Shown: in pieces, positions 1-64,000 of the stretch | Layout: the number at the start of each line of letters is the position of its first letter | Position numbering within the stretch: the stretch's first letter is position 1 | Assembly (NCBI GenBank): GCA_001829315.1 | Contig: MIAY01000019.1 | Span: forward strand, 62,001 to 126,000 | Origin: Spirochaetes bacterium GWE1_32_154 | Lineage (GTDB): Bacteria > Spirochaetota > GWE2-31-10 | Length of the DNA stretch: 64,000 nucleotides | Direction: 5' to 3' | Translations under genes and position numbers: made by a program | The notes under the pieces: model-generated | Seen by the model: the letters and a program-made list of their open reading frames with translations, nothing else | Databases searched by the model: none | Told to the model about the DNA's origin: nothing

Positions 1-997
1 TTGAATCTATTTTTTCTTGAATAAAATCATAATCCCCACTTATTATATTTACCCCCCAACCTATTCCATTTTTTATTTCTCCGGTCATGCTTAAGTCATC
101 TGTTAAAACAATTCCAGTAAAGCCGATTCCATCTAGTAATTTCAAATAATTCTTAGATAAACTGGCCGGAGTATCAGGATCAATATTCTTATTAATTATA
201 TGGCCGAGCATTACCATTTCTGCACCTGAATTAATACCACTAACAAATGGTTTAAAATCATTTGTTAATAATGTCTCTAAATCATGATTTATAACAGGAA
301 AATTAATATGAGAATCAATGGCCGTACTTCCAAGGCCGGGAAAATGTTTTAAAACAGTAATTATACCTGCATCTTTTTGGGCTTTGACAGTAGCCTCTAT
401 CATTCGTGAGACAATAGCACTATCAGTTCCAAAAGATCGTTCATAAATATAAGAAGACCTGGATGGTGCAATATCACATACAGGACCAAGAATAACATTA
501 ATTCCCAGATCTAATAGAAATTTTGATCTTTCATAGGCAATTTTGTATGCATAATCATAATCATTTTTTGAACCTATATATCGAGCAGAATATTTGGCAT
601 TTTTATCCCATGATATTCTATTGACACTTCCACCTTCCTGATCTATAGCAATTAATAAATCTTTCTTTAATCCATTTTTTAAATCGGATATAAGTTTTCT
701 TAATTGAGTCTCGTTTATAATATTATAACTAAATAATACAATACCTGATACCTGATTCGATAATAAAAAATCTAAGGTTTTATTTGACAACACAGAATCA
801 GGAATACTTACCATGGATAATAAACCTTTCTTTTCATCAATACTTAATTTTATATTAACCTCATCTTCTACACCATTAGTTTCATTTGTCACTAAAATAG
901 AAGCATATTTTACATTCATAGCAGTTTTACATCCAAAGAAAAGAAAGAAAAATAATATATATAAAGTTACAAGTGTATTAGTAAAAATGTTTTGCAT
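1..997 (-). CDS. NagZ-like beta-N-acetylhexosaminidase lipoprotein (GH3), 3' end cut by window
   Basis: Glycoside hydrolase family 3, probably removing N-acetylglucosamine from peptidoglycan fragments. About 332 residues are visible and the frame is still open at position 1, so the C-terminus lies outside. The start is an ATG at 997. A hydrophobic segment ends in FFGC, a loose lipobox, so a lipid-anchored envelope enzyme is likely. Motifs seen: DQEGG, KHFPG followed by DSH (the NagZ-type acid/base signature), and TDDLSM containing the nucleophile Asp. No Shine-Dalgarno sequence is visible before the ATG. Divergent from rnhB. The family is clear; exact substrate (NagZ versus another GH3 hexosaminidase) is inferred. 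Confidence 0.85.
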   Translation of the reverse strand, partial: MQNIFTNTLVTLYILFFFLFFGCKTAMNVKYASILVTNETNGVEDEVNIKLSIDEKKGLLSMVSIPDSVLSNKTLDFLLSNQVSGIVLFSYNIINETQLRKLISDLKNGLKKDLLIAIDQEGGSVNRISWDKNAKYSARYIGSKNDYDYAYKIAYERSKFLLDLGINVILGPVCDIAPSRSSYIYERSFGTDSAIVSRMIEATVKAQKDAGIITVLKHFPGLGSTAIDSHINFPVINHDLETLLTNDFKPFVSGINSGAEMVMLGHIINKNIDPDTPASLSKNYLKLLDGIGFTGIVLTDDLSMTGEIKNGIGWGVNIISGDYDFIQEKIDS

Positions 998-1121
998 AAT
1001 AAATATATATAACAAACAATTAGATTATTGTCTAATAGTATATCAATTTATTATTTGATATTTACATTTTACAATATAAGTTTTATATTGATATTCTGTT
1101 AAATAAATAATAAGGAAAAAA

Positions 1122-1685
1122 ATGAATAGAATAATAGTTGGAATTGATGAAGCCGGTAGAGGTCCATTAGCAGGAAGGGTATATGCTGCTGCAGTGATTT
1201 TAAAAGATATAAAAATTGAAGGTTTAAATGATTCAAAAAAGCTTTCTGAAATAAAACGTGAAAAATTATATGATAACATCATAAAAAACTGTATTGCATA
1301 TTCTATTGCATTTGCAACTCAAGAAGAAATCGATGAAATTAATATTCTACAGGCATCAATGCTTGCAATGCGTCGTACATTAGATACAATGCAAGAAGAA
1401 TATAATTACATATTAGTTGATGGTAATAAATTCCCATTTACAAACAAAGCTGGAGAAGCCATAGTTAAAGGGGACACTAAAATTGAGGAAATAATGGCTG
1501 CTTCCATTTTGGCTAAAGTTTCAAGAGATAGATATATGGTAGATATGCACTTACTATATCCTGAATATGAATTTAATATTCATAAAGGATATCCTACAAA
1601 AACACATCGTCAATGTATTGAAACTTATGGAGTATGCGAAATTCATCGAAAAACTTTTAAAGGTGTTAAAGAACATTTAGTTTAA
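1122..1685 (+). CDS. rnhB: Ribonuclease HII
   Basis: Cleaves the RNA strand of RNA-DNA hybrids and single ribonucleotides in DNA. The 187 residues cover a minimal RNase HII. The acidic active-site residues are visible: D9-E10 in DEAGRGPLAG, D100 in VDG and D118 in KGD, with the 18-residue spacing usual in the family. The ATG follows an AAGGA ribosome site. One local oddity is Arg at position 19, where GPLAGPV is more common. Its last 9 bases overlap the convergent beta-helix gene, so there is no room for a dedicated terminator. Confidence 0.95.
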   Translation: MNRIIVGIDEAGRGPLAGRVYAAAVILKDIKIEGLNDSKKLSEIKREKLYDNIIKNCIAYSIAFATQEEIDEINILQASMLAMRRTLDTMQEEYNYILVDGNKFPFTNKAGEAIVKGDTKIEEIMAASILAKVSRDRYMVDMHLLYPEYEFNIHKGYPTKTHRQCIETYGVCEIHRKTFKGVKEHLV

Positions 1686-4600
1686 AATTCTTTCTTCATC
1701 TGAAAATTGAACGGCCCCAACATCAATGATATCATTATTACTTCTCGATTTACCAAAAAAATCTGTTTCCGGTATTTTTATTTCACTTTCAAAAGATGTA
1801 ATTCCTATATCCCCTATTTGATCTTTATTAATCGGAATAAAATAGTATTTACTTTGCAAATCAAATAATTCATTCAGATTAAAAAAAACATTCGATTCAC
1901 TGAAATCATTGACAAGTGATTTGTGAATTGAATTATTTATATTTTCAATTGTCATTACTGTAGTTGAAACAATATTTGAAATCCAGACAGGTTTGAACTT
2001 TAGATAATCAGCATCTTTTAAAAAGATAAAAGATTTTAAAGATTTTAAGTTATTGTCAATTAAGTATAATGAATTAACAGTAGTTAATAAAGAGTTAGCA
2101 ATCCAAAAACTATATGTTTTACCTGTTATATCATAGCTAAAAAAAGAATTATTTATTCCGGTAAAACTTGAATCTGAAATAAGCACACCAATACCTGTAT
2201 CTGATTTACTATTTTTTAAAATAGATGATTTCATTGTAATATTTGAATCAGTTGCTCGAATTTGATATGAAAAATCACTTACATTATTCGATTCAATTAA
2301 CGAATTATTAATAGTAAAAGTTGATAACGATGAATTAATACCTATCACATCATTACCACCTTCTATAAAAGTTTGACAATATAAAAAATTACCGTTACTA
2401 TTATGTATATCATACATTATAGAACCAACCGTACCTATTGTTGTGCTCGTAATAGTATTTTTAAGTATCTCAAATGTGGAATCAATAAAAGAAAACGGTA
2501 TTATTGTACCATTGTCAGTATTAATAATGATTTGAGATTTTTGAATTGATACAAAAGATTTTTTTGCATTGAGAATACGATTATCAGTATTACCAACAAA
2601 TTTAAAACTAAAATCATCAATAATTAATTTTGAGTCATTTTCAATTGTTAAAAAATTAATAGTATCAGCAATAATACTACCGCTGATTTTCTTTAAGATA
2701 ATTTCACTATTATTTAATGAGACCATAGTGAAATTATATGAACTATTTACATTTATTATAGTATTACTCATACCAAATTGAGAATTACTTCCGTTTATTA
2801 AACAAAAGTTTTCTTGAGAATCAACATTAATATCCGAATTATAAAAGTTGAATTTTGAATTTTGAGTAGATGCAAACAATCGTCCGGATTTAACCATAAT
2901 ATTCAAATTTCTAAAATCTACACTATATAAACCTTTGCTCGAAAACCAGGAATTCTGTTTCTTTTGAATTGATTTATTTTCAAATATCATAATTGCATAA
3001 TTACTTTCATTATATGGCTGAATAATTATATCAGATACTATATTAATCATATTCGTTATATAATTGTCTTTTGATACTAAATTTATTATTTTCAATCCTC
3101 TTAATTTTGCTAAATGTAGTGCTTTTGATATATTTTTAACCGGGAATTTTTCTGTGCCATTTCCATCATTAGATTCAAAAGTATAATCAACAAATATAGC
3201 CCGTTTATCAAAATTATAAGTAAAACCTTTTTCAAAAAGAGTTTCAATTCCATTTTTTCCTATAGATTTAAAATAAATAGTAATGCTTGATAGTAAAGAA
3301 CTTACCGGATTTAAAATAAGATTATTATCATACTTATACCACATATCAGTTGTATTAAGACGATAATATAATTCTTCATTAATCAGATTATTTTCAACAA
3401 TAACCTTTATTTTTTCATTATAAACCATGTTCGGATTAAAATCTTTAATAGTAATTTCATTCAAAGCTGATTCTTTTTTATCAACTACAACATCAATATA
3501 AATATCATTAATAATTCTATCCCCTGTCACATCTGCAATTCGAAGGCGATATAATACTTCTTTTTTATCTATCTCAGAGAAAAGAAGGGAACTTTCTAAT
3601 TGAGTAGAATTAGAATTAACTATAATATCTTCATTTTTATTATTTGAAACAGCGTACTTAAATTTTTTATTTACAGGCATATAAAAATCTAAAATATTTT
3701 CACTATAAAATGTAATCAAATTTGATTTATATTTTACAGGTTTTGGAATAACATCGAGTTTTCTACCAAACAAAACTCCAGCTATGAGGCGACCATCAGA
3801 ATATTTAAATGTGAATTCATATTCATCATCATTATTTGGTACAAAAATATAATTTCCATTTGCAGGAAGTTTATTTGATTTTCCAAATGTATTTAATGAA
3901 CTATATTCAAAAATAAAAGTGTCATCATTTTGATTCCCATTAAATTGTAGGGATAACTTATCACTTGAACTTAATATATATTTATTTTCAATTTCAAGAC
4001 CGTTTATTAATACAGTTGTATTATTTTTTGTTTGAATTTTTAATTTTTTATTGAATATTTGTTCAAGCTTTGTACCATCTTCATCAATTTTAAAATAAAA
4101 CGGACCTACGATATCAGAATCAATTCCATTATCAGATCGAATAAATGTTGAAATACTGAAAACAGAATTTTGTAATGTATTATCGATTTTTATCGGATTA
4201 AAATAAGTAAGCCATGATGCATTATTTCTATCATTTGGATGTGATCTCATTATATCCGATGTTTTCCACTCTTTAAGCCAGTACATTATTTTGCCATTTT
4301 TATTTGGATTTACTATACTTAATTCCATATCTTGTGTATATTTTTGTCCCCATAACATAGTGCCAATTTCAGGTGGCATTGGTTTTTCTAAATTGATATC
4401 AAAATAATCATAATAAATATAATTATGTTTCATACTCTTAGTTAACCCGGAAAGAATAAATCTTGAATTTGTATTTTCAGCACCGTTTAAAACAATTGTG
4501 TTTTCATTATATAAAGAGTCCCCTAATCTAATGTCATTATTTGAAGAATATAGTATTTTTACATTAGTACCGGTTTCGAGTTTAAATGTATTGTTATCAT

Positions 4601-5015
4601 GAGTTACAGTAAAAGAAAAAGAGTCTGAATCTTTATGAGCATTCACTTGAGAAAGATCTTCTTTAGTATTATCAAGACTATATTTAACCGAATAATCCTC
4701 AACGGTTCCATTTGCCTTAATTACAATAAAATTTATAATGAAATCTTTAATAAACCCGACTTCACCAGTTAAATAAAGTTTTTCTTCATATAAAACAGGT
4801 TCATTACCTTCAATACCATTATCAAGAAAATAATAGATTACCCCCTCTTCTGAAAAAGCAGATATTTCCAGTTCTTCACTTTTAAAAAGTCCTGGTTGAG
4901 GAGATAAAACTAAAGAAGAATATGTATAATCTTTAATAAAATGATAATCCGGCACTTCGAAAGAATACAGATTTATTGAAATAAATAAAAACAAAAATAA
5001 TTTTTTTATATTCAT
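1677..5015 (-). CDS. Large exported protein with right-handed beta-helix region
   Basis: A 1112-residue exported protein of unknown function. Residues 1-20 are a classic signal peptide (MNIKKLFLFLFISINLYS) with no lipobox. The N-terminal half is built of beta-rich segments resembling the chitobiase/hexosaminidase C-terminal or FN3-like repeats found in spirochaete surface proteins. From about residue 605 a segment with GNGTEKFPVKNISKAL looks like the start of a DUF1565-type parallel beta-helix, followed by many short N/S/I-rich strands. The end contains DVGAVQF, reminiscent of the closing DIGA-E motif of such helices. Probably at the outer surface or in the periplasm. The gene is not clearly linked to its neighbours. 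Confidence 0.7.
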   Translation of the reverse strand: MNIKKLFLFLFISINLYSFEVPDYHFIKDYTYSSLVLSPQPGLFKSEELEISAFSEEGVIYYFLDNGIEGNEPVLYEEKLYLTGEVGFIKDFIINFIVIKANGTVEDYSVKYSLDNTKEDLSQVNAHKDSDSFSFTVTHDNNTFKLETGTNVKILYSSNNDIRLGDSLYNENTIVLNGAENTNSRFILSGLTKSMKHNYIYYDYFDINLEKPMPPEIGTMLWGQKYTQDMELSIVNPNKNGKIMYWLKEWKTSDIMRSHPNDRNNASWLTYFNPIKIDNTLQNSVFSISTFIRSDNGIDSDIVGPFYFKIDEDGTKLEQIFNKKLKIQTKNNTTVLINGLEIENKYILSSSDKLSLQFNGNQNDDTFIFEYSSLNTFGKSNKLPANGNYIFVPNNDDEYEFTFKYSDGRLIAGVLFGRKLDVIPKPVKYKSNLITFYSENILDFYMPVNKKFKYAVSNNKNEDIIVNSNSTQLESSLLFSEIDKKEVLYRLRIADVTGDRIINDIYIDVVVDKKESALNEITIKDFNPNMVYNEKIKVIVENNLINEELYYRLNTTDMWYKYDNNLILNPVSSLLSSITIYFKSIGKNGIETLFEKGFTYNFDKRAIFVDYTFESNDGNGTEKFPVKNISKALHLAKLRGLKIINLVSKDNYITNMINIVSDIIIQPYNESNYAIMIFENKSIQKKQNSWFSSKGLYSVDFRNLNIMVKSGRLFASTQNSKFNFYNSDINVDSQENFCLINGSNSQFGMSNTIINVNSSYNFTMVSLNNSEIILKKISGSIIADTINFLTIENDSKLIIDDFSFKFVGNTDNRILNAKKSFVSIQKSQIIINTDNGTIIPFSFIDSTFEILKNTITSTTIGTVGSIMYDIHNSNGNFLYCQTFIEGGNDVIGINSSLSTFTINNSLIESNNVSDFSYQIRATDSNITMKSSILKNSKSDTGIGVLISDSSFTGINNSFFSYDITGKTYSFWIANSLLTTVNSLYLIDNNLKSLKSFIFLKDADYLKFKPVWISNIVSTTVMTIENINNSIHKSLVNDFSESNVFFNLNELFDLQSKYYFIPINKDQIGDIGITSFESEIKIPETDFFGKSRSNNDIIDVGAVQFSDEERILN

Positions 5016-5057
5016 TACACTACTATACCATTATTTTGAAAACTTAGAAATAATAAT

Positions 5058-5417
5058 TTAATCCCGATTTAAATTATTAAAATACTCTAGCGCAAGGTTT
5101 AATTTTTCTGATAATATAACAAAACAAACTTGAGGCACACCATTTTCTATATAATATTTTGAAATTTCAGAAAGAACAACGTCTCTAAATTCTACAGGTG
5201 TCTTAATGAGTGAAATATCAATTTTTTCAATAAAATCACGTGTTTTTCTAAGATATAATGCCTCTTCTTCATACAGAGAAATATTTTCTTTAAAAACAAT
5301 CGGTTTATGATATTCTAATTCTTTATTATTCAAATAATCATGATTTCTATTTTTAATATAAACATTTAACTGATCCATCGAAAAAAGAACCAACTCTTTA
5401 TAATTTTGTACCGTCAT
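5058..5417 (-). CDS. Hypothetical protein, 119 residues
   Basis: Not recognised. A soluble, helix-rich small protein without signal peptide or membrane segment. An ATG exists at 5429, but it overlaps the GGAGG ribosome site that serves the ATG at 5417 with a 5-base gap, so 5417 is the better start (MTVQNYKELV). It lies between mtaB and the beta-helix gene on the same strand, about 70 bases after mtaB and 42 before the next start, so it may be co-transcribed. No function can be proposed. Confidence 0.6.
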   Translation of the reverse strand: MTVQNYKELVLFSMDQLNVYIKNRNHDYLNNKELEYHKPIVFKENISLYEEEALYLRKTRDFIEKIDISLIKTPVEFRDVVLSEISKYYIENGVPQVCFVILSEKLNLALEYFNNLNRD

Positions 5418-5490
5418 AATATCCTCCATATTGCTAGAGTAATTATAGCTATTTAATATAAATATTCAATAGAGAATCGTACAAAAATAT

Positions 5491-6780
5491 TTAATTTAAT
5501 TTTGCAATTATTTTATTATCTTCATCACATTCTTTTATTGTTACATTATAAATGTGACCACGAATTAAAGAATCTGATTCTACAAGAATATCAAGATAAT
5601 TCTCAGACTTACCTTTTTGATATTTATCAATATGTGTTGCATCAATCAAAATATTTAGTTCTTTGTTTATAAATTCATGAATATATTCTCTGTGATAGAT
5701 TTTATTTATTTCACCAATTTCATAGACTCTTTGATCTCTTATTCTTTCAGGCACTTTAGGTGTCATATCATAAGCTGTTGTCCCTTTTCGAGGTGAATAA
5801 CTAAAAATATGAACAAATGAAAATCGTATTGAATGTAATAATTGTTTTGTTTTTTCAAAATCTTCTTCTGATTCTCCGGGAAAACCAAGTATTAAATCTG
5901 TTGAAATAAAACTACTCGGTTTTGACTTTCTGATTTTATCAATTATTTCAGAAAAATAATCTGCGGTATACTTTCTATTCATTAACGAAAGAATAGAATC
6001 AGATCCATGTTGCAAAGCTATATGAAAATGAGGACAAATTCGATTATTTTTAATTACCTCATAAAAACCAGTATCAATATTTTGAGGTTCAAGAGAACTT
6101 AATCGAATTCTGAAATGAGATGTTTTTTCTAAAATTATGGTCAATAAGCCGGATAAATTTATTCCGTTAAAATTATAATCGCTAATGTTAATTCCTGTAA
6201 TGACAATCTCTTGATAACCATTTTTTTCAATGTTCATTACATCAGAAAGGATATCATTTACATCGCGACTTCTACTTCTCCCCCTTGCAAAAGGAATTTT
6301 GCAATAGGTACAAAAATTATTGCAACCATCCTGTATTTTAATAAATGCCCTGGAATGATTATTCATTTTAAATGTATTAAAATTAAATGTTCCATCATCA
6401 TCGGATTGAAATAAAAATGGTTTTTGCTTAAATAATCCTTCATTATAATCATGTATTACTTGTATTATTTTATCTTTATTTTTATTTTCTATTAATACGT
6501 CAATTTCATGAAGATTATGCAAAATATCTTTTTCAGTATCAACCATACATCCGCAAACAATTAAACAGCAATCAGGATTATTCCTTTTAACTTTCCTGAT
6601 TGTATTGCGGGATTTAGCATCTGCTTTTGCTGTTACTGTACAGGTATTAATTATTACAATATCAGCAACATCACAATTATTTATTTGTACATAACCATTA
6701 TTAGTCAGTAAAAAACCTATTGATTCTGATTCATAAATATTTAATTTACAACCAAAATTGAGAATATAAAATGTATTCAA
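5491..6780 (-). CDS. mtaB: tRNA t6A37 methylthiotransferase MtaB
   Basis: Radical-SAM methylthiotransferase that converts t6A to ms2t6A at position 37 of tRNAs. The N-terminal UPF0004 domain carries the cluster cysteines C11 (FGCKLN), C47 and C78. The radical SAM cluster is C153-x3-C157-x2-C160. The short GCKLNxYESE form and overall length (429 aa) match the MtaB branch better than MiaB or RimO. A TRAM-like C-terminal tail is present. The only in-frame start is TTG at 6780, with a weak ribosome site; it lies 8 bases after the TPR gene stop, so translation is probably coupled. Confidence 0.88.
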   Translation of the reverse strand: MNTFYILNFGCKLNIYESESIGFLLTNNGYVQINNCDVADIVIINTCTVTAKADAKSRNTIRKVKRNNPDCCLIVCGCMVDTEKDILHNLHEIDVLIENKNKDKIIQVIHDYNEGLFKQKPFLFQSDDDGTFNFNTFKMNNHSRAFIKIQDGCNNFCTYCKIPFARGRSRSRDVNDILSDVMNIEKNGYQEIVITGINISDYNFNGINLSGLLTIILEKTSHFRIRLSSLEPQNIDTGFYEVIKNNRICPHFHIALQHGSDSILSLMNRKYTADYFSEIIDKIRKSKPSSFISTDLILGFPGESEEDFEKTKQLLHSIRFSFVHIFSYSPRKGTTAYDMTPKVPERIRDQRVYEIGEINKIYHREYIHEFINKELNILIDATHIDKYQKGKSENYLDILVESDSLIRGHIYNVTIKECDEDNKIIAKLN

Positions 6781-6788
6781 ATTAATAT

Positions 6789-7475
6789 TTACCCTTTTTT
6801 AATTCTTGAAATGGCCGTTTTAGCTGCATTATTAATTGGATCAATAATCAAAACTTTTTCATAATACGAAATAGCTTTATCATTTTTTTCAAGTTTTTCA
6901 TTAATCTCTGCAAGTAATAATAAAGTTTGAACATTATTAGACTTACCTGAATTTGCTGTACTTAATGCCAAATCTGCTTTAAATAAATAACCTGTATGAA
7001 AATAAGATGTACCTAAATACGTATATATTAAATGAGTATTCGGATCATTCCAGTCATTTCTAATTTTCAAATATTTTTCAAATTGTTTAATTGCATCCTG
7101 ATACTTTCCTTGAAAAAAATACGCTTCACCAAGATTTCTTAATATATTGATATGTGTGGGGTTTATAGCAAAACCTTCTAATGAAATTTTTTCCATTTCT
7201 TTATAATTTTTTATTGCTTTATAATTCCAGCCTAGAATGATAAAAATATTAATTCTTGTTGGAAATTGTTTTTTTTCTTCGTCTAAAGCTTTAATCGATG
7301 CAGTATAATTACCTTCTGCATATAGATCCCATCCATCTTTTTGTTTTCTTGGTTGATTATTTGTAGTACTTGTAGTAGTTGTTGTCGTTGTAACATTATT
7401 ATCTGTAGAATTATCCTGCTCTGAAAATAATGATATAGAACAAAAAAATAAAGTTATTATAAAGAAATACTTCAT
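6789..7475 (-). CDS. Exported TPR-repeat protein
   Basis: A 228-residue exported protein. The first 18 or so residues form a signal peptide (MKYFFIITLFFCSISLFS), followed by a low-complexity Thr/Asn linker (run of six T) and then about four tetratricopeptide repeats, for example AYFFQGKYQDAIKQFEKYL and NDKAISYYEKVLIIDP. TPRs mediate protein-protein contacts, so this is probably a periplasmic scaffold. It sits directly upstream of mtaB with an 8-base gap and downstream of bactofilin. No specific partner is evident. Confidence 0.8.
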   Translation of the reverse strand: MKYFFIITLFFCSISLFSEQDNSTDNNVTTTTTTTSTTNNQPRKQKDGWDLYAEGNYTASIKALDEEKKQFPTRINIFIILGWNYKAIKNYKEMEKISLEGFAINPTHINILRNLGEAYFFQGKYQDAIKQFEKYLKIRNDWNDPNTHLIYTYLGTSYFHTGYLFKADLALSTANSGKSNNVQTLLLLAEINEKLEKNDKAISYYEKVLIIDPINNAAKTAISRIKKG

Positions 7476-7535
7476 AAATACACCTCTTAAATATAATTTA
7501 TATAGATATTCAAAAACATTTTTATCATATGTTTT

Positions 7536-7886
7536 TTACTTTTTCATAGTTACTCGACCATTTAAAATACATCCATTTTCCAAAGTTATTTCAGGAGCAG
7601 AAACGTCCCCGGTAATAATTGAAGGAGAATGAAAATAAACATCGTCTTCAACAAGAATATTTCCGATTATTTTTCCAAAACATTGAAGTTTCTTTGCCCG
7701 TACATCAGCAGTTATGGTTGAATTTGGGCCTACGACTAATAATCCTGATGTTTGTAAAGTACCTTTAACAATACCTTTAACAATTAAAGATTGTTCTGTT
7801 TTTAAATCACCTTCAAAATAAAAATCTTCCTCTAATGTTGTCGTGAAATATTCTTCATCTATTTTATTAAATTCATCAATCGGCAT
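7536..7886 (-). CDS. Bactofilin-type polymer-forming cytoskeletal protein
   Basis: Bactofilins form non-nucleotide beta-helical filaments that position cell-wall or motility machinery. The 116 residues consist of a short N-terminal tail (about 20 residues) and a beta-helical core with six-residue periodicity, seen in LIVKGIVKGTLQTSGLL, TADVRAKKLQ and GNILVEDDVYFHSPSIITGDV. Length and repeat pattern fit the family. The ATG has an AAGGGA ribosome site 5-6 bases away. A candidate promoter lies at 7926-7952. The neighbours are TPR-like proteins and an HD-GYP-like protein, suggesting a role in cell shape or envelope organisation. Confidence 0.85.
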   Translation of the reverse strand: MPIDEFNKIDEEYFTTTLEEDFYFEGDLKTEQSLIVKGIVKGTLQTSGLLVVGPNSTITADVRAKKLQCFGKIIGNILVEDDVYFHSPSIITGDVSAPEITLENGCILNGRVTMKK

Positions 7887-7925
7887 TTTTTTCCCTTAGC
7901 AAATTATTATTAAATATGTTTTGAA

Positions 7926-7952
7926 ATTATATTTTTTAATTAAAAAAGTCAA
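7926..7952 (-). promoter_or_regulatory. Candidate sigma-70 promoter for bactofilin
   Basis: On the minus strand TTGACT and a perfect TATAAT are separated by 15 bases (16 if ATTGAC is used), about 40 bases ahead of the bactofilin start. The spacing is short, so the call is moderate. Confidence 0.5.
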
Positions 7953-8016
7953 TACAACTTATAATAAATGATATGCATTGTAACTCATCTTCTACGATAC
8001 TTTGTAAAAACCGCAT

Positions 8017-9111
8017 CTATCCCATTAAAAAGAAATATATAATAATACCTATTGAAACACTTACAATTGAATATGGTATGAAAAGTAATATAATTGAATA
8101 AATCTTCATATACTGTTTTTTTCTTTCAATTTTTTCAATTATTTCTTTTTTTATTTTTATATTTTTAAGTTCTGAATAAGTGTCCTTATCAGTTCCTGTT
8201 ATAAAAATTCTTTCTGTTTTAGCTTCAACCATACTTTTTAAAATCTTAAATGTATATGCCAATTCATACCATTTGATTGATTTATCAATCAGTCCGGCAG
8301 CATGATATGACAATGCTATATTAAAATAATATTTCCCGGTGGATACATTATGACACTTTTTAAAATTTTTCTTTAATAACCGTAATGATTTAAAATAACG
8401 ACCTGAATATCTGTATATTGTCGCAATAAATTGAATAGAATTTACAAAAATAAATGAATTCGATTTATATTTTATAAGAATTTTAAAAATTCTTAGCGAA
8501 TTATTATATTCACCAATTTTGAATAAAGTACGGGCATATATATATAAATTATAATTATCCAATAAATATTTATAATTTTCTGCAAAATATTCTATGATTG
8601 TATCATATTGTCTGGAGTAAAAAAGAGATTGAACATACAACTCTTTTTCAAAATGAGTATTTACTATTTTGTTTTCAAAATACTCATTAGTTAAATCATA
8701 TCTTTTTTCTTTAAAATATATTAAAATTTGATTTATAAAGAAATTTGAATAATCAAATTCAATATCTATATTTGATACTCTATGAATCTCACAGATAACT
8801 CTATTCTTTTTTATTCCATGAAGATATTTAATCAGAGATATTGCATTTTTTATTCTATAACTACGAATATACAACAACGCACAATAATATGCCATGCGGT
8901 GATTATTGATAAAAGAATATCTTAAATAAATTTCAGCTTTACAATATTTACCTTTTTGGAAATTACTAAGCCCAATCAAATATATAATATTATTCTTTTG
9001 TTTTTTCGTTAGTATAAAAGAAAAAAACAGAATAATATGCAATAATCCAGATTTAATTTGATTACCTATAAGAAAATTTTTATATAATTCTTTTACATAA
9101 GATTGAAACAC
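8017..9111 (-). CDS. TPR-like membrane-associated protein, unknown function
   Basis: A 364-residue protein of unknown function. It starts with GTG immediately after the TAG of the upstream HD-GYP-like gene (TAGGTG), so translation is almost certainly coupled. A hydrophobic stretch at about residues 22-35 and a strong C-terminal membrane helix (about 336-362) flank a long helical middle part. That part has degenerate TPR-like pairs, for example FKIGEYNNSLRIFKILI and YHAAGLIDKSIKWYELAY. It is very rich in Lys, Ile and Tyr. Probably an inner-membrane scaffold working with the HD-GYP-like protein. Confidence 0.65.
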   Translation of the reverse strand: MFQSYVKELYKNFLIGNQIKSGLLHIILFFSFILTKKQKNNIIYLIGLSNFQKGKYCKAEIYLRYSFINNHRMAYYCALLYIRSYRIKNAISLIKYLHGIKKNRVICEIHRVSNIDIEFDYSNFFINQILIYFKEKRYDLTNEYFENKIVNTHFEKELYVQSLFYSRQYDTIIEYFAENYKYLLDNYNLYIYARTLFKIGEYNNSLRIFKILIKYKSNSFIFVNSIQFIATIYRYSGRYFKSLRLLKKNFKKCHNVSTGKYYFNIALSYHAAGLIDKSIKWYELAYTFKILKSMVEAKTERIFITGTDKDTYSELKNIKIKKEIIEKIERKKQYMKIYSIILLFIPYSIVSVSIGIIIYFFLMG

Positions 9112-10029
9112 CTATTTTAAATATCTAAACCAGGTATAAAACGAATCAATAACATCTGAACTGTAAATATTACCTGATCTTGAAAAACGACTCATAATTT
9201 CAGCAATTTCTTTAGTATGATCAAATGCTTCTTTAGAAATCATTAAATCAAAATCATCTGCCAGACCTATTATTAAAGCCATCTCATCAATTTCTTTTCC
9301 TTTCAAGCCTTTTGGAAAACCTGTTCCAGGTAATCGCTCCTGATGTTGAATAACAATTTCCAGACTTTTTTTTCTTATAGCATCGCCCATTGACTCTAAT
9401 ACATCCCTGGATTTCTGGGGGTAAAACCTGTAATGAGATTTCTCATCATCTGTGTATTCATGCCTTTTCTTTTCAAGCATTTCTTTGGGAAGACTCAACA
9501 TACCGATATCATGTAGAGCACTTGCTGTAAACAACTCTTCAAGTGCTAAAGCATTATGTATTTTTCGCTTCGTTTGTAAGCCGATTTCAATAACGATTGA
9601 AATGAGTGAAACATTAACAGAATGAATAAATAATTTTTTCGAAGATTGATAAATTTCCAGTAATTTTTGAGCTAAATGAGCATTTCCTTTAATTACACCA
9701 TCAATTATCTTCTCACATTCTTTTCGTACAGTAAAATCCAAATGATGTTTTTCGCCACTAAATAAAGGAGTTGTTTTTAATATTTTCAGAAAGTTCTCAG
9801 CAATTGCATTTCTTATCTGACTATTTGTATTATGCTCAACGGCAGGAACAACTTCAATAGGCCCAAATACCTTCTTATCAAGTCTCATAATATCAGATTC
9901 AGTTAAAACTTTTTCAATATTTAATAACATCTGACCATTATACATAAAAGGTTTAAATAATCGAAATTTTTTGCCTTCCCTTATTAATCCTTCCAGCTCT
10001 CTTAGAGTGTATTTTTCTAATGATGCCAT
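9112..10029 (-). CDS. HD-GYP-like protein with altered metal-site motifs
   Basis: Resembles HD-GYP cyclic-di-GMP phosphodiesterases. Start taken as ATG at 10029, since the AGGAG lies 10 bases before it; a TTG at 10050 is in frame but has no ribosome site. In the 305-residue product the first His (H136, HSVN), the HD pair (H173-D174) and a later His (H229) are present. The usual HP motif reads YP (about residue 203), HHE reads HQE, and GYP reads GTGFP. So the fold is likely intact but the metal site may be incomplete. It could be a cyclic-di-GMP sensor rather than an enzyme. The next gene is directly abutting. Confidence 0.75.
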   Translation of the reverse strand: MASLEKYTLRELEGLIREGKKFRLFKPFMYNGQMLLNIEKVLTESDIMRLDKKVFGPIEVVPAVEHNTNSQIRNAIAENFLKILKTTPLFSGEKHHLDFTVRKECEKIIDGVIKGNAHLAQKLLEIYQSSKKLFIHSVNVSLISIVIEIGLQTKRKIHNALALEELFTASALHDIGMLSLPKEMLEKKRHEYTDDEKSHYRFYPQKSRDVLESMGDAIRKKSLEIVIQHQERLPGTGFPKGLKGKEIDEMALIIGLADDFDLMISKEAFDHTKEIAEIMSRFSRSGNIYSSDVIDSFYTWFRYLK

Positions 10030-10082
10030 ATTTAAGATACTCCTGTTCAATTAGTTCATTTATATTTTGTTCCGGTACAGAA

Positions 10083-10188
10083 TTAATTAACCTTATTTAT
10101 CTTAATCTGATAAGATAAATAGAAAATTAAGCCTCATGCAAAACTTCAAGATAAAAAAGTATTTTTTGCATGAGGCCCGGTTAATTAA
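10083..10188. repeat. Nested inverted repeats (three-way-junction-like) between HD-GYP and leuB
   Basis: Three perfect inverted repeats are nested. The outer one is 10 bp (10083-10092 with 10179-10188). Inside are a 10-bp hairpin with a 6-base loop (10095-10104 with 10111-10120) and a 13-bp stem with a 20-base loop (10131-10143 with 10164-10176). The inner 13-bp stem is placed to terminate leuB on the minus strand. The full arrangement would fold as a three-way junction in either strand. Confidence 0.6.
10131..10176 (-). terminator. Probable terminator of leuB
   Basis: A perfect 13-bp stem (GCCTCATGCAAAA) with a 20-base A/T-rich loop sits 26 bases after the leuB stop. On the minus strand it is followed by a weak T-rich tail (TTAATTTTC). 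Confidence 0.6.
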
Positions 10189-10201
10189 AACTGCATTATA
10201 A

Positions 10202-11272
10202 TTATGAACAATATTTTGCTACTTTATCACCGATCTGTGTCGTAGTCATACCCATTTTACCTGCATTCATTGATGTCATTTCCAAAACAACCTTCCTGAT
10301 TGCATTCTCAATATCCTGAGCAACTTTATCCTCACCAAGAAAATCCATCATCATACTGCCGGCTAATATTGCGGCAATCGGATTAATGACATTCTGTCCC
10401 TTATATTTTGGAGCTGACCCGCCAATCGGTTCAAACATACTTACACCATCAGGATTAATGTTTCCACCTGCAGAAACTCCCATTCCACCACCGATCATTG
10501 CACCTAAATCAGTAATGATATCACCAAAAAGATTTTCGGTTACAACAACATCAAACCATTCAGGGTTCTTTAAAAACCACATAGTTGCAGCATCAACGTG
10601 AGCATAATCTCTTTTAATACCTTTATATTCTTTTTCACCCATTTCGTTATATGCTCGAACCCATAAATCACCACAATACGTTAATACGTTATTTTTATGA
10701 ACCAAATGCATTGGTTTTTCACTATATTTTTTTTGTTTAGCATTTCTTTTTTGTTTCAACTCGAATGCATATTTCAAACATCTGTCAACGGTATTTCTAT
10801 CATAAACCATAACCTGAGACGCTACTTCATAAGGGGTTCCCACTCTTGATGCGCCACCCATACCGGTATAAATACCACCGACATTTTCTCGAATTACAAC
10901 AAAATCAATCTCATCCGGGCCTTTATCTTTTATTGGTGTTTCAACTCCGGGAAAAAGTTTGACAGGTCGTAAATTAATATATTGATCCAATTCGAATCGC
11001 GCTTTTAATAAAATTCCTTTTTCAAGTATACCCGGTTTTACATCTGGATGTCCGATTGCACCAAGATAAATCGCATCAAATTTTCTTAAATCATTTAAAA
11101 CTGATTCAGGAAGTATTTCACCAGTCTTTAAATATCGCTCACCGCCTACGTCAAAATTGGTATATTCCAACTTAATATTATTCATTTCACATGCAGCAGA
11201 TAGAACTTTTTTTCCTTCATCAATTACTTCCGGACCTGTTCCATCTCCACCTATTATAGCTATTTTATACAT
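10202..11272 (-). CDS. leuB: 3-isopropylmalate dehydrogenase (beta-decarboxylating dehydrogenase)
   Basis: NAD-dependent oxidative decarboxylation of 3-isopropylmalate in leucine synthesis. 356 residues, usual family length. Seen: nucleotide/substrate N-terminus GGDGTGPEV, substrate-loop NLRPVKLFPG, and the metal-binding Asp region ENLFGDIITDLGAM. The adenine-binding loop reads EPIGGSAPKY, where most LeuB proteins have EP-HGSAP, so a related dehydrogenase substrate cannot be excluded. The divergent ilvD next door supports branched-chain amino-acid synthesis. ATG start with a strong GGGGGG ribosome site. Its own promoter lies at 11304-11332 and a hairpin terminator follows. Confidence 0.85.
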   Translation of the reverse strand: MYKIAIIGGDGTGPEVIDEGKKVLSAACEMNNIKLEYTNFDVGGERYLKTGEILPESVLNDLRKFDAIYLGAIGHPDVKPGILEKGILLKARFELDQYINLRPVKLFPGVETPIKDKGPDEIDFVVIRENVGGIYTGMGGASRVGTPYEVASQVMVYDRNTVDRCLKYAFELKQKRNAKQKKYSEKPMHLVHKNNVLTYCGDLWVRAYNEMGEKEYKGIKRDYAHVDAATMWFLKNPEWFDVVVTENLFGDIITDLGAMIGGGMGVSAGGNINPDGVSMFEPIGGSAPKYKGQNVINPIAAILAGSMMMDFLGEDKVAQDIENAIRKVVLEMTSMNAGKMGMTTTQIGDKVAKYCS

Positions 11273-11303
11273 AAATCCCCCCTGTCATTTTTTTCACGAT
11301 TTT

Positions 11304-11332
11304 ATATTAGTAAAAAATCAATAAAAAATCAA
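11304..11332 (-). promoter_or_regulatory. Promoter for leuB
   Basis: On the minus strand TTGATT and TAATAT are separated by exactly 17 bases, about 30 bases before the leuB start. Confidence 0.65.
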
Positions 11333-11364
11333 TCAAATTTAAAAGGTATTTTACAAAACTAAAA

Positions 11365-11393
11365 GTGACATTTTTGAAATTTTCCTGTATACT
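11365..11393 (+). promoter_or_regulatory. Promoter for ilvD
   Basis: GTGACA and TATACT are separated by 17 bases, placing the transcription start about 25 bases before the ilvD ribosome site. It is divergent from the leuB promoter with only about 30 bases between the -35 boxes, so one regulator could act on both. Confidence 0.7.
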
Positions 11394-11425
11394 GTTAAAT
11401 AATTATTTGTTAAATGGAGGGGTTT

Positions 11426-13267
11426 ATGAATAAATTCAGATCAAGTACAACAACAGAAGGCAGAACAAGAGCAGGTGCACGATCATTATGGAGAGCAAAT
11501 GGTATGACCGATGGTGATTTTGGTAAACCAATTATTGCGATTGTAAACTCCTTTACCCAGTTTGTTCCGGGTCATGTCCACTTACGCGAAGTAGGAAAAA
11601 TGGTAAAAGAACTAATCGATAAAGCCGGCGGTTTCGGTGTCGAATTTAATACAATCGCTATAGATGACGGTATTGCTATGGGGCATTCAGGGATGCTGTA
11701 CTCATTACCATCAAGAGATTTAATTGCAGACAGTGTTGAATATATGGTTAACGCTCATTGTGCTGATGCTATGATTTGTATCCCAAATTGTGATAAAATA
11801 GTTCCCGGTATGTTAATGGCAGCTATGAGACTTAACATTCCTGCTATTTTTGTATCAGGCGGACCAATGGAAGCCGGAGTTGTCGGTGATGAGAAATATG
11901 ACCTTATCGATGTTATGAAATTAGGCGGAGATGATGTGACCTCAGATACTGACTTACTTGAAATTGAAAAAGCAGCCTGCCCGACATGCGGAAGTTGTAG
12001 CGGTATGTTTACAGCGAATTCAATGAATTGTTTAACGGAAGCTCTGGGAATGGGTTTACCGGGTAACGGAACTGTTGTAGCAACTCATTCTATAAGAAAA
12101 AAAATATTTGAAAAAGCATGCACCCGAATTGTTGAAATGGCACATGAACATTACCTTAAAAATAATAATGCAATACTTCCCCGCTCGATTGTTACAAAAA
12201 AAACGTGTGAAAATGCAATAGCACTTGACATAGCAATGGGTGGCTCTACAAACACTGTATTGCATTTATTAGCAATCGCAAATGAAGCCTTAGTTGATTT
12301 TTCCATGTCAGATATTGACAGATTATCCAGACAAGTCCCTTCAATTTGTAAAGTTGCTCCAAATACAAAAAAATACCACATTCAGGATGTAAATCGTGCA
12401 GGCGGTATAATGGGTATTTTATCAGAATTAAACAAAGCCGGGCTTATTCATAAAGATTGCCTCACTGTTGAGGGAAAAACAATTGATCAGGTAATCAATG
12501 AAAATGACATTACCAATAAAGATACAGTTTGTGCCGATGCAACCGAAAGGTCGTATGCCGCTCCAGGCGGATATAGAAATTCAGTAGCTTATTCACAGAG
12601 TAATACATACAAAGAACTTGATACTGATAGAAAAAACGGATGTATTCGATCAGTTGAATATGCTTATTTTAAAGATGGCGGTTTAGCTGTTTTATTTGGT
12701 AATATAGCACAAAACGGATGTATTGTAAAAACTGCAGGTGTTGATGAATCCATATTAAAATTCACCGGAAAAGCAAGGGTTTTTGATTCCCAGGATGATG
12801 CATCAGAAGCTATTTTAGCAAATACAATCGTTAAAGGTGATATTATCATTATCAGATACGAAGGTCCGAAAGGTGGCCCCGGTATGCAGGAAATGTTATA
12901 TCCTACAACGTATTTAAAATCAAAAGGACTGGATAAAGATTGTGCGTTATTAACCGATGGGCGATTTTCAGGCGGAACTTCCGGTTTAAGTATTGGCCAC
13001 GCTTCACCAGAAGCTGCTCAAGGCGGTATTATCGGATTAGTAGAGGATGGCGATATTATAGAAATAAATATTCCTGAAAGATCAATTCAACTTATTGTAA
13101 ACGAAAATGAATTAGATATAAGAAGAAAATTCATCCTTTCAACCGGCGGTTTTATTCCAAAAAGAAATCGAGTGGTTTCTAACGCTTTAAAATTATATGG
13201 TTACTTTGCAACAAGTGCTGATAAGGGTGCTGTAAGGGATTGGGATAAATTAAATAACTGCAAATAA
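11426..13267 (+). CDS. ilvD: Dihydroxy-acid dehydratase
   Basis: Dehydrates 2,3-dihydroxy-isovalerate and dihydroxy-methylvalerate in valine, leucine and isoleucine synthesis. At 613 residues it is close to the E. coli-type enzyme. The iron-sulfur cysteines lie in CIPNCDK and [23 protein letters not shown] is typical of the E. coli branch that carries a [4Fe-4S] cluster. An upstream ATG at 11414 overlaps the GGAGGGG ribosome site, so the ATG at 11426 (MNKFRSS) is preferred. A bulged hairpin follows the stop. The divergent gene is leuB; other pathway genes are not in this window. Confidence 0.95.
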
Positions 13268-13272
13268 CACGT

Positions 13273-13310
13273 ATTGTCCCCCTATACAATAATGCTGTAT
13301 AGGGGACAAT
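13273..13310 (+). terminator. Hairpin after ilvD
   Basis: ATTGTCCCCCTATACA pairs with TGTATAGGGGACAAT with one bulged C and a 7-base loop, just after the ilvD stop. There is no T-run, so factor-independent termination is uncertain. Confidence 0.6.
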
Positions 13311-13347
13311 TATCAATTACGGAATTAAGATACTATTAAGGATAAAA

Positions 13348-14619
13348 ATGAAAACTAACGAATTTACAAAATTCAGAATTGCTGATATTCTGATTGAAAA
13401 ACTTACTAAAAGAGGAATTACTGTTCCTACAAAAATACAGGAAGAAGTTATTCCTAAAATCCGTGATGGAAAAGATGTAATTGGTCAATCAATGACAGGA
13501 ACAGGAAAAACAATATCATACCTGATACCCGTAATACATGATCATATCAATAAACCAGATACTGATAAAACATTAATTATTGTTCCAACAAAAGAACTTG
13601 CAATTCAGATTCACAATGAAGCTATGTACTATACAGAAGGAACAGAAGTTCATCCGATTTTACTTATACCGGGAAAAGATCTTGACAAACAAGTTAATGA
13701 TCTTAAAAAAAACCAGAGTTTTATTATTGCAGTACCTGGACGACTCATAAAGTTACTTGAAAATGGTGGTTATAAATTATCAAATGTTAATAAAATTATA
13801 CTCGATGAAGCAGATTTTTTAATAGATTTAGGATTTATGAAAGAACTTGAAAAAATTTTTGCAATTGTAAAAGATTTAAAACAATTAATGATATTTTCCG
13901 CAACACTATCTGCGAAAACGAAACAAGTAATTGATCTTGCTCATAATCAGAAAACTGCATCAAGAATTGATCCTAAAAACACTCTTCCTGAGGCTATAGA
14001 TAATTTTTATATTCCAATCACTGATGATACTTATAGAGAAAAAACTCTCCTTAAACTAATAAATACGATTAATCCATATTTATCAATTATTTTCACACGA
14101 ACAAAAGATGAAAGTGAAAAAGTTTTTAAACTTCTTAAAGACAATAAATTAAATATTGGCTTATTAAACGGAAACCTTCAGGCCGGACAGCGAAAAAAAA
14201 TAATACACGATTTTCGTGAAGCGAAATTTCAATATCTTGTTGCTACGGATTTAGCCGGAAGAGGTCTTGACTTTGATGGAATCACCCATATTATAAATTT
14301 CACACAACCACACAATGAACTTGATTATATTCACAGAGCCGGAAGAACCGGCAGAATGAATAACTCAGGAATAGTCATTTCAATTTGCAATGAATTAGAT
14401 GAAGGTTATTTAAAAAAATATGCTTCTAATATAAGCATAGAACTAAAACCTATTAAATTAACAAAAAATGGACTTGAAGATTACAAAGGCTATAAAGGTG
14501 TAAAACCACGATTTAATCTTAAAGAAATTACTCAAAAAGAGAAAATCGAAGATAGTAAAAAAAAGCAAGTGGAAAAGGATCAAAAACATGAAAAGGAACG
14601 ACATAAAAGAAGAAGATAA
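13348..14619 (+). CDS. DEAD-box RNA helicase
   Basis: ATP-dependent RNA helicase, 423 residues. Motifs in order: Q-motif region (PTKIQEEVIP), motif I GTGKT, motif II DEAD, motif III SAT, motif VI HRAGRTGR. The two RecA-like domains are followed by a very basic tail (KKKQVEKDQKHEKERHKRRR) that probably binds RNA non-specifically. Likely roles are ribosome assembly or mRNA decay; which named family (CshA, RhlE, SrmB) cannot be told. The 3' end overlaps pepF by 32 bases, so the two are co-expressed. ATG with AAGGA. Confidence 0.93.
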   Translation: MKTNEFTKFRIADILIEKLTKRGITVPTKIQEEVIPKIRDGKDVIGQSMTGTGKTISYLIPVIHDHINKPDTDKTLIIVPTKELAIQIHNEAMYYTEGTEVHPILLIPGKDLDKQVNDLKKNQSFIIAVPGRLIKLLENGGYKLSNVNKIILDEADFLIDLGFMKELEKIFAIVKDLKQLMIFSATLSAKTKQVIDLAHNQKTASRIDPKNTLPEAIDNFYIPITDDTYREKTLLKLINTINPYLSIIFTRTKDESEKVFKLLKDNKLNIGLLNGNLQAGQRKKIIHDFREAKFQYLVATDLAGRGLDFDGITHIINFTQPHNELDYIHRAGRTGRMNNSGIVISICNELDEGYLKKYASNISIELKPIKLTKNGLEDYKGYKGVKPRFNLKEITQKEKIEDSKKKQVEKDQKHEKERHKRRR

Positions 14620-16378
14620 ATGGGATGTTAATAATATATATAAAAATGATGCTGTATGGAATATTACATTTAAAGAATTGCAAGAAGATGTGGAGAAAAT
14701 AATACAATTTAAAGGAACGCTTAAAGATTCGGCATTATCAATACAGAAAATGTATGAATATAAGGTTAATTTACACTCAAAAATTGAAAAACTACTCATC
14801 TATTCTCACATGAAAAAAGATGAAGATACCAAAAATGATATATATAGATCTTTATATGATAAAACAGAAAATTTATTAACTCGATACAACGAACTTACTT
14901 CATGGATTATTCCCGAATTAATGGCAATTAGTAATGAAAAAATCAATCACTTCATTAATTCTGATGAACTGATTGATTATAAATTTGATATTATTAGAAT
15001 TCTCCGCGAAAAATCAAATACACTAACTGAAAATGAAGAGAAAATACTCTCATTAAGCAATTTACCATTAAGTGCAATAAGCGATGCCTTTAGTGCATTA
15101 AACAATGCAGATATTGTATTCCCCAGAATAAAAAACAAGCACGGGGAAGATAAAGACTTAACTCACAGTCAGTACTTATCATATTTGCATTCAAATGATA
15201 GAATTTTACGAGAAAACGCATGGAAAACATACCATAAAAAATTTAGCGAATACTCAACAACATTTTCCGTATTATTACAGGGTGAAGTAAGAAATCATGC
15301 GTTTAATTCTAAAGTAAGAAGCTTTTCCAGTTCATTAGAAGCGTCATTATTTAAAGACAATATTGATGTTACTGTTTATACCAACCTTATTAAAACTGTT
15401 CGTGAAAACATTTCAAGTCTTCACAAATACATGAAATATAGAAAACAAAAGTTAAAAGTAGAGACCCTTCACGTGTATGATTTATATGTTTCATTTATTG
15501 AATATGAAAACATACAAATTAATTACAATGACGCTAAAGAAAAAATTCTTGAATCTGTGAAATTACTCGGAAACGAATATCATCAGGTTTTATCAAATGG
15601 CTTAAATAGTGAGCGATGGGTAGATATTTATGAAAATGAAAACAAAAGAAGCGGAGCTTACTCTACAGGCGGTTACCTAACTAAACCATTCATCCTTCTT
15701 AATTACAACAACACACTGGATGCTGCAAGAACACTAGCTCACGAAGCGGGTCATTCTATGCATAGTTATATGACCAACAAATATCAACACCCCATTTATA
15801 GCGGATATCCGATTTTTCTGGCAGAAGTAGCATCAACATTCAATGAGGAATTATTTAATGATTACCTATTAAACACAACTGATAATAAAAAATTTAAAGC
15901 ATACATACTAAATTCAATGATTGAAGATATTCGGGGAACTTTATTTCGACAAACTATTTTTGCAGAATTCGAGCTTTTTATTCATCGACTGATTGAGGAA
16001 GGAACCCCGCTTTCTGCAGAACTTTTGAATACGAAATATATTGAATTAAATAAATTTTATTATGGCGAAACCCTTGAAATCGATGAAGAATTAGGAATTG
16101 AATGGGCGCGAATTCCACATTTTTATTATAACTTTTATGTATATAAATACGCAACAGGCATTGCAGCGGCAATTTCATTATTTAAAAAAGTCAAAAATGG
16201 AACAGAAATAGAAATTAATCAATATCTTAATTTTTTAAAAGCAGGAAATTCAAAATACCCGCTTGATATTTTAAAAGACGCAGGCATCGATATGAGTACT
16301 CCTGAACCGATAATCAATGCAATCAGGCATTTTGATTTTTTGCTGGAAGAATTAAAAAAAATCGAGGGCGATATATGA
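14588..16378 (+). CDS. pepF: Oligoendopeptidase F family metallopeptidase (M3)
   Basis: Cytoplasmic zinc peptidase that trims oligopeptides. At 596 residues it is full length for PepF. The zinc site HEAGH is visible in ARTLAHEAGHSMHS, with the downstream glutamate region FLAEVASTFNEELF. The N-terminus DKWDVNNIY matches the family's usual first conserved block, supporting the ATG at 14588 even though it lies inside the helicase gene. An AAGGA sits 8 bases upstream. The stop overlaps the aroE start by 4 bases, so helicase-pepF-aroE reads as one operon. Confidence 0.93.
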   Translation: MKRNDIKEEDKWDVNNIYKNDAVWNITFKELQEDVEKIIQFKGTLKDSALSIQKMYEYKVNLHSKIEKLLIYSHMKKDEDTKNDIYRSLYDKTENLLTRYNELTSWIIPELMAISNEKINHFINSDELIDYKFDIIRILREKSNTLTENEEKILSLSNLPLSAISDAFSALNNADIVFPRIKNKHGEDKDLTHSQYLSYLHSNDRILRENAWKTYHKKFSEYSTTFSVLLQGEVRNHAFNSKVRSFSSSLEASLFKDNIDVTVYTNLIKTVRENISSLHKYMKYRKQKLKVETLHVYDLYVSFIEYENIQINYNDAKEKILESVKLLGNEYHQVLSNGLNSERWVDIYENENKRSGAYSTGGYLTKPFILLNYNNTLDAARTLAHEAGHSMHSYMTNKYQHPIYSGYPIFLAEVASTFNEELFNDYLLNTTDNKKFKAYILNSMIEDIRGTLFRQTIFAEFELFIHRLIEEGTPLSAELLNTKYIELNKFYYGETLEIDEELGIEWARIPHFYYNFYVYKYATGIAAAISLFKKVKNGTEIEINQYLNFLKAGNSKYPLDILKDAGIDMSTPEPIINAIRHFDFLLEELKKIEGDI

Positions 16379-17160
16379 TAAATTCTGCTACCGCTTTATA
16401 TTGCATTATCGGAAATCCTGTTTCACATTCAAAATCACCACATATTCATAATGCTGCATTTAAATATCACAATATAAATGCAGTGTATCTGGCATTTGAT
16501 ATTGATAAAGATAATTTCAATGAAGCAATTACTGGATTAAAAAGATTAAAAGAGTTGAAGGGATTAAATATTACCGTTCCTCACAAAGTAAATATTCTAC
16601 CATTTATAGATAAACTCGATAGCACTGCGACAACGACAGGAAGTGTAAATACCATAAAAAATGATAACGGAACCTGGATCGGATATAACACTGATTGGTA
16701 TGGAGTTTTAAAAACATTGGAAAATAACAAAATAAATCAGGATGTTTCAGTATTAATAATTGGTTCAGGCGGGGCAACACCTGCAGTAATTTATGCATTA
16801 CAACAATATGGAATAAAAAAAATTTCAATTACTAATAGAACCGAAGAAAATGCTGATATATTAGCCGGAAAATTTGGTATTTCAAAAATTAATTATACTA
16901 AATACAAAAACACCATATCTGAACACAACCTTATTATTAACACAACCACCCTAACCTTTAATGATTTCATTGATACTTACGACTCTAAAACCATTTACTA
17001 TGATCTTAAGTATTACAAAAATTTTGATAAACCCAATATAAAATACATTAATGGCAAAGAGATGTTACTCTATCAGGCAGCTATGGCATATACTATATGG
17101 ACAAATAAAGAATCACCTATTGAAATTATGAAATTATCTTTAAATGAAGAGAATAAATAA
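16375..17160 (+). CDS. aroE: Shikimate dehydrogenase
   Basis: Reduces 3-dehydroshikimate to shikimate with NADPH in aromatic amino-acid synthesis. 261 residues, slightly shorter than typical (about 270-290). Motifs: SHSKSP (substrate), NITVPHK with the catalytic Lys, NTDW, GSGGA (Rossmann loop), NRT (NADPH 2'-phosphate) and the C-terminal GKEMLLYQAA. The second, usual alanine of GAGGA-A is replaced by a threonine-proline stretch, a minor variation. ATGA overlap with pepF indicates coupled translation. No other shikimate genes are nearby. Confidence 0.93.
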   Translation: MINSATALYCIIGNPVSHSKSPHIHNAAFKYHNINAVYLAFDIDKDNFNEAITGLKRLKELKGLNITVPHKVNILPFIDKLDSTATTTGSVNTIKNDNGTWIGYNTDWYGVLKTLENNKINQDVSVLIIGSGGATPAVIYALQQYGIKKISITNRTEENADILAGKFGISKINYTKYKNTISEHNLIINTTTLTFNDFIDTYDSKTIYYDLKYYKNFDKPNIKYINGKEMLLYQAAMAYTIWTNKESPIEIMKLSLNEENK

Positions 17161-17171
17161 TCAAATAATAA

Positions 17172-17200
17172 TTGACTAGTTTTTGATATTATAATATAAA
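17172..17200 (+). promoter_or_regulatory. Promoter of the rimP-nusA operon
   Basis: TTGACT and TATAAA separated by 17 bases, just after the aroE stop. The predicted start near 17207 gives a leader of about 80 bases before rimP. Confidence 0.7.
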
Positions 17201-17230
17201 GAATTGAAAATATTTAGGATTCTACCAATT

Positions 17231-17258
17231 AAAGAGTCTTCCGCAAGGCTCTTTTTTT
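17231..17258 (+). terminator. Intrinsic-terminator hairpin in the rimP leader (possible attenuator)
   Basis: A 10-bp stem (AAAGAGTCTT with AAGGCTCTTT, one G-U) with a CCGC loop is followed by seven T. It lies between the 17172-17200 promoter and rimP, so it would cut off operon transcription. It could also serve as the aroE terminator. Confidence 0.75.
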
Positions 17259-17287
17259 AATTTAGAATACTAATTCAGGATTAAACA

Positions 17288-17734
17288 ATGAAAGAAAAAA
17301 TTAAATCAAACGAGTTCTTAGTCATTGAAAATGCAATAAAATCAATATTAATCGAGAATAACTTTGTTCTAATTGACATGGATATTACGCTCGGGAAAGA
17401 CGCTTTAATTGTATTGTATGTCTTTAATGAAAAAAAAGACATTGACAGCATGGCAAAACTAAATGACAAAATATATGAAACTCTTGAAAAAATCAACTTC
17501 TTAAAAGATGGATTCTCATTAGAAATATCAAGTCCGGGAATTAATAGGAAAATAAAATTTATTTCTGAATTTGAAATTTTCAAAGAATTAGAATTAAAAA
17601 TCATGTTAAATAATGACGACATGATTGTAGGAAAATCTGAAGGAATCAAAGATAGTAAACTTGTCATCACAAATGATAATGAGACATTATTACTGGATAT
17701 AGATAATATAAAAAAAGCAGCACTTAACGGCTAA
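17288..17734 (+). CDS. rimP: Ribosome maturation factor RimP
   Basis: Helps mature the 30S ribosomal subunit. 148 residues, usual length. The conserved central block reads LEISSPGINRKI (family LEVSSPGxxRPL), preceded by a ferredoxin-like alpha-beta N-domain. It is the first gene of the rimP-nusA-infB block, the order used in many bacteria. The ATG has AGGA 8 bases upstream; nusA follows after 10 bases. Expression may depend on read-through of the leader hairpin at 17231-17258. Confidence 0.9.
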   Translation: MKEKIKSNEFLVIENAIKSILIENNFVLIDMDITLGKDALIVLYVFNEKKDIDSMAKLNDKIYETLEKINFLKDGFSLEISSPGINRKIKFISEFEIFKELELKIMLNNDDMIVGKSEGIKDSKLVITNDNETLLLDIDNIKKAALNG

Positions 17735-17744
17735 AGGGGACTTT

Positions 17745-19166
17745 ATGGTATTAAATTTAACAGAAGCAATCAGATTAATAAATCATGAAAAAGGCATTAA
17801 CGAAGAACTAATTGTAAGCACAATTGAATCAGCACTTACTAATGCATATAAAAAATATTTTGGTACTACTGAGAATTTATCAATAACGATAAATGATGAT
17901 TTTATTTTTACAGTCAATTCTATTCAGGAAATTGTTGAAGAGGTTGAAGATGATTTATGGGAAGTTTCTTTAAGCGATGCTTTAAAAATTCATCCGGCAG
18001 CAAAAATTGGAGACAAAGTAGAAATACCATGTAATCCTGAGGAATTTGGAAGAATAGCAATTCACTCAGCTAAACAAATAATTTTACAAAAATTAAAAGA
18101 AATCGAAAAAAACACTCAATATTCAGATTATAAATCAAAAGAAGGTGAAATAATCATCGGTATGGTTCAAAGGATAAAAGACGATGTAATCTATGTTGAT
18201 ATGGGAAATTTTGAAGGAATATTACCTAAGGCGAATCAATCACCTCAAGAACAATACTCACAAGGTGAACGCATAAAAGTAATGATTTCAGATGTAAAAA
18301 ATAATAAAAAAGGTGGCATTTCTGTTTATTTAACCAGAAGAAATGCTGAATTTGTAAAAAAACTCCTGGAAGTTGAAATTCCTGAAATTTATGACGGTAC
18401 CGTTAAAATCATGGGTATTGCACGGGAAGCCGGTTATCGGTCAAAAATAGCTGTTCATACCGATAAAGACGAAATTGACCCCGTTGGTGCATGCGTTGGA
18501 ATGAAGGGTGCAAGAATACAAAATATAATTAAAGAACTTGAAGGTGAGAAAATTGATGTTATCAGATGGTCAGCTGATATTAAAATATATATTAAAAATG
18601 CATTAACACCTGCACAAGTTAACAGTGTTGTGTTAGTTGACGAAATAAATCATAAAGCTGTCGCAGTTATGGAAGAAAACCAACTGTCATTTGCTATTGG
18701 TAGTCGTGGTGCAAATATTAATCTGGCAAAAAGTATAACAGGCTGGAATATTGAAGTTATTACTCCAGCACAGGCAATAGATGCCGGTATTGTAGAAGAT
18801 CATATTCAAAGAGCTAATGATTTATTTAATGAAAATACTGCAAAACAATTTCAAATTGAAGAGCTTGAAGTATCTCATGAAATAATCAGAGCTTTAATTG
18901 ATAATAATATATTTACATTCGATCAGCTAATCGAAATTGAAAATATTTCAATGCTAAATAATTTTACTACTGAAATGGTTAATGAATTATCAACATACAT
19001 TGATAAATACATAGAGGTAGTTGATGACAGTGATGATAAAGACGCTGAAATAGAAGAATATGAATGTCCTGAATGTGGAGCAATGATTCCCGAAGACGCG
19101 GATCATTGCCCAAGTTGCGGGATTGAAATATCTTTCGAAGAAGATGATGAAGAAATTGAAGAATAA
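17745..19166 (+). CDS. nusA: Transcription factor NusA with C-terminal zinc ribbon
   Basis: Binds RNA polymerase and nascent RNA to modulate pausing, termination and antitermination. Of 473 residues, the N-terminal domain (about 1-125), the S1 domain (GMVQRIKDDVIYVDMGNFEG), and two KH domains (around GACVGMKGARIQNI and AIGSRGANINLA) are clear. After a helical segment the protein ends in an acidic stretch and a CPEC-x10-CPSC zinc ribbon, followed by an acidic tail. That tail is not part of the E. coli protein. A 17-bp terminator-like hairpin follows the gene. ATG with AGGGG. Confidence 0.95.
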   Translation: MVLNLTEAIRLINHEKGINEELIVSTIESALTNAYKKYFGTTENLSITINDDFIFTVNSIQEIVEEVEDDLWEVSLSDALKIHPAAKIGDKVEIPCNPEEFGRIAIHSAKQIILQKLKEIEKNTQYSDYKSKEGEIIIGMVQRIKDDVIYVDMGNFEGILPKANQSPQEQYSQGERIKVMISDVKNNKKGGISVYLTRRNAEFVKKLLEVEIPEIYDGTVKIMGIAREAGYRSKIAVHTDKDEIDPVGACVGMKGARIQNIIKELEGEKIDVIRWSADIKIYIKNALTPAQVNSVVLVDEINHKAVAVMEENQLSFAIGSRGANINLAKSITGWNIEVITPAQAIDAGIVEDHIQRANDLFNENTAKQFQIEELEVSHEIIRALIDNNIFTFDQLIEIENISMLNNFTTEMVNELSTYIDKYIEVVDDSDDKDAEIEEYECPECGAMIPEDADHCPSCGIEISFEEDDEEIEE

Positions 19167-19178
19167 TTATTTCTACAC

Positions 19179-19221
19179 ACAGCTTTGATATTTTCACTAA
19201 TGAAGAAAATATTAAAGCTGT
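19179..19221 (+). terminator. Terminator after nusA
   Basis: A 17-bp stem (ACAGCTTTGATATTTTC with its complement, one G-U pair) with a 9-base loop lies 12 bases after the nusA stop. The tail is A/T-rich but not a clean T-run. Confidence 0.7.
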
Positions 19222-19233
19222 TATTAAATGTTT

Positions 19234-19271
19234 TATAGTAACTCCACCTATTTAAGGTTCTTTTTACTATA
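19234..19271 (+). other. Second hairpin in the nusA-infB gap
   Basis: TATAGTAA pairs with TTACTATA (8 bp), with an inner ACCT/AGGT pairing, immediately upstream of the infB promoter. It could be a back-up terminator or an operator; which is unknown. Confidence 0.4.
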
Positions 19272-19307
19272 AGTTTAAGATAATGTAATTATATTTAATA
19301 TTAAACC

Positions 19308-19336
19308 TTGAGTTTTATTGTATTTTTTTGTATAAT
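19308..19336 (+). promoter_or_regulatory. Promoter for infB
   Basis: TTGAGT and a perfect TATAAT are separated by exactly 17 bases, 26 bases before the infB start. With the hairpins upstream it suggests infB is transcribed apart from nusA. Confidence 0.75.
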
Positions 19337-19361
19337 GAGCTAATTTTTGAATGGAGTAACT

Positions 19362-22300
19362 ATGCCAGATTTGGACACTAATGGAATTGAAAAGAACAAC
19401 GATGATAATCACAAAATAACAGTTATTAAAAAGACTACTGCGCCCGGGATAAAACACAAAAAAAAGATTGTTGTAAAAAAAGCATCAGGAAGTGATGAAA
19501 AAACCGGAGAAATAGAAACTAATAATGATAAACCATTAACTGAGGTTTCTGCTAACAATTTGAGCACTCCTCCTTCAAATATTGATAAAAATATTAAAAC
19601 GACTCAAATTAATTCTTCAGATATAAAAGACCCATCTACAGAAAAAAGAACCTATAATAATACTGAAGGTAACACCGGCGGTTATAATAATAATCAACCG
19701 AGAACATATAACAACACGGGAAGTAACACCGGCGGTTATAATAATAATCAGCCGAGAACGTATAACAACACGGGAAGTAACACCGGCGGTTATAATAATA
19801 ATCAGCCGAGAACGTATAACAACACGGGAAGTAACACCGGCGGTTATAATAATAATCAACCGAGAACATATAACAACACGGGAAGTAACACCGGTGGTTA
19901 TAATAATCAACCAAGAACGTATAACAACACGGGAAGTAACACTGGTGGCTATAATAATCAACCGAGAACATATAACAACACGGGAAGTAACACCGGTGGT
20001 TATAATAATAATCAACCGAGAACATATAACAACACGGGAAGTAACACCGGCGGTTATAATAATAATCAACCGAGAACGTATAACAACACGGGAACTAACA
20101 CCGGCGGTTATAATAATAATCAGCCGAGAACGTATAACAATACAGGAAGTAACACTGGCGGTTATAATAGAGATGCTAATAGCACAAACACAAATGGAAC
20201 ATTTCCTCCTCGAAGACCATATCAAGGCGGAGCACCCGGTCAACAACAAAACAGACCTTACGGTACAGGTGCCGGTGGTTATCAGGGGAATAGAAATGAT
20301 CCTGCAGGAAATAGAGGTCCGATTAACAGAGGTGGTCCTAAGCCTGAAACGACAACAACATCACCTACAAATGATAAAGACAGATCAAGAAAAAAGATTA
20401 ATCAGAAAAAAGATATTGGCAAAAATAAAAGTTATATAGAAAACAGGCCTAATGATTTTGAAAAAAATTTCGTTTATAGAAAAAAAGAAAAGATTTTAGT
20501 TAACAGTATTCCTGAAACTATTGATATCATTGATGTTATTACAATAAGTGATCTTGCAAAGAAAATGAATCTTAAAGCAAGTATTATTATATCTAAATTG
20601 ATGGAATTGGGTTCAATGTTTACGATTAACGATAAAATTGATGCTGAAACAGCTACAATCGTTGCTTCAGAATTTAATTGTAAAATAAATATTGTATCAT
20701 TGTTTGATGAAACTGTTATTGAAGAGGAAACTGTTGAAGATTCTGATCTTATAAAAAGACCTCCAATTGTTACCGTAATGGGTCATGTAGATCATGGTAA
20801 AACAAAATTACTTGATGCAATTCGACATGCAGATATAGCATCATCTGAGTCAGGTGGTATTACGCAGCATATCGGGGCATATAATGTTACTATGGACACA
20901 GGTGAAATCATAACATTTATAGACACTCCTGGACATGAAGCATTTACTATGATGAGAGCGCGTGGAGCACAAGTTACCGATATTGTAATTCTTGTTGTAG
21001 CTGCTGATGATGGCGTCATGCCTCAAACAATCGAAGCTATTAATCATGCAAAACTTGCAAATGTTCCTGTAATTGTAGCAATAAATAAAATTGATAAAGT
21101 CGGCGCAAATATTGACAAAATAAAACAACAATTGTCAGAGTATGCACTACTCCCTGAAGAATGGGGTGGACATACAATGTATTGTGAAATTAGTGCACTA
21201 AAAAAAATTGGTATTAAAGAACTGCTTGAAACAGTTCTTCTTCAGGCTGAAGTACTCGACTTAAAGGCATCTATAAAAGTAAGACCAATAGGATTTGTTA
21301 TAGAATCAAGAATTGATCAAGGTCGTGGTGTTGTTGCATCAATCCTTGTATCTAAAGGTATTTTAAAAGTTGGTGATTATTTTGTGGCAGGGATTTACAA
21401 CGGTAAAGTAAGAGCCATGTATAATGATCGCGGTAAAAAAATAAAACTTGCAGGACCTTCAATTCCTGTAGAGATTACAGGTTTAGAATTTGTTCCAAAC
21501 GCCGGAGATCCATTTAATGTGACTCCAAACGAAAAAGAATCAAAACTTATTTCTGCGAAAAGAAAAGAATTAAATAAAATGGAAGATGCCAAGTCTGTCA
21601 AAAAACTTACACTTCAGGATTTTATGTCGCAAAAGAAACCTGGAGAAATGCAGGAAATTAAGGTTATTATTAAAGCAGATGTCCAAGGTTCTGCAGAAGC
21701 GATTAAAGACAGTCTTGATAAATTAAGTAATAGTGAAATCAGACTGGTTGCTGTTCATACAGGTGTTGGTGCAATCAACGAAACAGATGTTATGCTTGCT
21801 ATGGCAAGTAAAGCAATTATAATCGGATTCCATGTTCGTCCGAATGTAAAAGCTCAATCGTTAGCTGAAAAAGAAAGAGTTGAAATTAAACGTTACAATA
21901 TCATATATGATGTTATTGAAGATATTAAAGCATCCATGGAAGGCATGATAAAACCTGACTTAATGGAAGAACTTATTGGTAATATTGATGTTAAACAAAT
22001 ATTCAAAATATCAAAAGTCGGTACAATTGCCGGTTGTATTGTAACAAGCGGAAAAGTCAAACGAAAATCTATGATCAGATTAATTCGTGAAGATGTTGTT
22101 ATTTTCTCAGGAAAGTTATCTTCATTGATGAGATATAAAGATGAAGCTTCTGAAGTTTTTGAAGGTATGGAATGTGGTATTTCTCTTGAAAACTACAAAG
22201 ACATAAAAACCGGCGATTCAATGGAAGTATATGAAATTAAAGAAATATCAAGAAATCTTCTTGATATAGAAAAAAAAGAACTACAAGAAATTGAAGATAA

Positions 22301-22391
22301 AAAAATAGCTGATTTAAAAGAAAAGAAGAAAAAAGAAGATGAAGAAGCACAAAAAATTATTGATGCTGAAGCTAAAAAACTAGAAGAATAA
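19362..22391 (+). CDS. infB: Translation initiation factor IF-2 with repeat-rich N-terminus
   Basis: GTPase that delivers initiator tRNA to the 30S subunit. The start is taken as ATG 19362, 5 bases after GGAG; an in-frame TTG at 19347 would precede the ribosome site. The product has 1009 residues. The basic N-terminus leads into ten copies of an Asn/Gly/Thr-rich 17-18-residue unit (residues about 96-269). Then come an IF2 N-domain, the G domain with [16 protein letters not shown] and NKID, and the C-terminal IF2 domains. The tail is Lys/Glu-rich. The core is ordinary; the repeats are unusual. A hairpin terminator follows. Confidence 0.97.
19647..20168 (+). repeat. In-frame minisatellite in infB (10 copies, 51-54 bp)
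   Basis: Ten tandem units, mostly 54 bp encoding [18 protein letters not shown]. Copies 5 and 6 are 51 bp (one Asn fewer) and copy 10 is truncated to 14 residues; the region totals 522 bp. Copies are nearly identical, differing mainly at synonymous sites such as CGAGAACATA versus CGAGAACGTA. That points to recent expansion. Confidence 0.97.
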
Positions 22392-22422
22392 TATTCTTAG
22401 ATTTACACTATGTACCATAAAG

Positions 22423-22465
22423 TCAAATACCCGATAATTAATAATAACTATAATCGGGTATTTGA
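22423..22465 (+). terminator. Terminator after infB
   Basis: A perfect 13-bp stem (TCAAATACCCGAT) with a 17-base loop, followed by TTTCT, about 30 bases after the infB stop. Confidence 0.7.
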
Positions 22466-22534
22466 TTTCTACATTTTTTATGTACAGTATATTTAATCAA
22501 ATTGTTTTTATAGCGATAATAAATAAGGGAATAG

Positions 22535-22912
22535 ATGAGCATACGAGAAGAACGAATAAAAAAAAGCATTGAAAAAGAAGTTATGAACTTAATCGTTAAT
22601 GGTTCAATTAAAGATCCAAGGGTACCTAATTTATTAACGATTACTAAAGTTACCTTAAGTAAGGATAAGCATTATTCACATATTTACATAACTTTAACCG
22701 GTACTGAACAGGCAAAAGAATTAGCTGTAAAAGGCCTAAATAATGCAAAGGGTTTTATTCAGTTAAATCTTGCTGATAAGCTTCAATTAAGATATACTCC
22801 CAAAATTGAATTCAGACTTGATAAATTTGAGGATAAAGCTGAACTTGTTGATGAGTTATTGAAACAAATTTCTGATGAGTTACACAATGGGGCAATAAAA
22901 TCAGATGAATGA
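22535..22912 (+). CDS. rbfA: Ribosome-binding factor A
   Basis: Assists late 30S maturation and 16S rRNA 5'-end processing. 125 residues, usual length. Shows the KH-like fold of the family: an N-terminal helix with REERIKKSIEKEVMNLI, VTLSKDKHYSHIYIT, and the closing LRYTPKIEFRLD (family LRxxPxLxFxxD). ATG with AAGGGA. Ends 8 bases into truB, so the two are translationally coupled. The infB terminator upstream suggests a separate or read-through promoter, which I could not place with confidence. Confidence 0.92.
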   Translation: MSIREERIKKSIEKEVMNLIVNGSIKDPRVPNLLTITKVTLSKDKHYSHIYITLTGTEQAKELAVKGLNNAKGFIQLNLADKLQLRYTPKIEFRLDKFEDKAELVDELLKQISDELHNGAIKSDE

Positions 22913-23786
22913 CATCATTGAACACGAAATGGATGGTATGATTTTATTAAATAAATCTAAAGGATATACTTCTTTTCAAGAATTAGGAAGATTAAAAAAA
23001 ATAATTAAGTTAAAAAAAACCGGTCATGCGGGTACACTCGATAAAGAAGCAGAAGGCCTCCTTCTTGTATGTTTAGGAAAATCAACAAAACTTTTAAAAT
23101 TTCTTGTGGGAATGGATAAGGTTTATACAGCAGAATTTACTTTTGGAGAACAGCGAAGTACCGATGATATAGCCGGTGAAGTAATAAAATCATACAACGC
23201 TACTATACATTTAGATACTATAGATTTGTCATTAAATAAATACCGGGGCATTATCGAACAAACGCCACCAAACTATTCAGCAGTTCATGTTGACGGCAAA
23301 AGGGCTTATAAAATAGCATTAGCAGGGAACACCCCGATAATAAAAGCAAGAACAGTTACAATCTATTCATTAGAACTATTACAAACTTATTTAAATTCGA
23401 TTACAGTTAAAATTCGATGTAGTTCAGGAACTTATATACGTTCGATTGCAAGGGATATTGGGATAGATACAGGTTATTATGCCTATATGAGTGCATTGAA
23501 ACGAAATCAAATTGGAGATTTTACTATAGAACAATCATATTCTATTGATCAAATAGAAAAAAATGAATTCAAAATTGTAACACCTAATGATATTTTAAGT
23601 GATATTGATGAATTAATTTTAAATCCGCAAGCTATACATAAGATCAAAGATGGTAAGAAATTATTTTTTGATGATTTTGTTACAGTCCCGGAAAATGATG
23701 GTTATTATAAAATTAATAATAACAATAAACTTATGGCAGTTGTTCAGAAAATAAATTCTGATATTATATATGATTTAGTATATTAA
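22905..23786 (+). CDS. truB: tRNA pseudouridine-55 synthase
   Basis: Makes pseudouridine 55 in the T-loop of tRNAs. 293 residues. The catalytic motif GHAGTLDKEAEGLLLV contains the essential Asp (family GTLDPxAxGxL; here Lys replaces Pro). QTPPNYSAVHVDGKRAYKIA and SSGTYIRSIARDIG match conserved blocks. A short PUA-like C-terminus is present. The ATG at 22905 is followed by a few extra residues before the conserved MDGMILLNKSKG; a start at the later Met is possible. Overlaps rbfA. Confidence 0.93.
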   Translation: MNDIIEHEMDGMILLNKSKGYTSFQELGRLKKIIKLKKTGHAGTLDKEAEGLLLVCLGKSTKLLKFLVGMDKVYTAEFTFGEQRSTDDIAGEVIKSYNATIHLDTIDLSLNKYRGIIEQTPPNYSAVHVDGKRAYKIALAGNTPIIKARTVTIYSLELLQTYLNSITVKIRCSSGTYIRSIARDIGIDTGYYAYMSALKRNQIGDFTIEQSYSIDQIEKNEFKIVTPNDILSDIDELILNPQAIHKIKDGKKLFFDDFVTVPENDGYYKINNNNKLMAVVQKINSDIIYDLVY

Positions 23787-23821
23787 TATGATATACATAA
23801 TAATTCCGGTTCGAGGGTATT

Positions 23822-24691
23822 ATGAAAATATTTAGTGGTATTTTTGAAAAATCTAATCAGACTAAAGATGGAATCATTAGTATTGGTGTGTTTGATTCTT
23901 TTCACCGTGGTCATCAGGCATTATTACATGACTTAGTTACACTATCAAAAAAAGAAGGACTTGAAACTTTTGTTTTAACATTTAGGATTCCACCAAGAAA
24001 AGATAATCAACTAAATGTATTAGAATTAAATGATAAACTTTCTTTTATAGAAAGCACCGGTGTTGAGAATGTTATTCTCTGTGATTTTGATGAGTATTTC
24101 AGCAATTTAAACGGCTTTGAATTTGTAAGATTATTAGAAAAAAACTTTAATATAACCAATTATTATATTGGTGAAGACTTTAGATTCGGGTTTAATAAAA
24201 CCGGATCTAAAGAATTGATTGAAAAATCTGGATATAAAGTGTTTTTAGAAGAAACTTTCAAAATAGATAATAAAAAAGTATCGACATCTCAAATAAAAAA
24301 GTATATAAAAGATGGGACTTTAGAAGGAATTGAGCAATGTCTTGGAAGACATTATTATATCAAGGGTATTGTAAAAATGGGTAAACAGTTAGGAAGAACA
24401 ATAGGTTATCCTACAATGAATATAATTAACTCCGAAGTATTATATCCCATAAATGGTGCATATATTTCAATTACTGAAATAAATGGTGTCAGTTATAAAT
24501 CTATGACTTTTGTTGATAGTTCTATAATTGAAACACATTTAATTGGTTATGAAAAATTTGAATATAATTTTTCAATCAAAGTAAATTTTATAAAAAAGTT
24601 GAGAAATAACATTTCTTTTGAAACGCTTGATTTGTTAAAAGTTCAACTAGAATCTGATTTAATGGCTACAAAACAATTTTTTAATATATAG
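23822..24691 (+). CDS. ribF: Bifunctional riboflavin kinase / FAD synthetase
   Basis: Phosphorylates riboflavin to FMN and adenylates FMN to FAD. 289 residues, near the usual size. The N-terminal nucleotidyltransferase domain has SIGVFDSFHRGHQALL (HxGH-type motif) and FRFGFNKTGS. The C-terminal kinase domain has GRTIGYPTMNI, the usual Thr/Asn substrate and metal site (family GRxxGxPTAN). The kinase domain is shorter and more divergent than the synthetase domain. ATG with GAGGG 5 bases upstream. Lies between truB and rpsO, as in many bacteria. Confidence 0.92.
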   Translation: MKIFSGIFEKSNQTKDGIISIGVFDSFHRGHQALLHDLVTLSKKEGLETFVLTFRIPPRKDNQLNVLELNDKLSFIESTGVENVILCDFDEYFSNLNGFEFVRLLEKNFNITNYYIGEDFRFGFNKTGSKELIEKSGYKVFLEETFKIDNKKVSTSQIKKYIKDGTLEGIEQCLGRHYYIKGIVKMGKQLGRTIGYPTMNIINSEVLYPINGAYISITEINGVSYKSMTFVDSSIIETHLIGYEKFEYNFSIKVNFIKKLRNNISFETLDLLKVQLESDLMATKQFFNI

Positions 24692-24714
24692 TAATTTATT
24701 ATGAGGAGATATAA

Positions 24715-24981
24715 GTGTTAACTAAGGAAAACAAAAAAGATGTTATCAAACAACATGGTCACAATGTTGCTGACACAGGGTCTGTAGAGGTTCAAATTGC
24801 TCTTTTAAGTGAAAGAATTAAATATCTTACTGAGCATTTTAAAGAACACTCAAAAGATTTCCATTCAAGAAGAGGATTATTAAAAATTGTTGGTAATAGA
24901 AGAAGACTTCTTGATTACATCAAAAGAAAAGATATCGAAAGATACAGAGAGATTATCAAAACTTTAGGTATCAGAAAGTAA
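24715..24981 (+). CDS. rpsO: 30S ribosomal protein S15
   Basis: Primary binder of the 16S rRNA central domain. 88 residues, exact family length. Conserved blocks: [32 protein letters not shown] and [12 protein letters not shown]. Starts with GTG, with GAGGAG 6-7 bases ahead. A strong terminator follows, so transcription of the block probably ends here. In many bacteria pnp follows rpsO; it does not here. Confidence 0.98.
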
Positions 24982-25002
24982 CTCTTACCCCTCTTTAACA
25001 TT

Positions 25003-25041
25003 AAAAAGGATGTCGAAGCTTTAGCTTAGCATCCTTTTTTT
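25003..25041 (+). terminator. Intrinsic terminator after rpsO
   Basis: A 10-bp stem (AAAAAGGATG with CATCCTTTTT) with a 17-base loop that can form a small inner stem, ending in a run of seven T. Confidence 0.9.
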
Positions 25042-25062
25042 ATCAAAATTTGAGGCGGAATA

Positions 25063-26334
25063 TTGTATATGAGTACTAATATGAAACTTTTTGAAAACAC
25101 TGAAATTCATATTCTTGAAAATGGAATAACATTAATAATGGAACATCTGCCTCATTATTATACTTCAGCAATTTCTTTTTTTTTAAAGTCCGGTTCAAGA
25201 GATGAAACAGATTATGAATCAGGTTATTCGCATTTTGTTGAGCATATGCTTTTTAAAGGAACTTTAACCGAAGGCAAACTTTCGTTATCTGAAAAATTTG
25301 ATCATATTGGCGGCCATGTAAATGCATACACTTCTCAGGAAGAAATCGTCATTTACAACCTTGTGCCATCAATACATCTTGAAGAATCATTATTGTTAAT
25401 GACTGATATGTTTAATAATTCAATTATGGATCAGCAGGAAATTAATTTAGAAAAAGATGTTATAATTAATGAATTAAACATGACAAATGATGAACCGCAG
25501 GAAAAAATTTTGGAAGATTTTTTTCAAAATATTTTTCCCGATTCAGGACTTGGTCGTCCAATAATCGGTTCTGAAAAAACTATTAAAACAATCGATTCTC
25601 AAAAATTAATTCGTTTTTATAATAATACGTTCTCAGGTAGTAATTTAATTATATCAATTGCAGGAAATTGTAATACTGATAGAATCAAAAATATAGTATC
25701 AGCGATTCAATTTAGAAAAGCAAAATTAATTCACGAAGACATAGCATTGCAAACAAAAAAACAATGGGGTTTTACAAAAATGTCTTCTGAATTAATACAT
25801 GTTTTATCAGGTCGGGTTCTTTATAAAAAAGATCCTCAATTTTATTTTAGAATTTCGCTCTTAAATATGATTCTTGGCGGATCCATGTCATCCCGGTTAT
25901 TTCAGAAAATCAGGGACAACCTCGGTTTATGTTATACTATTAATTCTGATATTGATCATTTTAGAAATGAAACAATTTTCTCTGTGTATTACTCCGTTAT
26001 GCCCTCAAAACTTGAAAAAACAGCAAAAACAATTCAGGACGCGATTAATGAAATAATTGTTAAAGGTATTACTGAAGAAGAATTATACAAAGTAAAAAAG
26101 CAAAAAATCGGACAAATGATATTATCAAGTGATCAATTAACAAAAAGAATGAATTCAAATCTCTACTACAATCTTTATTATAAAAATGCAATAAATAAAA
26201 ATGATGCGATTAAAATAATAGATGAAACAAATGTTTCTGATATAAATGAAATTATTTCCTTATTATTTTCAACAGATTCATATACTCAATTATTGTATAA
26301 AAAAAAGCCTAAGGATGCTCTATGGAAACTTTAA
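25063..26334 (+). CDS. M16-family zinc peptidase
   Basis: Inverzincin (processing-peptidase-like) of 423 residues. The inverted zinc motif HFVEH (HxxEH) and the downstream glutamate region (EVIYN/EKDVIINE) are present in the N-terminal half. The C-terminal inactive half contains GLCYTINSDIDHF, the family's R/Y substrate-side block. Starts with TTG at 25063, 7 bases after GAGG; an ATG at 25069 is possible. Overlaps dut by 13 bases. The pairing of M16 peptidase with dut next to rpsO is common in bacteria, though its functional meaning is unknown. Confidence 0.9.
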   Translation: MYMSTNMKLFENTEIHILENGITLIMEHLPHYYTSAISFFLKSGSRDETDYESGYSHFVEHMLFKGTLTEGKLSLSEKFDHIGGHVNAYTSQEEIVIYNLVPSIHLEESLLLMTDMFNNSIMDQQEINLEKDVIINELNMTNDEPQEKILEDFFQNIFPDSGLGRPIIGSEKTIKTIDSQKLIRFYNNTFSGSNLIISIAGNCNTDRIKNIVSAIQFRKAKLIHEDIALQTKKQWGFTKMSSELIHVLSGRVLYKKDPQFYFRISLLNMILGGSMSSRLFQKIRDNLGLCYTINSDIDHFRNETIFSVYYSVMPSKLEKTAKTIQDAINEIIVKGITEEELYKVKKQKIGQMILSSDQLTKRMNSNLYYNLYYKNAINKNDAIKIIDETNVSDINEIISLLFSTDSYTQLLYKKKPKDALWKL

Positions 26335-26777
26335 ACTCTGATGTTAAAATTAAATTATTAGATATAAATGCTCATATTCCGGTAAAAGCAAGCATAGAAG
26401 CTGCTGGATATGATATATATTCAGGTGAAAACACAATTCTTGAACCCGGTGAATATAAGGCTATTTCAACCGGGTTTTCATTAGAAATGCACAGTGGTAT
26501 GGAAGCTCAAGTAAGACCTCGAAGCGGACTTGCATTAAAACATGGAGTAACAGTATTAAACTCTCCGGGAACAATAGATTCTGACTATCGTGGTGAAGTG
26601 AAAATAATTCTTATCAATCACTCAAAAAATCCATTTGAAATCAAAATTGGTGAAAGAATTGCTCAATTGGTTTTTTCAAAAATTATGAACATTTGTTTAA
26701 TTCAAACAAATTCTTTGGCACAAACAAAGAGAGGAGATGGCGGTTTTGGTTCGACAGGTATCCATACTATTAAATAA
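26322..26777 (+). CDS. dut: dUTP diphosphatase
   Basis: Hydrolyses dUTP to dUMP, preventing uracil incorporation and feeding dTMP synthesis. 151 residues, usual trimeric dUTPase length. All five motifs are visible: AGYDIYS (1), PRSGLA (2), GTIDSDYRGE (3, with the catalytic Asp), GERIAQLVF (4) and the flexible C-terminal RGDGGFGSTG (5). ATG with AAGGA 6 bases away. The 3' end overlaps the longest reading of the next gene. Confidence 0.97.
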   Translation: METLNSDVKIKLLDINAHIPVKASIEAAGYDIYSGENTILEPGEYKAISTGFSLEMHSGMEAQVRPRSGLALKHGVTVLNSPGTIDSDYRGEVKIILINHSKNPFEIKIGERIAQLVFSKIMNICLIQTNSLAQTKRGDGGFGSTGIHTIK

Positions 26778-28215
26778 CTTATTGAATAATGCTCGTATTA
26801 TTATCATCTGTTCGCTACTTATACCAATTTTTCAAATAAATGGATTAACCCTATTTGAAAAAATAAATATTCAAAAGCAATTAAGTACGATGAATACAGA
26901 ATTATACAATAATAATTTCAATGCTGCAAAGCTCATATTATTAGAGATAAAAAAAAATTACATAGGTTCTGAATTTAATATTATAGCAAATTACTATTTA
27001 TCGCTTATTGAATATACAAACGAAAATTATTTTCCTTCGACACATTTTATAGAATTAGCCCTGGCAAATATTGAAGATAAACGATTAACAAATAATTTCA
27101 AAAATAATATCATTACATTAGCAGGTATTTTATATTATCAAATCGGATTAACTGATAACGCACTTTTATATTTAGAAAAAACAAGAATAATAAAGAATTC
27201 AATCAACATAAATAGAGCAAATTTATATCTAAGCTATATATATTTTCAAAAAAACAATTTAGATAAAGCTAAATTCTATTATTATGAAATAACAACCAAT
27301 TTATTAAATAAAAAAGAAACTGATTTATATCTTTATTTAAATAATTATATCGGATGGAAAAAAATTGATACTAAAACTATCGGTTATAAAGATCCGAATA
27401 TCAGTTGTTTATATACAGAAAATGATCTTGTTTATATTGGATTATGGCACGGTGGTCTTATTGTTTATAACTATATACTTGACACTCACCGTTTTATTGC
27501 ATCACCCGCTTTAGTTTCAGATGAAATTCGAGCGATTTACGGAACAGAAACTCATATATGGGTTGGAACAAGCAATGGAATATCGCTGATAAATAAAAGA
27601 GATGATACTATATCACAATTAGACTATTTTAATAATTATAAAATTACTGATATAAAACCATCAGGCTCCGATGTAATTATTTCTACCTTAGGCCACGGTC
27701 TAATACGATATAATCTAAAAAATAATTCATATAATCAAATTGTACATAATAAAAATATCTCTACAACTTTTGTTGATGACACTATTGTACTTATTGCAAC
27801 ATATGACGGTGCTCTTTACTCGTATAAAAATAACTATCTAAAAGAAATACATTATAATAAATATTCAAAAAAACCAATAACCTCAATAGCAAAAAATAAA
27901 ACTCACTTTTGTTTTGCAACATATGGAAATGGAATAATAACAAGTAATTTTGATTTCAATACATTTACTGTCTATAATTCACAAAGTTTGAATACAATAA
28001 AAAATGACTATTTTCTTACAATTTCAGAAAAAGACAACTCTTTTTATTGCGGTTCTCTTGGTAATGGAATATATTGTTTAAATAATGAAATAATTTCAAT
28101 GTTTAAAGTTTCCGATTATTATATTGGAAATGACATTCAACAAATACAATTTCAAAATAATTATATGTTTATAGCAACTCTTGGTGAGGGAGTACTTATC
28201 AGGATGATACAATAA
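26737..28215 (+). CDS. Exported protein with TPR-like and beta-propeller-like parts
   Basis: Unknown function, up to 492 residues. After a hydrophobic signal or anchor (RIIIICSLLIPIFQ), residues about 40-210 are helical and TPR-like. Residues about 220-492 contain repeated segments such as IYGTETHIWVGTSNGISLIN, DVIISTLGHGLIRYN and FYCGSLGNGIYCLN. These resemble the ligand-sensing propeller repeats of hybrid two-component sensors, but no kinase or membrane output domain follows. The ATG at 26737 overlaps dut and sits too close to its GAGAGGAG; an in-frame TTG at 26782 would give a neater signal peptide. Likely periplasmic. Ends 1 base before lptF. Confidence 0.65.
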   Translation: MAVLVRQVSILLNNLLNNARIIIICSLLIPIFQINGLTLFEKINIQKQLSTMNTELYNNNFNAAKLILLEIKKNYIGSEFNIIANYYLSLIEYTNENYFPSTHFIELALANIEDKRLTNNFKNNIITLAGILYYQIGLTDNALLYLEKTRIIKNSININRANLYLSYIYFQKNNLDKAKFYYYEITTNLLNKKETDLYLYLNNYIGWKKIDTKTIGYKDPNISCLYTENDLVYIGLWHGGLIVYNYILDTHRFIASPALVSDEIRAIYGTETHIWVGTSNGISLINKRDDTISQLDYFNNYKITDIKPSGSDVIISTLGHGLIRYNLKNNSYNQIVHNKNISTTFVDDTIVLIATYDGALYSYKNNYLKEIHYNKYSKKPITSIAKNKTHFCFATYGNGIITSNFDFNTFTVYNSQSLNTIKNDYFLTISEKDNSFYCGSLGNGIYCLNNEIISMFKVSDYYIGNDIQQIQFQNNYMFIATLGEGVLIRMIQ

Positions 28216-28216
28216 T

Positions 28217-29512
28217 ATGAAACAATTTAAAATGACTATAGCAACAAAATATATATTAGCAGAATTTCTTCCTACATTTTTTATCTGCTTTATTTTCTTT
28301 TTTATGATGTTTATTATTAATCATATTTTAGTTATTATTAAACCACTCATTGAAAAAAACTTACCCTTTGATATAGTTATGATGATGATAATAACTATTC
28401 TTCCATTATACACAATGTTCAGTCTTCCTTTTAGTCTTCTTCTTTCTTCGCTTATGACTTTAGGCCGTTTATCAAGTGATAATGAAATTGTTGCATTTAA
28501 ATCATTGGGTTTTAATGTTTCCAGTATTTTTGCTCCATTATTTGTAACTGGTTTTATTGTAATGATAATCGCATTTGGTATTAATGACCGGTTAAGACCA
28601 ATTGGAATGAAAGCCCAGATGGAGACAAGAAGAAAAATTTCAACAATCAAACCAACACTCTATTTCAAATCCAAAACAGTAAAAAAATATTCAGGCAAAG
28701 TTATTTTTACAGATGTGGTAAAAGATAGAAATATCTCAGGATTAATTATTATCGATAAAGATACTGATGGTCAAAAACGAATAATAATGGCAAAAGAAGC
28801 TTTATTTCAAACACCGGAAGAAATGAAAGATGCTGTTGAAATTAAAATGCAGAATGCAATGGTCCAATTTGATAAAAAAGAAAGACCTCAAGAATTTAAT
28901 TACGGTTTTTCCGATACAATATCCTATTATATTCGATTCAGGGATTTTGATGACTCTTCCAATCAAACCTCAATTTCAGAAATGAAAACTGCATTTGAAT
29001 TATATGGTGAAGTTCAGGAAAATAAATTAATCTATATTGATGAAATAAATAATAGAGATTCCGAATACAATCGAAATATAGAACTGATTAGAGACACAAT
29101 AAACAATATGAATACAAATATAAATACAAACATATCAATATATAATATTAATAATAACTATAAGAATATCGATAGTTATGTCACATCAATGCAAAATATG
29201 AAAAAAAATAAAATTAAAAATTCATATTTTAACAGAAGTTTAATTGATTTTTATGATAAATTTTCTCTACCAATCGCATGTTTAATTTTTGTAATTTTTG
29301 GAACCCCAATGGGGATTTATTCCAAACGTTCAGGATACGCATTTGGCTTCATTATTGGTTTATTTCTTTGCGGGATATATTGGTTTTTCTATTATGGAAT
29401 GGTTGTTATGGGACGAAAGATGGTAACCCCCCCATTTATTTCTATTTTTCTACCAAATTTAGTTTTTCTAATTATCGGATTAATTCTTTTAATTAAAAGG
29501 TTACGTGAATGA
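28217..29512 (+). CDS. LptF/LptG-family permease (first copy)
   Basis: Inner-membrane permease subunit of the lipid export bridge that lifts lipopolysaccharide-like lipids to the outer membrane. 431 residues. Three N-terminal membrane helices (about 12-35, 52-82, 100-122), a periplasmic domain (about 150-330), and three C-terminal helices (about 350-430) give the family's 3+3 layout. FGTPMGIYSKRSGYAFG matches the conserved loop before the last helices. The periplasmic domain carries an extra Asn/Ile-rich, coiled-coil-like insert (about 270-325). Overlaps its partner by 4 bases. Whether it is LptF or LptG cannot be assigned. Confidence 0.85.
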   Translation: MKQFKMTIATKYILAEFLPTFFICFIFFFMMFIINHILVIIKPLIEKNLPFDIVMMMIITILPLYTMFSLPFSLLLSSLMTLGRLSSDNEIVAFKSLGFNVSSIFAPLFVTGFIVMIIAFGINDRLRPIGMKAQMETRRKISTIKPTLYFKSKTVKKYSGKVIFTDVVKDRNISGLIIIDKDTDGQKRIIMAKEALFQTPEEMKDAVEIKMQNAMVQFDKKERPQEFNYGFSDTISYYIRFRDFDDSSNQTSISEMKTAFELYGEVQENKLIYIDEINNRDSEYNRNIELIRDTINNMNTNINTNISIYNINNNYKNIDSYVTSMQNMKKNKIKNSYFNRSLIDFYDKFSLPIACLIFVIFGTPMGIYSKRSGYAFGFIIGLFLCGIYWFFYYGMVVMGRKMVTPPFISIFLPNLVFLIIGLILLIKRLRE

Positions 29513-30783
29513 AAGAAAAAATAATCAATATTTTAAATACTGTATTAAATTCTCTTCATACTTTATTTAATTCAATAAAAACAAAATTTCATTTTTCAGA
29601 TTTTATTATTTCAGTGAAGAACATTGTGCATAAATTCAAAATAAAATGTATATTTTGGTTTGAAACAATAAAAGAAATAAATATCAAAAAAGTTCATACA
29701 AGACTTCCCTACACTCTTTATCAAATGTTATTTTTGAACTTTTTAAACTGGTATTTACTTGCTCAAGGATTTGGTATTTTATTAATAGTAATTGCCGATC
29801 TTTTTGGAAAACTTGATTCATATATGACTAATAATATGTCAATTCCTAATATTCTATTGATGACAGTGCTTCTTTTTCCAAAAGCAATTTGGTTTACAAT
29901 GCCATTTGTTATAATGTTCGGGATAATTATGGCAATTAGTTCTCTGTATCAATCGAATGAATTAATTGCTGTTTTTACATCAGGTATTTCATATACCAAA
30001 TTTACAATGCCAATCATTCTTTTTAGTGTTTTTTTATCAATCTCTATGATTTTTATTGATAGTTATGGTGTTGTTCATGCTATGCGGTATAGAGATAAAT
30101 TATTTCAAAAATTAACAAGTCAAAAAACTGACGATTATACAAATATTACGGTAAAAAGTGAAAAAGAAGGATATTTTTGGCATGTTAATGATTTTGATCC
30201 TATACGAAATCGTTTAGATAAAATTATCTGTTTTAAAATTGATGTAAACTATAGAATGGTTGAACGAATTAATGCAGAATATGGAGTATATACGAAAAAT
30301 GGTTGGATTTTTTATACGGGTATGATTAGAGAATGGAATATTGACGGCACATTAAAAGAAGATGTAAAATTTAATAGAAAAATATTTAATTTACCTGAAA
30401 ATCCATCTGTTTTTAAAAGTAGCGGATATGAAATTGAAACTATGAATATAAATGAAGCCGGTGAAAGGATAAAACTCTTAAAAAGATTAAACATTGAACA
30501 TAAAAAAGAAATGACTGATTATTATAAAAAGTTTTCTTTTCCTTTTATTTTAATTATTTTTTCAATATTTGCAATCGGTGTATCGACAATATCTAAAATT
30601 TATATTCTGATTATTGCACTATTTTTATCAATTGCTCAGGCGATCGTGTATTACATTGCACAATTTCTTCTTCTTGATAATTTAGCGTACACCGGTATTG
30701 TTTCTCCTTTTTTTGGAGCATGGTTTACATTCTTTTTATTTCTGCCGGTTGCTGTTATTTTAATTGCAAAAGCAAAAACATAA
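29509..30783 (+). CDS. LptF/LptG-family permease (second copy)
   Basis: Partner of the preceding permease, 424 residues. It has an N-terminal extension of about 65 residues, then helices near 75-95, 115-145 and 160-185, a beta-rich periplasmic domain (NITVKSEKEGYFWHVNDF, VKFNRKIFNLPENPS), and three C-terminal helices. ATGA overlap with the first copy shows coupled translation, as expected for subunits of one transporter. The ATPase LptB is not in this window. A short 8-bp hairpin follows the stop. The N-terminal extension is not typical of the family. Confidence 0.85.
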   Translation: MKEKIINILNTVLNSLHTLFNSIKTKFHFSDFIISVKNIVHKFKIKCIFWFETIKEINIKKVHTRLPYTLYQMLFLNFLNWYLLAQGFGILLIVIADLFGKLDSYMTNNMSIPNILLMTVLLFPKAIWFTMPFVIMFGIIMAISSLYQSNELIAVFTSGISYTKFTMPIILFSVFLSISMIFIDSYGVVHAMRYRDKLFQKLTSQKTDDYTNITVKSEKEGYFWHVNDFDPIRNRLDKIICFKIDVNYRMVERINAEYGVYTKNGWIFYTGMIREWNIDGTLKEDVKFNRKIFNLPENPSVFKSSGYEIETMNINEAGERIKLLKRLNIEHKKEMTDYYKKFSFPFILIIFSIFAIGVSTISKIYILIIALFLSIAQAIVYYIAQFLLLDNLAYTGIVSPFFGAWFTFFLFLPVAVILIAKAKT

Positions 30784-30800
30784 CTCTTTTGTAAAGAGTT
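30782..30800 (+). terminator. Short hairpin after the lpt pair
   Basis: AACTCTTT and AAAGAGTT with a 3-base loop start on the stop codon. No T-run follows, so its role as a terminator is uncertain. Confidence 0.45.
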
Positions 30801-30853
30801 ATTGAAAAAAAAATGATAATAGTTTATTTATATAAAACATAATGAGGTGAAAT

Positions 30854-31810
30854 ATGAGTGATTTTTTTTATGCCGGTATAGATATTGGCGGAACTACAGC
30901 AAAAGTAGGTTTAGTTGACAATTACGGATCTATTATTGAAAAAACTCAAGTTAAAACACTAAAAACCGGTAATTGGAAAAAAATAATTGATGATTATGTA
31001 AAACCAATTGAAGGTTGGATAAAATCGGGAAAAAATGTAGTCGGTATCGGATTAGGCGGTCCCGGAGCTTTTGATAAAAATAAAAAAATGTTAGTTACTT
31101 GTGTTAATATTCCTGAATTGAAAGATGCACCAATTATTTCATATCTTGAGGAAAAATTCAATCTTCCTGTCATGGGAGATAATGATGCTACATGCGCTGC
31201 AGCTGGTGAACATATATTTGGTGCCGGTAAAAAATATGAAAATTTTTTATTTGTCACTGTAGGGACAGGAGTTGGCGGTGGCTTGATTCTTAATAACTCT
31301 GTATTTAGAGGCCGTGATGGTTTTGCAGGTGAATTTGGCCATATGACCATTGTTCCTGACGGCTTATTATGTTCATGCGGAAATAGAGGTTGCATAGAAT
31401 CATACGCTTCCGCAACAGCAATCATCAATAATATAAAAACCGGTATTCAAAGAGGTACAATCACTACATATGGTGATGTTGATTTAGCCGATATCGATGC
31501 CCGCCTTATATTTACGAAAGCACAAGCAGGAGATAAGGACTCAATTAATGCAGTTGATAATGCTGCAAAACATTTAGGTATGATTATCGGAAGTGTTATT
31601 AACTTATTAAATCTGGATGCAGTCATTATTGGTGGCGGAGTTGCACAAGCTGGAAACTATTTTATTGATAGAATAAAATACTATTGCGAACAAACAGCAT
31701 GGCCTTCATTTATGAAAGGACTTCCAATAATTTCTGCTCAATTATTAAATGACGCAGGCATTTTTGGTGCAGCATCATTAATTATTGAAGCACAATCTGA
31801 AAAACATTAA
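30854..31810 (+). CDS. ROK-family sugar kinase, probably glucokinase
   Basis: Phosphorylates a sugar, most likely glucose, with ATP. 318 residues. GIDIGGTTAKVGLVD is the phosphate-binding loop, GDNDATCAAAGE holds the catalytic Asp, and VTVGTGVGGGL is the adenosine region. EFGHMT followed by CSCGNRGCIESYAS is the ROK signature with its zinc-binding His and Cys residues. The zinc cluster argues against the non-ROK glucokinase family; glucose specificity is an inference. ATG with GAGGT. The downstream tgt gene starts 21 bases later. Confidence 0.9.
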   Translation: MSDFFYAGIDIGGTTAKVGLVDNYGSIIEKTQVKTLKTGNWKKIIDDYVKPIEGWIKSGKNVVGIGLGGPGAFDKNKKMLVTCVNIPELKDAPIISYLEEKFNLPVMGDNDATCAAAGEHIFGAGKKYENFLFVTVGTGVGGGLILNNSVFRGRDGFAGEFGHMTIVPDGLLCSCGNRGCIESYASATAIINNIKTGIQRGTITTYGDVDLADIDARLIFTKAQAGDKDSINAVDNAAKHLGMIIGSVINLLNLDAVIIGGGVAQAGNYFIDRIKYYCEQTAWPSFMKGLPIISAQLLNDAGIFGAASLIIEAQSEKH

Positions 31811-34297
<2,487 letters not shown>

Positions 34298-34301
<4 letters not shown>

Positions 34302-35101
34302 AATTTTTGTACTTACTCTTTTTTTTTTCTATCCTGTTATCATGTAACGATCATATTATAGAAAAAAACAGGTATAGAGAAAGAAATCCAATTGAAAAAA
34401 TTGAGATAAATATGAAATCAGGAACACTTGTTATTAATGGCTGGCATGAAAATTATATTGATATTTATGTAGAAAAAACGTTAATGAGCGGTTTAAAGAG
34501 TGATATTTCATTTCTATCAACCGATATTCTTTCTGACCAGAATAACAAAAAATTAGTATTAACGGCTAAACAACCTGATAGAATTAATGGGGAAATAAAT
34601 CTTTTGTTAAATATTCCCTATTCAATACAAAGTGCATTTATTTCAACAAATAGTACCAAAACAACCATTTCTCAATATATTGGAGATATTATTTATACCA
34701 GTGATACAGGTGATCTGTATATGGATGTATATGGTTCAATTTCAAAATTTAAAACTCATGAAGGTAATATAAATATTAATATTATTCCCAATGGTACAAT
34801 AAATTTACTCATTAATAATAATTATGGTGATACTAATGTAAATTTCCCTAAGTCTTTGAATCAAACATTTATTGACATTAAGTCAATAAATGGGAATATT
34901 ACATTTAACACAAAAAGTATGGAGACAATTTCATTAAGTGCCATTTCTACAAATATCATAACATTTGATCAAAAAAAATTACCTCACGCATTAAACGCAA
35001 GAAATAATGACTATTTTACTCTTCAATATGAAAGTAATAATCCATTGGGAGATATATTTATTAAAAATGATAATGGATTCATTTTTTTTAATTTATTTTG
35101 A
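34298..35101 (+). CDS. Lipoprotein with DUF4097-like beta-repeat region
   Basis: 267 residues. The signal peptide ends in LLSC, a good lipobox (Cys about residue 16). The mature part is beta-rich with short periodic strands (GTLVINGWHENYIDIYVEK, GDIIYTSDTGDLYMDVYGS, KTHEGNININI), resembling the DUF4097/putative adhesin fold. A run of ten T (34319-34328) lies in the signal-peptide codons. ATGA overlap with the HEAT-repeat gene implies a joint role. The clpB promoter overlaps its stop codon. Confidence 0.65.
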
Positions 35102-35126
35102 CATTATTTAAATCAATTATTATATT
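35098..35126 (+). promoter_or_regulatory. Promoter for clpB
   Basis: TTGACA (perfect -35) and TATATT separated by 17 bases; the -35 overlaps the stop of the upstream lipoprotein gene. I saw no CIRCE-type inverted repeat nearby. Confidence 0.75.
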
Positions 35127-35155
35127 GAATGCACATATAGAAAGAGGAGATGGTA

Positions 35156-37738
35156 ATGGATTACAATAAAATGACTTTGATGGCACAAAATTCAATAAAT
35201 GAAGCAGCAGAAATTGCGATTGAACATAATCATACCGAAATTCAACCTGAACATATAGTGCTTGCTTTAATAAATCAAAAAGATGGAACGACAACACCAC
35301 TTTTTGATGCAATTGGTGTTGGTGCAGAAACAATTAAAAATAAAACATCTGCGTTAGTTAAACAAAAATCGGCAATTGTTGGCAACTTGCAATCGAATCC
35401 TGTTTTTTCGCCACAAACGGTAAAATTATTTAAAAATGCAGAAAAAATAATGATTGATTTACAGGATCAATTTTTATCAACTGAACATATTATTATTGCA
35501 TCTCTAACGCTTGAAAACGAACTATCAAAAACACTTATAAAATCAGGTGTCACAAAAGATAATATACTTCTTGCTCTTAAACAAATTAGAGGTAATCAAA
35601 ATGTTACCGATCAGGAACCCGAAGCAAAATTTCAAGTTTTAAAGAAATACACAAGGGATCTTAATGCATTAGCAAGACAAAATAAACTGGATCCTGTTAT
35701 TGGTCGTGATGAAGAAATACGACGGGTTATTCAGGTTTTATCAAGAAGGACAAAAAATAATCCAGTATTAATCGGCGAACCCGGTGTAGGTAAAACAGCA
35801 ATAGCAGAAGGACTTGCCAAACGAATCGTTGAAGGTGATGTTCCGCAAAGTCTAAAAGAAAAAAAAATTTTAGCACTCGATTTAGCAATGTTAGTAGCCG
35901 GAGCAAAATTCAGGGGTGAATTTGAAGAACGATTTAAAGCAGTCATAAATGAAGTTGAAAAATCAAATGGTGTATTTGTTTTATTTATCGATGAACTGCA
36001 TACATTAGTTGGTGCCGGTGCTGCTGAAGGATCAATGGATGCATCAAATATATTAAAACCATCATTAGCACGCGGTGAAATTCATTGCATTGGCGCAACT
36101 ACTTTAGATGAATATAGAAAGTATATTGAAAAAGACGCTGCTTTAGAAAGAAGATTTCAACCGGTCATGGTTAATGAACCAAATGTGGAAGATACCATTG
36201 CAATATTAAGAGGATTAAAAGAACGATACGAGATTCATCATAAAGTACGAATTACTGATAATGCAATAGTTAGTGCTGCTGTTTTATCAAATCGATATAT
36301 TACAAGCAGATTTCTTCCCGATAAAGCAATTGATCTGATAGATGAAGCAGCAAGCCGACTTAAAATGCAAATAGAAAGTCAACCGGAAGAACTTGATATT
36401 ATTGATAGAAAAATATTACAACTTGAAATAGAAAATCAAGCCTTAATACGGGAAAAAACACCCGAGTCTCAAGTAAGACTCGAAAAAATACTTTTTGAAT
36501 TAAAAGAGTTAAAAGACAAAGCAGATGCTCTGCGACTTCAATGGAATAATGAAAAAAAGGTAATCGAAGAAATTAATACCCATAAGAAACAACTTGATGA
36601 TTTAAATTCAATGGAAAATGAATTTATTCGAATGGGCAATCTAACAGAAGCGAGTAAAATTAAATATGGCACAAGAATTGAAGTTGAAACTAAAATTAAA
36701 GATTTAATGTCTAAATTAAATGATATTCATTCAAGTAATTCATTAATCCGTGAAGAAGTTACTGAAGATGACATTGCTTCAATAATTTCAAATTGGACAG
36801 GTATCCCCATTAAAAAGATGTTACAAAGTGAAAGAGATAAGTTATTGGATCTTGAAGACTATTTACATAAAACCGTTATTGGTCAGGATGAAGCAATTAT
36901 TGCAGTTAGTAACGCCATTAGACGTAATAAAGCAGGGATTTCTGATATGAACAGACCTATAGGTTCATTTATTTTTGCAGGTCCAACGGGTGTCGGTAAG
37001 ACTGAATTAGCAAAATCATTAGCAAAACTTCTTTTTGATGATGTAAAATCATTGACTCGAATTGATATGTCAGAATATATGGAAAAACATTCAGTATCAA
37101 GACTTATTGGAGCACCTCCGGGATATGTCGGATATGAAGAAGGCGGACAACTTACTGAGGCTGTCAGAAGAAGACCCTATAGCGTCATATTATTCGATGA
37201 AGTTGAAAAAGCACATGCTGATGTTTTTAATGTTTTACTTCAATTATTAGATGATGGTCGATTAACCGATAGTCAGGGAAGAATAGTTGATTTTAAAAAT
37301 ACAATTATTATTATGACCAGTAATATTGGAAGTCATTACATTCAATCTAATAATGAATTAACAGAGGAAGTTCGCGATACAATTTTTAAATCAATCAGCT
37401 CATTTTTTAAACCGGAATTTTTAAATCGAATTGATGAAATAATTTTATTCCACAAACTTAATAAAGATAATATTCGTAAAATTATTGAAATTCAATTACA
37501 ATATCTTGCAGACAGATTAAAAAATAAAGATATAACAATTACATTTACTGAAAATACTATACACGAGATATCAATAGCAGGATATGATCCTCAATTTGGT
37601 GCTCGACCGATTAAAAGAGCAATTCAAAATTTAATTGAGAACCGGATAGCAAAAGAAATGATATCAGGTAATTTTATAGATGGTGAAAAAGTATCTATTG
37701 ATTTTCAAAATGATAATTTTGTTTTTACTAAAGGATAG
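35156..37738 (+). CDS. clpB: ATP-dependent chaperone ClpB
   Basis: Disaggregase that pulls proteins out of aggregates with DnaK. 860 residues, usual length. Order of domains: double Clp-N (about 1-145), first AAA+ with GEPGVGKTA, the coiled-coil middle domain (about 410-520) that distinguishes ClpB from ClpA/ClpC, second AAA+ with GPTGVGKTE, and the C-terminal D2-small domain. An ATG at 35150 sits on the GAGGAG ribosome site, so 35156 ([11 protein letters not shown]) is the start. Own promoter at 35098-35126. Heat regulation is expected but no operator was found. Confidence 0.97.
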
Positions 37739-37849
37739 ATAGGCTCTTGAATGAGAGTTATTCTTATCATTTCTTTACTTCACATAAAAAAAATGGTATT
37801 ATTTTATTAATATGAGTGAAATGTATAGAGCAAAAAACAGGGGAACAGT

Positions 37850-38353
37850 ATGTTTACATCAACAGACATTAAAAGTAAGATTAATCAGCTACGACATCAT
37901 TATAATAGCTTTATAAATAATAAATATGTTAAAGGCATTATGATGAAATTAGATATCCCCCATACAATTCATCGGGATATGGATTATATTTTATTATCCG
38001 AGATTGTTTATATTGACTCAAAAGGTTCATTGACTGATATTTATACAGGTGTAAAAGCAGTTATTTTTCTCATTAAAGATATTGAATTAAAAGTTATCCC
38101 CAATATTCAGGGATATGCTGATGCTGGCAAAAACTCTTATAATGCAAATGAGTCCATATTATTTCAAATGGCTATAAAAAACTTCGCAATGAATGTTGAA
38201 ACATTTACTAATATCCTGGAAGAACTTTATACAATGCTTATTGATTATGATAATGAACATTTTCCAAAGTCAGAAGTATACAAATCAGTTAGAGATTTTG
38301 CCGATATTCAAGTCTATTTTGACTCTAAAAAAAGAGAATCTTCCAGGAAATAA
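37850..38353 (+). CDS. Hypothetical protein, 167 residues
   Basis: Not recognised. A soluble alpha/beta protein without signal peptide. The middle part (DYILLSEIVYIDSKGSLTDI, GVKAVIFLIKDIELKVIPNI) looks like strands and the C-terminal third is helical. ATG with AGGGG about 6 bases upstream, a credible ribosome site. It stands alone between clpB (111-base gap) and the convergent folP (18-base gap). No function can be proposed. Confidence 0.6.
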   Translation: MFTSTDIKSKINQLRHHYNSFINNKYVKGIMMKLDIPHTIHRDMDYILLSEIVYIDSKGSLTDIYTGVKAVIFLIKDIELKVIPNIQGYADAGKNSYNANESILFQMAIKNFAMNVETFTNILEELYTMLIDYDNEHFPKSEVYKSVRDFADIQVYFDSKKRESSRK

Positions 38354-38371
38354 TGAGTCTGCAATGATGCT

Positions 38372-39169
38372 TTAAATACATTCTAAATACTTCTGCACAA
38401 CACGAACTCCTTGAACGGCTTCTTTTACATCGTGTACTCTAATAATTGTAGCTCCATTTAAAATTGCTATCGTATGTAACGCAACGGTACCGGGAAGCCT
38501 GTCTGCAGGTTCACTCTGATACACTTTACCGATCATCGATTTTCTTGAAATACCTGCTAATACAGCATACCCTGAATCTGACAATTGCTTTATTTTTTTT
38601 AATAGAATGTAATTATCATCGAGTGATTTACCAAACCCAAACCCGGGATCTAAAATAATATTTTTTATTCCATGATTTTTGAGTAAATCAGCTTGTTTTA
38701 ATAAAAAATTGTGAACTTCAATAAATACATCATCATACTGTGGAGATAACTGCATATTTTCAGGCGTTCCTTTCATATGCATAACAATACAAGTCGGTTT
38801 AAACTGAGAAACGACATGTATCATATCCGGATCAAAAGAAAAACCAGAGATATCATTAATGATATCAACACCAATTTTTAAACATTCTAAAGCGACCTTC
38901 GATTTATACGTATCAATTGAAACAGAAATAGAGAATTCTTTTTTTATCATTTCAACAACGGGGACTACTCTTTCTAATTCCATTTCTAAAGAAATTCTAT
39001 CACTTCCCGGTCTTGTAGACTCCCCTCCGACATCAATAATATCAGCCCCTTCATTTATCATTGATTCAACCCTGAATCTTGCTTTGTCTAATGAGTTAAA
39101 ACATCCTCCATCACTAAAAGAATCAGGAGTAACATTTAAAATCCCCATAATTTTAATATGATTACTCAA
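38372..39169 (-). CDS. folP: Dihydropteroate synthase
   Basis: Condenses p-aminobenzoate with hydroxymethyl-dihydropterin pyrophosphate in folate synthesis; the target of sulfonamides. 265 residues, usual length. Signatures: MGILNVTPDSFSDGG, DVGGESTRPGS (sulfonamide/pABA loop) and DPGFGFGK. The start is TTG at 39169, 6 bases after AGGAG; the first Met is too far inside the domain. It overlaps the upstream lipoprotein gene by 8 bases, so the two are co-translated. Other folate genes are not in this window. Confidence 0.95.
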   Translation of the reverse strand: MSNHIKIMGILNVTPDSFSDGGCFNSLDKARFRVESMINEGADIIDVGGESTRPGSDRISLEMELERVVPVVEMIKKEFSISVSIDTYKSKVALECLKIGVDIINDISGFSFDPDMIHVVSQFKPTCIVMHMKGTPENMQLSPQYDDVFIEVHNFLLKQADLLKNHGIKNIILDPGFGFGKSLDDNYILLKKIKQLSDSGYAVLAGISRKSMIGKVYQSEPADRLPGTVALHTIAILNGATIIRVHDVKEAVQGVRVVQKYLECI

Positions 39170-39914
39170 TAATATCTCCTGTTGAAGGACTAATAGTAAT
39201 TTTAGCTCTCAAATTATGTAACTTTTCATTCAAAAAAGGATAACTATTGGTAATTTTTTCAGCAATATCCAGAAAATTATTTGTTTCTTTGAAATTATTT
39301 CTTTCATAATTTATTTGGGCATAATATAAATATAACGCCTGTTTTGCTGCATCGATATTTGAAATATAACTCGTATTAGAAACCCATCTGTTACCTGCAT
39401 AACTTTTTTTATTATTTTCATCAGTCACATAGAATTTAAAATCAGCATTGGTATAACCGTTATAATTACTAAAAATATATCCTAAATCCCCTGCTTGAAG
39501 TTTCAAAGATGTTTCAGAATTAGAATTAGGAAGAAAATTTGTTTTGGAATCGTTGGTATTAATAACAACAAAACCTCGAGAAAGACTATCCCTATTAATC
39601 CATATTTTTTCTATACCTTCACATTCTGCTAAAACATACTCTTTTTCATCATTAAATGTAATATCAATTACTGAGACTTTAGTACCAAAATTTAATTTGA
39701 AATATTTCGATTTATCTAAACGATTAATTTCTTTTCCTATATCAGATTTTAAAATATAACCATGTTCAGTATAGTTTTTTATATAAAAAACTTCTTTATC
39801 AACAATTTTACTTTTTACTATTGTTGGCTTTTGTTCCTCACTAATCTTTTTATTACTGCAACTGAAAGATAAAAACAGTAAAACTAAAAACATAGTAATA
39901 GTAGCATTTTTCAT
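39162..39914 (-). CDS. Lipoprotein with SH3-like segment, unknown function
   Basis: 250 residues. The signal peptide ends in LSFSC (Cys about residue 19), a lipobox. Residues about 60-120 have the look of a bacterial SH3-like domain (FGTKVSVIDITFNDEKEYVL, IEKIWINRDSLSRGF), and the C-terminal 60 residues are helical, perhaps one TPR pair. ATG with GGAG upstream. Overlaps folP, which is a metabolic enzyme, so the pairing is probably only transcriptional. Confidence 0.65.
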   Translation of the reverse strand: MKNATITMFLVLLFLSFSCSNKKISEEQKPTIVKSKIVDKEVFYIKNYTEHGYILKSDIGKEINRLDKSKYFKLNFGTKVSVIDITFNDEKEYVLAECEGIEKIWINRDSLSRGFVVINTNDSKTNFLPNSNSETSLKLQAGDLGYIFSNYNGYTNADFKFYVTDENNKKSYAGNRWVSNTSYISNIDAAKQALYLYYAQINYERNNFKETNNFLDIAEKITNSYPFLNEKLHNLRAKITISPSTGDIIE

Positions 39915-40045
39915 TAATTACTCCATATTTTTGTATGATATTACAATATAAACAAATATATAATACAAGAGGCATACAAGCCTTATAATTTCATTTTATA
40001 TTCCTATAAAAAAAAACACTTTTTTTCAATAATTATTAATTTATT

Positions 40046-40073
40046 TTTACTTATTGTTTATTTAGTATATAAT
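40046..40073 (+). promoter_or_regulatory. Promoter for the HU / HU-LysM unit
   Basis: TTTACT and a perfect TATAAT are separated by 16 bases, about 30 bases before the first gene of the unit. Confidence 0.65.
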
Positions 40074-40102
40074 AAAATAAATAATTTTAGAAGGAGCTTA
40101 TT

Positions 40103-40633
40103 ATGAATCTTGAAGATGCTATCAAATTGTATGAAAAAAACATTACAAAACTTGCAGAAAAAAATGGTGTTGAATATGAAGTAATGCTTGAAAACTGGAT
40201 TCAGAAATTTAATGAATTTGATAAAATTACTGATAAAAAAGGTTTTTCAGATGAACTGGAATCATATAATTTGGAAGAAAAATTATCTCTTGTTGCATTA
40301 ACAATTAATGGTTCGATATTAATTGTTTCCGAATCAAATGATAATGATGAAAGAAAAGTGAGATATCAATCAATAAAGATTAGAACTGATGACTCAAAAA
40401 ATGTACCTGAAGTTTTTACCGGTAAAATAAAAGATGCAATAAAAATTTCAAAAACTGTTGTATTTGAAAATATTATCGAAACATCACCTATCATTAAAAT
40501 TAAATCATCAGATGATTTTAATTGGGATGAATTTGAAAATGTAGCTGATGAAATGACCAGGGAATTTACTAAACAATTTGAAATGATAGATAATCAAACG
40601 ATAACAAGACGACTTAATAATTTGGAGTTATAA
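40103..40633 (+). CDS. Hypothetical protein, first gene of the HU unit
   Basis: 176 residues, not recognised. Soluble, acidic overall, no signal peptide. Helical ends flank a beta-rich middle (KLSLVALTINGSILIVSES, VRYQSIKIRTDD, VVFENIIETSPIIKIKS). ATG with AGAAGGAGC, a strong ribosome site. The last base of its stop codon is the first base of the HU start, so translation is coupled. Its fixed position before two HU-domain genes suggests a partner or regulator of them, but this is only inference. Confidence 0.65.
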   Translation: MNLEDAIKLYEKNITKLAEKNGVEYEVMLENWIQKFNEFDKITDKKGFSDELESYNLEEKLSLVALTINGSILIVSESNDNDERKVRYQSIKIRTDDSKNVPEVFTGKIKDAIKISKTVVFENIIETSPIIKIKSSDDFNWDEFENVADEMTREFTKQFEMIDNQTITRRLNNLEL

Positions 40634-40920
40634 TGAATAAAGAACAACTCATTTCCGGAATGGCTGAAAAAACAGGTAAAACTAAAACTGAAACAAAAAA
40701 AATTATAGAGTCAATATTTGATGAATTAACGTCGGTTTTATCAGAAGAAAAGTCTTTTACCATTACATCATTTGGCAATTTCTCCGTAGTAAAAAGAGAA
40801 CGACGAAAAGGTTTTAATCCCTCAATTGAAAAATTCATGATGTTACCGCCAAAATTAAAACCACGCTTTAAAACAAGCGAAATTCTTAAGGAGAAAATAA
40901 ATAAAAATGGTAGAAAATGA
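40633..40920 (+). CDS. HU-family DNA-binding protein
   Basis: Small nucleoid protein that bends DNA. 95 residues, usual length. N-terminal helices (NKEQLISGMAEKTGKTKTE), the family's FTITSFGNFSVVKRERRKGFNP block at the base of the DNA-binding arm, and a C-terminal helix. The arm tip reads PSIEKFMMLPPKLKPRF, so the usual RNPxTG-like tip with its intercalating proline is altered (NPSIEKFMMLP). ATG with GGAG 6 bases upstream; overlaps the next gene by 14 bases, so it is made together with the membrane-bound HU. Confidence 0.9.
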   Translation: MNKEQLISGMAEKTGKTKTETKKIIESIFDELTSVLSEEKSFTITSFGNFSVVKRERRKGFNPSIEKFMMLPPKLKPRFKTSEILKEKINKNGRK

Positions 40921-42025
40921 TGATAAAATGCATATTGATGATTTTGCCGAAAAAATAGCACATGAAAATGGTATAACTAAAATACAGGCAAAAGAATTTA
41001 TTACGACTCTATTTGATTTTATTGGCGAAAAATTAGCTGATAATGAACCGGTTAAGATTTATAATTTCGGATCATTATCAAAAAAATGGATGAAAAAAAG
41101 AAAAGGAATTAATCCAAAAACTCAGGAAAAGATTAATATACCTGCACATTATAAAATTTTATTTAAACCCTACTCAAAATTATCTGATATCGTTAATAGA
41201 AAATATAGAAATTTAAAACCAAATGTTTTAGATGCCTTATTAACACTTACCGGTATGACAAAGGTAAATCCCGATTTTATTAATGCGATAAATAATGATA
41301 CAGAAAAAAAAAGTATGTGGGAAAAAGCTAAAAAAAGAGCATTAATAATCCTTGCAATTATATTATTGGTTTTGCTCGCAACTCTTGCTACTTTAATTAC
41401 AATTCCTGTTGTTATGATTAATGAAAACAATAAAATTGTTCAATATGTCAATTCCATTAATAAAATATTCGGTCTTGATAAAATAACTGACCGGTTTAAA
41501 GGTGAAATTAACGAGCAGGAAGCAAATGAATTTTTTATATCTGCTAAAACAAAATTAACTGATAATAGAAAAATCATAGGGGAATATATAGTCAAAGACG
41601 GTGACAATATATTTAATATTGCTAAAGAACATTGGAAAAACGAATATTTATGGCCTGATTTGTACATTACCAACAAAGAAAAAATCGAGGATCCGGATTT
41701 AATCAAAAAAAATGATGTTCTTGTAATTTATGAAAAACTTGGTGATCCTAAAGATTTTTCAAAAAAACAAAAAGACGATATTGTATATGCTTATTTAGGT
41801 ATCTATAGAATATACAAAGCGTTGGGTGAAGCAGAACTTCAAAAAGGCAATAAAATCAAGGGTGAACAACGAATCAACGATTCTAAATGGACACTCTATA
41901 CTGCAGTCCGATACGATCATAACTTGCTCAATAAATACGAAGATGCCATTTATCCTGAAGACAGGGAATTTGTTCAACAACAAATTGACAAATTCGGTTT
42001 TATTCCTGCAAAAAAAGATAAATAA
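40907..42025 (+). CDS. HU-domain / transmembrane helix / LysM fusion protein
   Basis: 372 residues with an unusual order. Residues about 8-97 form an HU/IHF domain (AEKIAHENGITKIQAKEF, VKIYNFGSLSKKWMKKRKGINPKT, IPAHYKILFKP). A linker of about 45 residues follows. A basic patch (KAKKR) precedes one membrane helix at about 145-171, which by the positive-inside rule puts HU in the cytoplasm. Residues about 226-276 are a LysM domain (YIVKDGDNIFNIAKEHW ... VLVIYE), expected to bind peptidoglycan in the periplasm. A helical tail ends the protein. The ribosome site is somewhat distant, so the exact start is open. Confidence 0.85.
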   Translation: MVENDDKMHIDDFAEKIAHENGITKIQAKEFITTLFDFIGEKLADNEPVKIYNFGSLSKKWMKKRKGINPKTQEKINIPAHYKILFKPYSKLSDIVNRKYRNLKPNVLDALLTLTGMTKVNPDFINAINNDTEKKSMWEKAKKRALIILAIILLVLLATLATLITIPVVMINENNKIVQYVNSINKIFGLDKITDRFKGEINEQEANEFFISAKTKLTDNRKIIGEYIVKDGDNIFNIAKEHWKNEYLWPDLYITNKEKIEDPDLIKKNDVLVIYEKLGDPKDFSKKQKDDIVYAYLGIYRIYKALGEAELQKGNKIKGEQRINDSKWTLYTAVRYDHNLLNKYEDAIYPEDREFVQQQIDKFGFIPAKKDK

Positions 42026-42054
42026 CTCAAACACAATAATTATACTTTTTAACA

Positions 42055-42088
42055 AAATCAGATGTGAAATAAATTTCACATCTGATTT
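42055..42088 (+). terminator. Hairpin after the HU-LysM gene
   Basis: A 16-bp perfect palindrome (AAATCAGATGTGAAAT and complement) with only AA between the arms, 30 bases after the stop. No T-run follows; it may stop or stabilise the transcript. Confidence 0.6.
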
Positions 42089-42241
42089 CACTCTATTGCC
42101 CACCCCACGTTTAACTTTAAATTTTTTTCCATAAATTAAATTTTTATTACTTTGTATTCTTTTTGTAATTAAATAGTATATAATAATTATTGATTAGAAG
42201 AGTTAAAACCTCACTTTAAATTTTATTTTGGAGTAACAAAT

Positions 42242-44434
42242 ATGGGATATAAACTTAAAAATGATGACATTCACAAAATCATTAATGCGGAACATCATGA
42301 TCCTTTTACTGTATTAGGCTATCATTGTGATGAAAAGAATAATAAAGCGGTAGTCCGGGCATTTCTTCCTGAAGCGATTAAAGTTGAACTGATTACTGAT
42401 TCCGGTATAACACTTTTAATGAATAAAGTTCATAATGACGGTCTTTATGAAGGTGAAATTACTCCACTCAAAGATATCAAATACAAATTTAAATTGTATA
42501 ATTCAGAAAATCATTCATGGATATTACATGATACCTATATGTTTCTACCTGTTTTAAGTGATTTTGATTTACACTTATTTAGCGAAGGTAATCACTTTGA
42601 TTCATACAATAAACTTGGTGCTCATTGTATAACACTACAAGGAGTTAAAGGTGTATCATTTGCTGTTTGGGCTCCTAATGCAAAAAGAGTAAGTGTCATT
42701 GGAAATTTTAATCATTGGGATGGCCGGCATAACCAAATGAGAGTTCGTGGAACATCAGGAATCTGGGAACTCTTTATACCCGATTTGAGTGAAGGTGAAA
42801 TATATAAATATGAAGTTAAAAATCAGAACAATAGTCTTACTGAAAAATTTGACCCATACGGATTCAGATCAGAATTAAGGCCAAAAACTGCAAGTGTTGT
42901 ACATGATTATTCAACATACAAATGGAAAGATAAAGATTACATGAAAGAAAGAGATTCCGGTCACAACCTGAACAAACCTGTTTCTATTTATGAAATACAC
43001 CCTGCAAGCTGGAAAAGAAAAAATGGAAACGATTATTTAACCTATAAAGATCTTGTTGATGAACTAATTCCTTATGTCGTTTATATGGGATATACGCATA
43101 TTGAATTAATGGGAATTGCCGAACATCCTTTTGACGGGTCGTGGGGTTATCAGGTAACCGGCTATTATGCACCAACATCAAGACATGGTACACCCAATGA
43201 ATTTGCATACTTTGTCGATCAATGTCATAAAAATAATATTGGTGTAATAATGGATTGGGTTCCCGCTCATTTTCCTACTGATGAATTCGGGTTAGCACGA
43301 TTTGATGGTACTGCACTGTATGAACATGAAGATCCGCGAAAAGGTTTTCATAAAGACTGGACAACTTTTATTTTTAATTACGGGCGAAATGAAGTAAGAA
43401 ACTTTCTGATATCGAATGCTTTATACTGGGTTGATGTCTACCACATTGACGGGTTACGGGTTGATGCAGTAGCGTCAATGTTATATCTTGATTATGCAAG
43501 AGAAGCCGGAGAATGGGTTCCTAATGAATATGGCGGAAATGAAAACCTTGATGCTGTTTTTTTTATCAAAACGCTTAATGAAAAAGTGTATTCAAAACAT
43601 CCCGGGGTGTATATGATTGCGGAAGAGTCAACAGCATGGTCGGGTGTTTCCAGACCAACATACTGTGGTGGCTTAGGATTTGGATTAAAATGGAATATGG
43701 GATGGATGAATGACTTTTTAAAATACATTGAAAAAAATCCTATATACAGAAAATATCATCATAACGATTTAACTTTTTCAATGATTTATGCTTTTAATGA
43801 AAATTTTACCCTTGTTATTTCTCATGATGAAGTTGTTCACGGTAAAGGTTCTTTAATCAATAAAATGCCCGGTGATGACTGGCAGAAATTTGCAAATCTC
43901 AGATGCGCAATGACTTATATGTATGCTCATCCGGGAAAAAAACTATTATTCATGGGAAGTGAATTCGGACAATGGCAGGAATGGAATTATCAGCAAAGTT
44001 TAGACTGGCATTTACTTGACTGGAATAAACACAAGGAATTATTATGGTTTTTCAAAGAGCTTAATAAGGTATATAAAGAAAACCCTGCTTTGTATCAAAA
44101 AGATTTCTCTCAGGACGGTTTTCAATGGGTCAATTGCAATGATTGGGAATCAAGCGTATTATCATTTTTACGAAAAAGTGATGATGAAACTGAAACTTTA
44201 CTCATTGTTGCCAACTTCACCCCTACTTTGCGACATGAATATCGGGTAGGAGTTCCTAAACATTCACATTGGGATGAAATCTTTAATTCTGATGCTACAG
44301 AATTTGGTGGTTCAGGTAATGGTAATTGCGGTGGATTCTGGTCTGATGAAAGAGCATGGGATAATCAGCCGTATTCAATTAATTTAACTTTACCACCCCT
44401 TGGAGTTATAATACTTAAATCAAAAAGTAAATAA
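42242..44434 (+). CDS. glgB: 1,4-alpha-glucan branching enzyme
   Basis: Introduces alpha-1,6 branches into glycogen. 730 residues, about the length of the E. coli enzyme, so both N-terminal beta domains (N1 and CBM48) are present. The GH13 barrel shows DWVPAHFP, the nucleophile region GLRVDAVASMLYLDY, the acid/base AEESTAW, and VISHDEVVHGKGS. ATG with GGAG 8 bases upstream. It stands alone, with no other glycogen gene in the window; the ROK kinase at 30.9 kb could supply glucose-6-phosphate. A long-loop terminator follows. Confidence 0.96.
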   Translation: MGYKLKNDDIHKIINAEHHDPFTVLGYHCDEKNNKAVVRAFLPEAIKVELITDSGITLLMNKVHNDGLYEGEITPLKDIKYKFKLYNSENHSWILHDTYMFLPVLSDFDLHLFSEGNHFDSYNKLGAHCITLQGVKGVSFAVWAPNAKRVSVIGNFNHWDGRHNQMRVRGTSGIWELFIPDLSEGEIYKYEVKNQNNSLTEKFDPYGFRSELRPKTASVVHDYSTYKWKDKDYMKERDSGHNLNKPVSIYEIHPASWKRKNGNDYLTYKDLVDELIPYVVYMGYTHIELMGIAEHPFDGSWGYQVTGYYAPTSRHGTPNEFAYFVDQCHKNNIGVIMDWVPAHFPTDEFGLARFDGTALYEHEDPRKGFHKDWTTFIFNYGRNEVRNFLISNALYWVDVYHIDGLRVDAVASMLYLDYAREAGEWVPNEYGGNENLDAVFFIKTLNEKVYSKHPGVYMIAEESTAWSGVSRPTYCGGLGFGLKWNMGWMNDFLKYIEKNPIYRKYHHNDLTFSMIYAFNENFTLVISHDEVVHGKGSLINKMPGDDWQKFANLRCAMTYMYAHPGKKLLFMGSEFGQWQEWNYQQSLDWHLLDWNKHKELLWFFKELNKVYKENPALYQKDFSQDGFQWVNCNDWESSVLSFLRKSDDETETLLIVANFTPTLRHEYRVGVPKHSHWDEIFNSDATEFGGSGNGNCGGFWSDERAWDNQPYSINLTLPPLGVIILKSKSK

Positions 44435-44483
44435 TCTTTAATTTATTTTGATTATATGATATAACTAACGTTGGTTTTAAAAT

Positions 44484-44535
44484 GAAGTCACTTGCAAAAA
44501 TTCTATGTAAAATAAGAATAATTGCAAGTGACTTC
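44484..44535 (+). terminator. Terminator after glgB
   Basis: A 14-bp perfect stem (GAAGTCACTTGCAA) with a 24-base loop that can itself pair ATTCT with AGAAT, about 50 bases after the stop. It resembles the leuB terminator in having a long A/T-rich loop. Confidence 0.65.
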
Positions 44536-44570
44536 TTTGAAGCTAATTATTTTATAATTTTGGAGATCGT

Positions 44571-45077
44571 ATGAAACAATATAGTGTTATGTTATTTTTA
44601 CTGATAGCGTCATTTTCTATTTCGTCAAATGTATTAAAAGTTGAAAAAATTGGTATTGTGAATTTACAGAAAGTAATTGAAGTTTGTTTTCAAGGTAAAT
44701 CCTCAGCGGTAAAACAAGTAATAGAAGAAAAAGCCAAATTTCAACAACAATTGGACAGCATTAGAACTCAAGTGTCAGAATTGCAAAATTCATTAAATGC
44801 AGAGTCAAATACTACTTTAAAAAGTGAACTTGAAAGTAAAATTGAAAAATTACGACAGGAATATACCGATTTGTATAAAAAAAGAGCTCCTGAAATTGAC
44901 CGTATGGAAAAAAGCATTCAAGCTCCATTATTTGAAGAAATTTATGAAGTTGTAAAAAAGATTGCTGAAAGAGAAGGTTTTTCTATAATAATAAGAAATA
45001 ATTCAGACACATTATTTTACTATAGTATTCAATCAGATATCACTGACAAAATAATTGAGCATTTTAATAATAACTGA
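44571..45077 (+). CDS. OmpH/Skp-family periplasmic chaperone
   Basis: 168 residues. A signal peptide (MKQYSVMLFLLIASFSISS) is followed by the family's opening strand KIGIVNLQKVIEVCFQGKSS. Then comes a long coiled coil (about 55-125, with LQNSLNAES ... KLRQEYTDLYKK) and a closing strand pair (AEREGFSIIIRNNS). Skp-type proteins escort outer-membrane proteins through the periplasm, which supports a two-membrane cell. ATG with GGAG. Usually next to bamA; here it is not. Confidence 0.88.
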   Translation: MKQYSVMLFLLIASFSISSNVLKVEKIGIVNLQKVIEVCFQGKSSAVKQVIEEKAKFQQQLDSIRTQVSELQNSLNAESNTTLKSELESKIEKLRQEYTDLYKKRAPEIDRMEKSIQAPLFEEIYEVVKKIAEREGFSIIIRNNSDTLFYYSIQSDITDKIIEHFNNN

Positions 45078-45322
45078 GCCCCTTTTAAAAATATTTTTTT
45101 TATATCGAATTTTTGCATGAAATTATGATGATAATAGAAAAAAAATATCTGTTACTATTCTAATATGTGGCAGAAATACAGTCGCTTTGGGGACGATAGT
45201 ATTTATAAGAAAGTAATTTATCAAAAATTAAGATTTTTGATTCGTCTCCTAATATTATAAATATTAGTTAGAATTCTCATTGACCTGTATTTATACTTTC
45301 AAAATTAAAGGTAGGTTATTTA

Positions 45323-45961
45323 TTGAATAAAACAATTATAATATTATTTTTATTAATAACATCTTTATTATATTCAAGTGATAACATGATCAATTTACTG
45401 GATGGAGTTTGGTTTGAACGAGTTGTTTACGGGGATATTATAGTAAAACATTCTTGGGGTATTTCAAGGAGTGTAGCTAATGCTTCAGTTGAATTTGATT
45501 TGAAAAAAACATTTTTTAACACTTCTCTTGGGGGCTGGTCAATTAGTAATGTTAGATCTCATGGTGATTTAATATATATTTTATTCAAATTTAATGATGG
45601 ACATGAATATGAAATTGCAATAAAAATTATTGATAAAAATACTATAGTTTTTGAAAAAATGAGTTGGTTTGATTCAATTGGAATCATTGATTTTTATGGA
45701 TATGAACATCCATATTATAGGATAGGCGGACCAAACACTCCTATTATAAAAATGGTAAGTGTTGATAATTTACGATTAAGAGAAACTCCAGATGTTAGTT
45801 CAAAAGTAATATTATTAATGAAGAAGAATACTAAAATTGAAATTATAGATTTAGGTAAAATGACATTTGTCAATAAAGTATCAGGTACTTGGATTAAAGT
45901 CCGCACGGAATTAGGTGAAGAAGGTTGGTGTTTTGATGCATACCTTGAAGAATTAAAATAA
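45323..45961 (+). CDS. Exported protein with C-terminal SH3 domain
   Basis: 212 residues. A signal peptide (about 1-19, TSLLYS) is followed by a beta-rich region of unknown type (about 25-140) and a C-terminal bacterial SH3 domain (NLRLRETPDVSSKVILLM ... EEGWCFDAYLEEL), which usually contacts cell wall. Start is TTG at 45323 after AGGTAGG. The 245 bases before it (45078-45322) hold nothing I can identify. It opens the accessory stretch and shows no link to its neighbours. Confidence 0.7.
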   Translation: MNKTIIILFLLITSLLYSSDNMINLLDGVWFERVVYGDIIVKHSWGISRSVANASVEFDLKKTFFNTSLGGWSISNVRSHGDLIYILFKFNDGHEYEIAIKIIDKNTIVFEKMSWFDSIGIIDFYGYEHPYYRIGGPNTPIIKMVSVDNLRLRETPDVSSKVILLMKKNTKIEIIDLGKMTFVNKVSGTWIKVRTELGEEGWCFDAYLEELK

Positions 45962-46050
45962 TAGTATAGTGCTGGTTTACGTTAGTTTTTAATCTTTCTA
46001 ACAAAAAGATACAAGATTAGTCAATGTTTTATAAGTGTAGTTCTAAAATA

Positions 46051-46079
46051 TTGACTATTAAGTAATTTTTAGATATACT
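46051..46079 (+). promoter_or_regulatory. Promoter for the DUF4143-type ATPase
   Basis: TTGACT and TATACT separated by exactly 17 bases, 27 bases before the gene. The ATPase therefore has its own expression signal. Confidence 0.7.
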
Positions 46080-46105
46080 CTTCAAAATAGTAAGAGGAAT
46101 TGATT

Positions 46106-47299
46106 ATGATACGACGGGAAATGTATTTAAATAAATTGATAGCATACAAAAACAAGAACTTAATTAAGGTGATCACCGGCATTAGAAGATGCGGAAAATC
46201 AACTCTTATGGAAATATTTCAGGGGTATTTACTGGAAAATGGAATAGCTGAAAATCAGATTTTGTCTATTAATTTTGAAAATATTGATTTTGAAGAACTA
46301 ACAGACCCGAAAATATTGCATGAATATGTCAAGAATAAATTGTTAGCGGATAAAGTGAACTATCTTTTTTTTGATGAAATACAGAATGTTAAAGATTTTC
46401 AAAAAGTTATCGACAGTTTGTATATAAAAAAAAATACGGATATCTATATAACCGGTTCAAATGCATATATGTTGTCAGGAGAGTTAGCCACTTTGCTTTC
46501 AGGCCGCTATGTTGAAATTCAAATGCTTCCTTTATCTTTTAAAGAATATGTTTCTACATTTAATGATAAAACTGATCTTTCCCGAAAATACAGCGATTAT
46601 CTTCAATATAGTTCTTTTCCCTATGCTATTGAATTAACACACAATAAGGAACTTATCAAAGATTATTTGAAGGGAATCTACAGCACAATAGTATTAAAGG
46701 ATGTCGTTGCCAGAAATAACATTGCTGATGTTTCTATGTTAGAAAGTGTTATTCGTTTTGCATTTGATGCTATCGGTAATATATGCTCTATAAAGAAAAT
46801 CAGCGATACAATGACATCCGCCGGACGCAAAATTTCAACTCATACGGTTGAAAATTACCTGAGTGCTCTTATAAACAGTTTTATTCTTTATAAGGCCGGA
46901 AGATATGATATAAAAGGAAAACAACATCTTAAAACTGGCGAGAAATATTATGTTGTAGATATTGGGCTTCGTTATTTATTATTGGGCAATAAAAAAGCTG
47001 ATTTCGGCTTTATGCTTGAAAATATTATTTATTTGGAATTATTAAGAAGAGGATATGAGGTATATGTCGGTAAGGTAGATACTTTGGAAGTTGATTTTAT
47101 CGCTTTAAAAAACGGGTTTACTGAGTATTATCAGGTTGCTCTTACCGTTACCGATCAGACAACGTTAGAAAGAGAATTATCTCCGTTTAATAAACTAACT
47201 GACCATAATCCTAAATATTTATTGACGCTCGACCAACAACCGGTAACCATTCATAATGGCATACAACAAATTAATGCTATTGACTGGCTTCTTGAGTAG
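46106..47299 (+). CDS. AAA-family ATPase with DUF4143-like C-terminus
   Basis: 397 residues. N-terminal P-loop ATPase: Walker A GIRRCGKSTLM, Walker B YLFFDEIQNV, and ITGSNAYMLSGELATLLSGR, the typical block of the AAA_14 family. The C-terminal half (EVYVGKVDTLEVDFIA) is the DUF4143 domain, with the E-x-DFI pattern seen in nuclease-like folds. Such ATPases occur scattered and often multicopy in bacteria and archaea; their role is unknown. GAGGA is 7 bases before the ATG at 46106, which beats the ATG at 46100. The codons look less A/T-rich than those of neighbours, compatible with transfer. Confidence 0.88.
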   Translation: MIRREMYLNKLIAYKNKNLIKVITGIRRCGKSTLMEIFQGYLLENGIAENQILSINFENIDFEELTDPKILHEYVKNKLLADKVNYLFFDEIQNVKDFQKVIDSLYIKKNTDIYITGSNAYMLSGELATLLSGRYVEIQMLPLSFKEYVSTFNDKTDLSRKYSDYLQYSSFPYAIELTHNKELIKDYLKGIYSTIVLKDVVARNNIADVSMLESVIRFAFDAIGNICSIKKISDTMTSAGRKISTHTVENYLSALINSFILYKAGRYDIKGKQHLKTGEKYYVVDIGLRYLLLGNKKADFGFMLENIIYLELLRRGYEVYVGKVDTLEVDFIALKNGFTEYYQVALTVTDQTTLERELSPFNKLTDHNPKYLLTLDQQPVTIHNGIQQINAIDWLLE

Positions 47300-47669
47300 A
47301 GGTTATTAAAAAAAATATTAGTATATTTCTATAAATATCAAAATATTTTGTTATAACGTTCAAATTATATTTCAAAAAATACTGAGGCAACGAAATGAAC
47401 TTCCGTTTTTGGTTATCCATAATCGGGTTTCAGGATAAAGACTTTCATACTGTAAAAAGTATATTTTAATTTTAAAAATAAAGGCTAATTTAATATGTAA
47501 AAAAAATGATTCTTATTTTTTGATTTTATATCTATTATATTATTTTTCTACAGGTCATAGAGGTAATTGTCTGTAAAGGTAAAATATTTAAACATTCAGT
47601 GTTATTTACAAAGAAAGAATTGATCATTTTATTTGTAACATTCATATAAAATATTACAGAAGGAGAAAT
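47300..47669. other. Gene-poor spacer
   Basis: 370 bases with no long frame. A 24-codon frame at 47395-47469 (MNFRFWLSIIGF...) has GAGG 7 bases upstream and could be a small peptide gene or the start of a decayed gene. A second short frame ending near 47650 reads like protein (VIEVIVCKGKIFKHSVLFTK) but has no start. Neither is supported enough to call. Confidence 0.4.
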
Positions 47670-47867
47670 ATGTTTATTATTTATTATTTTAGAAATAATT
47701 CTTTTGATTTAACTGCATTCATTGCTTTCATTATATTTATTTTATTAATTATATTTAAAAGAAAATCAATATTTAGTGACAGTATATATTTAAGAAATTT
47801 TTTTGGCTTGATCATATATTTAATTTTATTTATAATAATAAGAGGGTGTTCTATATTACCCAATTAA
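47670..47867 (+). CDS. Small membrane protein, 65 residues
   Basis: Not recognised. Two hydrophobic helices (about 13-30 and 43-60, LTAFIAFIIFILLIIFK and FGLIIYLILFIIIRG) separated by a basic loop. ATG with a strong GAAGGAG ribosome site, which is the main reason to accept it. It is isolated, with gene-poor DNA on both sides. Small two-helix proteins can be toxins, regulators of membrane enzymes or leftovers; nothing here chooses among these. Confidence 0.5.
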   Translation: MFIIYYFRNNSFDLTAFIAFIIFILLIIFKRKSIFSDSIYLRNFFGLIIYLILFIIIRGCSILPN

Positions 47868-48377
47868 TCTAGCCAGAGTATACTTTTATTATTATTAATA
47901 TTATTTCAATAAAAAAAATATAATTTATAATTATTATGTATAACGTAGATAGAAAAAAAGTTAATGTCATGTCTTATATTATCACTACTCTAAAAATATC
48001 GGAACCGTAATTAAAAAATCATTTAATTTGTTTAACATTTCAATGCTATCATAAACTGGTATCAACTTCTGTATTATTTAGAATTAACTTCATCATGTTC
48101 TTTAAAAACTAATAATTTATTAACTAAAACCGTAACTGATTTTATTATTTATCTGATAACTGAAAAATGTAGATTATTTGTATCAATGATATAAGGCCGT
48201 ATAGAATACCTCGTCTCGAATAAGAAATAAAATAAGACATCATCAATCAGATGCATAAGTCAAACCATCCCAGAGAAAAGTTATTTATTCTAAAATTATT
48301 TTTTTATTGTAAAAAAATTTAATTGTTGTATATTCTGATAAATTGACGGAAATTAATAATGGGGAAATTTTTAAAAT
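47868..48377. other. Spacer with possible gene debris
   Basis: 510 bases with no intact gene. On the minus strand, between about 48250 and 47985, three short frames in a row read like protein in different phases, as expected for a decayed gene (see findings). A candidate promoter (TTGTAA, 16 bases, TATATT) sits at 48307-48334 on the plus strand. Confidence 0.35.
48307..48334 (+). promoter_or_regulatory. Candidate promoter before the small membrane ORF
   Basis: TTGTAA and TATATT separated by 16 bases, about 45 bases before the ATG at 48378. Confidence 0.4.
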
Positions 48378-48966
48378 ATGCTTCAATTACACAATGATTA
48401 TCATAATCAAATTTTATCAATTAAAAATAGAAATCTATTTTTAATTGATAAAATACTTTTAATTCTAGTAATTTTTATTTTCTCATTTATTGTTATATAT
48501 TATTTAATAAATAATTATAGAGAAATAATAGAAAGTGTAAATAATTTTATTCTTAATTGTAATTATTTTTACTACAAAAGAACTTTTTAAAAGTAAAGAA
48601 GTTCATATTAATTATATTAAAAAAATTATAACATTCTCTGCAACTGCATTTAAGAATTCAAGAATAACCTTAGATTTCGAATTGCTTGATCATATAGCAA
48701 TAGTTTTTTACAAAGATTTTATTGGGGACTGCGGAGACGTTAAGAGTTATAAAATACTTTTTATAGACAAACAAAATCATTCATATGAGTGTTGTGAATT
48801 AAATGATAGATTAATAATCATTAGGTTGGCAAAATTCTTATCAAAAAAAATGAATCTTACAGTTAAAGATTATTCTTATTTAGAGAATTATCATAAGTTT
48901 AGAAAGATATTTAAAAGCTTTTATAATACTTTAGATAGAATAATAAAAAAATATTTAATATTTTAG
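48378..48966 (+). pseudogene. Probable frameshifted membrane-protein gene
   Basis: Two overlapping frames look like parts of one protein. The first (48378-48590, 70 codons) has a clear membrane helix (about 23-47, ILLILVIFIFSFIVIYYLI) and stops at 48590. The second frame is open from 48541 to 48966, but its first plausible start is a TTG at 48682. Joining them near the AAAA at about 48576-48579 would restore a protein of about 195 residues. The total of 589 bases differs from a whole number of codons by one. The family is not recognised. Confidence 0.5.
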
Positions 48967-48993
48967 GCTAATTAATAAAAACGAGGATATATA

Positions 48994-49257
48994 ATGTTTA
49001 ATTTTATAAAAAAATATTTTATTATAATTGCAGTGGAAAATAAGAATTATTCTCCTATTTACCAAAAAATAAATAATTTTGAAAGTGTATTATATGTTTG
49101 GAGTGATTCAAATGGTGCAAATTTCTATTTAAATAAATTACGAGAAATCGATTCTACTGAATATTATATTATAAAAAAAGTAAATGATAAGTATTTAAAG
49201 AATATTGAAAAGATTTTTATCAATAAAAACCATAGATTATTATTAAGATTTATATAA
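48994..49257 (+). CDS. Hypothetical protein, 87 residues
   Basis: Not recognised. A small basic protein beginning with a short hydrophobic stretch (FIKKYFIIIAVE) and otherwise mixed strand and helix (ESVLYVWSDSNGANFYLNKL). GAGG is 7 bases before the ATG, a good ribosome site. It follows the frameshifted frame by 27 bases and could share its transcript. It is the last item of the accessory stretch. Confidence 0.5.
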   Translation: MFNFIKKYFIIIAVENKNYSPIYQKINNFESVLYVWSDSNGANFYLNKLREIDSTEYYIIKKVNDKYLKNIEKIFINKNHRLLLRFI

Positions 49258-49337
49258 AAATAGTAGAATTTTATAGTGTATATAAACATAACAAATGGAA
49301 AAGCAAAATTTGGATATTGGACTAATTAGCCCCCTCC

Positions 49338-50702
49338 TCAACTTATAATTGCCTCATGTTTCTCATACTCATATTCATTCAACTTCGTATACAGAGTTTT
49401 TCTATTCATATTGAGTAATTCGGCTGCCATTGTTTTATTCCCTTTCGACAACTTCAGAGTAAATAAAATTGCCTGCTTTTCTATTTCATCCATTTTTACC
49501 GGCATTTTAATTTTCATATAATCAACACCATCTTCTTCACCACGCAAATGCGGAGGTAAATCATCAATATCAATAACAGCATCTTTCGTTAATACAACGG
49601 CTGACTCTATTGCATTTCTTAATTCCCGGACATTTCCCGGCCAGCTATAATTATACAAAGCATTCTTAGCCTTATTGGTAATTTCAAAAATACTTTTATT
49701 ATTTTCACGACACAATTCTAATAAAAAATGGGATATTAATAATGGAATATCATCTTTTCGCTCTCGTAAAGGCGGTACAACTACCTGAACAACATTTAAC
49801 CGGTAATACAAATCTTCTCTAAATCGCCCCTCATCAACTTCTTTTTTTAAATCACGATTTGTAGCTGCAATAATTCTAACATCGACACTTAATGTTGATT
49901 CTCCACCTACTCTTTCAAAAGTTTTTTCCTGCAAAATTCGCAATAATTTTATTTGTATAGTATGTGAAATCTCGCCTATTTCATCAAGAAAAATAGTACC
50001 GCCATCGGCTAATTCAAACCTTCCCTTTTTGCTTTTTACAGCGCCAGTGAAAGCCCCTTTTTCATGACCGAATAATTCACTTTCTAATAGAGACTCTGAA
50101 AGCGCTGAACAATGCAGCTTAATAAATGGTTTATCATTTCGAGTTGATAAATCTTTAATCAAATTTGCGACTAACTCCTTACCGACACCATTCTCACCCA
50201 GAACTAAAACTGATGCTTTCGTTGGTGCAACCTGTTCAACAATATTTAAAACCGATGCCATTCTTTCAGACTTTCCGATTAAATTCCCAAAATAAATAGA
50301 AAGTTTTGATTGAAGTTTTCTATTTTCAATTTCTAAAAGTCTTTTTGAAAGTGCTCTTTCAACAATTATTGAAAGTTTTTCAATATTTAATGGTTTTGTT
50401 AGAAAATCATACGCACCATCTCTCATCGCTTTCACTGCAGTTTCTACCGTACCATGTCCTGTTAAAACAATAACCGGTATACCGGGGAAATCTTTCATTA
50501 TATAAGCAAGAAGATTTTCACCATCCATATTTGGCATCTTTAAATCAGTTATAACTAAATCAATTTCATTGTTTTTTAAAATTGAAATAGCCTCACTACC
50601 ATCAGGAGCCAGAAAAACGGTATGATTATCTTTTTTTAATACAAGCCTTAAACCTTCACGGATATTTTTTTCATCATCTACGATAAGAATATTTGCATTC
50701 AT
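49338..50702 (-). CDS. NtrC-family sigma-54-dependent response regulator
   Basis: 454 residues: receiver domain (about 1-120, with ILIVDDEKNI, phospho-acceptor Asp in LVITDLKMPNMDG, and KPL), AAA+ activator domain (GENGVGKE for Walker A, GAFTGA for the sigma-54 contact, DEIGE for Walker B), and a Fis-type helix-turn-helix at the end (NKTMAAELLNMNRKTLYTKL). It therefore activates sigma-54 promoters when phosphorylated. The cognate kinase lies 21 bases upstream. ATG with GAGGAG. Target genes cannot be told; no clear -24/-12 promoter was noticed. Confidence 0.95.
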   Translation of the reverse strand: MNANILIVDDEKNIREGLRLVLKKDNHTVFLAPDGSEAISILKNNEIDLVITDLKMPNMDGENLLAYIMKDFPGIPVIVLTGHGTVETAVKAMRDGAYDFLTKPLNIEKLSIIVERALSKRLLEIENRKLQSKLSIYFGNLIGKSERMASVLNIVEQVAPTKASVLVLGENGVGKELVANLIKDLSTRNDKPFIKLHCSALSESLLESELFGHEKGAFTGAVKSKKGRFELADGGTIFLDEIGEISHTIQIKLLRILQEKTFERVGGESTLSVDVRIIAATNRDLKKEVDEGRFREDLYYRLNVVQVVVPPLRERKDDIPLLISHFLLELCRENNKSIFEITNKAKNALYNYSWPGNVRELRNAIESAVVLTKDAVIDIDDLPPHLRGEEDGVDYMKIKMPVKMDEIEKQAILFTLKLSKGNKTMAAELLNMNRKTLYTKLNEYEYEKHEAIIS

Positions 50703-50723
50703 TCTACAATCTCCTCATATTCA

Positions 50724-51881
50724 TTAACCATCATATTCTATCAAACCTTTTTCATTAAATGGAACGGGTAATCGTATTGAAAATACAGTTTCCCCTTTAC
50801 CGGAACTGAATGTAACTTCACCTTTATGCTCTCTGATTATTTTATAAACAATTGTTAATCCCAAACCGGTTCCGTAAGACTTGGTTGTAAAATAGGGATC
50901 AAAAATTTTTAATTGAATATCATCCGGTATTCCATCACCATTATCTTTTATATTGATATACACATAACTGCCTCTTGATTCTGCACCAATAGAAATGATA
51001 CCTTTTTTATTTTCTACCGCTGCAATACTATTTTGGATTAAGTTTAAAACAGCTTGTTTAAAAATATTTTCATCAAGCCAGACAGCCGGCAATTTCTCAT
51101 AGTCTTTATGAAATTTGATTCCTTTCGCCTGCATTTCAGGTTGTGCAAGATCAATAATTTTATCAAGATACTCATTAAGATTTGTTAATGTCATATTTAC
51201 TGTCATCGGTCTCACTGAGTAAAGAAAATTCACAACTATTTCATTGAGTCGTTCAATTTCTTCATTTACAATATTCAGAGAATACATTAAATCTTCAGAA
51301 ATCACACATTTACATTTACTGATTTCCTGTTCTAATAATTGTACATGAATACTCATAGCTCCTAAAGGGTTTTTTATTTCATGTGCAATACCTGCTGTTA
51401 ATGTTGTTAATGCTTGAATACTTTCTATTTGTTTAAGTTTATTTTCACTTTCTTTTTTTTCGGTAATATCTTCTGCTATAATAATAGTACCAATTATTTT
51501 TCCATCTTTAACAAGCGGATACACTGAAAACTGCAAATATGAATATTTTTCATTCTCCAGTTTAATTTCTTCTGTAATGATTTTATCATTTTTGCTAATT
51601 AGTCTTTTTAATAAATCATAGATTTTAGTATTGGATATCGCATTTTTGAGGCTTGTGCCTTCACTGATTTGTTGAATTTGAAATAACCTGCATCCGGTTT
51701 TATTATAAAACAAAACACTCTCTTCACTATCAATAACTAAAACCCCTTCAGCCATAGAATTAAATACGGTTCGAATATTTGAATATTTATCTGATAAATC
51801 TATAAATATTTTTTTTAAATCAACAAAACTTATTTTATCAAGTTTAGTAATTAAATTATCAAAAAAATTATATTTTATCAT
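50724..51881 (-). CDS. PAS-domain sensor histidine kinase
   Basis: 385 residues, no membrane segments, so probably cytoplasmic. An N-terminal helical region leads to a PAS domain (about 35-145, MAEGVLVIDSEESVLFYN). The phospho-acceptor H box is GIAHEIKNPLGAM, followed by the N box QNSIAAVE, G1 DNGDGIPDD and G2 GTGLGLTIV. This is an NtrB/AtoS-like arrangement and the likely partner of the NtrC-type regulator just downstream. The start overlaps the end of the delta-prime-like gene by 14 bases, so it is co-translated with it. Confidence 0.93.
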   Translation of the reverse strand: MIKYNFFDNLITKLDKISFVDLKKIFIDLSDKYSNIRTVFNSMAEGVLVIDSEESVLFYNKTGCRLFQIQQISEGTSLKNAISNTKIYDLLKRLISKNDKIITEEIKLENEKYSYLQFSVYPLVKDGKIIGTIIIAEDITEKKESENKLKQIESIQALTTLTAGIAHEIKNPLGAMSIHVQLLEQEISKCKCVISEDLMYSLNIVNEEIERLNEIVVNFLYSVRPMTVNMTLTNLNEYLDKIIDLAQPEMQAKGIKFHKDYEKLPAVWLDENIFKQAVLNLIQNSIAAVENKKGIISIGAESRGSYVYINIKDNGDGIPDDIQLKIFDPYFTTKSYGTGLGLTIVYKIIREHKGEVTFSSGKGETVFSIRLPVPFNEKGLIEYDG

Positions 51882-53088
51882 TTAAAACCATCTCCTTTAT
51901 CGGATATAAAAAACCTTCAAGCTGGTTCTTCGGACTTAAATTATATATAGTTATTCTTTGTAACATCGTATTTAATAAATCTGTTATATAAGTTAAATGA
52001 TTATAGTCAATAATGGATAAAATTGGAAATTCAAGATTTTCACCTTCACCTGATGAATACTCTCTGCATAGAAATTCTTTATCAATACAATTTTTTAAGC
52101 CCTGAATTAATGCAATTAATTGGTTTTTATCCTTTTCTGATTCCAGAAAAAGATACAATTCGGAAAAACTATGATTTTTATTAAACGTAAGGTTAATAAG
52201 TTTGGTTAATTTAACTTTACTATTATCAGCAGAACAAGGGTCTGTATTGTGAAAATATGACAATAAATTTTTAAAATCGGTATTATCATCTTCATATTTT
52301 TTGGAAATAATATACTGAATCGATTCTTTTGAAAGATCAGAAAAATAATATGACCTGCAGCGTGATTTGATAGTTTGAATTATTCTGTTTTTATTTTCAG
52401 CCAATAAGATAAAATATAAATTTGACGATGGCTCTTCGAGGCGTTTTAATAAAATATTTTCTGATGAACTTTCAAGATAATCAACTTTATCAATAATGAC
52501 AACCCGGGCTTTAACATCCAATGATAAATATGTCCAGTTCAACATATTTCGTATTTGATTTACCGGAATATTAGGTGTTCTATATAAATCATAGAAAGAT
52601 TTCATCGTTTCCTCAATAATCTCTAATTCCACTGAGTTATATTCTTTATTATCAATAATTTCTGAAACTTTATCAGCATATTTAAATGCTGATTTTTTAT
52701 CATTCTCACTCATTGCACCATCAATTAAAAAATTCTCAAGTGGCATATATGATAATTTTAAGTTCTTATAAATTTGATTTCTAAGCATTGCTGATTTTTT
52801 TTGTTTGTAATTTTTAATTAATTCAACTGTTTCATAATAATAATTTCTTCTCGACAACAAAATCATCCCGTTAAAATCAAGAGAATTTACACGTAGACAG
52901 TTTGAACATTTGCAGTTTTTACTTTTATCCCCATCACAATTTAAAACCCGTACTAACTCAAATGCAGCAGTAAGTTTACCTGTATATTTATTCCCATGAA
53001 ATATCATTGAATTGGTAATCATATCATTATTGACTTCACATCGAAGCATATCGGCAATACTTTCCTGACCGATTAAATTACTAAACAT
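51868..53088 (-). CDS. DNA polymerase III delta-prime-like subunit
   Basis: Clamp-loader-type AAA+ protein, about 406 residues, longer than typical delta-prime. MFSNLIGQESIADML is the usual opening. The P-loop reads GNKYTGKLTAA, a degenerate form like that of non-hydrolysing delta-prime. A zinc module (CDGDKSKNCKCSNC) and VIIDKVDYLESSSENILLKRLEEPS (sensor/DEAD-like region with LLKxLEEP) are clear, as is SRC in the sensor 1 arginine-finger segment. An in-frame TTG at 53100 overlaps the GGAG site, so ATG 53088 is used. An insert of about 90 residues (95-185) follows the zinc module. Confidence 0.85.
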   Translation of the reverse strand: MFSNLIGQESIADMLRCEVNNDMITNSMIFHGNKYTGKLTAAFELVRVLNCDGDKSKNCKCSNCLRVNSLDFNGMILLSRRNYYYETVELIKNYKQKKSAMLRNQIYKNLKLSYMPLENFLIDGAMSENDKKSAFKYADKVSEIIDNKEYNSVELEIIEETMKSFYDLYRTPNIPVNQIRNMLNWTYLSLDVKARVVIIDKVDYLESSSENILLKRLEEPSSNLYFILLAENKNRIIQTIKSRCRSYYFSDLSKESIQYIISKKYEDDNTDFKNLLSYFHNTDPCSADNSKVKLTKLINLTFNKNHSFSELYLFLESEKDKNQLIALIQGLKNCIDKEFLCREYSSGEGENLEFPILSIIDYNHLTYITDLLNTMLQRITIYNLSPKNQLEGFLYPIKEMVLNDKI

Positions 53089-53161
53089 TATGTACTCCAA
53101 ACATTTTAATTCTGTTAGCTTTATATCATATTCTTACTTTTTAAAAAATACCATCTTGCAA

Positions 53162-53187
53162 AAAATAGTAAATAATATTACTATTTT
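53162..53187. repeat. Inverted repeat abutting the J-domain gene start
   Basis: AAAATAGTAA and TTACTATTTT form a perfect 10-bp inverted repeat with a 6-base loop, ending 2 bases before the ATG at 53190 and leaving no room for a ribosome site. A TTGCAA, 17 bases, TACTAT promoter-like pair overlaps it. Confidence 0.6.
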
Positions 53188-53189
53188 CT

Positions 53190-53894
53190 ATGAAAAAAAA
53201 ATATACAATAATTGATTTACTTAATAAACAACCAATGATTATAAAAAAAAGTATTGATTATATCAATTTATTTGAAACAATAAAAAACGAAAAAATTATA
53301 CATAAAAATATATCATATCGAATATATCAAAATCTGAATAAGTGTCACATTGATTCAGATTCATTATCATTCTATTTAAAAACAAATAACTTGCCTCTTC
53401 ACCCTTTTTTTCCACGATTTTTACTGCTTAAGAAAAAATATATTGATCTTCAAAATAAAAGAAAAAATGAAAAAAAAGAAAAAATCGATGTTCAAATGAA
53501 AATGATTAATCCGCTTGTTAAAAAATATTTAAAACATTACCTTGAATATGAAAAGAAAATCTCATCCAATCAGCCGGCATTATTTTTTAAAATAATAATT
53601 CCTAAAAACATGAAAAAAGCACGAATAGTATCAAACTTTTCATTAACGCAATGGTATTTTCTCATTGATTCGTATTTAATTCAATTAAATGAAACATATA
53701 AAAGAACGGATTTAAATTCACTCATATTATTAAATTATAAGATGGTTCTTCACTTTAATCCAAACGAAACGCTGACAAATGAAATAATTTCATCAGCCTA
53801 CAGGAAACTATCATTAATCTATCATCCCGATAAGGGCGGATCTCAGGAGTCATTCGTTCTTATTTCAGAAGCACGAAAAAAATTGATTACATAG
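53190..53894 (+). CDS. Protein with C-terminal J domain
   Basis: 234 residues. The last 55 or so residues are a J domain: LNYKMVLHFNPNETLTNEIISSAYRKLSLIYHPDKGGS with the HPD tripeptide that activates DnaK ATPase. Ordinary DnaJ has the J domain first; here it is last, as in membrane-free DjlA/Jem-like co-chaperones. The N-terminal 170 residues are Lys/Ile/Leu-rich, helical and unrecognised, and may recruit a client. The ATG has no ribosome site, and nine A follow it directly. The gene stands alone, convergent with coaBC. Confidence 0.75.
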   Translation: MKKKYTIIDLLNKQPMIIKKSIDYINLFETIKNEKIIHKNISYRIYQNLNKCHIDSDSLSFYLKTNNLPLHPFFPRFLLLKKKYIDLQNKRKNEKKEKIDVQMKMINPLVKKYLKHYLEYEKKISSNQPALFFKIIIPKNMKKARIVSNFSLTQWYFLIDSYLIQLNETYKRTDLNSLILLNYKMVLHFNPNETLTNEIISSAYRKLSLIYHPDKGGSQESFVLISEARKKLIT

Positions 53895-53912
53895 AGAATC
53901 TGTAAGGATTGG

Positions 53913-55136
53913 TTAACTTAAAGAACGTGCTATATATTCTAAAACCAGATAAGCATTTTCATTCTTAGATTTGTAAAAGAAACTTTCCCGTTTCCCTGTA
54001 TTTGAAAGAACGATCAACTCTGATTTATCACCGCCAAAAGCAGTTTTTTCACCAGTAATTTGATTTGCTATAACAAAATCTAGTGATTTCTTATTTAATT
54101 TTTCAGAAGCATACAGTTCAAGATTATTACTTTCGGCAGCAAATCCTATGAAAACCTGATTTGTTTTTTTATGAAGTGATCCGAGAATATCAAGCGTTTT
54201 AATTAATGAAAGATTAAGCGTATTCTCATTTTTCTTAATTTTTAAAGTATTACATTCTGTTGTATAATCAGCAACAGCTGCACACATACATAATATATCG
54301 GTACTATTTATTTTCTCTTCGACAGATTTTTTCATATCATGTGCACTTCTAACAGAAATAATATTTTCATTTCCATATTTCTTTATATAACTATCCATAA
54401 TAATATCAGATACATTACCAGCAATTATCGTCACTGAAGCCCCTAACGATATAAATGTCTCTGCAAATGCAAATGCAGTTTTACCCGATGATCTATTTGA
54501 AATATAACGAACAGGATCAATATCTTCAATTGTTCCTCCCGCAGTTATCAACACTTTCTTACCTGAAAAATAATGATTTCTGGCTGCACAATTTTGTATG
54601 ATAAAACCATATATAGACTCTATCTCAGGAAATCGTCCGACGCCGGTTGTTCCGCATGCCATGAGTCCTGTGTCAGGTTCCATAACAAGAAAACCAAAGT
54701 TTTTTATTGTATTTATATTTCTTTGAGTTACAGGATTTACATACATCTGCGTATTCATAGCCGGTACTATTATTTTCGGGCATGTTGCTGACAAAAGAAC
54801 TGTTGATATCATATCATCAGCAATCCCTGATGCCGCTTTTGCAATACAATTCGCCGTGGCCGGTGCGACGATGATAATATCTGACAATTCAGATATACCA
54901 ATATGCGGTATAAAATCTGAATTGTCAAACATAGTAGTAATTACAGGATTATTAGTTATGGATTTAAATGTTAAAGGAGTTACAAATTCAGTGGCACTTT
55001 TTGACATAATAACCCGTACAATGGCTCCCTTTTTTTTCAAAAAAGAACACAAATATACTGCTTTATATGCTGCAATACCACCGGTAACACAAACTGTTAT
55101 ATTTTTATCTTTAATTATACTATCCAAAACAAACAT
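53913..55136 (-). CDS. coaBC: Phosphopantothenoylcysteine decarboxylase / synthetase
   Basis: Bifunctional coenzyme A enzyme: CoaB joins cysteine to 4'-phosphopantothenate and CoaC decarboxylates the product. 407 residues, usual length. The N-terminal flavoprotein half has CVTGGIAAYKAV, the catalytic His region PHIGISE, PAMNTQMY and CGTTGVGRFPE. The C-terminal synthetase half has ITAGGTIEDIDPVRYISNRSSGK and KIKKNE with the usual lysines. ATG start. On the same strand as slyD, 20 bases downstream of it. Confidence 0.95.
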   Translation of the reverse strand: MFVLDSIIKDKNITVCVTGGIAAYKAVYLCSFLKKKGAIVRVIMSKSATEFVTPLTFKSITNNPVITTMFDNSDFIPHIGISELSDIIIVAPATANCIAKAASGIADDMISTVLLSATCPKIIVPAMNTQMYVNPVTQRNINTIKNFGFLVMEPDTGLMACGTTGVGRFPEIESIYGFIIQNCAARNHYFSGKKVLITAGGTIEDIDPVRYISNRSSGKTAFAFAETFISLGASVTIIAGNVSDIIMDSYIKKYGNENIISVRSAHDMKKSVEEKINSTDILCMCAAVADYTTECNTLKIKKNENTLNLSLIKTLDILGSLHKKTNQVFIGFAAESNNLELYASEKLNKKSLDFVIANQITGEKTAFGGDKSELIVLSNTGKRESFFYKSKNENAYLVLEYIARSLS

Positions 55137-55156
55137 CCTTGTTAAAACCTATAAAA

Positions 55157-55693
55157 TTAACTGCAAGAACATCCGCCTTTATCATGTCCGCCACAACATT
55201 CATGCTCATCATCTTCATCATGATCGTGATCGTGTGCTAAGAAGTCTTCAATTTCTTCTTCTGAAGCATCTCTAACATTAAGAACATCAATATTAAATTT
55301 AAGCGGCATTCCCGCTAAAGGATGATTTCCATCAAGTGTAATACTTTCTTTTGTCATTGCCGTTACCGTAACAACAAATTCACCATTTTCACTATTTAAC
55401 TCAAGTTCCTGACCTATATGAATTTTATCAACCTGATCACCAAAATCTGATTTATTAAGAACGAACACCAATGATTCATCCCGAACTCCATACCCTAACT
55501 CAGGTGAAACAACAGTCTGGAAAGAATCACCTTTCTTTTTACCTTCCATTTCATTTTGTAAACCTTCAACCAGAAAACCATACCCTTGAATAAAATCTAA
55601 AGGTTCTTCTTCTCTCGAACTATCTATTATAACATCCTTGTCATCAAGTAAATCATAGTGGATAGTAACAAACTTGTCTTTTTGAATAACCAT
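55157..55693 (-). CDS. SlyD-type FKBP prolyl isomerase with metal-binding tail
   Basis: 178 residues. The split FKBP domain (about 1-70 and 130-150, with ELGYGVRD) contains an insert-in-flap chaperone domain, the SlyD layout (DGNHPLAGMPLKF is its typical end). The C-terminus is a His/Asp/Cys-rich tail (HDHDHDEDDEHECC ... CSCS) that should bind nickel or zinc. SlyD helps hydrogenase maturation and metal supply in other bacteria; here it lies next to the formate dehydrogenase operon, so a link is possible but unproven. ATG with GAGGT. Confidence 0.9.
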   Translation of the reverse strand: MVIQKDKFVTIHYDLLDDKDVIIDSSREEEPLDFIQGYGFLVEGLQNEMEGKKKGDSFQTVVSPELGYGVRDESLVFVLNKSDFGDQVDKIHIGQELELNSENGEFVVTVTAMTKESITLDGNHPLAGMPLKFNIDVLNVRDASEEEIEDFLAHDHDHDEDDEHECCGGHDKGGCSCS

Positions 55694-55762
55694 TATTACC
55701 TCATTTAAATAAAATTATACATTTCGAGAAAATACTAAAAAAAATAAAAAAAGGCAAGCATC

Positions 55763-58465
55763 TTATTTTCTTATAATATTAACCATAACAACTTTCATTG
55801 CTGCCATTTTACTTTGTGCATCAAGAATTCGTTTATTTGTTAATTTATTTGCAACCGCTTCATGAAAATGAAATGTTGTATAGAGATTACCGGGCTTAAC
55901 ATCAAGGGTTAATTTACACTTTAATTCAATTTCACCATTATCTGATATGAGTTTTACAAAATCATTATCTTTAATATGAAGTTTAATTGCATCTTTTGGA
56001 TTTATATATACAAATGGTTCACTTTGTAATTTTTCAATACCTTTCGTTTTTCTCGTCATTGTACCTGTATGGTAATGTTCATATAAACGACCGATTATAA
56101 GTAAAAAAGGAAACGATGGTGTAGCTTTATATGGATATTCCGGTAAAGGGAAATAAATTAATTTTGCCCGTCCTCTTGAAAACTCGCCCTGATGAAGCCT
56201 TTTAACAGAATCACCTAAAATATCACCCGGCCAGAAAAATTCTTTATCATCAAATTTATTCGGATCAATATGTGAATATATCGGTGCTGCTTTTCTTATT
56301 TCTTCAAATACATCTATCCATGAATTGTATTTCCAATTAGCACCACAAAGTTCAGCTAATCGATAAATAATCTGATAATCATCAAGCATATCTTTAGAAG
56401 GAGGATCGATTACTTTTCGCACCCTTTGAACTCTTCTTTCTGTATTGGTAAATGTACCATCTTTTTCAGCAAAAGATGTTGCCGGTAAAATAACATCAGC
56501 ATATGCTGCTGTTTCAGTTAAAAAAATATCCTGAACAACAACAAAATCTGTTTTTTCTAAAGCTTTAATAATTGAATTTGAATCAGGATCAGATAACACA
56601 GGATTTTCCCCCATAATATAGAGAAAATCAATATTTCCTTCAGCGGCTTCATGCATTATCTCATTTAATGTTAAACCTTTTTTTTCCGGTAAATCAGCAC
56701 CCCATAACTCAGAAAGTTCTTTATTATCAGCTTTATTATCAACTGACCTGTAGCCCGGTAAAACACCGGTTAATGCTCCCATATCACAAGCACCCTGGAC
56801 ATTATTTTGCCCTCGTAAGGGATTTATTCCGGTCGGTCCCTGCCCGATTTTACCGCACAATAAAGCAAGATCGGCTAATGCAACAACATTTCCTGTTCCA
56901 AAAACATGCTGGGTAACTCCCATTGCATAATACATACTTGAAGCACCGGAAATGGCAAAAAGCCTTGTAGCTAACCTGACATCACCTTCATCAAGACCGG
57001 TTTGCTGTATCATATCGTCTAAATTCAGTTTGTTTATTTCTGCAATAAATTCATCAACACCTTCACACCGTGAATTTAGCATATCGGTATCCTGCATACC
57101 TTCATCAATGATAATTTTCATCATTGCATACAACAATGCCATATCAGTACCTGGATTTAATTGTAAATGCATAGTAGCATATTTTGATAACGGACTTTTT
57201 TTAGGATCAACAAGAATAAGCAAGGCACCTTCTTTAATTCTTCGTATCATTCGCCATGAAATAACAGGATGTGTTGAAGTCATATTACTGCCAATAACAA
57301 AAAAACAATCAATAGCATCAATATCTTCTATAGGATTCGTCATAGCAGCATGCCCCAAAGTCATGTTTAACCCGGAAACTGATGGTGAATGACAAATTCG
57401 CGCGCAATGATCAACATTATCTGTATGTAATACAGAACGCATAAATTTCTGGAATATATAATTATCTTCATTGGTACATCGAGCTGATGCTAATCCGGCA
57501 AATATACCATTATTGCGTTTTATTTCATCAATTTTATTTTTGATATATATTAGAGCATCAATCATATTAGTTTCTTCTAATTCACCCTTGGAATTCCTGA
57601 TTAATGGTTTAACAAGTCTTTGAGGGGAATTAACAAAGTCAAAACCGAATGAACCTTTTATACATAATCTGCCTTTAGAAACTGGAGAATCCATATCACC
57701 ACGTACTTTTATTATAGAATTTCCTTTAGCAGAGACTTCAATGCCACAACCGACTCCGCAATAAGGGCAAATTGTTTTTATCTTTCTTATGTCAGGAAAT
57801 CGCCCCTTTCCAGCAGCTTCTTTCTCCCATAATGCACCTGTCGGGCAAACATTAATACAATTGCCACAAAATATACATTCGCCATTGTCTTCAAGACTTC
57901 TATCATACAACGTTGAAACTCTCATCATCTCACCTTTATCAACAAATGATAAAGCATCTTTATGAGTCCACTCATTACACGCTCGAATACATTTTCCGCA
58001 TAATATACATTTAGTTCTTTCAAATTTTATCAATGAATTATCAGGTAAATCACCATGTTTGATTGGATTAAATTGAGCTTTCTGAAACATTTTACCGGTT
58101 GCTCCAAAATCGTATGAATACTTTTCAAGTAAACACTCACCCGAAGCATCACAAACCAGACAATCTGCCAAATGCTGACTTAATATCATTTCAAGAACTA
58201 TTTTTCGTGCATAATTAACTTTTTCTGAATGAGTATAGATAACCATATTATTCTTAACAAGTGTAGAACATGATGGTTGTAAAATAGTTTCACCTTCAAT
58301 TTCTACAACACAAATACGGCACGATCCGACAACACTTAAATCAGGAGTGTAACATAAAGCCGGTACCTGAATATTTGCAGTTTGTGCAGCCTTCATTATT
58401 GTCCAGTCATTTTCGCAGAATATTTCAATACCGTCTATTTTACAAACAACGAGTTCTTTTTCCAA
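55763..58465 (-). CDS. Formate dehydrogenase catalytic subunit with NuoG-like N-terminus
   Basis: Molybdopterin oxidoreductase of 900 residues. Domain order: [2Fe-2S] ferredoxin (about 1-80, CRICVVEIEGE), His-Cys cluster (HLADCLVCDASGEC), two [4Fe-4S] ferredoxin sites (CILCGKCIRAC and CIFCGNCINVC), the [4Fe-4S] Mo-bis-MGD entry (CPYCGVGCGIEV), the active-site HCARICHSPSVSG, and the C-terminal dinucleotide domain. The active-site residue is Cys (TGT at the minus-strand codon near 57395), not selenocysteine. Start is TTG at 58465, 7 bases after AGGAG. It follows the NuoF-like gene by 3 bases. Confidence 0.9.
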   Translation of the reverse strand: MEKELVVCKIDGIEIFCENDWTIMKAAQTANIQVPALCYTPDLSVVGSCRICVVEIEGETILQPSCSTLVKNNMVIYTHSEKVNYARKIVLEMILSQHLADCLVCDASGECLLEKYSYDFGATGKMFQKAQFNPIKHGDLPDNSLIKFERTKCILCGKCIRACNEWTHKDALSFVDKGEMMRVSTLYDRSLEDNGECIFCGNCINVCPTGALWEKEAAGKGRFPDIRKIKTICPYCGVGCGIEVSAKGNSIIKVRGDMDSPVSKGRLCIKGSFGFDFVNSPQRLVKPLIRNSKGELEETNMIDALIYIKNKIDEIKRNNGIFAGLASARCTNEDNYIFQKFMRSVLHTDNVDHCARICHSPSVSGLNMTLGHAAMTNPIEDIDAIDCFFVIGSNMTSTHPVISWRMIRRIKEGALLILVDPKKSPLSKYATMHLQLNPGTDMALLYAMMKIIIDEGMQDTDMLNSRCEGVDEFIAEINKLNLDDMIQQTGLDEGDVRLATRLFAISGASSMYYAMGVTQHVFGTGNVVALADLALLCGKIGQGPTGINPLRGQNNVQGACDMGALTGVLPGYRSVDNKADNKELSELWGADLPEKKGLTLNEIMHEAAEGNIDFLYIMGENPVLSDPDSNSIIKALEKTDFVVVQDIFLTETAAYADVILPATSFAEKDGTFTNTERRVQRVRKVIDPPSKDMLDDYQIIYRLAELCGANWKYNSWIDVFEEIRKAAPIYSHIDPNKFDDKEFFWPGDILGDSVKRLHQGEFSRGRAKLIYFPLPEYPYKATPSFPFLLIIGRLYEHYHTGTMTRKTKGIEKLQSEPFVYINPKDAIKLHIKDNDFVKLISDNGEIELKCKLTLDVKPGNLYTTFHFHEAVANKLTNKRILDAQSKMAAMKVVMVNIIRK

Positions 58466-58468
58466 CTA

Positions 58469-60265
58469 TCAACTCCTGGTTATTGCATCTTTAGGACACA
58501 CTTTATAACATTGACCACATCTGATACATAATTCTCCGTCTATTGTATGATATTGACCATGAGTACCAACAATAGCATTTACCGGACAATTTAATGTACA
58601 TGCTCCGCAACCTATACAACTGTCTTTTTCAATTTTATATCGTACTAATTTCGGACAAACACCGGCTCTGCATTTTTTATGAATGATATGCTCTTTTAAT
58701 TCATCTTCAAAATAGTGAAGCATACCTAAAATCGGGTTACTTGCTTCTTTTCCGAGTCCGCATAAAGAAGTTTGATACATAACCATTGAAATATTTTTCA
58801 ATTTTTCAATATCATCGATTTTTCCATTACCATCTATTATTCTATTTAATATATTTAATATTTTCTGAGTTCCTTCCCGACATGGTACGCAAAAACCGCA
58901 TGACTCATGTTCAGAAAATTCTATATAAAACTTCGCTAGCTCAATAATACATGTATTCTCATCAAGAACTACAACACCACCGGCACCGATTGAAGCATTA
59001 AATTTCTTCAGGTTCTCAAATGATATTTGTTCATGAATCATCGAAGCGGGTAAGATTGTTCCCGATGAACCACCAATCTGAATTGCTTTAAGTTTTGAGA
59101 CCTTGAGCATCCCGCCGCCAATCTCATTTATTAACTCATTAAATGTTATTCCAAAGGGCATTTCAACTAAACCTGAATTTTTGACAGCACCTGATAAAGT
59201 AAGTAACTTAGTCCCCTTTGATTCATCACTGCCAAATTTAGAATAAGCGTCAGTATTTAAAATAATATCACGAATATTTGATAATGTCTCAACATTATTA
59301 ACCATCGTCGGATTACCAAACAAACCATTCTCTATGGGATATGGAGGTTTTACTCTCGGATTTCCTCTTCGTGATTCTAATGATGCTATTAATGCGGTTT
59401 CTTCCCCTGTTATATAAGCACCTGGTGCAATTTCCAATTTAATATCAAACGAAAATTGTTTACCCATAACAGAATTCCCTGCATAACCTCTTTCATACAG
59501 TTTTTGTATAGCAGACTTTATTCTCGATAATGCAAGATCATAATCATTTCTGGTATACACGATTCCAATATTACTCATTGTTGCATACCCTGCAATTAAT
59601 AAACCTTCTAAAACTCTATATGGATCTCCTTCTAATAAAGACCTGTCCATATAGGTCCCCGGATCTCCCTCGTCACCATTACAAATAACATATTTAGGCT
59701 GAGATATTTGTTCGGCTTGCTTCAGCCACTTATCCCCCGTATGAAACCCGCCACCACCACGACCGCGTAGACCGGAATCTTTTATTATCCGGCAAATTTC
59801 TATCTGATTATCATTTGCTAAAACTTTTTCCAGAGCCTTAAACCCGCCTCCGGCAATATAATCATCAATGTCTTCAGGATCATAAAACGGACTGTCTTTT
59901 AAAATTAATCGATTTTGTTTAGCAATAAAGGGTATTTCATCATAAAATAGAATTCGTTTTTTATGAAGTAAATCATAAAAACAATATTTCTCTGCAATAA
60001 TTCCATTCTTTAAATGACTTTCAATAATATCATCAATTTTTTCTTCTGTTAATTTTATATAAAAAACTTTATCATTACCTGCAATTAACGTGGGACCAAC
60101 CTCACAAAAACCATGACACCCGCCTTTCTTCACAACATATTTATCAGACAAATCAGGATCATTATATACTCTATCCAAAAGTTTAATAAATACATCAACA
60201 CTACCTGAACTGACACACCCGGAATTAGAACATACAACTAACTGTTCTTTTTTATTATCTTCCAT
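58469..60265 (-). CDS. NuoF-like NADH-binding subunit with ferredoxin tail
   Basis: Flavoprotein subunit, 598 residues. An N-terminal thioredoxin-like [2Fe-2S] domain (VVCSNSGCVSSGS ... KGGCHGFCEVGP) precedes the NADH/FMN domain (GLRGRGGGGFHTGDKW, CNGDEGDPGTYMDR, GAYITGEETALIASLESRRG). Then come the [4Fe-4S] site CGFCVPCREGT ... CGLG and a C-terminal two-cluster ferredoxin (CIGCGACTLNC, CIRCGQCYKVC). This domain set matches HydB/NuoF of bifurcating hydrogenases and dehydrogenases. The ATG at 60265 has GGAG 7 bases ahead; the upstream in-frame ATG at 60292 is inside nuoE. Overlaps it by 11 bases. Confidence 0.9.
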   Translation of the reverse strand: MEDNKKEQLVVCSNSGCVSSGSVDVFIKLLDRVYNDPDLSDKYVVKKGGCHGFCEVGPTLIAGNDKVFYIKLTEEKIDDIIESHLKNGIIAEKYCFYDLLHKKRILFYDEIPFIAKQNRLILKDSPFYDPEDIDDYIAGGGFKALEKVLANDNQIEICRIIKDSGLRGRGGGGFHTGDKWLKQAEQISQPKYVICNGDEGDPGTYMDRSLLEGDPYRVLEGLLIAGYATMSNIGIVYTRNDYDLALSRIKSAIQKLYERGYAGNSVMGKQFSFDIKLEIAPGAYITGEETALIASLESRRGNPRVKPPYPIENGLFGNPTMVNNVETLSNIRDIILNTDAYSKFGSDESKGTKLLTLSGAVKNSGLVEMPFGITFNELINEIGGGMLKVSKLKAIQIGGSSGTILPASMIHEQISFENLKKFNASIGAGGVVVLDENTCIIELAKFYIEFSEHESCGFCVPCREGTQKILNILNRIIDGNGKIDDIEKLKNISMVMYQTSLCGLGKEASNPILGMLHYFEDELKEHIIHKKCRAGVCPKLVRYKIEKDSCIGCGACTLNCPVNAIVGTHGQYHTIDGELCIRCGQCYKVCPKDAITRS

Positions 60266-60746
60266 TAATATTCTCCGTTTCTCGAATATCATCGATAATT
60301 GTTTTGATCATCATTGAATTAACTCTCGAATATGTTTTATCATCGATCATCATAACAGGAGCAAGTGCACAAACACCCAGGCACGATACTGTTTCAAGAT
60401 AAAATAAACCATCTTTACTTGATTCACCGGCTTTAATATCTATATATTTTTCTATAGCATCAATTATATTTTTTGAACCTTTAACATGACACGCGGTTCC
60501 TTTGCATACTCGAATTTTATATTTTCCCGGTTTTGTTAAATAAAACATACTATAAAAAGATGCATATCCATATATTTCTGTTGATGAAATATTAATAAAA
60601 GAACTCACTTTTTTTATAATATCCTGATCTAAAGATCCGAATTCTGCTTGAATTGCTAAAAGAATTTTTGAAAGATCACTTCGTTGAGGATTTTTATAAT
60701 GTGATAATATTAAATCGATTTTATTACTGCTTCGTATTTTATCCAT
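60255..60746 (-). CDS. NuoE-like [2Fe-2S] subunit
   Basis: 163 residues, the thioredoxin-fold 24-kDa-type subunit of NAD-linked complexes. The cluster ligands are in CKGTACHVKGS and CLGVCALAPV (Cys-x4-Cys and Cys-x3-Cys), with the family's IYGYASFYSMFYL helix before them. It passes electrons between the flavin of the NuoF-like subunit and the rest of the complex. ATG after GGG. A strong promoter lies 38 bases upstream, so it is the first gene of the formate dehydrogenase operon. Confidence 0.92.
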   Translation of the reverse strand: MDKIRSSNKIDLILSHYKNPQRSDLSKILLAIQAEFGSLDQDIIKKVSSFINISSTEIYGYASFYSMFYLTKPGKYKIRVCKGTACHVKGSKNIIDAIEKYIDIKAGESSKDGLFYLETVSCLGVCALAPVMMIDDKTYSRVNSMMIKTIIDDIRETENINGR

Positions 60747-60783
60747 TGATACCCGGCTATAGATTGATTAAAGAAAGTAATTT

Positions 60784-60812
60784 ATATTAAAATAATCAAT
60801 TACGTATGTCAA
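60784..60812 (-). promoter_or_regulatory. Promoter of the formate dehydrogenase operon
   Basis: On the minus strand a perfect TTGACA and TAATAT separated by 17 bases, 38 bases before the NuoE-like start. Confidence 0.78.
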
Positions 60813-60835
60813 ATAACATTCATTAAATTATTTAA

Positions 60836-62008
60836 TTATTTAATACATGACAATTTTGCAACCAAATACTCTTTTACAATTTGTTTGTAATATTTATTTA
60901 ATGAATTATAATCTATATTTTCAAATGAATGAATATTTTTTACAAAATTCAATAACTTTAAAGCTATTTCTAAATCATTATTTTTTAATAATTTATTTAA
61001 TAGAGCATCTGTATGTTGATTATTTTTAAAATAACGAATTAAACGATAGGAAACAACAATTTTTAAGCGATTAATCTGATCGGAAGATTTTTTATTCTCC
61101 AGTAAAAGGATCATTTCAACTACTTTTTCCAGTAAAATAAAGGTGTCCTCAGATGATGGATTAAATGATTTATGTGACAACATTTTCTTAATTTTTATAA
61201 ACAATTCAGTATAATGAAATAATGCATCTGAGAAAAAATTGTCTTTAAATCTTTTCATAACAAAAGAAATGGCTTTTTTATTTATATGAATTAAGTCTTT
61301 TTCATAATATGAATAATCAGATAACTGATCTAAAACCATTTCGTAAGAAGGGAAATAATAACTACCCGTTTCTTTACAAACAGTATCAATAGCAATATTC
61401 AACACTGATTTACTTATTGTATTTAATCGCAATCTATCAGGATAATGCCTGACAGGAGAAATAGTATAAATAATCTTAATATTCGGCATATAAACATCAA
61501 GCAACAATTGAAGTTGTATTAAATTTAATACAACTTCATCTACATATTGAAGTCGTTCTTCAAATTCCTTAGCCGGTATTCGATGGCAATTTGCAACAAT
61601 ATCACCTTTATACTCATATACAACAGAAGAACCGGGAGTTATTACAATTACTGTTGATTTTTTTAAAATATAATTCATAGAAACTACTGTTGAATTAATA
61701 GTTTGTAATAACTCATCCTTGTCTTTACTGTTAAAAAAACCCGAATGATTCAACGAATAATACACTCCATTATAAAAACACAAATCAGCTTCATCGTATT
61801 TTCGTAACTCCAGAATATCTTTAATTGTGTTATATATTGAAAACGTATTATACACCGTTCCATAAGGATTTGAAAAAGAATCAATGCCAATTTCTTTTAA
61901 ATATGAGGAAATATTTTCCGAAAAACAGGATCCAATAAAAAACAAAAAATCATTTGGGGTTAATTGAAATCCTGGTTTATCAAGTAAAAATTTTCTTTTC
62001 TTATTCAT
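60836..62008 (-). CDS. GSCFA-domain protein
   Basis: About 390 residues. The domain is named for its motif, here FIGSCFSENI near the N-terminus, followed by NPYGTVYNT and ISPVRHYPDRL. The fold is SGNH-hydrolase-like, with the Ser in GSC and a later His; substrates are unknown. The reading frame is open to a GTG at 62077, but that extension overlaps the divergent PBP promoter. In-frame ATGs lie at 62023 and 62008 (MNKKRKF); I prefer 62008, which places GSCF 23 residues in, without a good ribosome site for either. The C-terminal 130 residues are helical and unrecognised. Confidence 0.8.
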   Translation of the reverse strand: MNKKRKFLLDKPGFQLTPNDFLFFIGSCFSENISSYLKEIGIDSFSNPYGTVYNTFSIYNTIKDILELRKYDEADLCFYNGVYYSLNHSGFFNSKDKDELLQTINSTVVSMNYILKKSTVIVITPGSSVVYEYKGDIVANCHRIPAKEFEERLQYVDEVVLNLIQLQLLLDVYMPNIKIIYTISPVRHYPDRLRLNTISKSVLNIAIDTVCKETGSYYFPSYEMVLDQLSDYSYYEKDLIHINKKAISFVMKRFKDNFFSDALFHYTELFIKIKKMLSHKSFNPSSEDTFILLEKVVEMILLLENKKSSDQINRLKIVVSYRLIRYFKNNQHTDALLNKLLKNNDLEIALKLLNFVKNIHSFENIDYNSLNKYYKQIVKEYLVAKLSCIK

Positions 62009-62063
62009 GCCCGTAAAATACATTTTTTCATAAGAATATTCAATAGTAAAAAAGGCTTTTTTC

Positions 62064-62092
62064 TTGACATATATCACTTAAACTAATAGAAT
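62064..62092 (+). promoter_or_regulatory. Promoter for the class A PBP
   Basis: TTGACA and TAGAAT separated by 17 bases, 33 bases before the GTG at 62126. Confidence 0.75.
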
Positions 62093-62125
62093 GACCAGAT
62101 TTTCGTGATATTTAAGAGGTGAATT

Positions 62126-64000
62126 GTGGGATTATCCATTGGAATTATAAAAAGATCTATTATAAAATCTGTTCTTATTGCTTTATTTTCTTTAATTACT
62201 GCTATCTTACTCGGGTTTCTATTAAGCAGCATTAATAATGTAGAAAAAATTGAAACTTTATTAGAATCAAACAAGCCGTCACTACCCAGCATTCTATTAG
62301 ATAGAAATGGAAAAGTCATTACAGAATTTTATTCTGATGAAAAAAGAGACATGGTTTCACTTGATACGGTACCGGACTATTTAATCCGTGCATTAATTAT
62401 ATGGGAAGACGAAAGCTTTTATCATCATCATGGCTTTAATCCATTTGCTATATTAAGAGCATCATTAAATAATTTTCTGGGAAGACCTGTTAGTGGTGCC
62501 AGTACATTAACCCAACAGCTTTCAAGAACTTTATTTCTCAATAATGAATTTTCGATAAAAAGAAAAATCAAAGAACTTCTTATCTCATTTCAACTTGAGA
62601 AAAAATACACAAAAAATGAAATACTTTCTTTATATCTTAATAATGTTCCATTTGGATACGGAATAAACGGAGTACAAGCTGCAAGTAAATTTTTCTTCAA
62701 TAAAGATGTTAGTGAGATAAATTACTCTGAAGCAGCTTCATTAATTACTGTTATATCAAACCCGACATTTTATTCATTTATTCGATTTCCTCAAAACCAC
62801 AGAACAAAACAGATTCAAGTGCTTAACAAAATGGTGAGATCAGGTGTTATTTCAAAAAATGATGCTGACAGATCATTTAATCAATTCTGGGTTAACTGGC
62901 AAACATCAAAAAATTCATCTCAAGGTGCATTTTACAGCAGAGAAGATAAAGCACCTTTCTTCTCCGGTTGGGTACTTCAAATCATTGAAAAAGAACTACC
63001 AACTGTTAATGTGTTTAAGGATGGACTAACGATAAAATCAACACTTGATTTAGATACAAATATGTATGTTGAAGAACAAATGAGAGCTGCATTAGACAGA
63101 CAACAAAAAATATTTGAAGAAGAACAAAACAGAAATTTCAATATAGTACAAAATTTCTATATCGACGCTATCGGTTTAATCAGTCAGACTTTTTCATTAA
63201 CCAATGTAAATATTGGTAAAGAATCAATAACTAATAGAGGTCTGACCGCATATCAGAATTCAGTAAACCCGTCATTAAATCTTCTTTCAAAAATTCTTGG
63301 ATTGGATTTAGTTGAAACAGCCACAGAAAACGCCTTTTCACCGGCAAGCGGGAATCAAAAAAAACATGAAGATGTTCAAGGCGCATTTCTTTCGATTGAT
63401 AATGCTACCGGTCAAATTTTAACAATGATCGGTGGAAAATATTTTGATGTTAATAATCGATTTAATTTTGCCATGCAGGGACGAAGACAACCGGGGTCAT
63501 CATTTAAACCGTTTGTTTATTCGGCAGCACTCGACAGTGGTTTATTTACTGCGGCAACAATTATTGATGATGAACCGACTAACTTTACTTTTGGTTCACA
63601 AGATCCTGATGAATGGTATAGACCATACAATTATGGTGGTGTCTATTATGGAAAAGTTTCTGTACGAAGAGCATTAAGAAGAAGTTTAAATATTCCCGCT
63701 GTTAAAATATATTATGAAATTGGTAAAAACAATGAGTATAAAGTTCCAATTGATCGTGCAGCTTTATTATTAGGTCTAAACTCGCAAAAAGAAATTGATG
63801 CCCGATTTGCCAGAGAAGCCAGTACCGTTCTCGGTACTGGATCGGTTTCATTATCTGAAATGACTACAGGATATTCGGTTTTTGCAAATGGCGGACAAAA
63901 AAGAATAATGAGCTCAATAATTCAAGTTGAAGATAGAGACGGTAAAATTATATGGGCTCCCGCTCAGGAAATGGAAAAATATCATAGAGATAATAAAAAA
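62126..64000 (+). CDS. Class A penicillin-binding protein (PBP1A-like), 3' end cut by window
   Basis: Peptidoglycan polymerase and cross-linker. 625 codons are visible with no stop at position 64000. Starts with GTG, 7 bases after AGAGGT. One membrane anchor (about 14-38), then a GT51 glycosyltransferase domain with the catalytic Glu in WEDESFYHHHGF, TLTQQLSRTLF, and LSLYLNNVPFG. The transpeptidase domain starts near residue 415 (GAFLSIDNATGQI), with SxxK in PGSSFKPF. About 150 residues of linker between them include an unusual Asn/Leu-rich insert (FNIVQNFYIDAIGLISQ). Divergent from the GSCFA gene. Confidence 0.93.
   Translation, partial: MGLSIGIIKRSIIKSVLIALFSLITAILLGFLLSSINNVEKIETLLESNKPSLPSILLDRNGKVITEFYSDEKRDMVSLDTVPDYLIRALIIWEDESFYHHHGFNPFAILRASLNNFLGRPVSGASTLTQQLSRTLFLNNEFSIKRKIKELLISFQLEKKYTKNEILSLYLNNVPFGYGINGVQAASKFFFNKDVSEINYSEAASLITVISNPTFYSFIRFPQNHRTKQIQVLNKMVRSGVISKNDADRSFNQFWVNWQTSKNSSQGAFYSREDKAPFFSGWVLQIIEKELPTVNVFKDGLTIKSTLDLDTNMYVEEQMRAALDRQQKIFEEEQNRNFNIVQNFYIDAIGLISQTFSLTNVNIGKESITNRGLTAYQNSVNPSLNLLSKILGLDLVETATENAFSPASGNQKKHEDVQGAFLSIDNATGQILTMIGGKYFDVNNRFNFAMQGRRQPGSSFKPFVYSAALDSGLFTAATIIDDEPTNFTFGSQDPDEWYRPYNYGGVYYGKVSVRRALRRSLNIPAVKIYYEIGKNNEYKVPIDRAALLLGLNSQKEIDARFAREASTVLGTGSVSLSEMTTGYSVFANGGQKRIMSSIIQVEDRDGKIIWAPAQEMEKYHRDNKK

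Follow-up and report, generated by a model that had tools for sequence, protein, structure and literature searches.

An overlapping pair of genes in the window, the 64,000-nucleotide stretch of spirochaete DNA analysed here, encodes a small free HU protein and a 372-residue HU protein that continues through a membrane helix into a LysM domain. Pairs of this kind recur across Spirochaetota, and on balance we consider it probable that they form an HU-based envelope tether of two proteins, a dedicated heterodimer in which one subunit is anchored in the membrane.

Results

Organization of the locus

The locus contains the following features.

40103..40633, forward strand: 176-codon gene for a 176-aa protein, overlapping the free HU gene by 1 nt
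40633..40920, forward strand: free HU partner, 95 aa, with an intact NP arm tip (RKGFNPSIEKFMMLPPK); PF00216 at 78.1 bits; member of the type-A partner clade
40907..42025, forward strand: membrane HU, 372 aa, in the order HU, transmembrane helix, LysM, C-terminal helical domain
40931..41197, forward strand: HU domain of the membrane HU, residues 9-97, with arm RKGINPKTQEKI and NP tip; PF00216 at 84.4 bits
41342..41404, forward strand: transmembrane segment of the membrane HU, residues 146-166; hydropathy 3.09, within model helix 132-187
41585..41728, forward strand: LysM domain of the membrane HU, residues 227-274, placed by NCBIfam, a 49%-identical relative and the predicted fold
41762..41995, forward strand: C-terminal helical domain of the membrane HU, residues 286-363 approximately; pLDDT about 94
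42055..42088, no strand assigned: perfect 15-bp inverted repeat AAATCAGATGTGAAA-TAAA-TTTCACATCTGATTT, read from the sequence past the last stop codon

The overlap between the free HU and membrane HU genes is exactly the 14 nt reported in the earlier note on this DNA, and that between the 176-residue gene and the free HU gene is exactly 1 nt. The inverted repeat is likely to be the terminator at the end of the operon, judging by its sequence and position; its A+T content exceeds what the terminator scan can handle. A promoter scan returned a number of sites not above that in shuffled sequences. The window genome also contains a third HU, adjoining rpsT, which looks like the housekeeping copy. 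Its gene (in L050; G000:C1 515000-525000) has rpsT on one side and a response-regulator gene on the other, the latter followed by a bactofilin-like gene, and the order rpsT, HU, response regulator, bactofilin-like gene was also found in genomes G001 and G005 (the bactofilin being assigned by eye).

Domains of the membrane HU

The domains that the earlier note had read in the 372-residue protein were recovered with small shifts in their boundaries. The HU domain, previously placed at residues 8-97, matched PF00216 over residues 9-97 with 84.4 bits (E 6.5e-24), and the free HU matched with an E-value of 6.1e-22, both well above the Pfam cut-off of 22.4 bits. In the AlphaFold2 model of the membrane HU, the HU domain spans residues 10-98 at a pLDDT of about 88 and one long helix spans residues 132-187, enclosing the single hydrophobic segment at 146-166 (earlier given as 145-171). 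The top Foldseek matches of the model were HU/IHF chains, with E-values from 2.6e-6 and including Borrelia Hbb at 3.4e-4. The LysM domain, formerly put at 226-276, gave a weak Pfam match (PF01476, 13.0 bits, E 0.1, below the cut-off of 20.9), and its assignment is backed by an NCBIfam match (E 3.5e-4), by Pfam scores above the cut-off in two orthologues (26.6 bits, E 5.9e-6, in G007; 23.6 bits in G201) and by the predicted fold (residues 223-275, pLDDT 93-96). When modelled separately, the LysM and C-terminal half gave a pTM of 0.87, and the modelled LysM superposed on that of E. coli Kbp (PDB 7pvc) with 1.1 A over 54 columns. Pfam did not recognize the LysM in the Treponema versions of the protein.

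To the earlier description we add a folded helical domain after the LysM (residues 286-363). A fold search with this domain returned no significant match besides LysM and no clear PDB relative. The LysM together with the same C-terminal domain also occurs without HU in other spirochaetes, namely G349, G361, G277 and G377 (L138:3835-4479, L139:3667-4317, L140:3146-3859 and L141:3634-4380), where an N-terminal helix serves as anchor; in G349 and G361 the HU-less protein coexists with the HU version.

Membrane topology

The arrangement proposed earlier, with HU inside and LysM outside, agrees with the distribution of charged residues around the helix. A basic stretch, KKSMWEKAKKR, lies just before the transmembrane segment of the window protein, and the counts of Lys plus Arg before and after the helix are 6 and 1 in the window, 5 and 1 in G007, 7 and 1 in G201, 5 and 2 in G349, and 4 and 1 in G009. 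The corresponding counts in Treponema (2-3 before, 3-4 after) are uninformative. No signal peptide was predicted at the N-terminus of the membrane HU or on its partner. With HU ahead of the sole membrane span, LysM behind it and no signal peptide on the partner, HU should lie inside and LysM outside, consistent with a cytoplasmic HU and a periplasmic LysM.

Distribution and types of the fusion

The full architecture was sought in Spirochaetota genomes and in plasmid records. A scan of genome contigs with the window protein found no match, one with a Treponema alignment did give matches, and the survey of 393 Spirochaetota genomes was made with a family profile. The earlier note had named HU plus LysM architectures across spirochaetes as the thing to search for, and the profile found the full-length fusion in 19 of the 393 genomes (approximately 5%), distributed over eight families and including the window genome. 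The weakest fusion scored 249 bits and the top HU-less protein 120 bits. A one-off fusion was rejected, with full-length relatives in 18 further genomes, and several copies are found in single-contig or isolate genomes, which excludes assembly artefacts. The patchy distribution indicates that this is not a universal segregation machine.

The fusions fall into distinguishable types. Type A proper consists of the window protein and those of G007 (49% identical) and G201, with an A-like form in G361, G349 and ten Treponema genomes. Type B (G009, G019, G031, G041) has a coiled-coil-like region, lacks the C-terminal domain and is encoded beside a HAMP-cyclase gene. Carriers include cultured Treponema socranskii (G110 and G208, ATCC 35535 and 35536), Treponema sp. 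Marseille-Q4130 (G227) and rumen Treponema assemblies (G345, G070). Type C, a shorter and divergent form, was found in G001, G005, G007 and G008, all four from the window's order; in it a basic, HU-like N-terminal part without an arm is followed by a helix and a LysM (28.7 bits); profile-profile comparison of this N-terminal part with HU gave an E-value of 6e-6 and a probability of 85%. Type C apart, there were no HU proteins among the remaining LysM proteins (200-320 aa) that were retrieved from the phylum.

Several other assignments were tried and rejected. For a plasmid-borne version, 194 plasmid records matched but none covered 80% of the query, and the matches listed aligned with the HU part only. 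A Desulfoferrobacter match proved to be an ordinary 90-aa HU. A defence system was rejected on the finding of no PADLOC families for any of the proteins, and a phage system on PHROG matches that reflect just the single HU and LysM domains.

Pairing of the membrane HU with a small HU

Each of the 19 fusion genes is immediately preceded on its own strand by a small HU gene, with overlaps of 4, 8, 11 or 14 nt. The flanking genes, named by sequence reading, vary by group: purB/tpiA, ilvC, an RbsD/FucU-like gene with ligA, HAMP-cyclase/argS, or the folP region. Since the neighbourhoods differ between groups, it is the HU pair that constitutes the conserved unit. For an out-of-sample test we searched with the partner profile alone over 145 genomes of the Treponema family. 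Of 13 matches above the score gap (96.9 versus 81 bits), ten were already known, and the three new ones (G442, G456, G447) all have a membrane HU nearby; in G447 the two genes are separated by approximately 620 nt, the sole pair not directly adjoining. Three matches just under the gap had no membrane HU alongside. In type C, a mini-HU of 79-84 aa (PF00216 at 29.7 bits for G005) is encoded immediately upstream in four of four cases. In total, all 26 membrane HU genes, from 25 genomes, are paired with a small HU, and recurrence of the gene pair in that many genomes excludes chance.

The pairing does not extend to the 176-residue protein, which the earlier note had joined to the unit. This protein had no match in Pfam, NCBIfam, PADLOC or PHROG. 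Its family is found across the order, with paralogues, and its relatives lie beside folP in G003 and G005 and on a different contig in G007. The overlap with the free HU gene stands, but a conserved three-gene order does not: relatives of the 176-residue protein lie away from the HU pair, so its gene does not belong to the unit, and we rejected a three-gene unit on the lack of linkage across the order. The gene is an operon neighbour in the window. A folP gene and a lipoprotein gene are found near it in G003, G005 and the window.

Phylogeny, arms and charge of the HU domains

A tree was constructed from 67 HU domains. With only 92 columns to draw on, its deep branching is weak. A single supported clade (97/86) unites the 15 type-A partners; its branching order parallels the one seen among the membrane HUs, and the rpsT-linked HU is separate from both groups. 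The parallel trees show a pair that has been inherited together rather than one recruited time and again from the housekeeping HU.

We also compared the DNA-binding arms. In the window the arms of both HUs are intact and carry the NP tip. The tip is retained in 15 of 15 type-A partners, and an arm-tip proline is retained in 14 of the 19 membrane HUs (12 with NP, two with DP) but has been lost from the other five (G227, G208, G019, G031, G041). The partners in G019, G031 and G041 (72-73 aa) have lost the entire arm, leaving these three genomes with no proline-tipped arm in either subunit. The type C partners are likewise armless, and in type C the arm is absent from both proteins; in types A and B an arm is retained by one subunit or by both. 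The presence of arm residues in homologues, on which the earlier note had made its reading depend, therefore holds for the window pair and only in part for the family. In some lineages the partner has lost its arm entirely, a sign that it serves as a dedicated dimer partner. This role, earlier proposed for the free HU, is strongly supported by the invariant pairing and the parallel clades together with the loss of the arm in two partner lineages.

Charge also varied. Canonical HUs have a net charge of +5 to +14, the window partner one of +10 and the HU domain of the window membrane protein one of +7. In Treponema the HU domain of several membrane proteins is nearly neutral or acidic (-1 to -4), and in type C the membrane HU is very basic (+12 to +16) and the mini-HU mildly acidic. 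The mini-HU of G019 matched a CCDC81-like prokaryotic HU family (6.8e-6) and that of G005 matched CCDC81_euk_1 (1.9e-5). The common denominator of all types is the pairing together with the membrane-LysM layout; the window type has kept its predicted DNA-binding features intact, and in the other types they vary.

Discussion

A model for the paired HU proteins

In the model that we favour, the small cytoplasmic HU and the membrane HU, made from overlapping genes, would assemble into a dedicated heterodimer. Its membrane-bound member would span the inner membrane once, and the outer end of that protein, comprising the LysM and often the helical domain, would bind peptidoglycan. Each complex would then hold a segment of DNA, without sequence specificity, at the inner membrane and so clamp the DNA to the wall. 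The analysis shows the domain order, the pairing, the gene overlap, the phylogenetic depth and the single helix, with positive-inside charges in some of the proteins. Heterodimer formation is strongly suggested by the armless partners. We infer DNA binding from what is known of the HU family and from the intact arms, glycan binding would follow from what is known of LysM domains, and the layout of the protein suggests tethering of the nucleoid to peptidoglycan. Given the variable arms, some versions may use HU only for dimerization or scaffolding.

The main rival to this model takes that last possibility further: HU would act as a dimerization or scaffolding module, a role already proposed for the CCDC81 clade, and would serve only to join the small protein to the membrane protein in a complex that organizes parts of the envelope or cytoskeleton without contacting DNA. 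Types B and C lend weight to this explanation. The partners are armless in G019, G031, G041 and type C, as is the membrane HU of type C, the mini-HUs of G019 and G005 match CCDC81-type families, and HU domains in Treponema are near neutral. Yet the arm-tip proline is conserved in every type-A partner and in most membrane HUs, and the arms and charge of the window proteins resemble those of canonical HU. We accordingly regard a purely structural role as rather unlikely, although it deserves to be kept in mind. Less likely still is a regulated sink, in which the membrane HU would sequester the free HU until the state of the wall, sensed by LysM, released it to alter compaction or transcription. 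Obligate pairing and gene overlap do suggest that the amounts of the two proteins are coupled, and type B adjoins a HAMP-cyclase signalling gene. That signalling neighbour is restricted to type B, however, we identified no sensor, protease-cleavage or regulatory element, and the partner stands apart from the housekeeping HU, all of which makes a sink improbable.

HU proteins are sometimes extracellular, and one could place HU and LysM together on the outer side of the membrane, in the periplasm or at the surface, where HU would bind extracellular DNA. We give this very little credence: neither protein has a signal peptide, the lone helix sits between HU and LysM so that a single span separates them, and positive-inside charges are found in the window protein and four relatives. 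An accidental gene fusion without selected function would fit the patchy occurrence of the fusion (19 of 393 genomes), but of all the explanations it is the one we find hardest to credit, being refuted by conservation across eight families and varied neighbourhoods, by the partner that accompanies every copy and by the parallel trees.

Other spirochaete proteins with a transmembrane helix and LysM

Other proteins of the phylum also have a transmembrane helix and LysM. Two (L186:1315-2250 in G224:C437 and L187:1448-2419 in G074:C37) have two HhH-like repeats before the helix and LysM, those of L186 giving weak Pfam matches to HHH_5 and DUF4332; they are possibly a second spirochaete type with a putative nucleic-acid-binding domain in this position. 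In a further set (L182, L183, L189 and L192 in G138, G101, G126 and G165; L188, L190 and L191 in G086, G096 and G173), the helix and LysM are preceded by a domain of about 80 aa with a Lys/Ala/Pro-rich, histone-H1-like tail, or by the tail alone. The HU, HhH and H1-like forms together look like a recurring theme of a basic, presumably cytoplasmic part, a membrane helix and a LysM. That the dedicated heterodimeric HU is a direct DNA-to-wall tether, and one of several independent designs on this plan, is a more tentative proposal, which we put at slightly short of even. In the protein encoded by L049:4604-5524 (G000:C14) of the window genome, a transmembrane helix and LysM (E 2.2e-8) are joined to a segment resembling the Hsp70 substrate-binding domain (PF00012 positions 391-536, E 1.8e-11).

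Comparison with known systems

It has long been asked how the nucleoid is attached to the envelope, and the answers have been mostly indirect: transertion, partition complexes and occlusion factors. The domain order of the unit, from DNA through membrane to wall, and its obligate partner make nucleoid attachment directly testable, and the unit is present in cultured T. socranskii. The versions with both arms, one arm or no arms constitute a natural series for examining the role of a membrane-bound HU fold, and possibly a link to the CCDC81 scaffolding clade. A literature search for HU joined to LysM, in a coverage that excluded most subscription journals, found no description; the paper by Burroughs et al. 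(2017, Cell Cycle 16:1093, PMC5499826) is listed as reference 82 of PMC5906684.

The HU domains of the spirochaete pair share with HU/IHF proteins, including Borrelia Hbb (PDB 2np2), the fold, the arm and the NP tip, but those proteins are soluble and one member of the spirochaete pair is fixed in the membrane. The LysM fold is that of LysM proteins such as E. coli Kbp/YgaU (PDB 7pvc), from which the spirochaete protein differs in joining its LysM to an HU, predicted to be cytoplasmic, and to a C-terminal helical domain. RodZ-type proteins have a cytoplasmic HTH, a transmembrane helix and a periplasmic domain, and are likewise bitopic, connecting a module in the cytoplasm with the side facing the wall. 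The HTH of RodZ binds MreB, however, not DNA, and RodZ is not known to have HU, LysM or a partner gene.

Bacteroidetes reportedly have proteins composed of a CCDC81-like HU, a transmembrane helix and SPOR, for which a role in chromosome partitioning is said to have been proposed. These would be the nearest precedent, each uniting an HU-superfamily domain, a membrane helix and a domain that binds peptidoglycan, although they carry SPOR in place of LysM and belong to a different phylum from Spirochaetota. They are not known to have a coupled free HU partner. PF18175 (CCDC81_bac) had no match in the window genome in our search; within the window the free HU reached 17.9 bits against a cut-off of 35 and the membrane HU gave no match. 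LysM, not SPOR, follows the helix, and in contrast to the CCDC81 family the HU domains are of the classic PF00216 type with proline-tipped arms. Having neither a CCDC81-type HU nor SPOR, the spirochaete family is not a member of the HU-SPOR group, but by analogy it may work in a similar manner.
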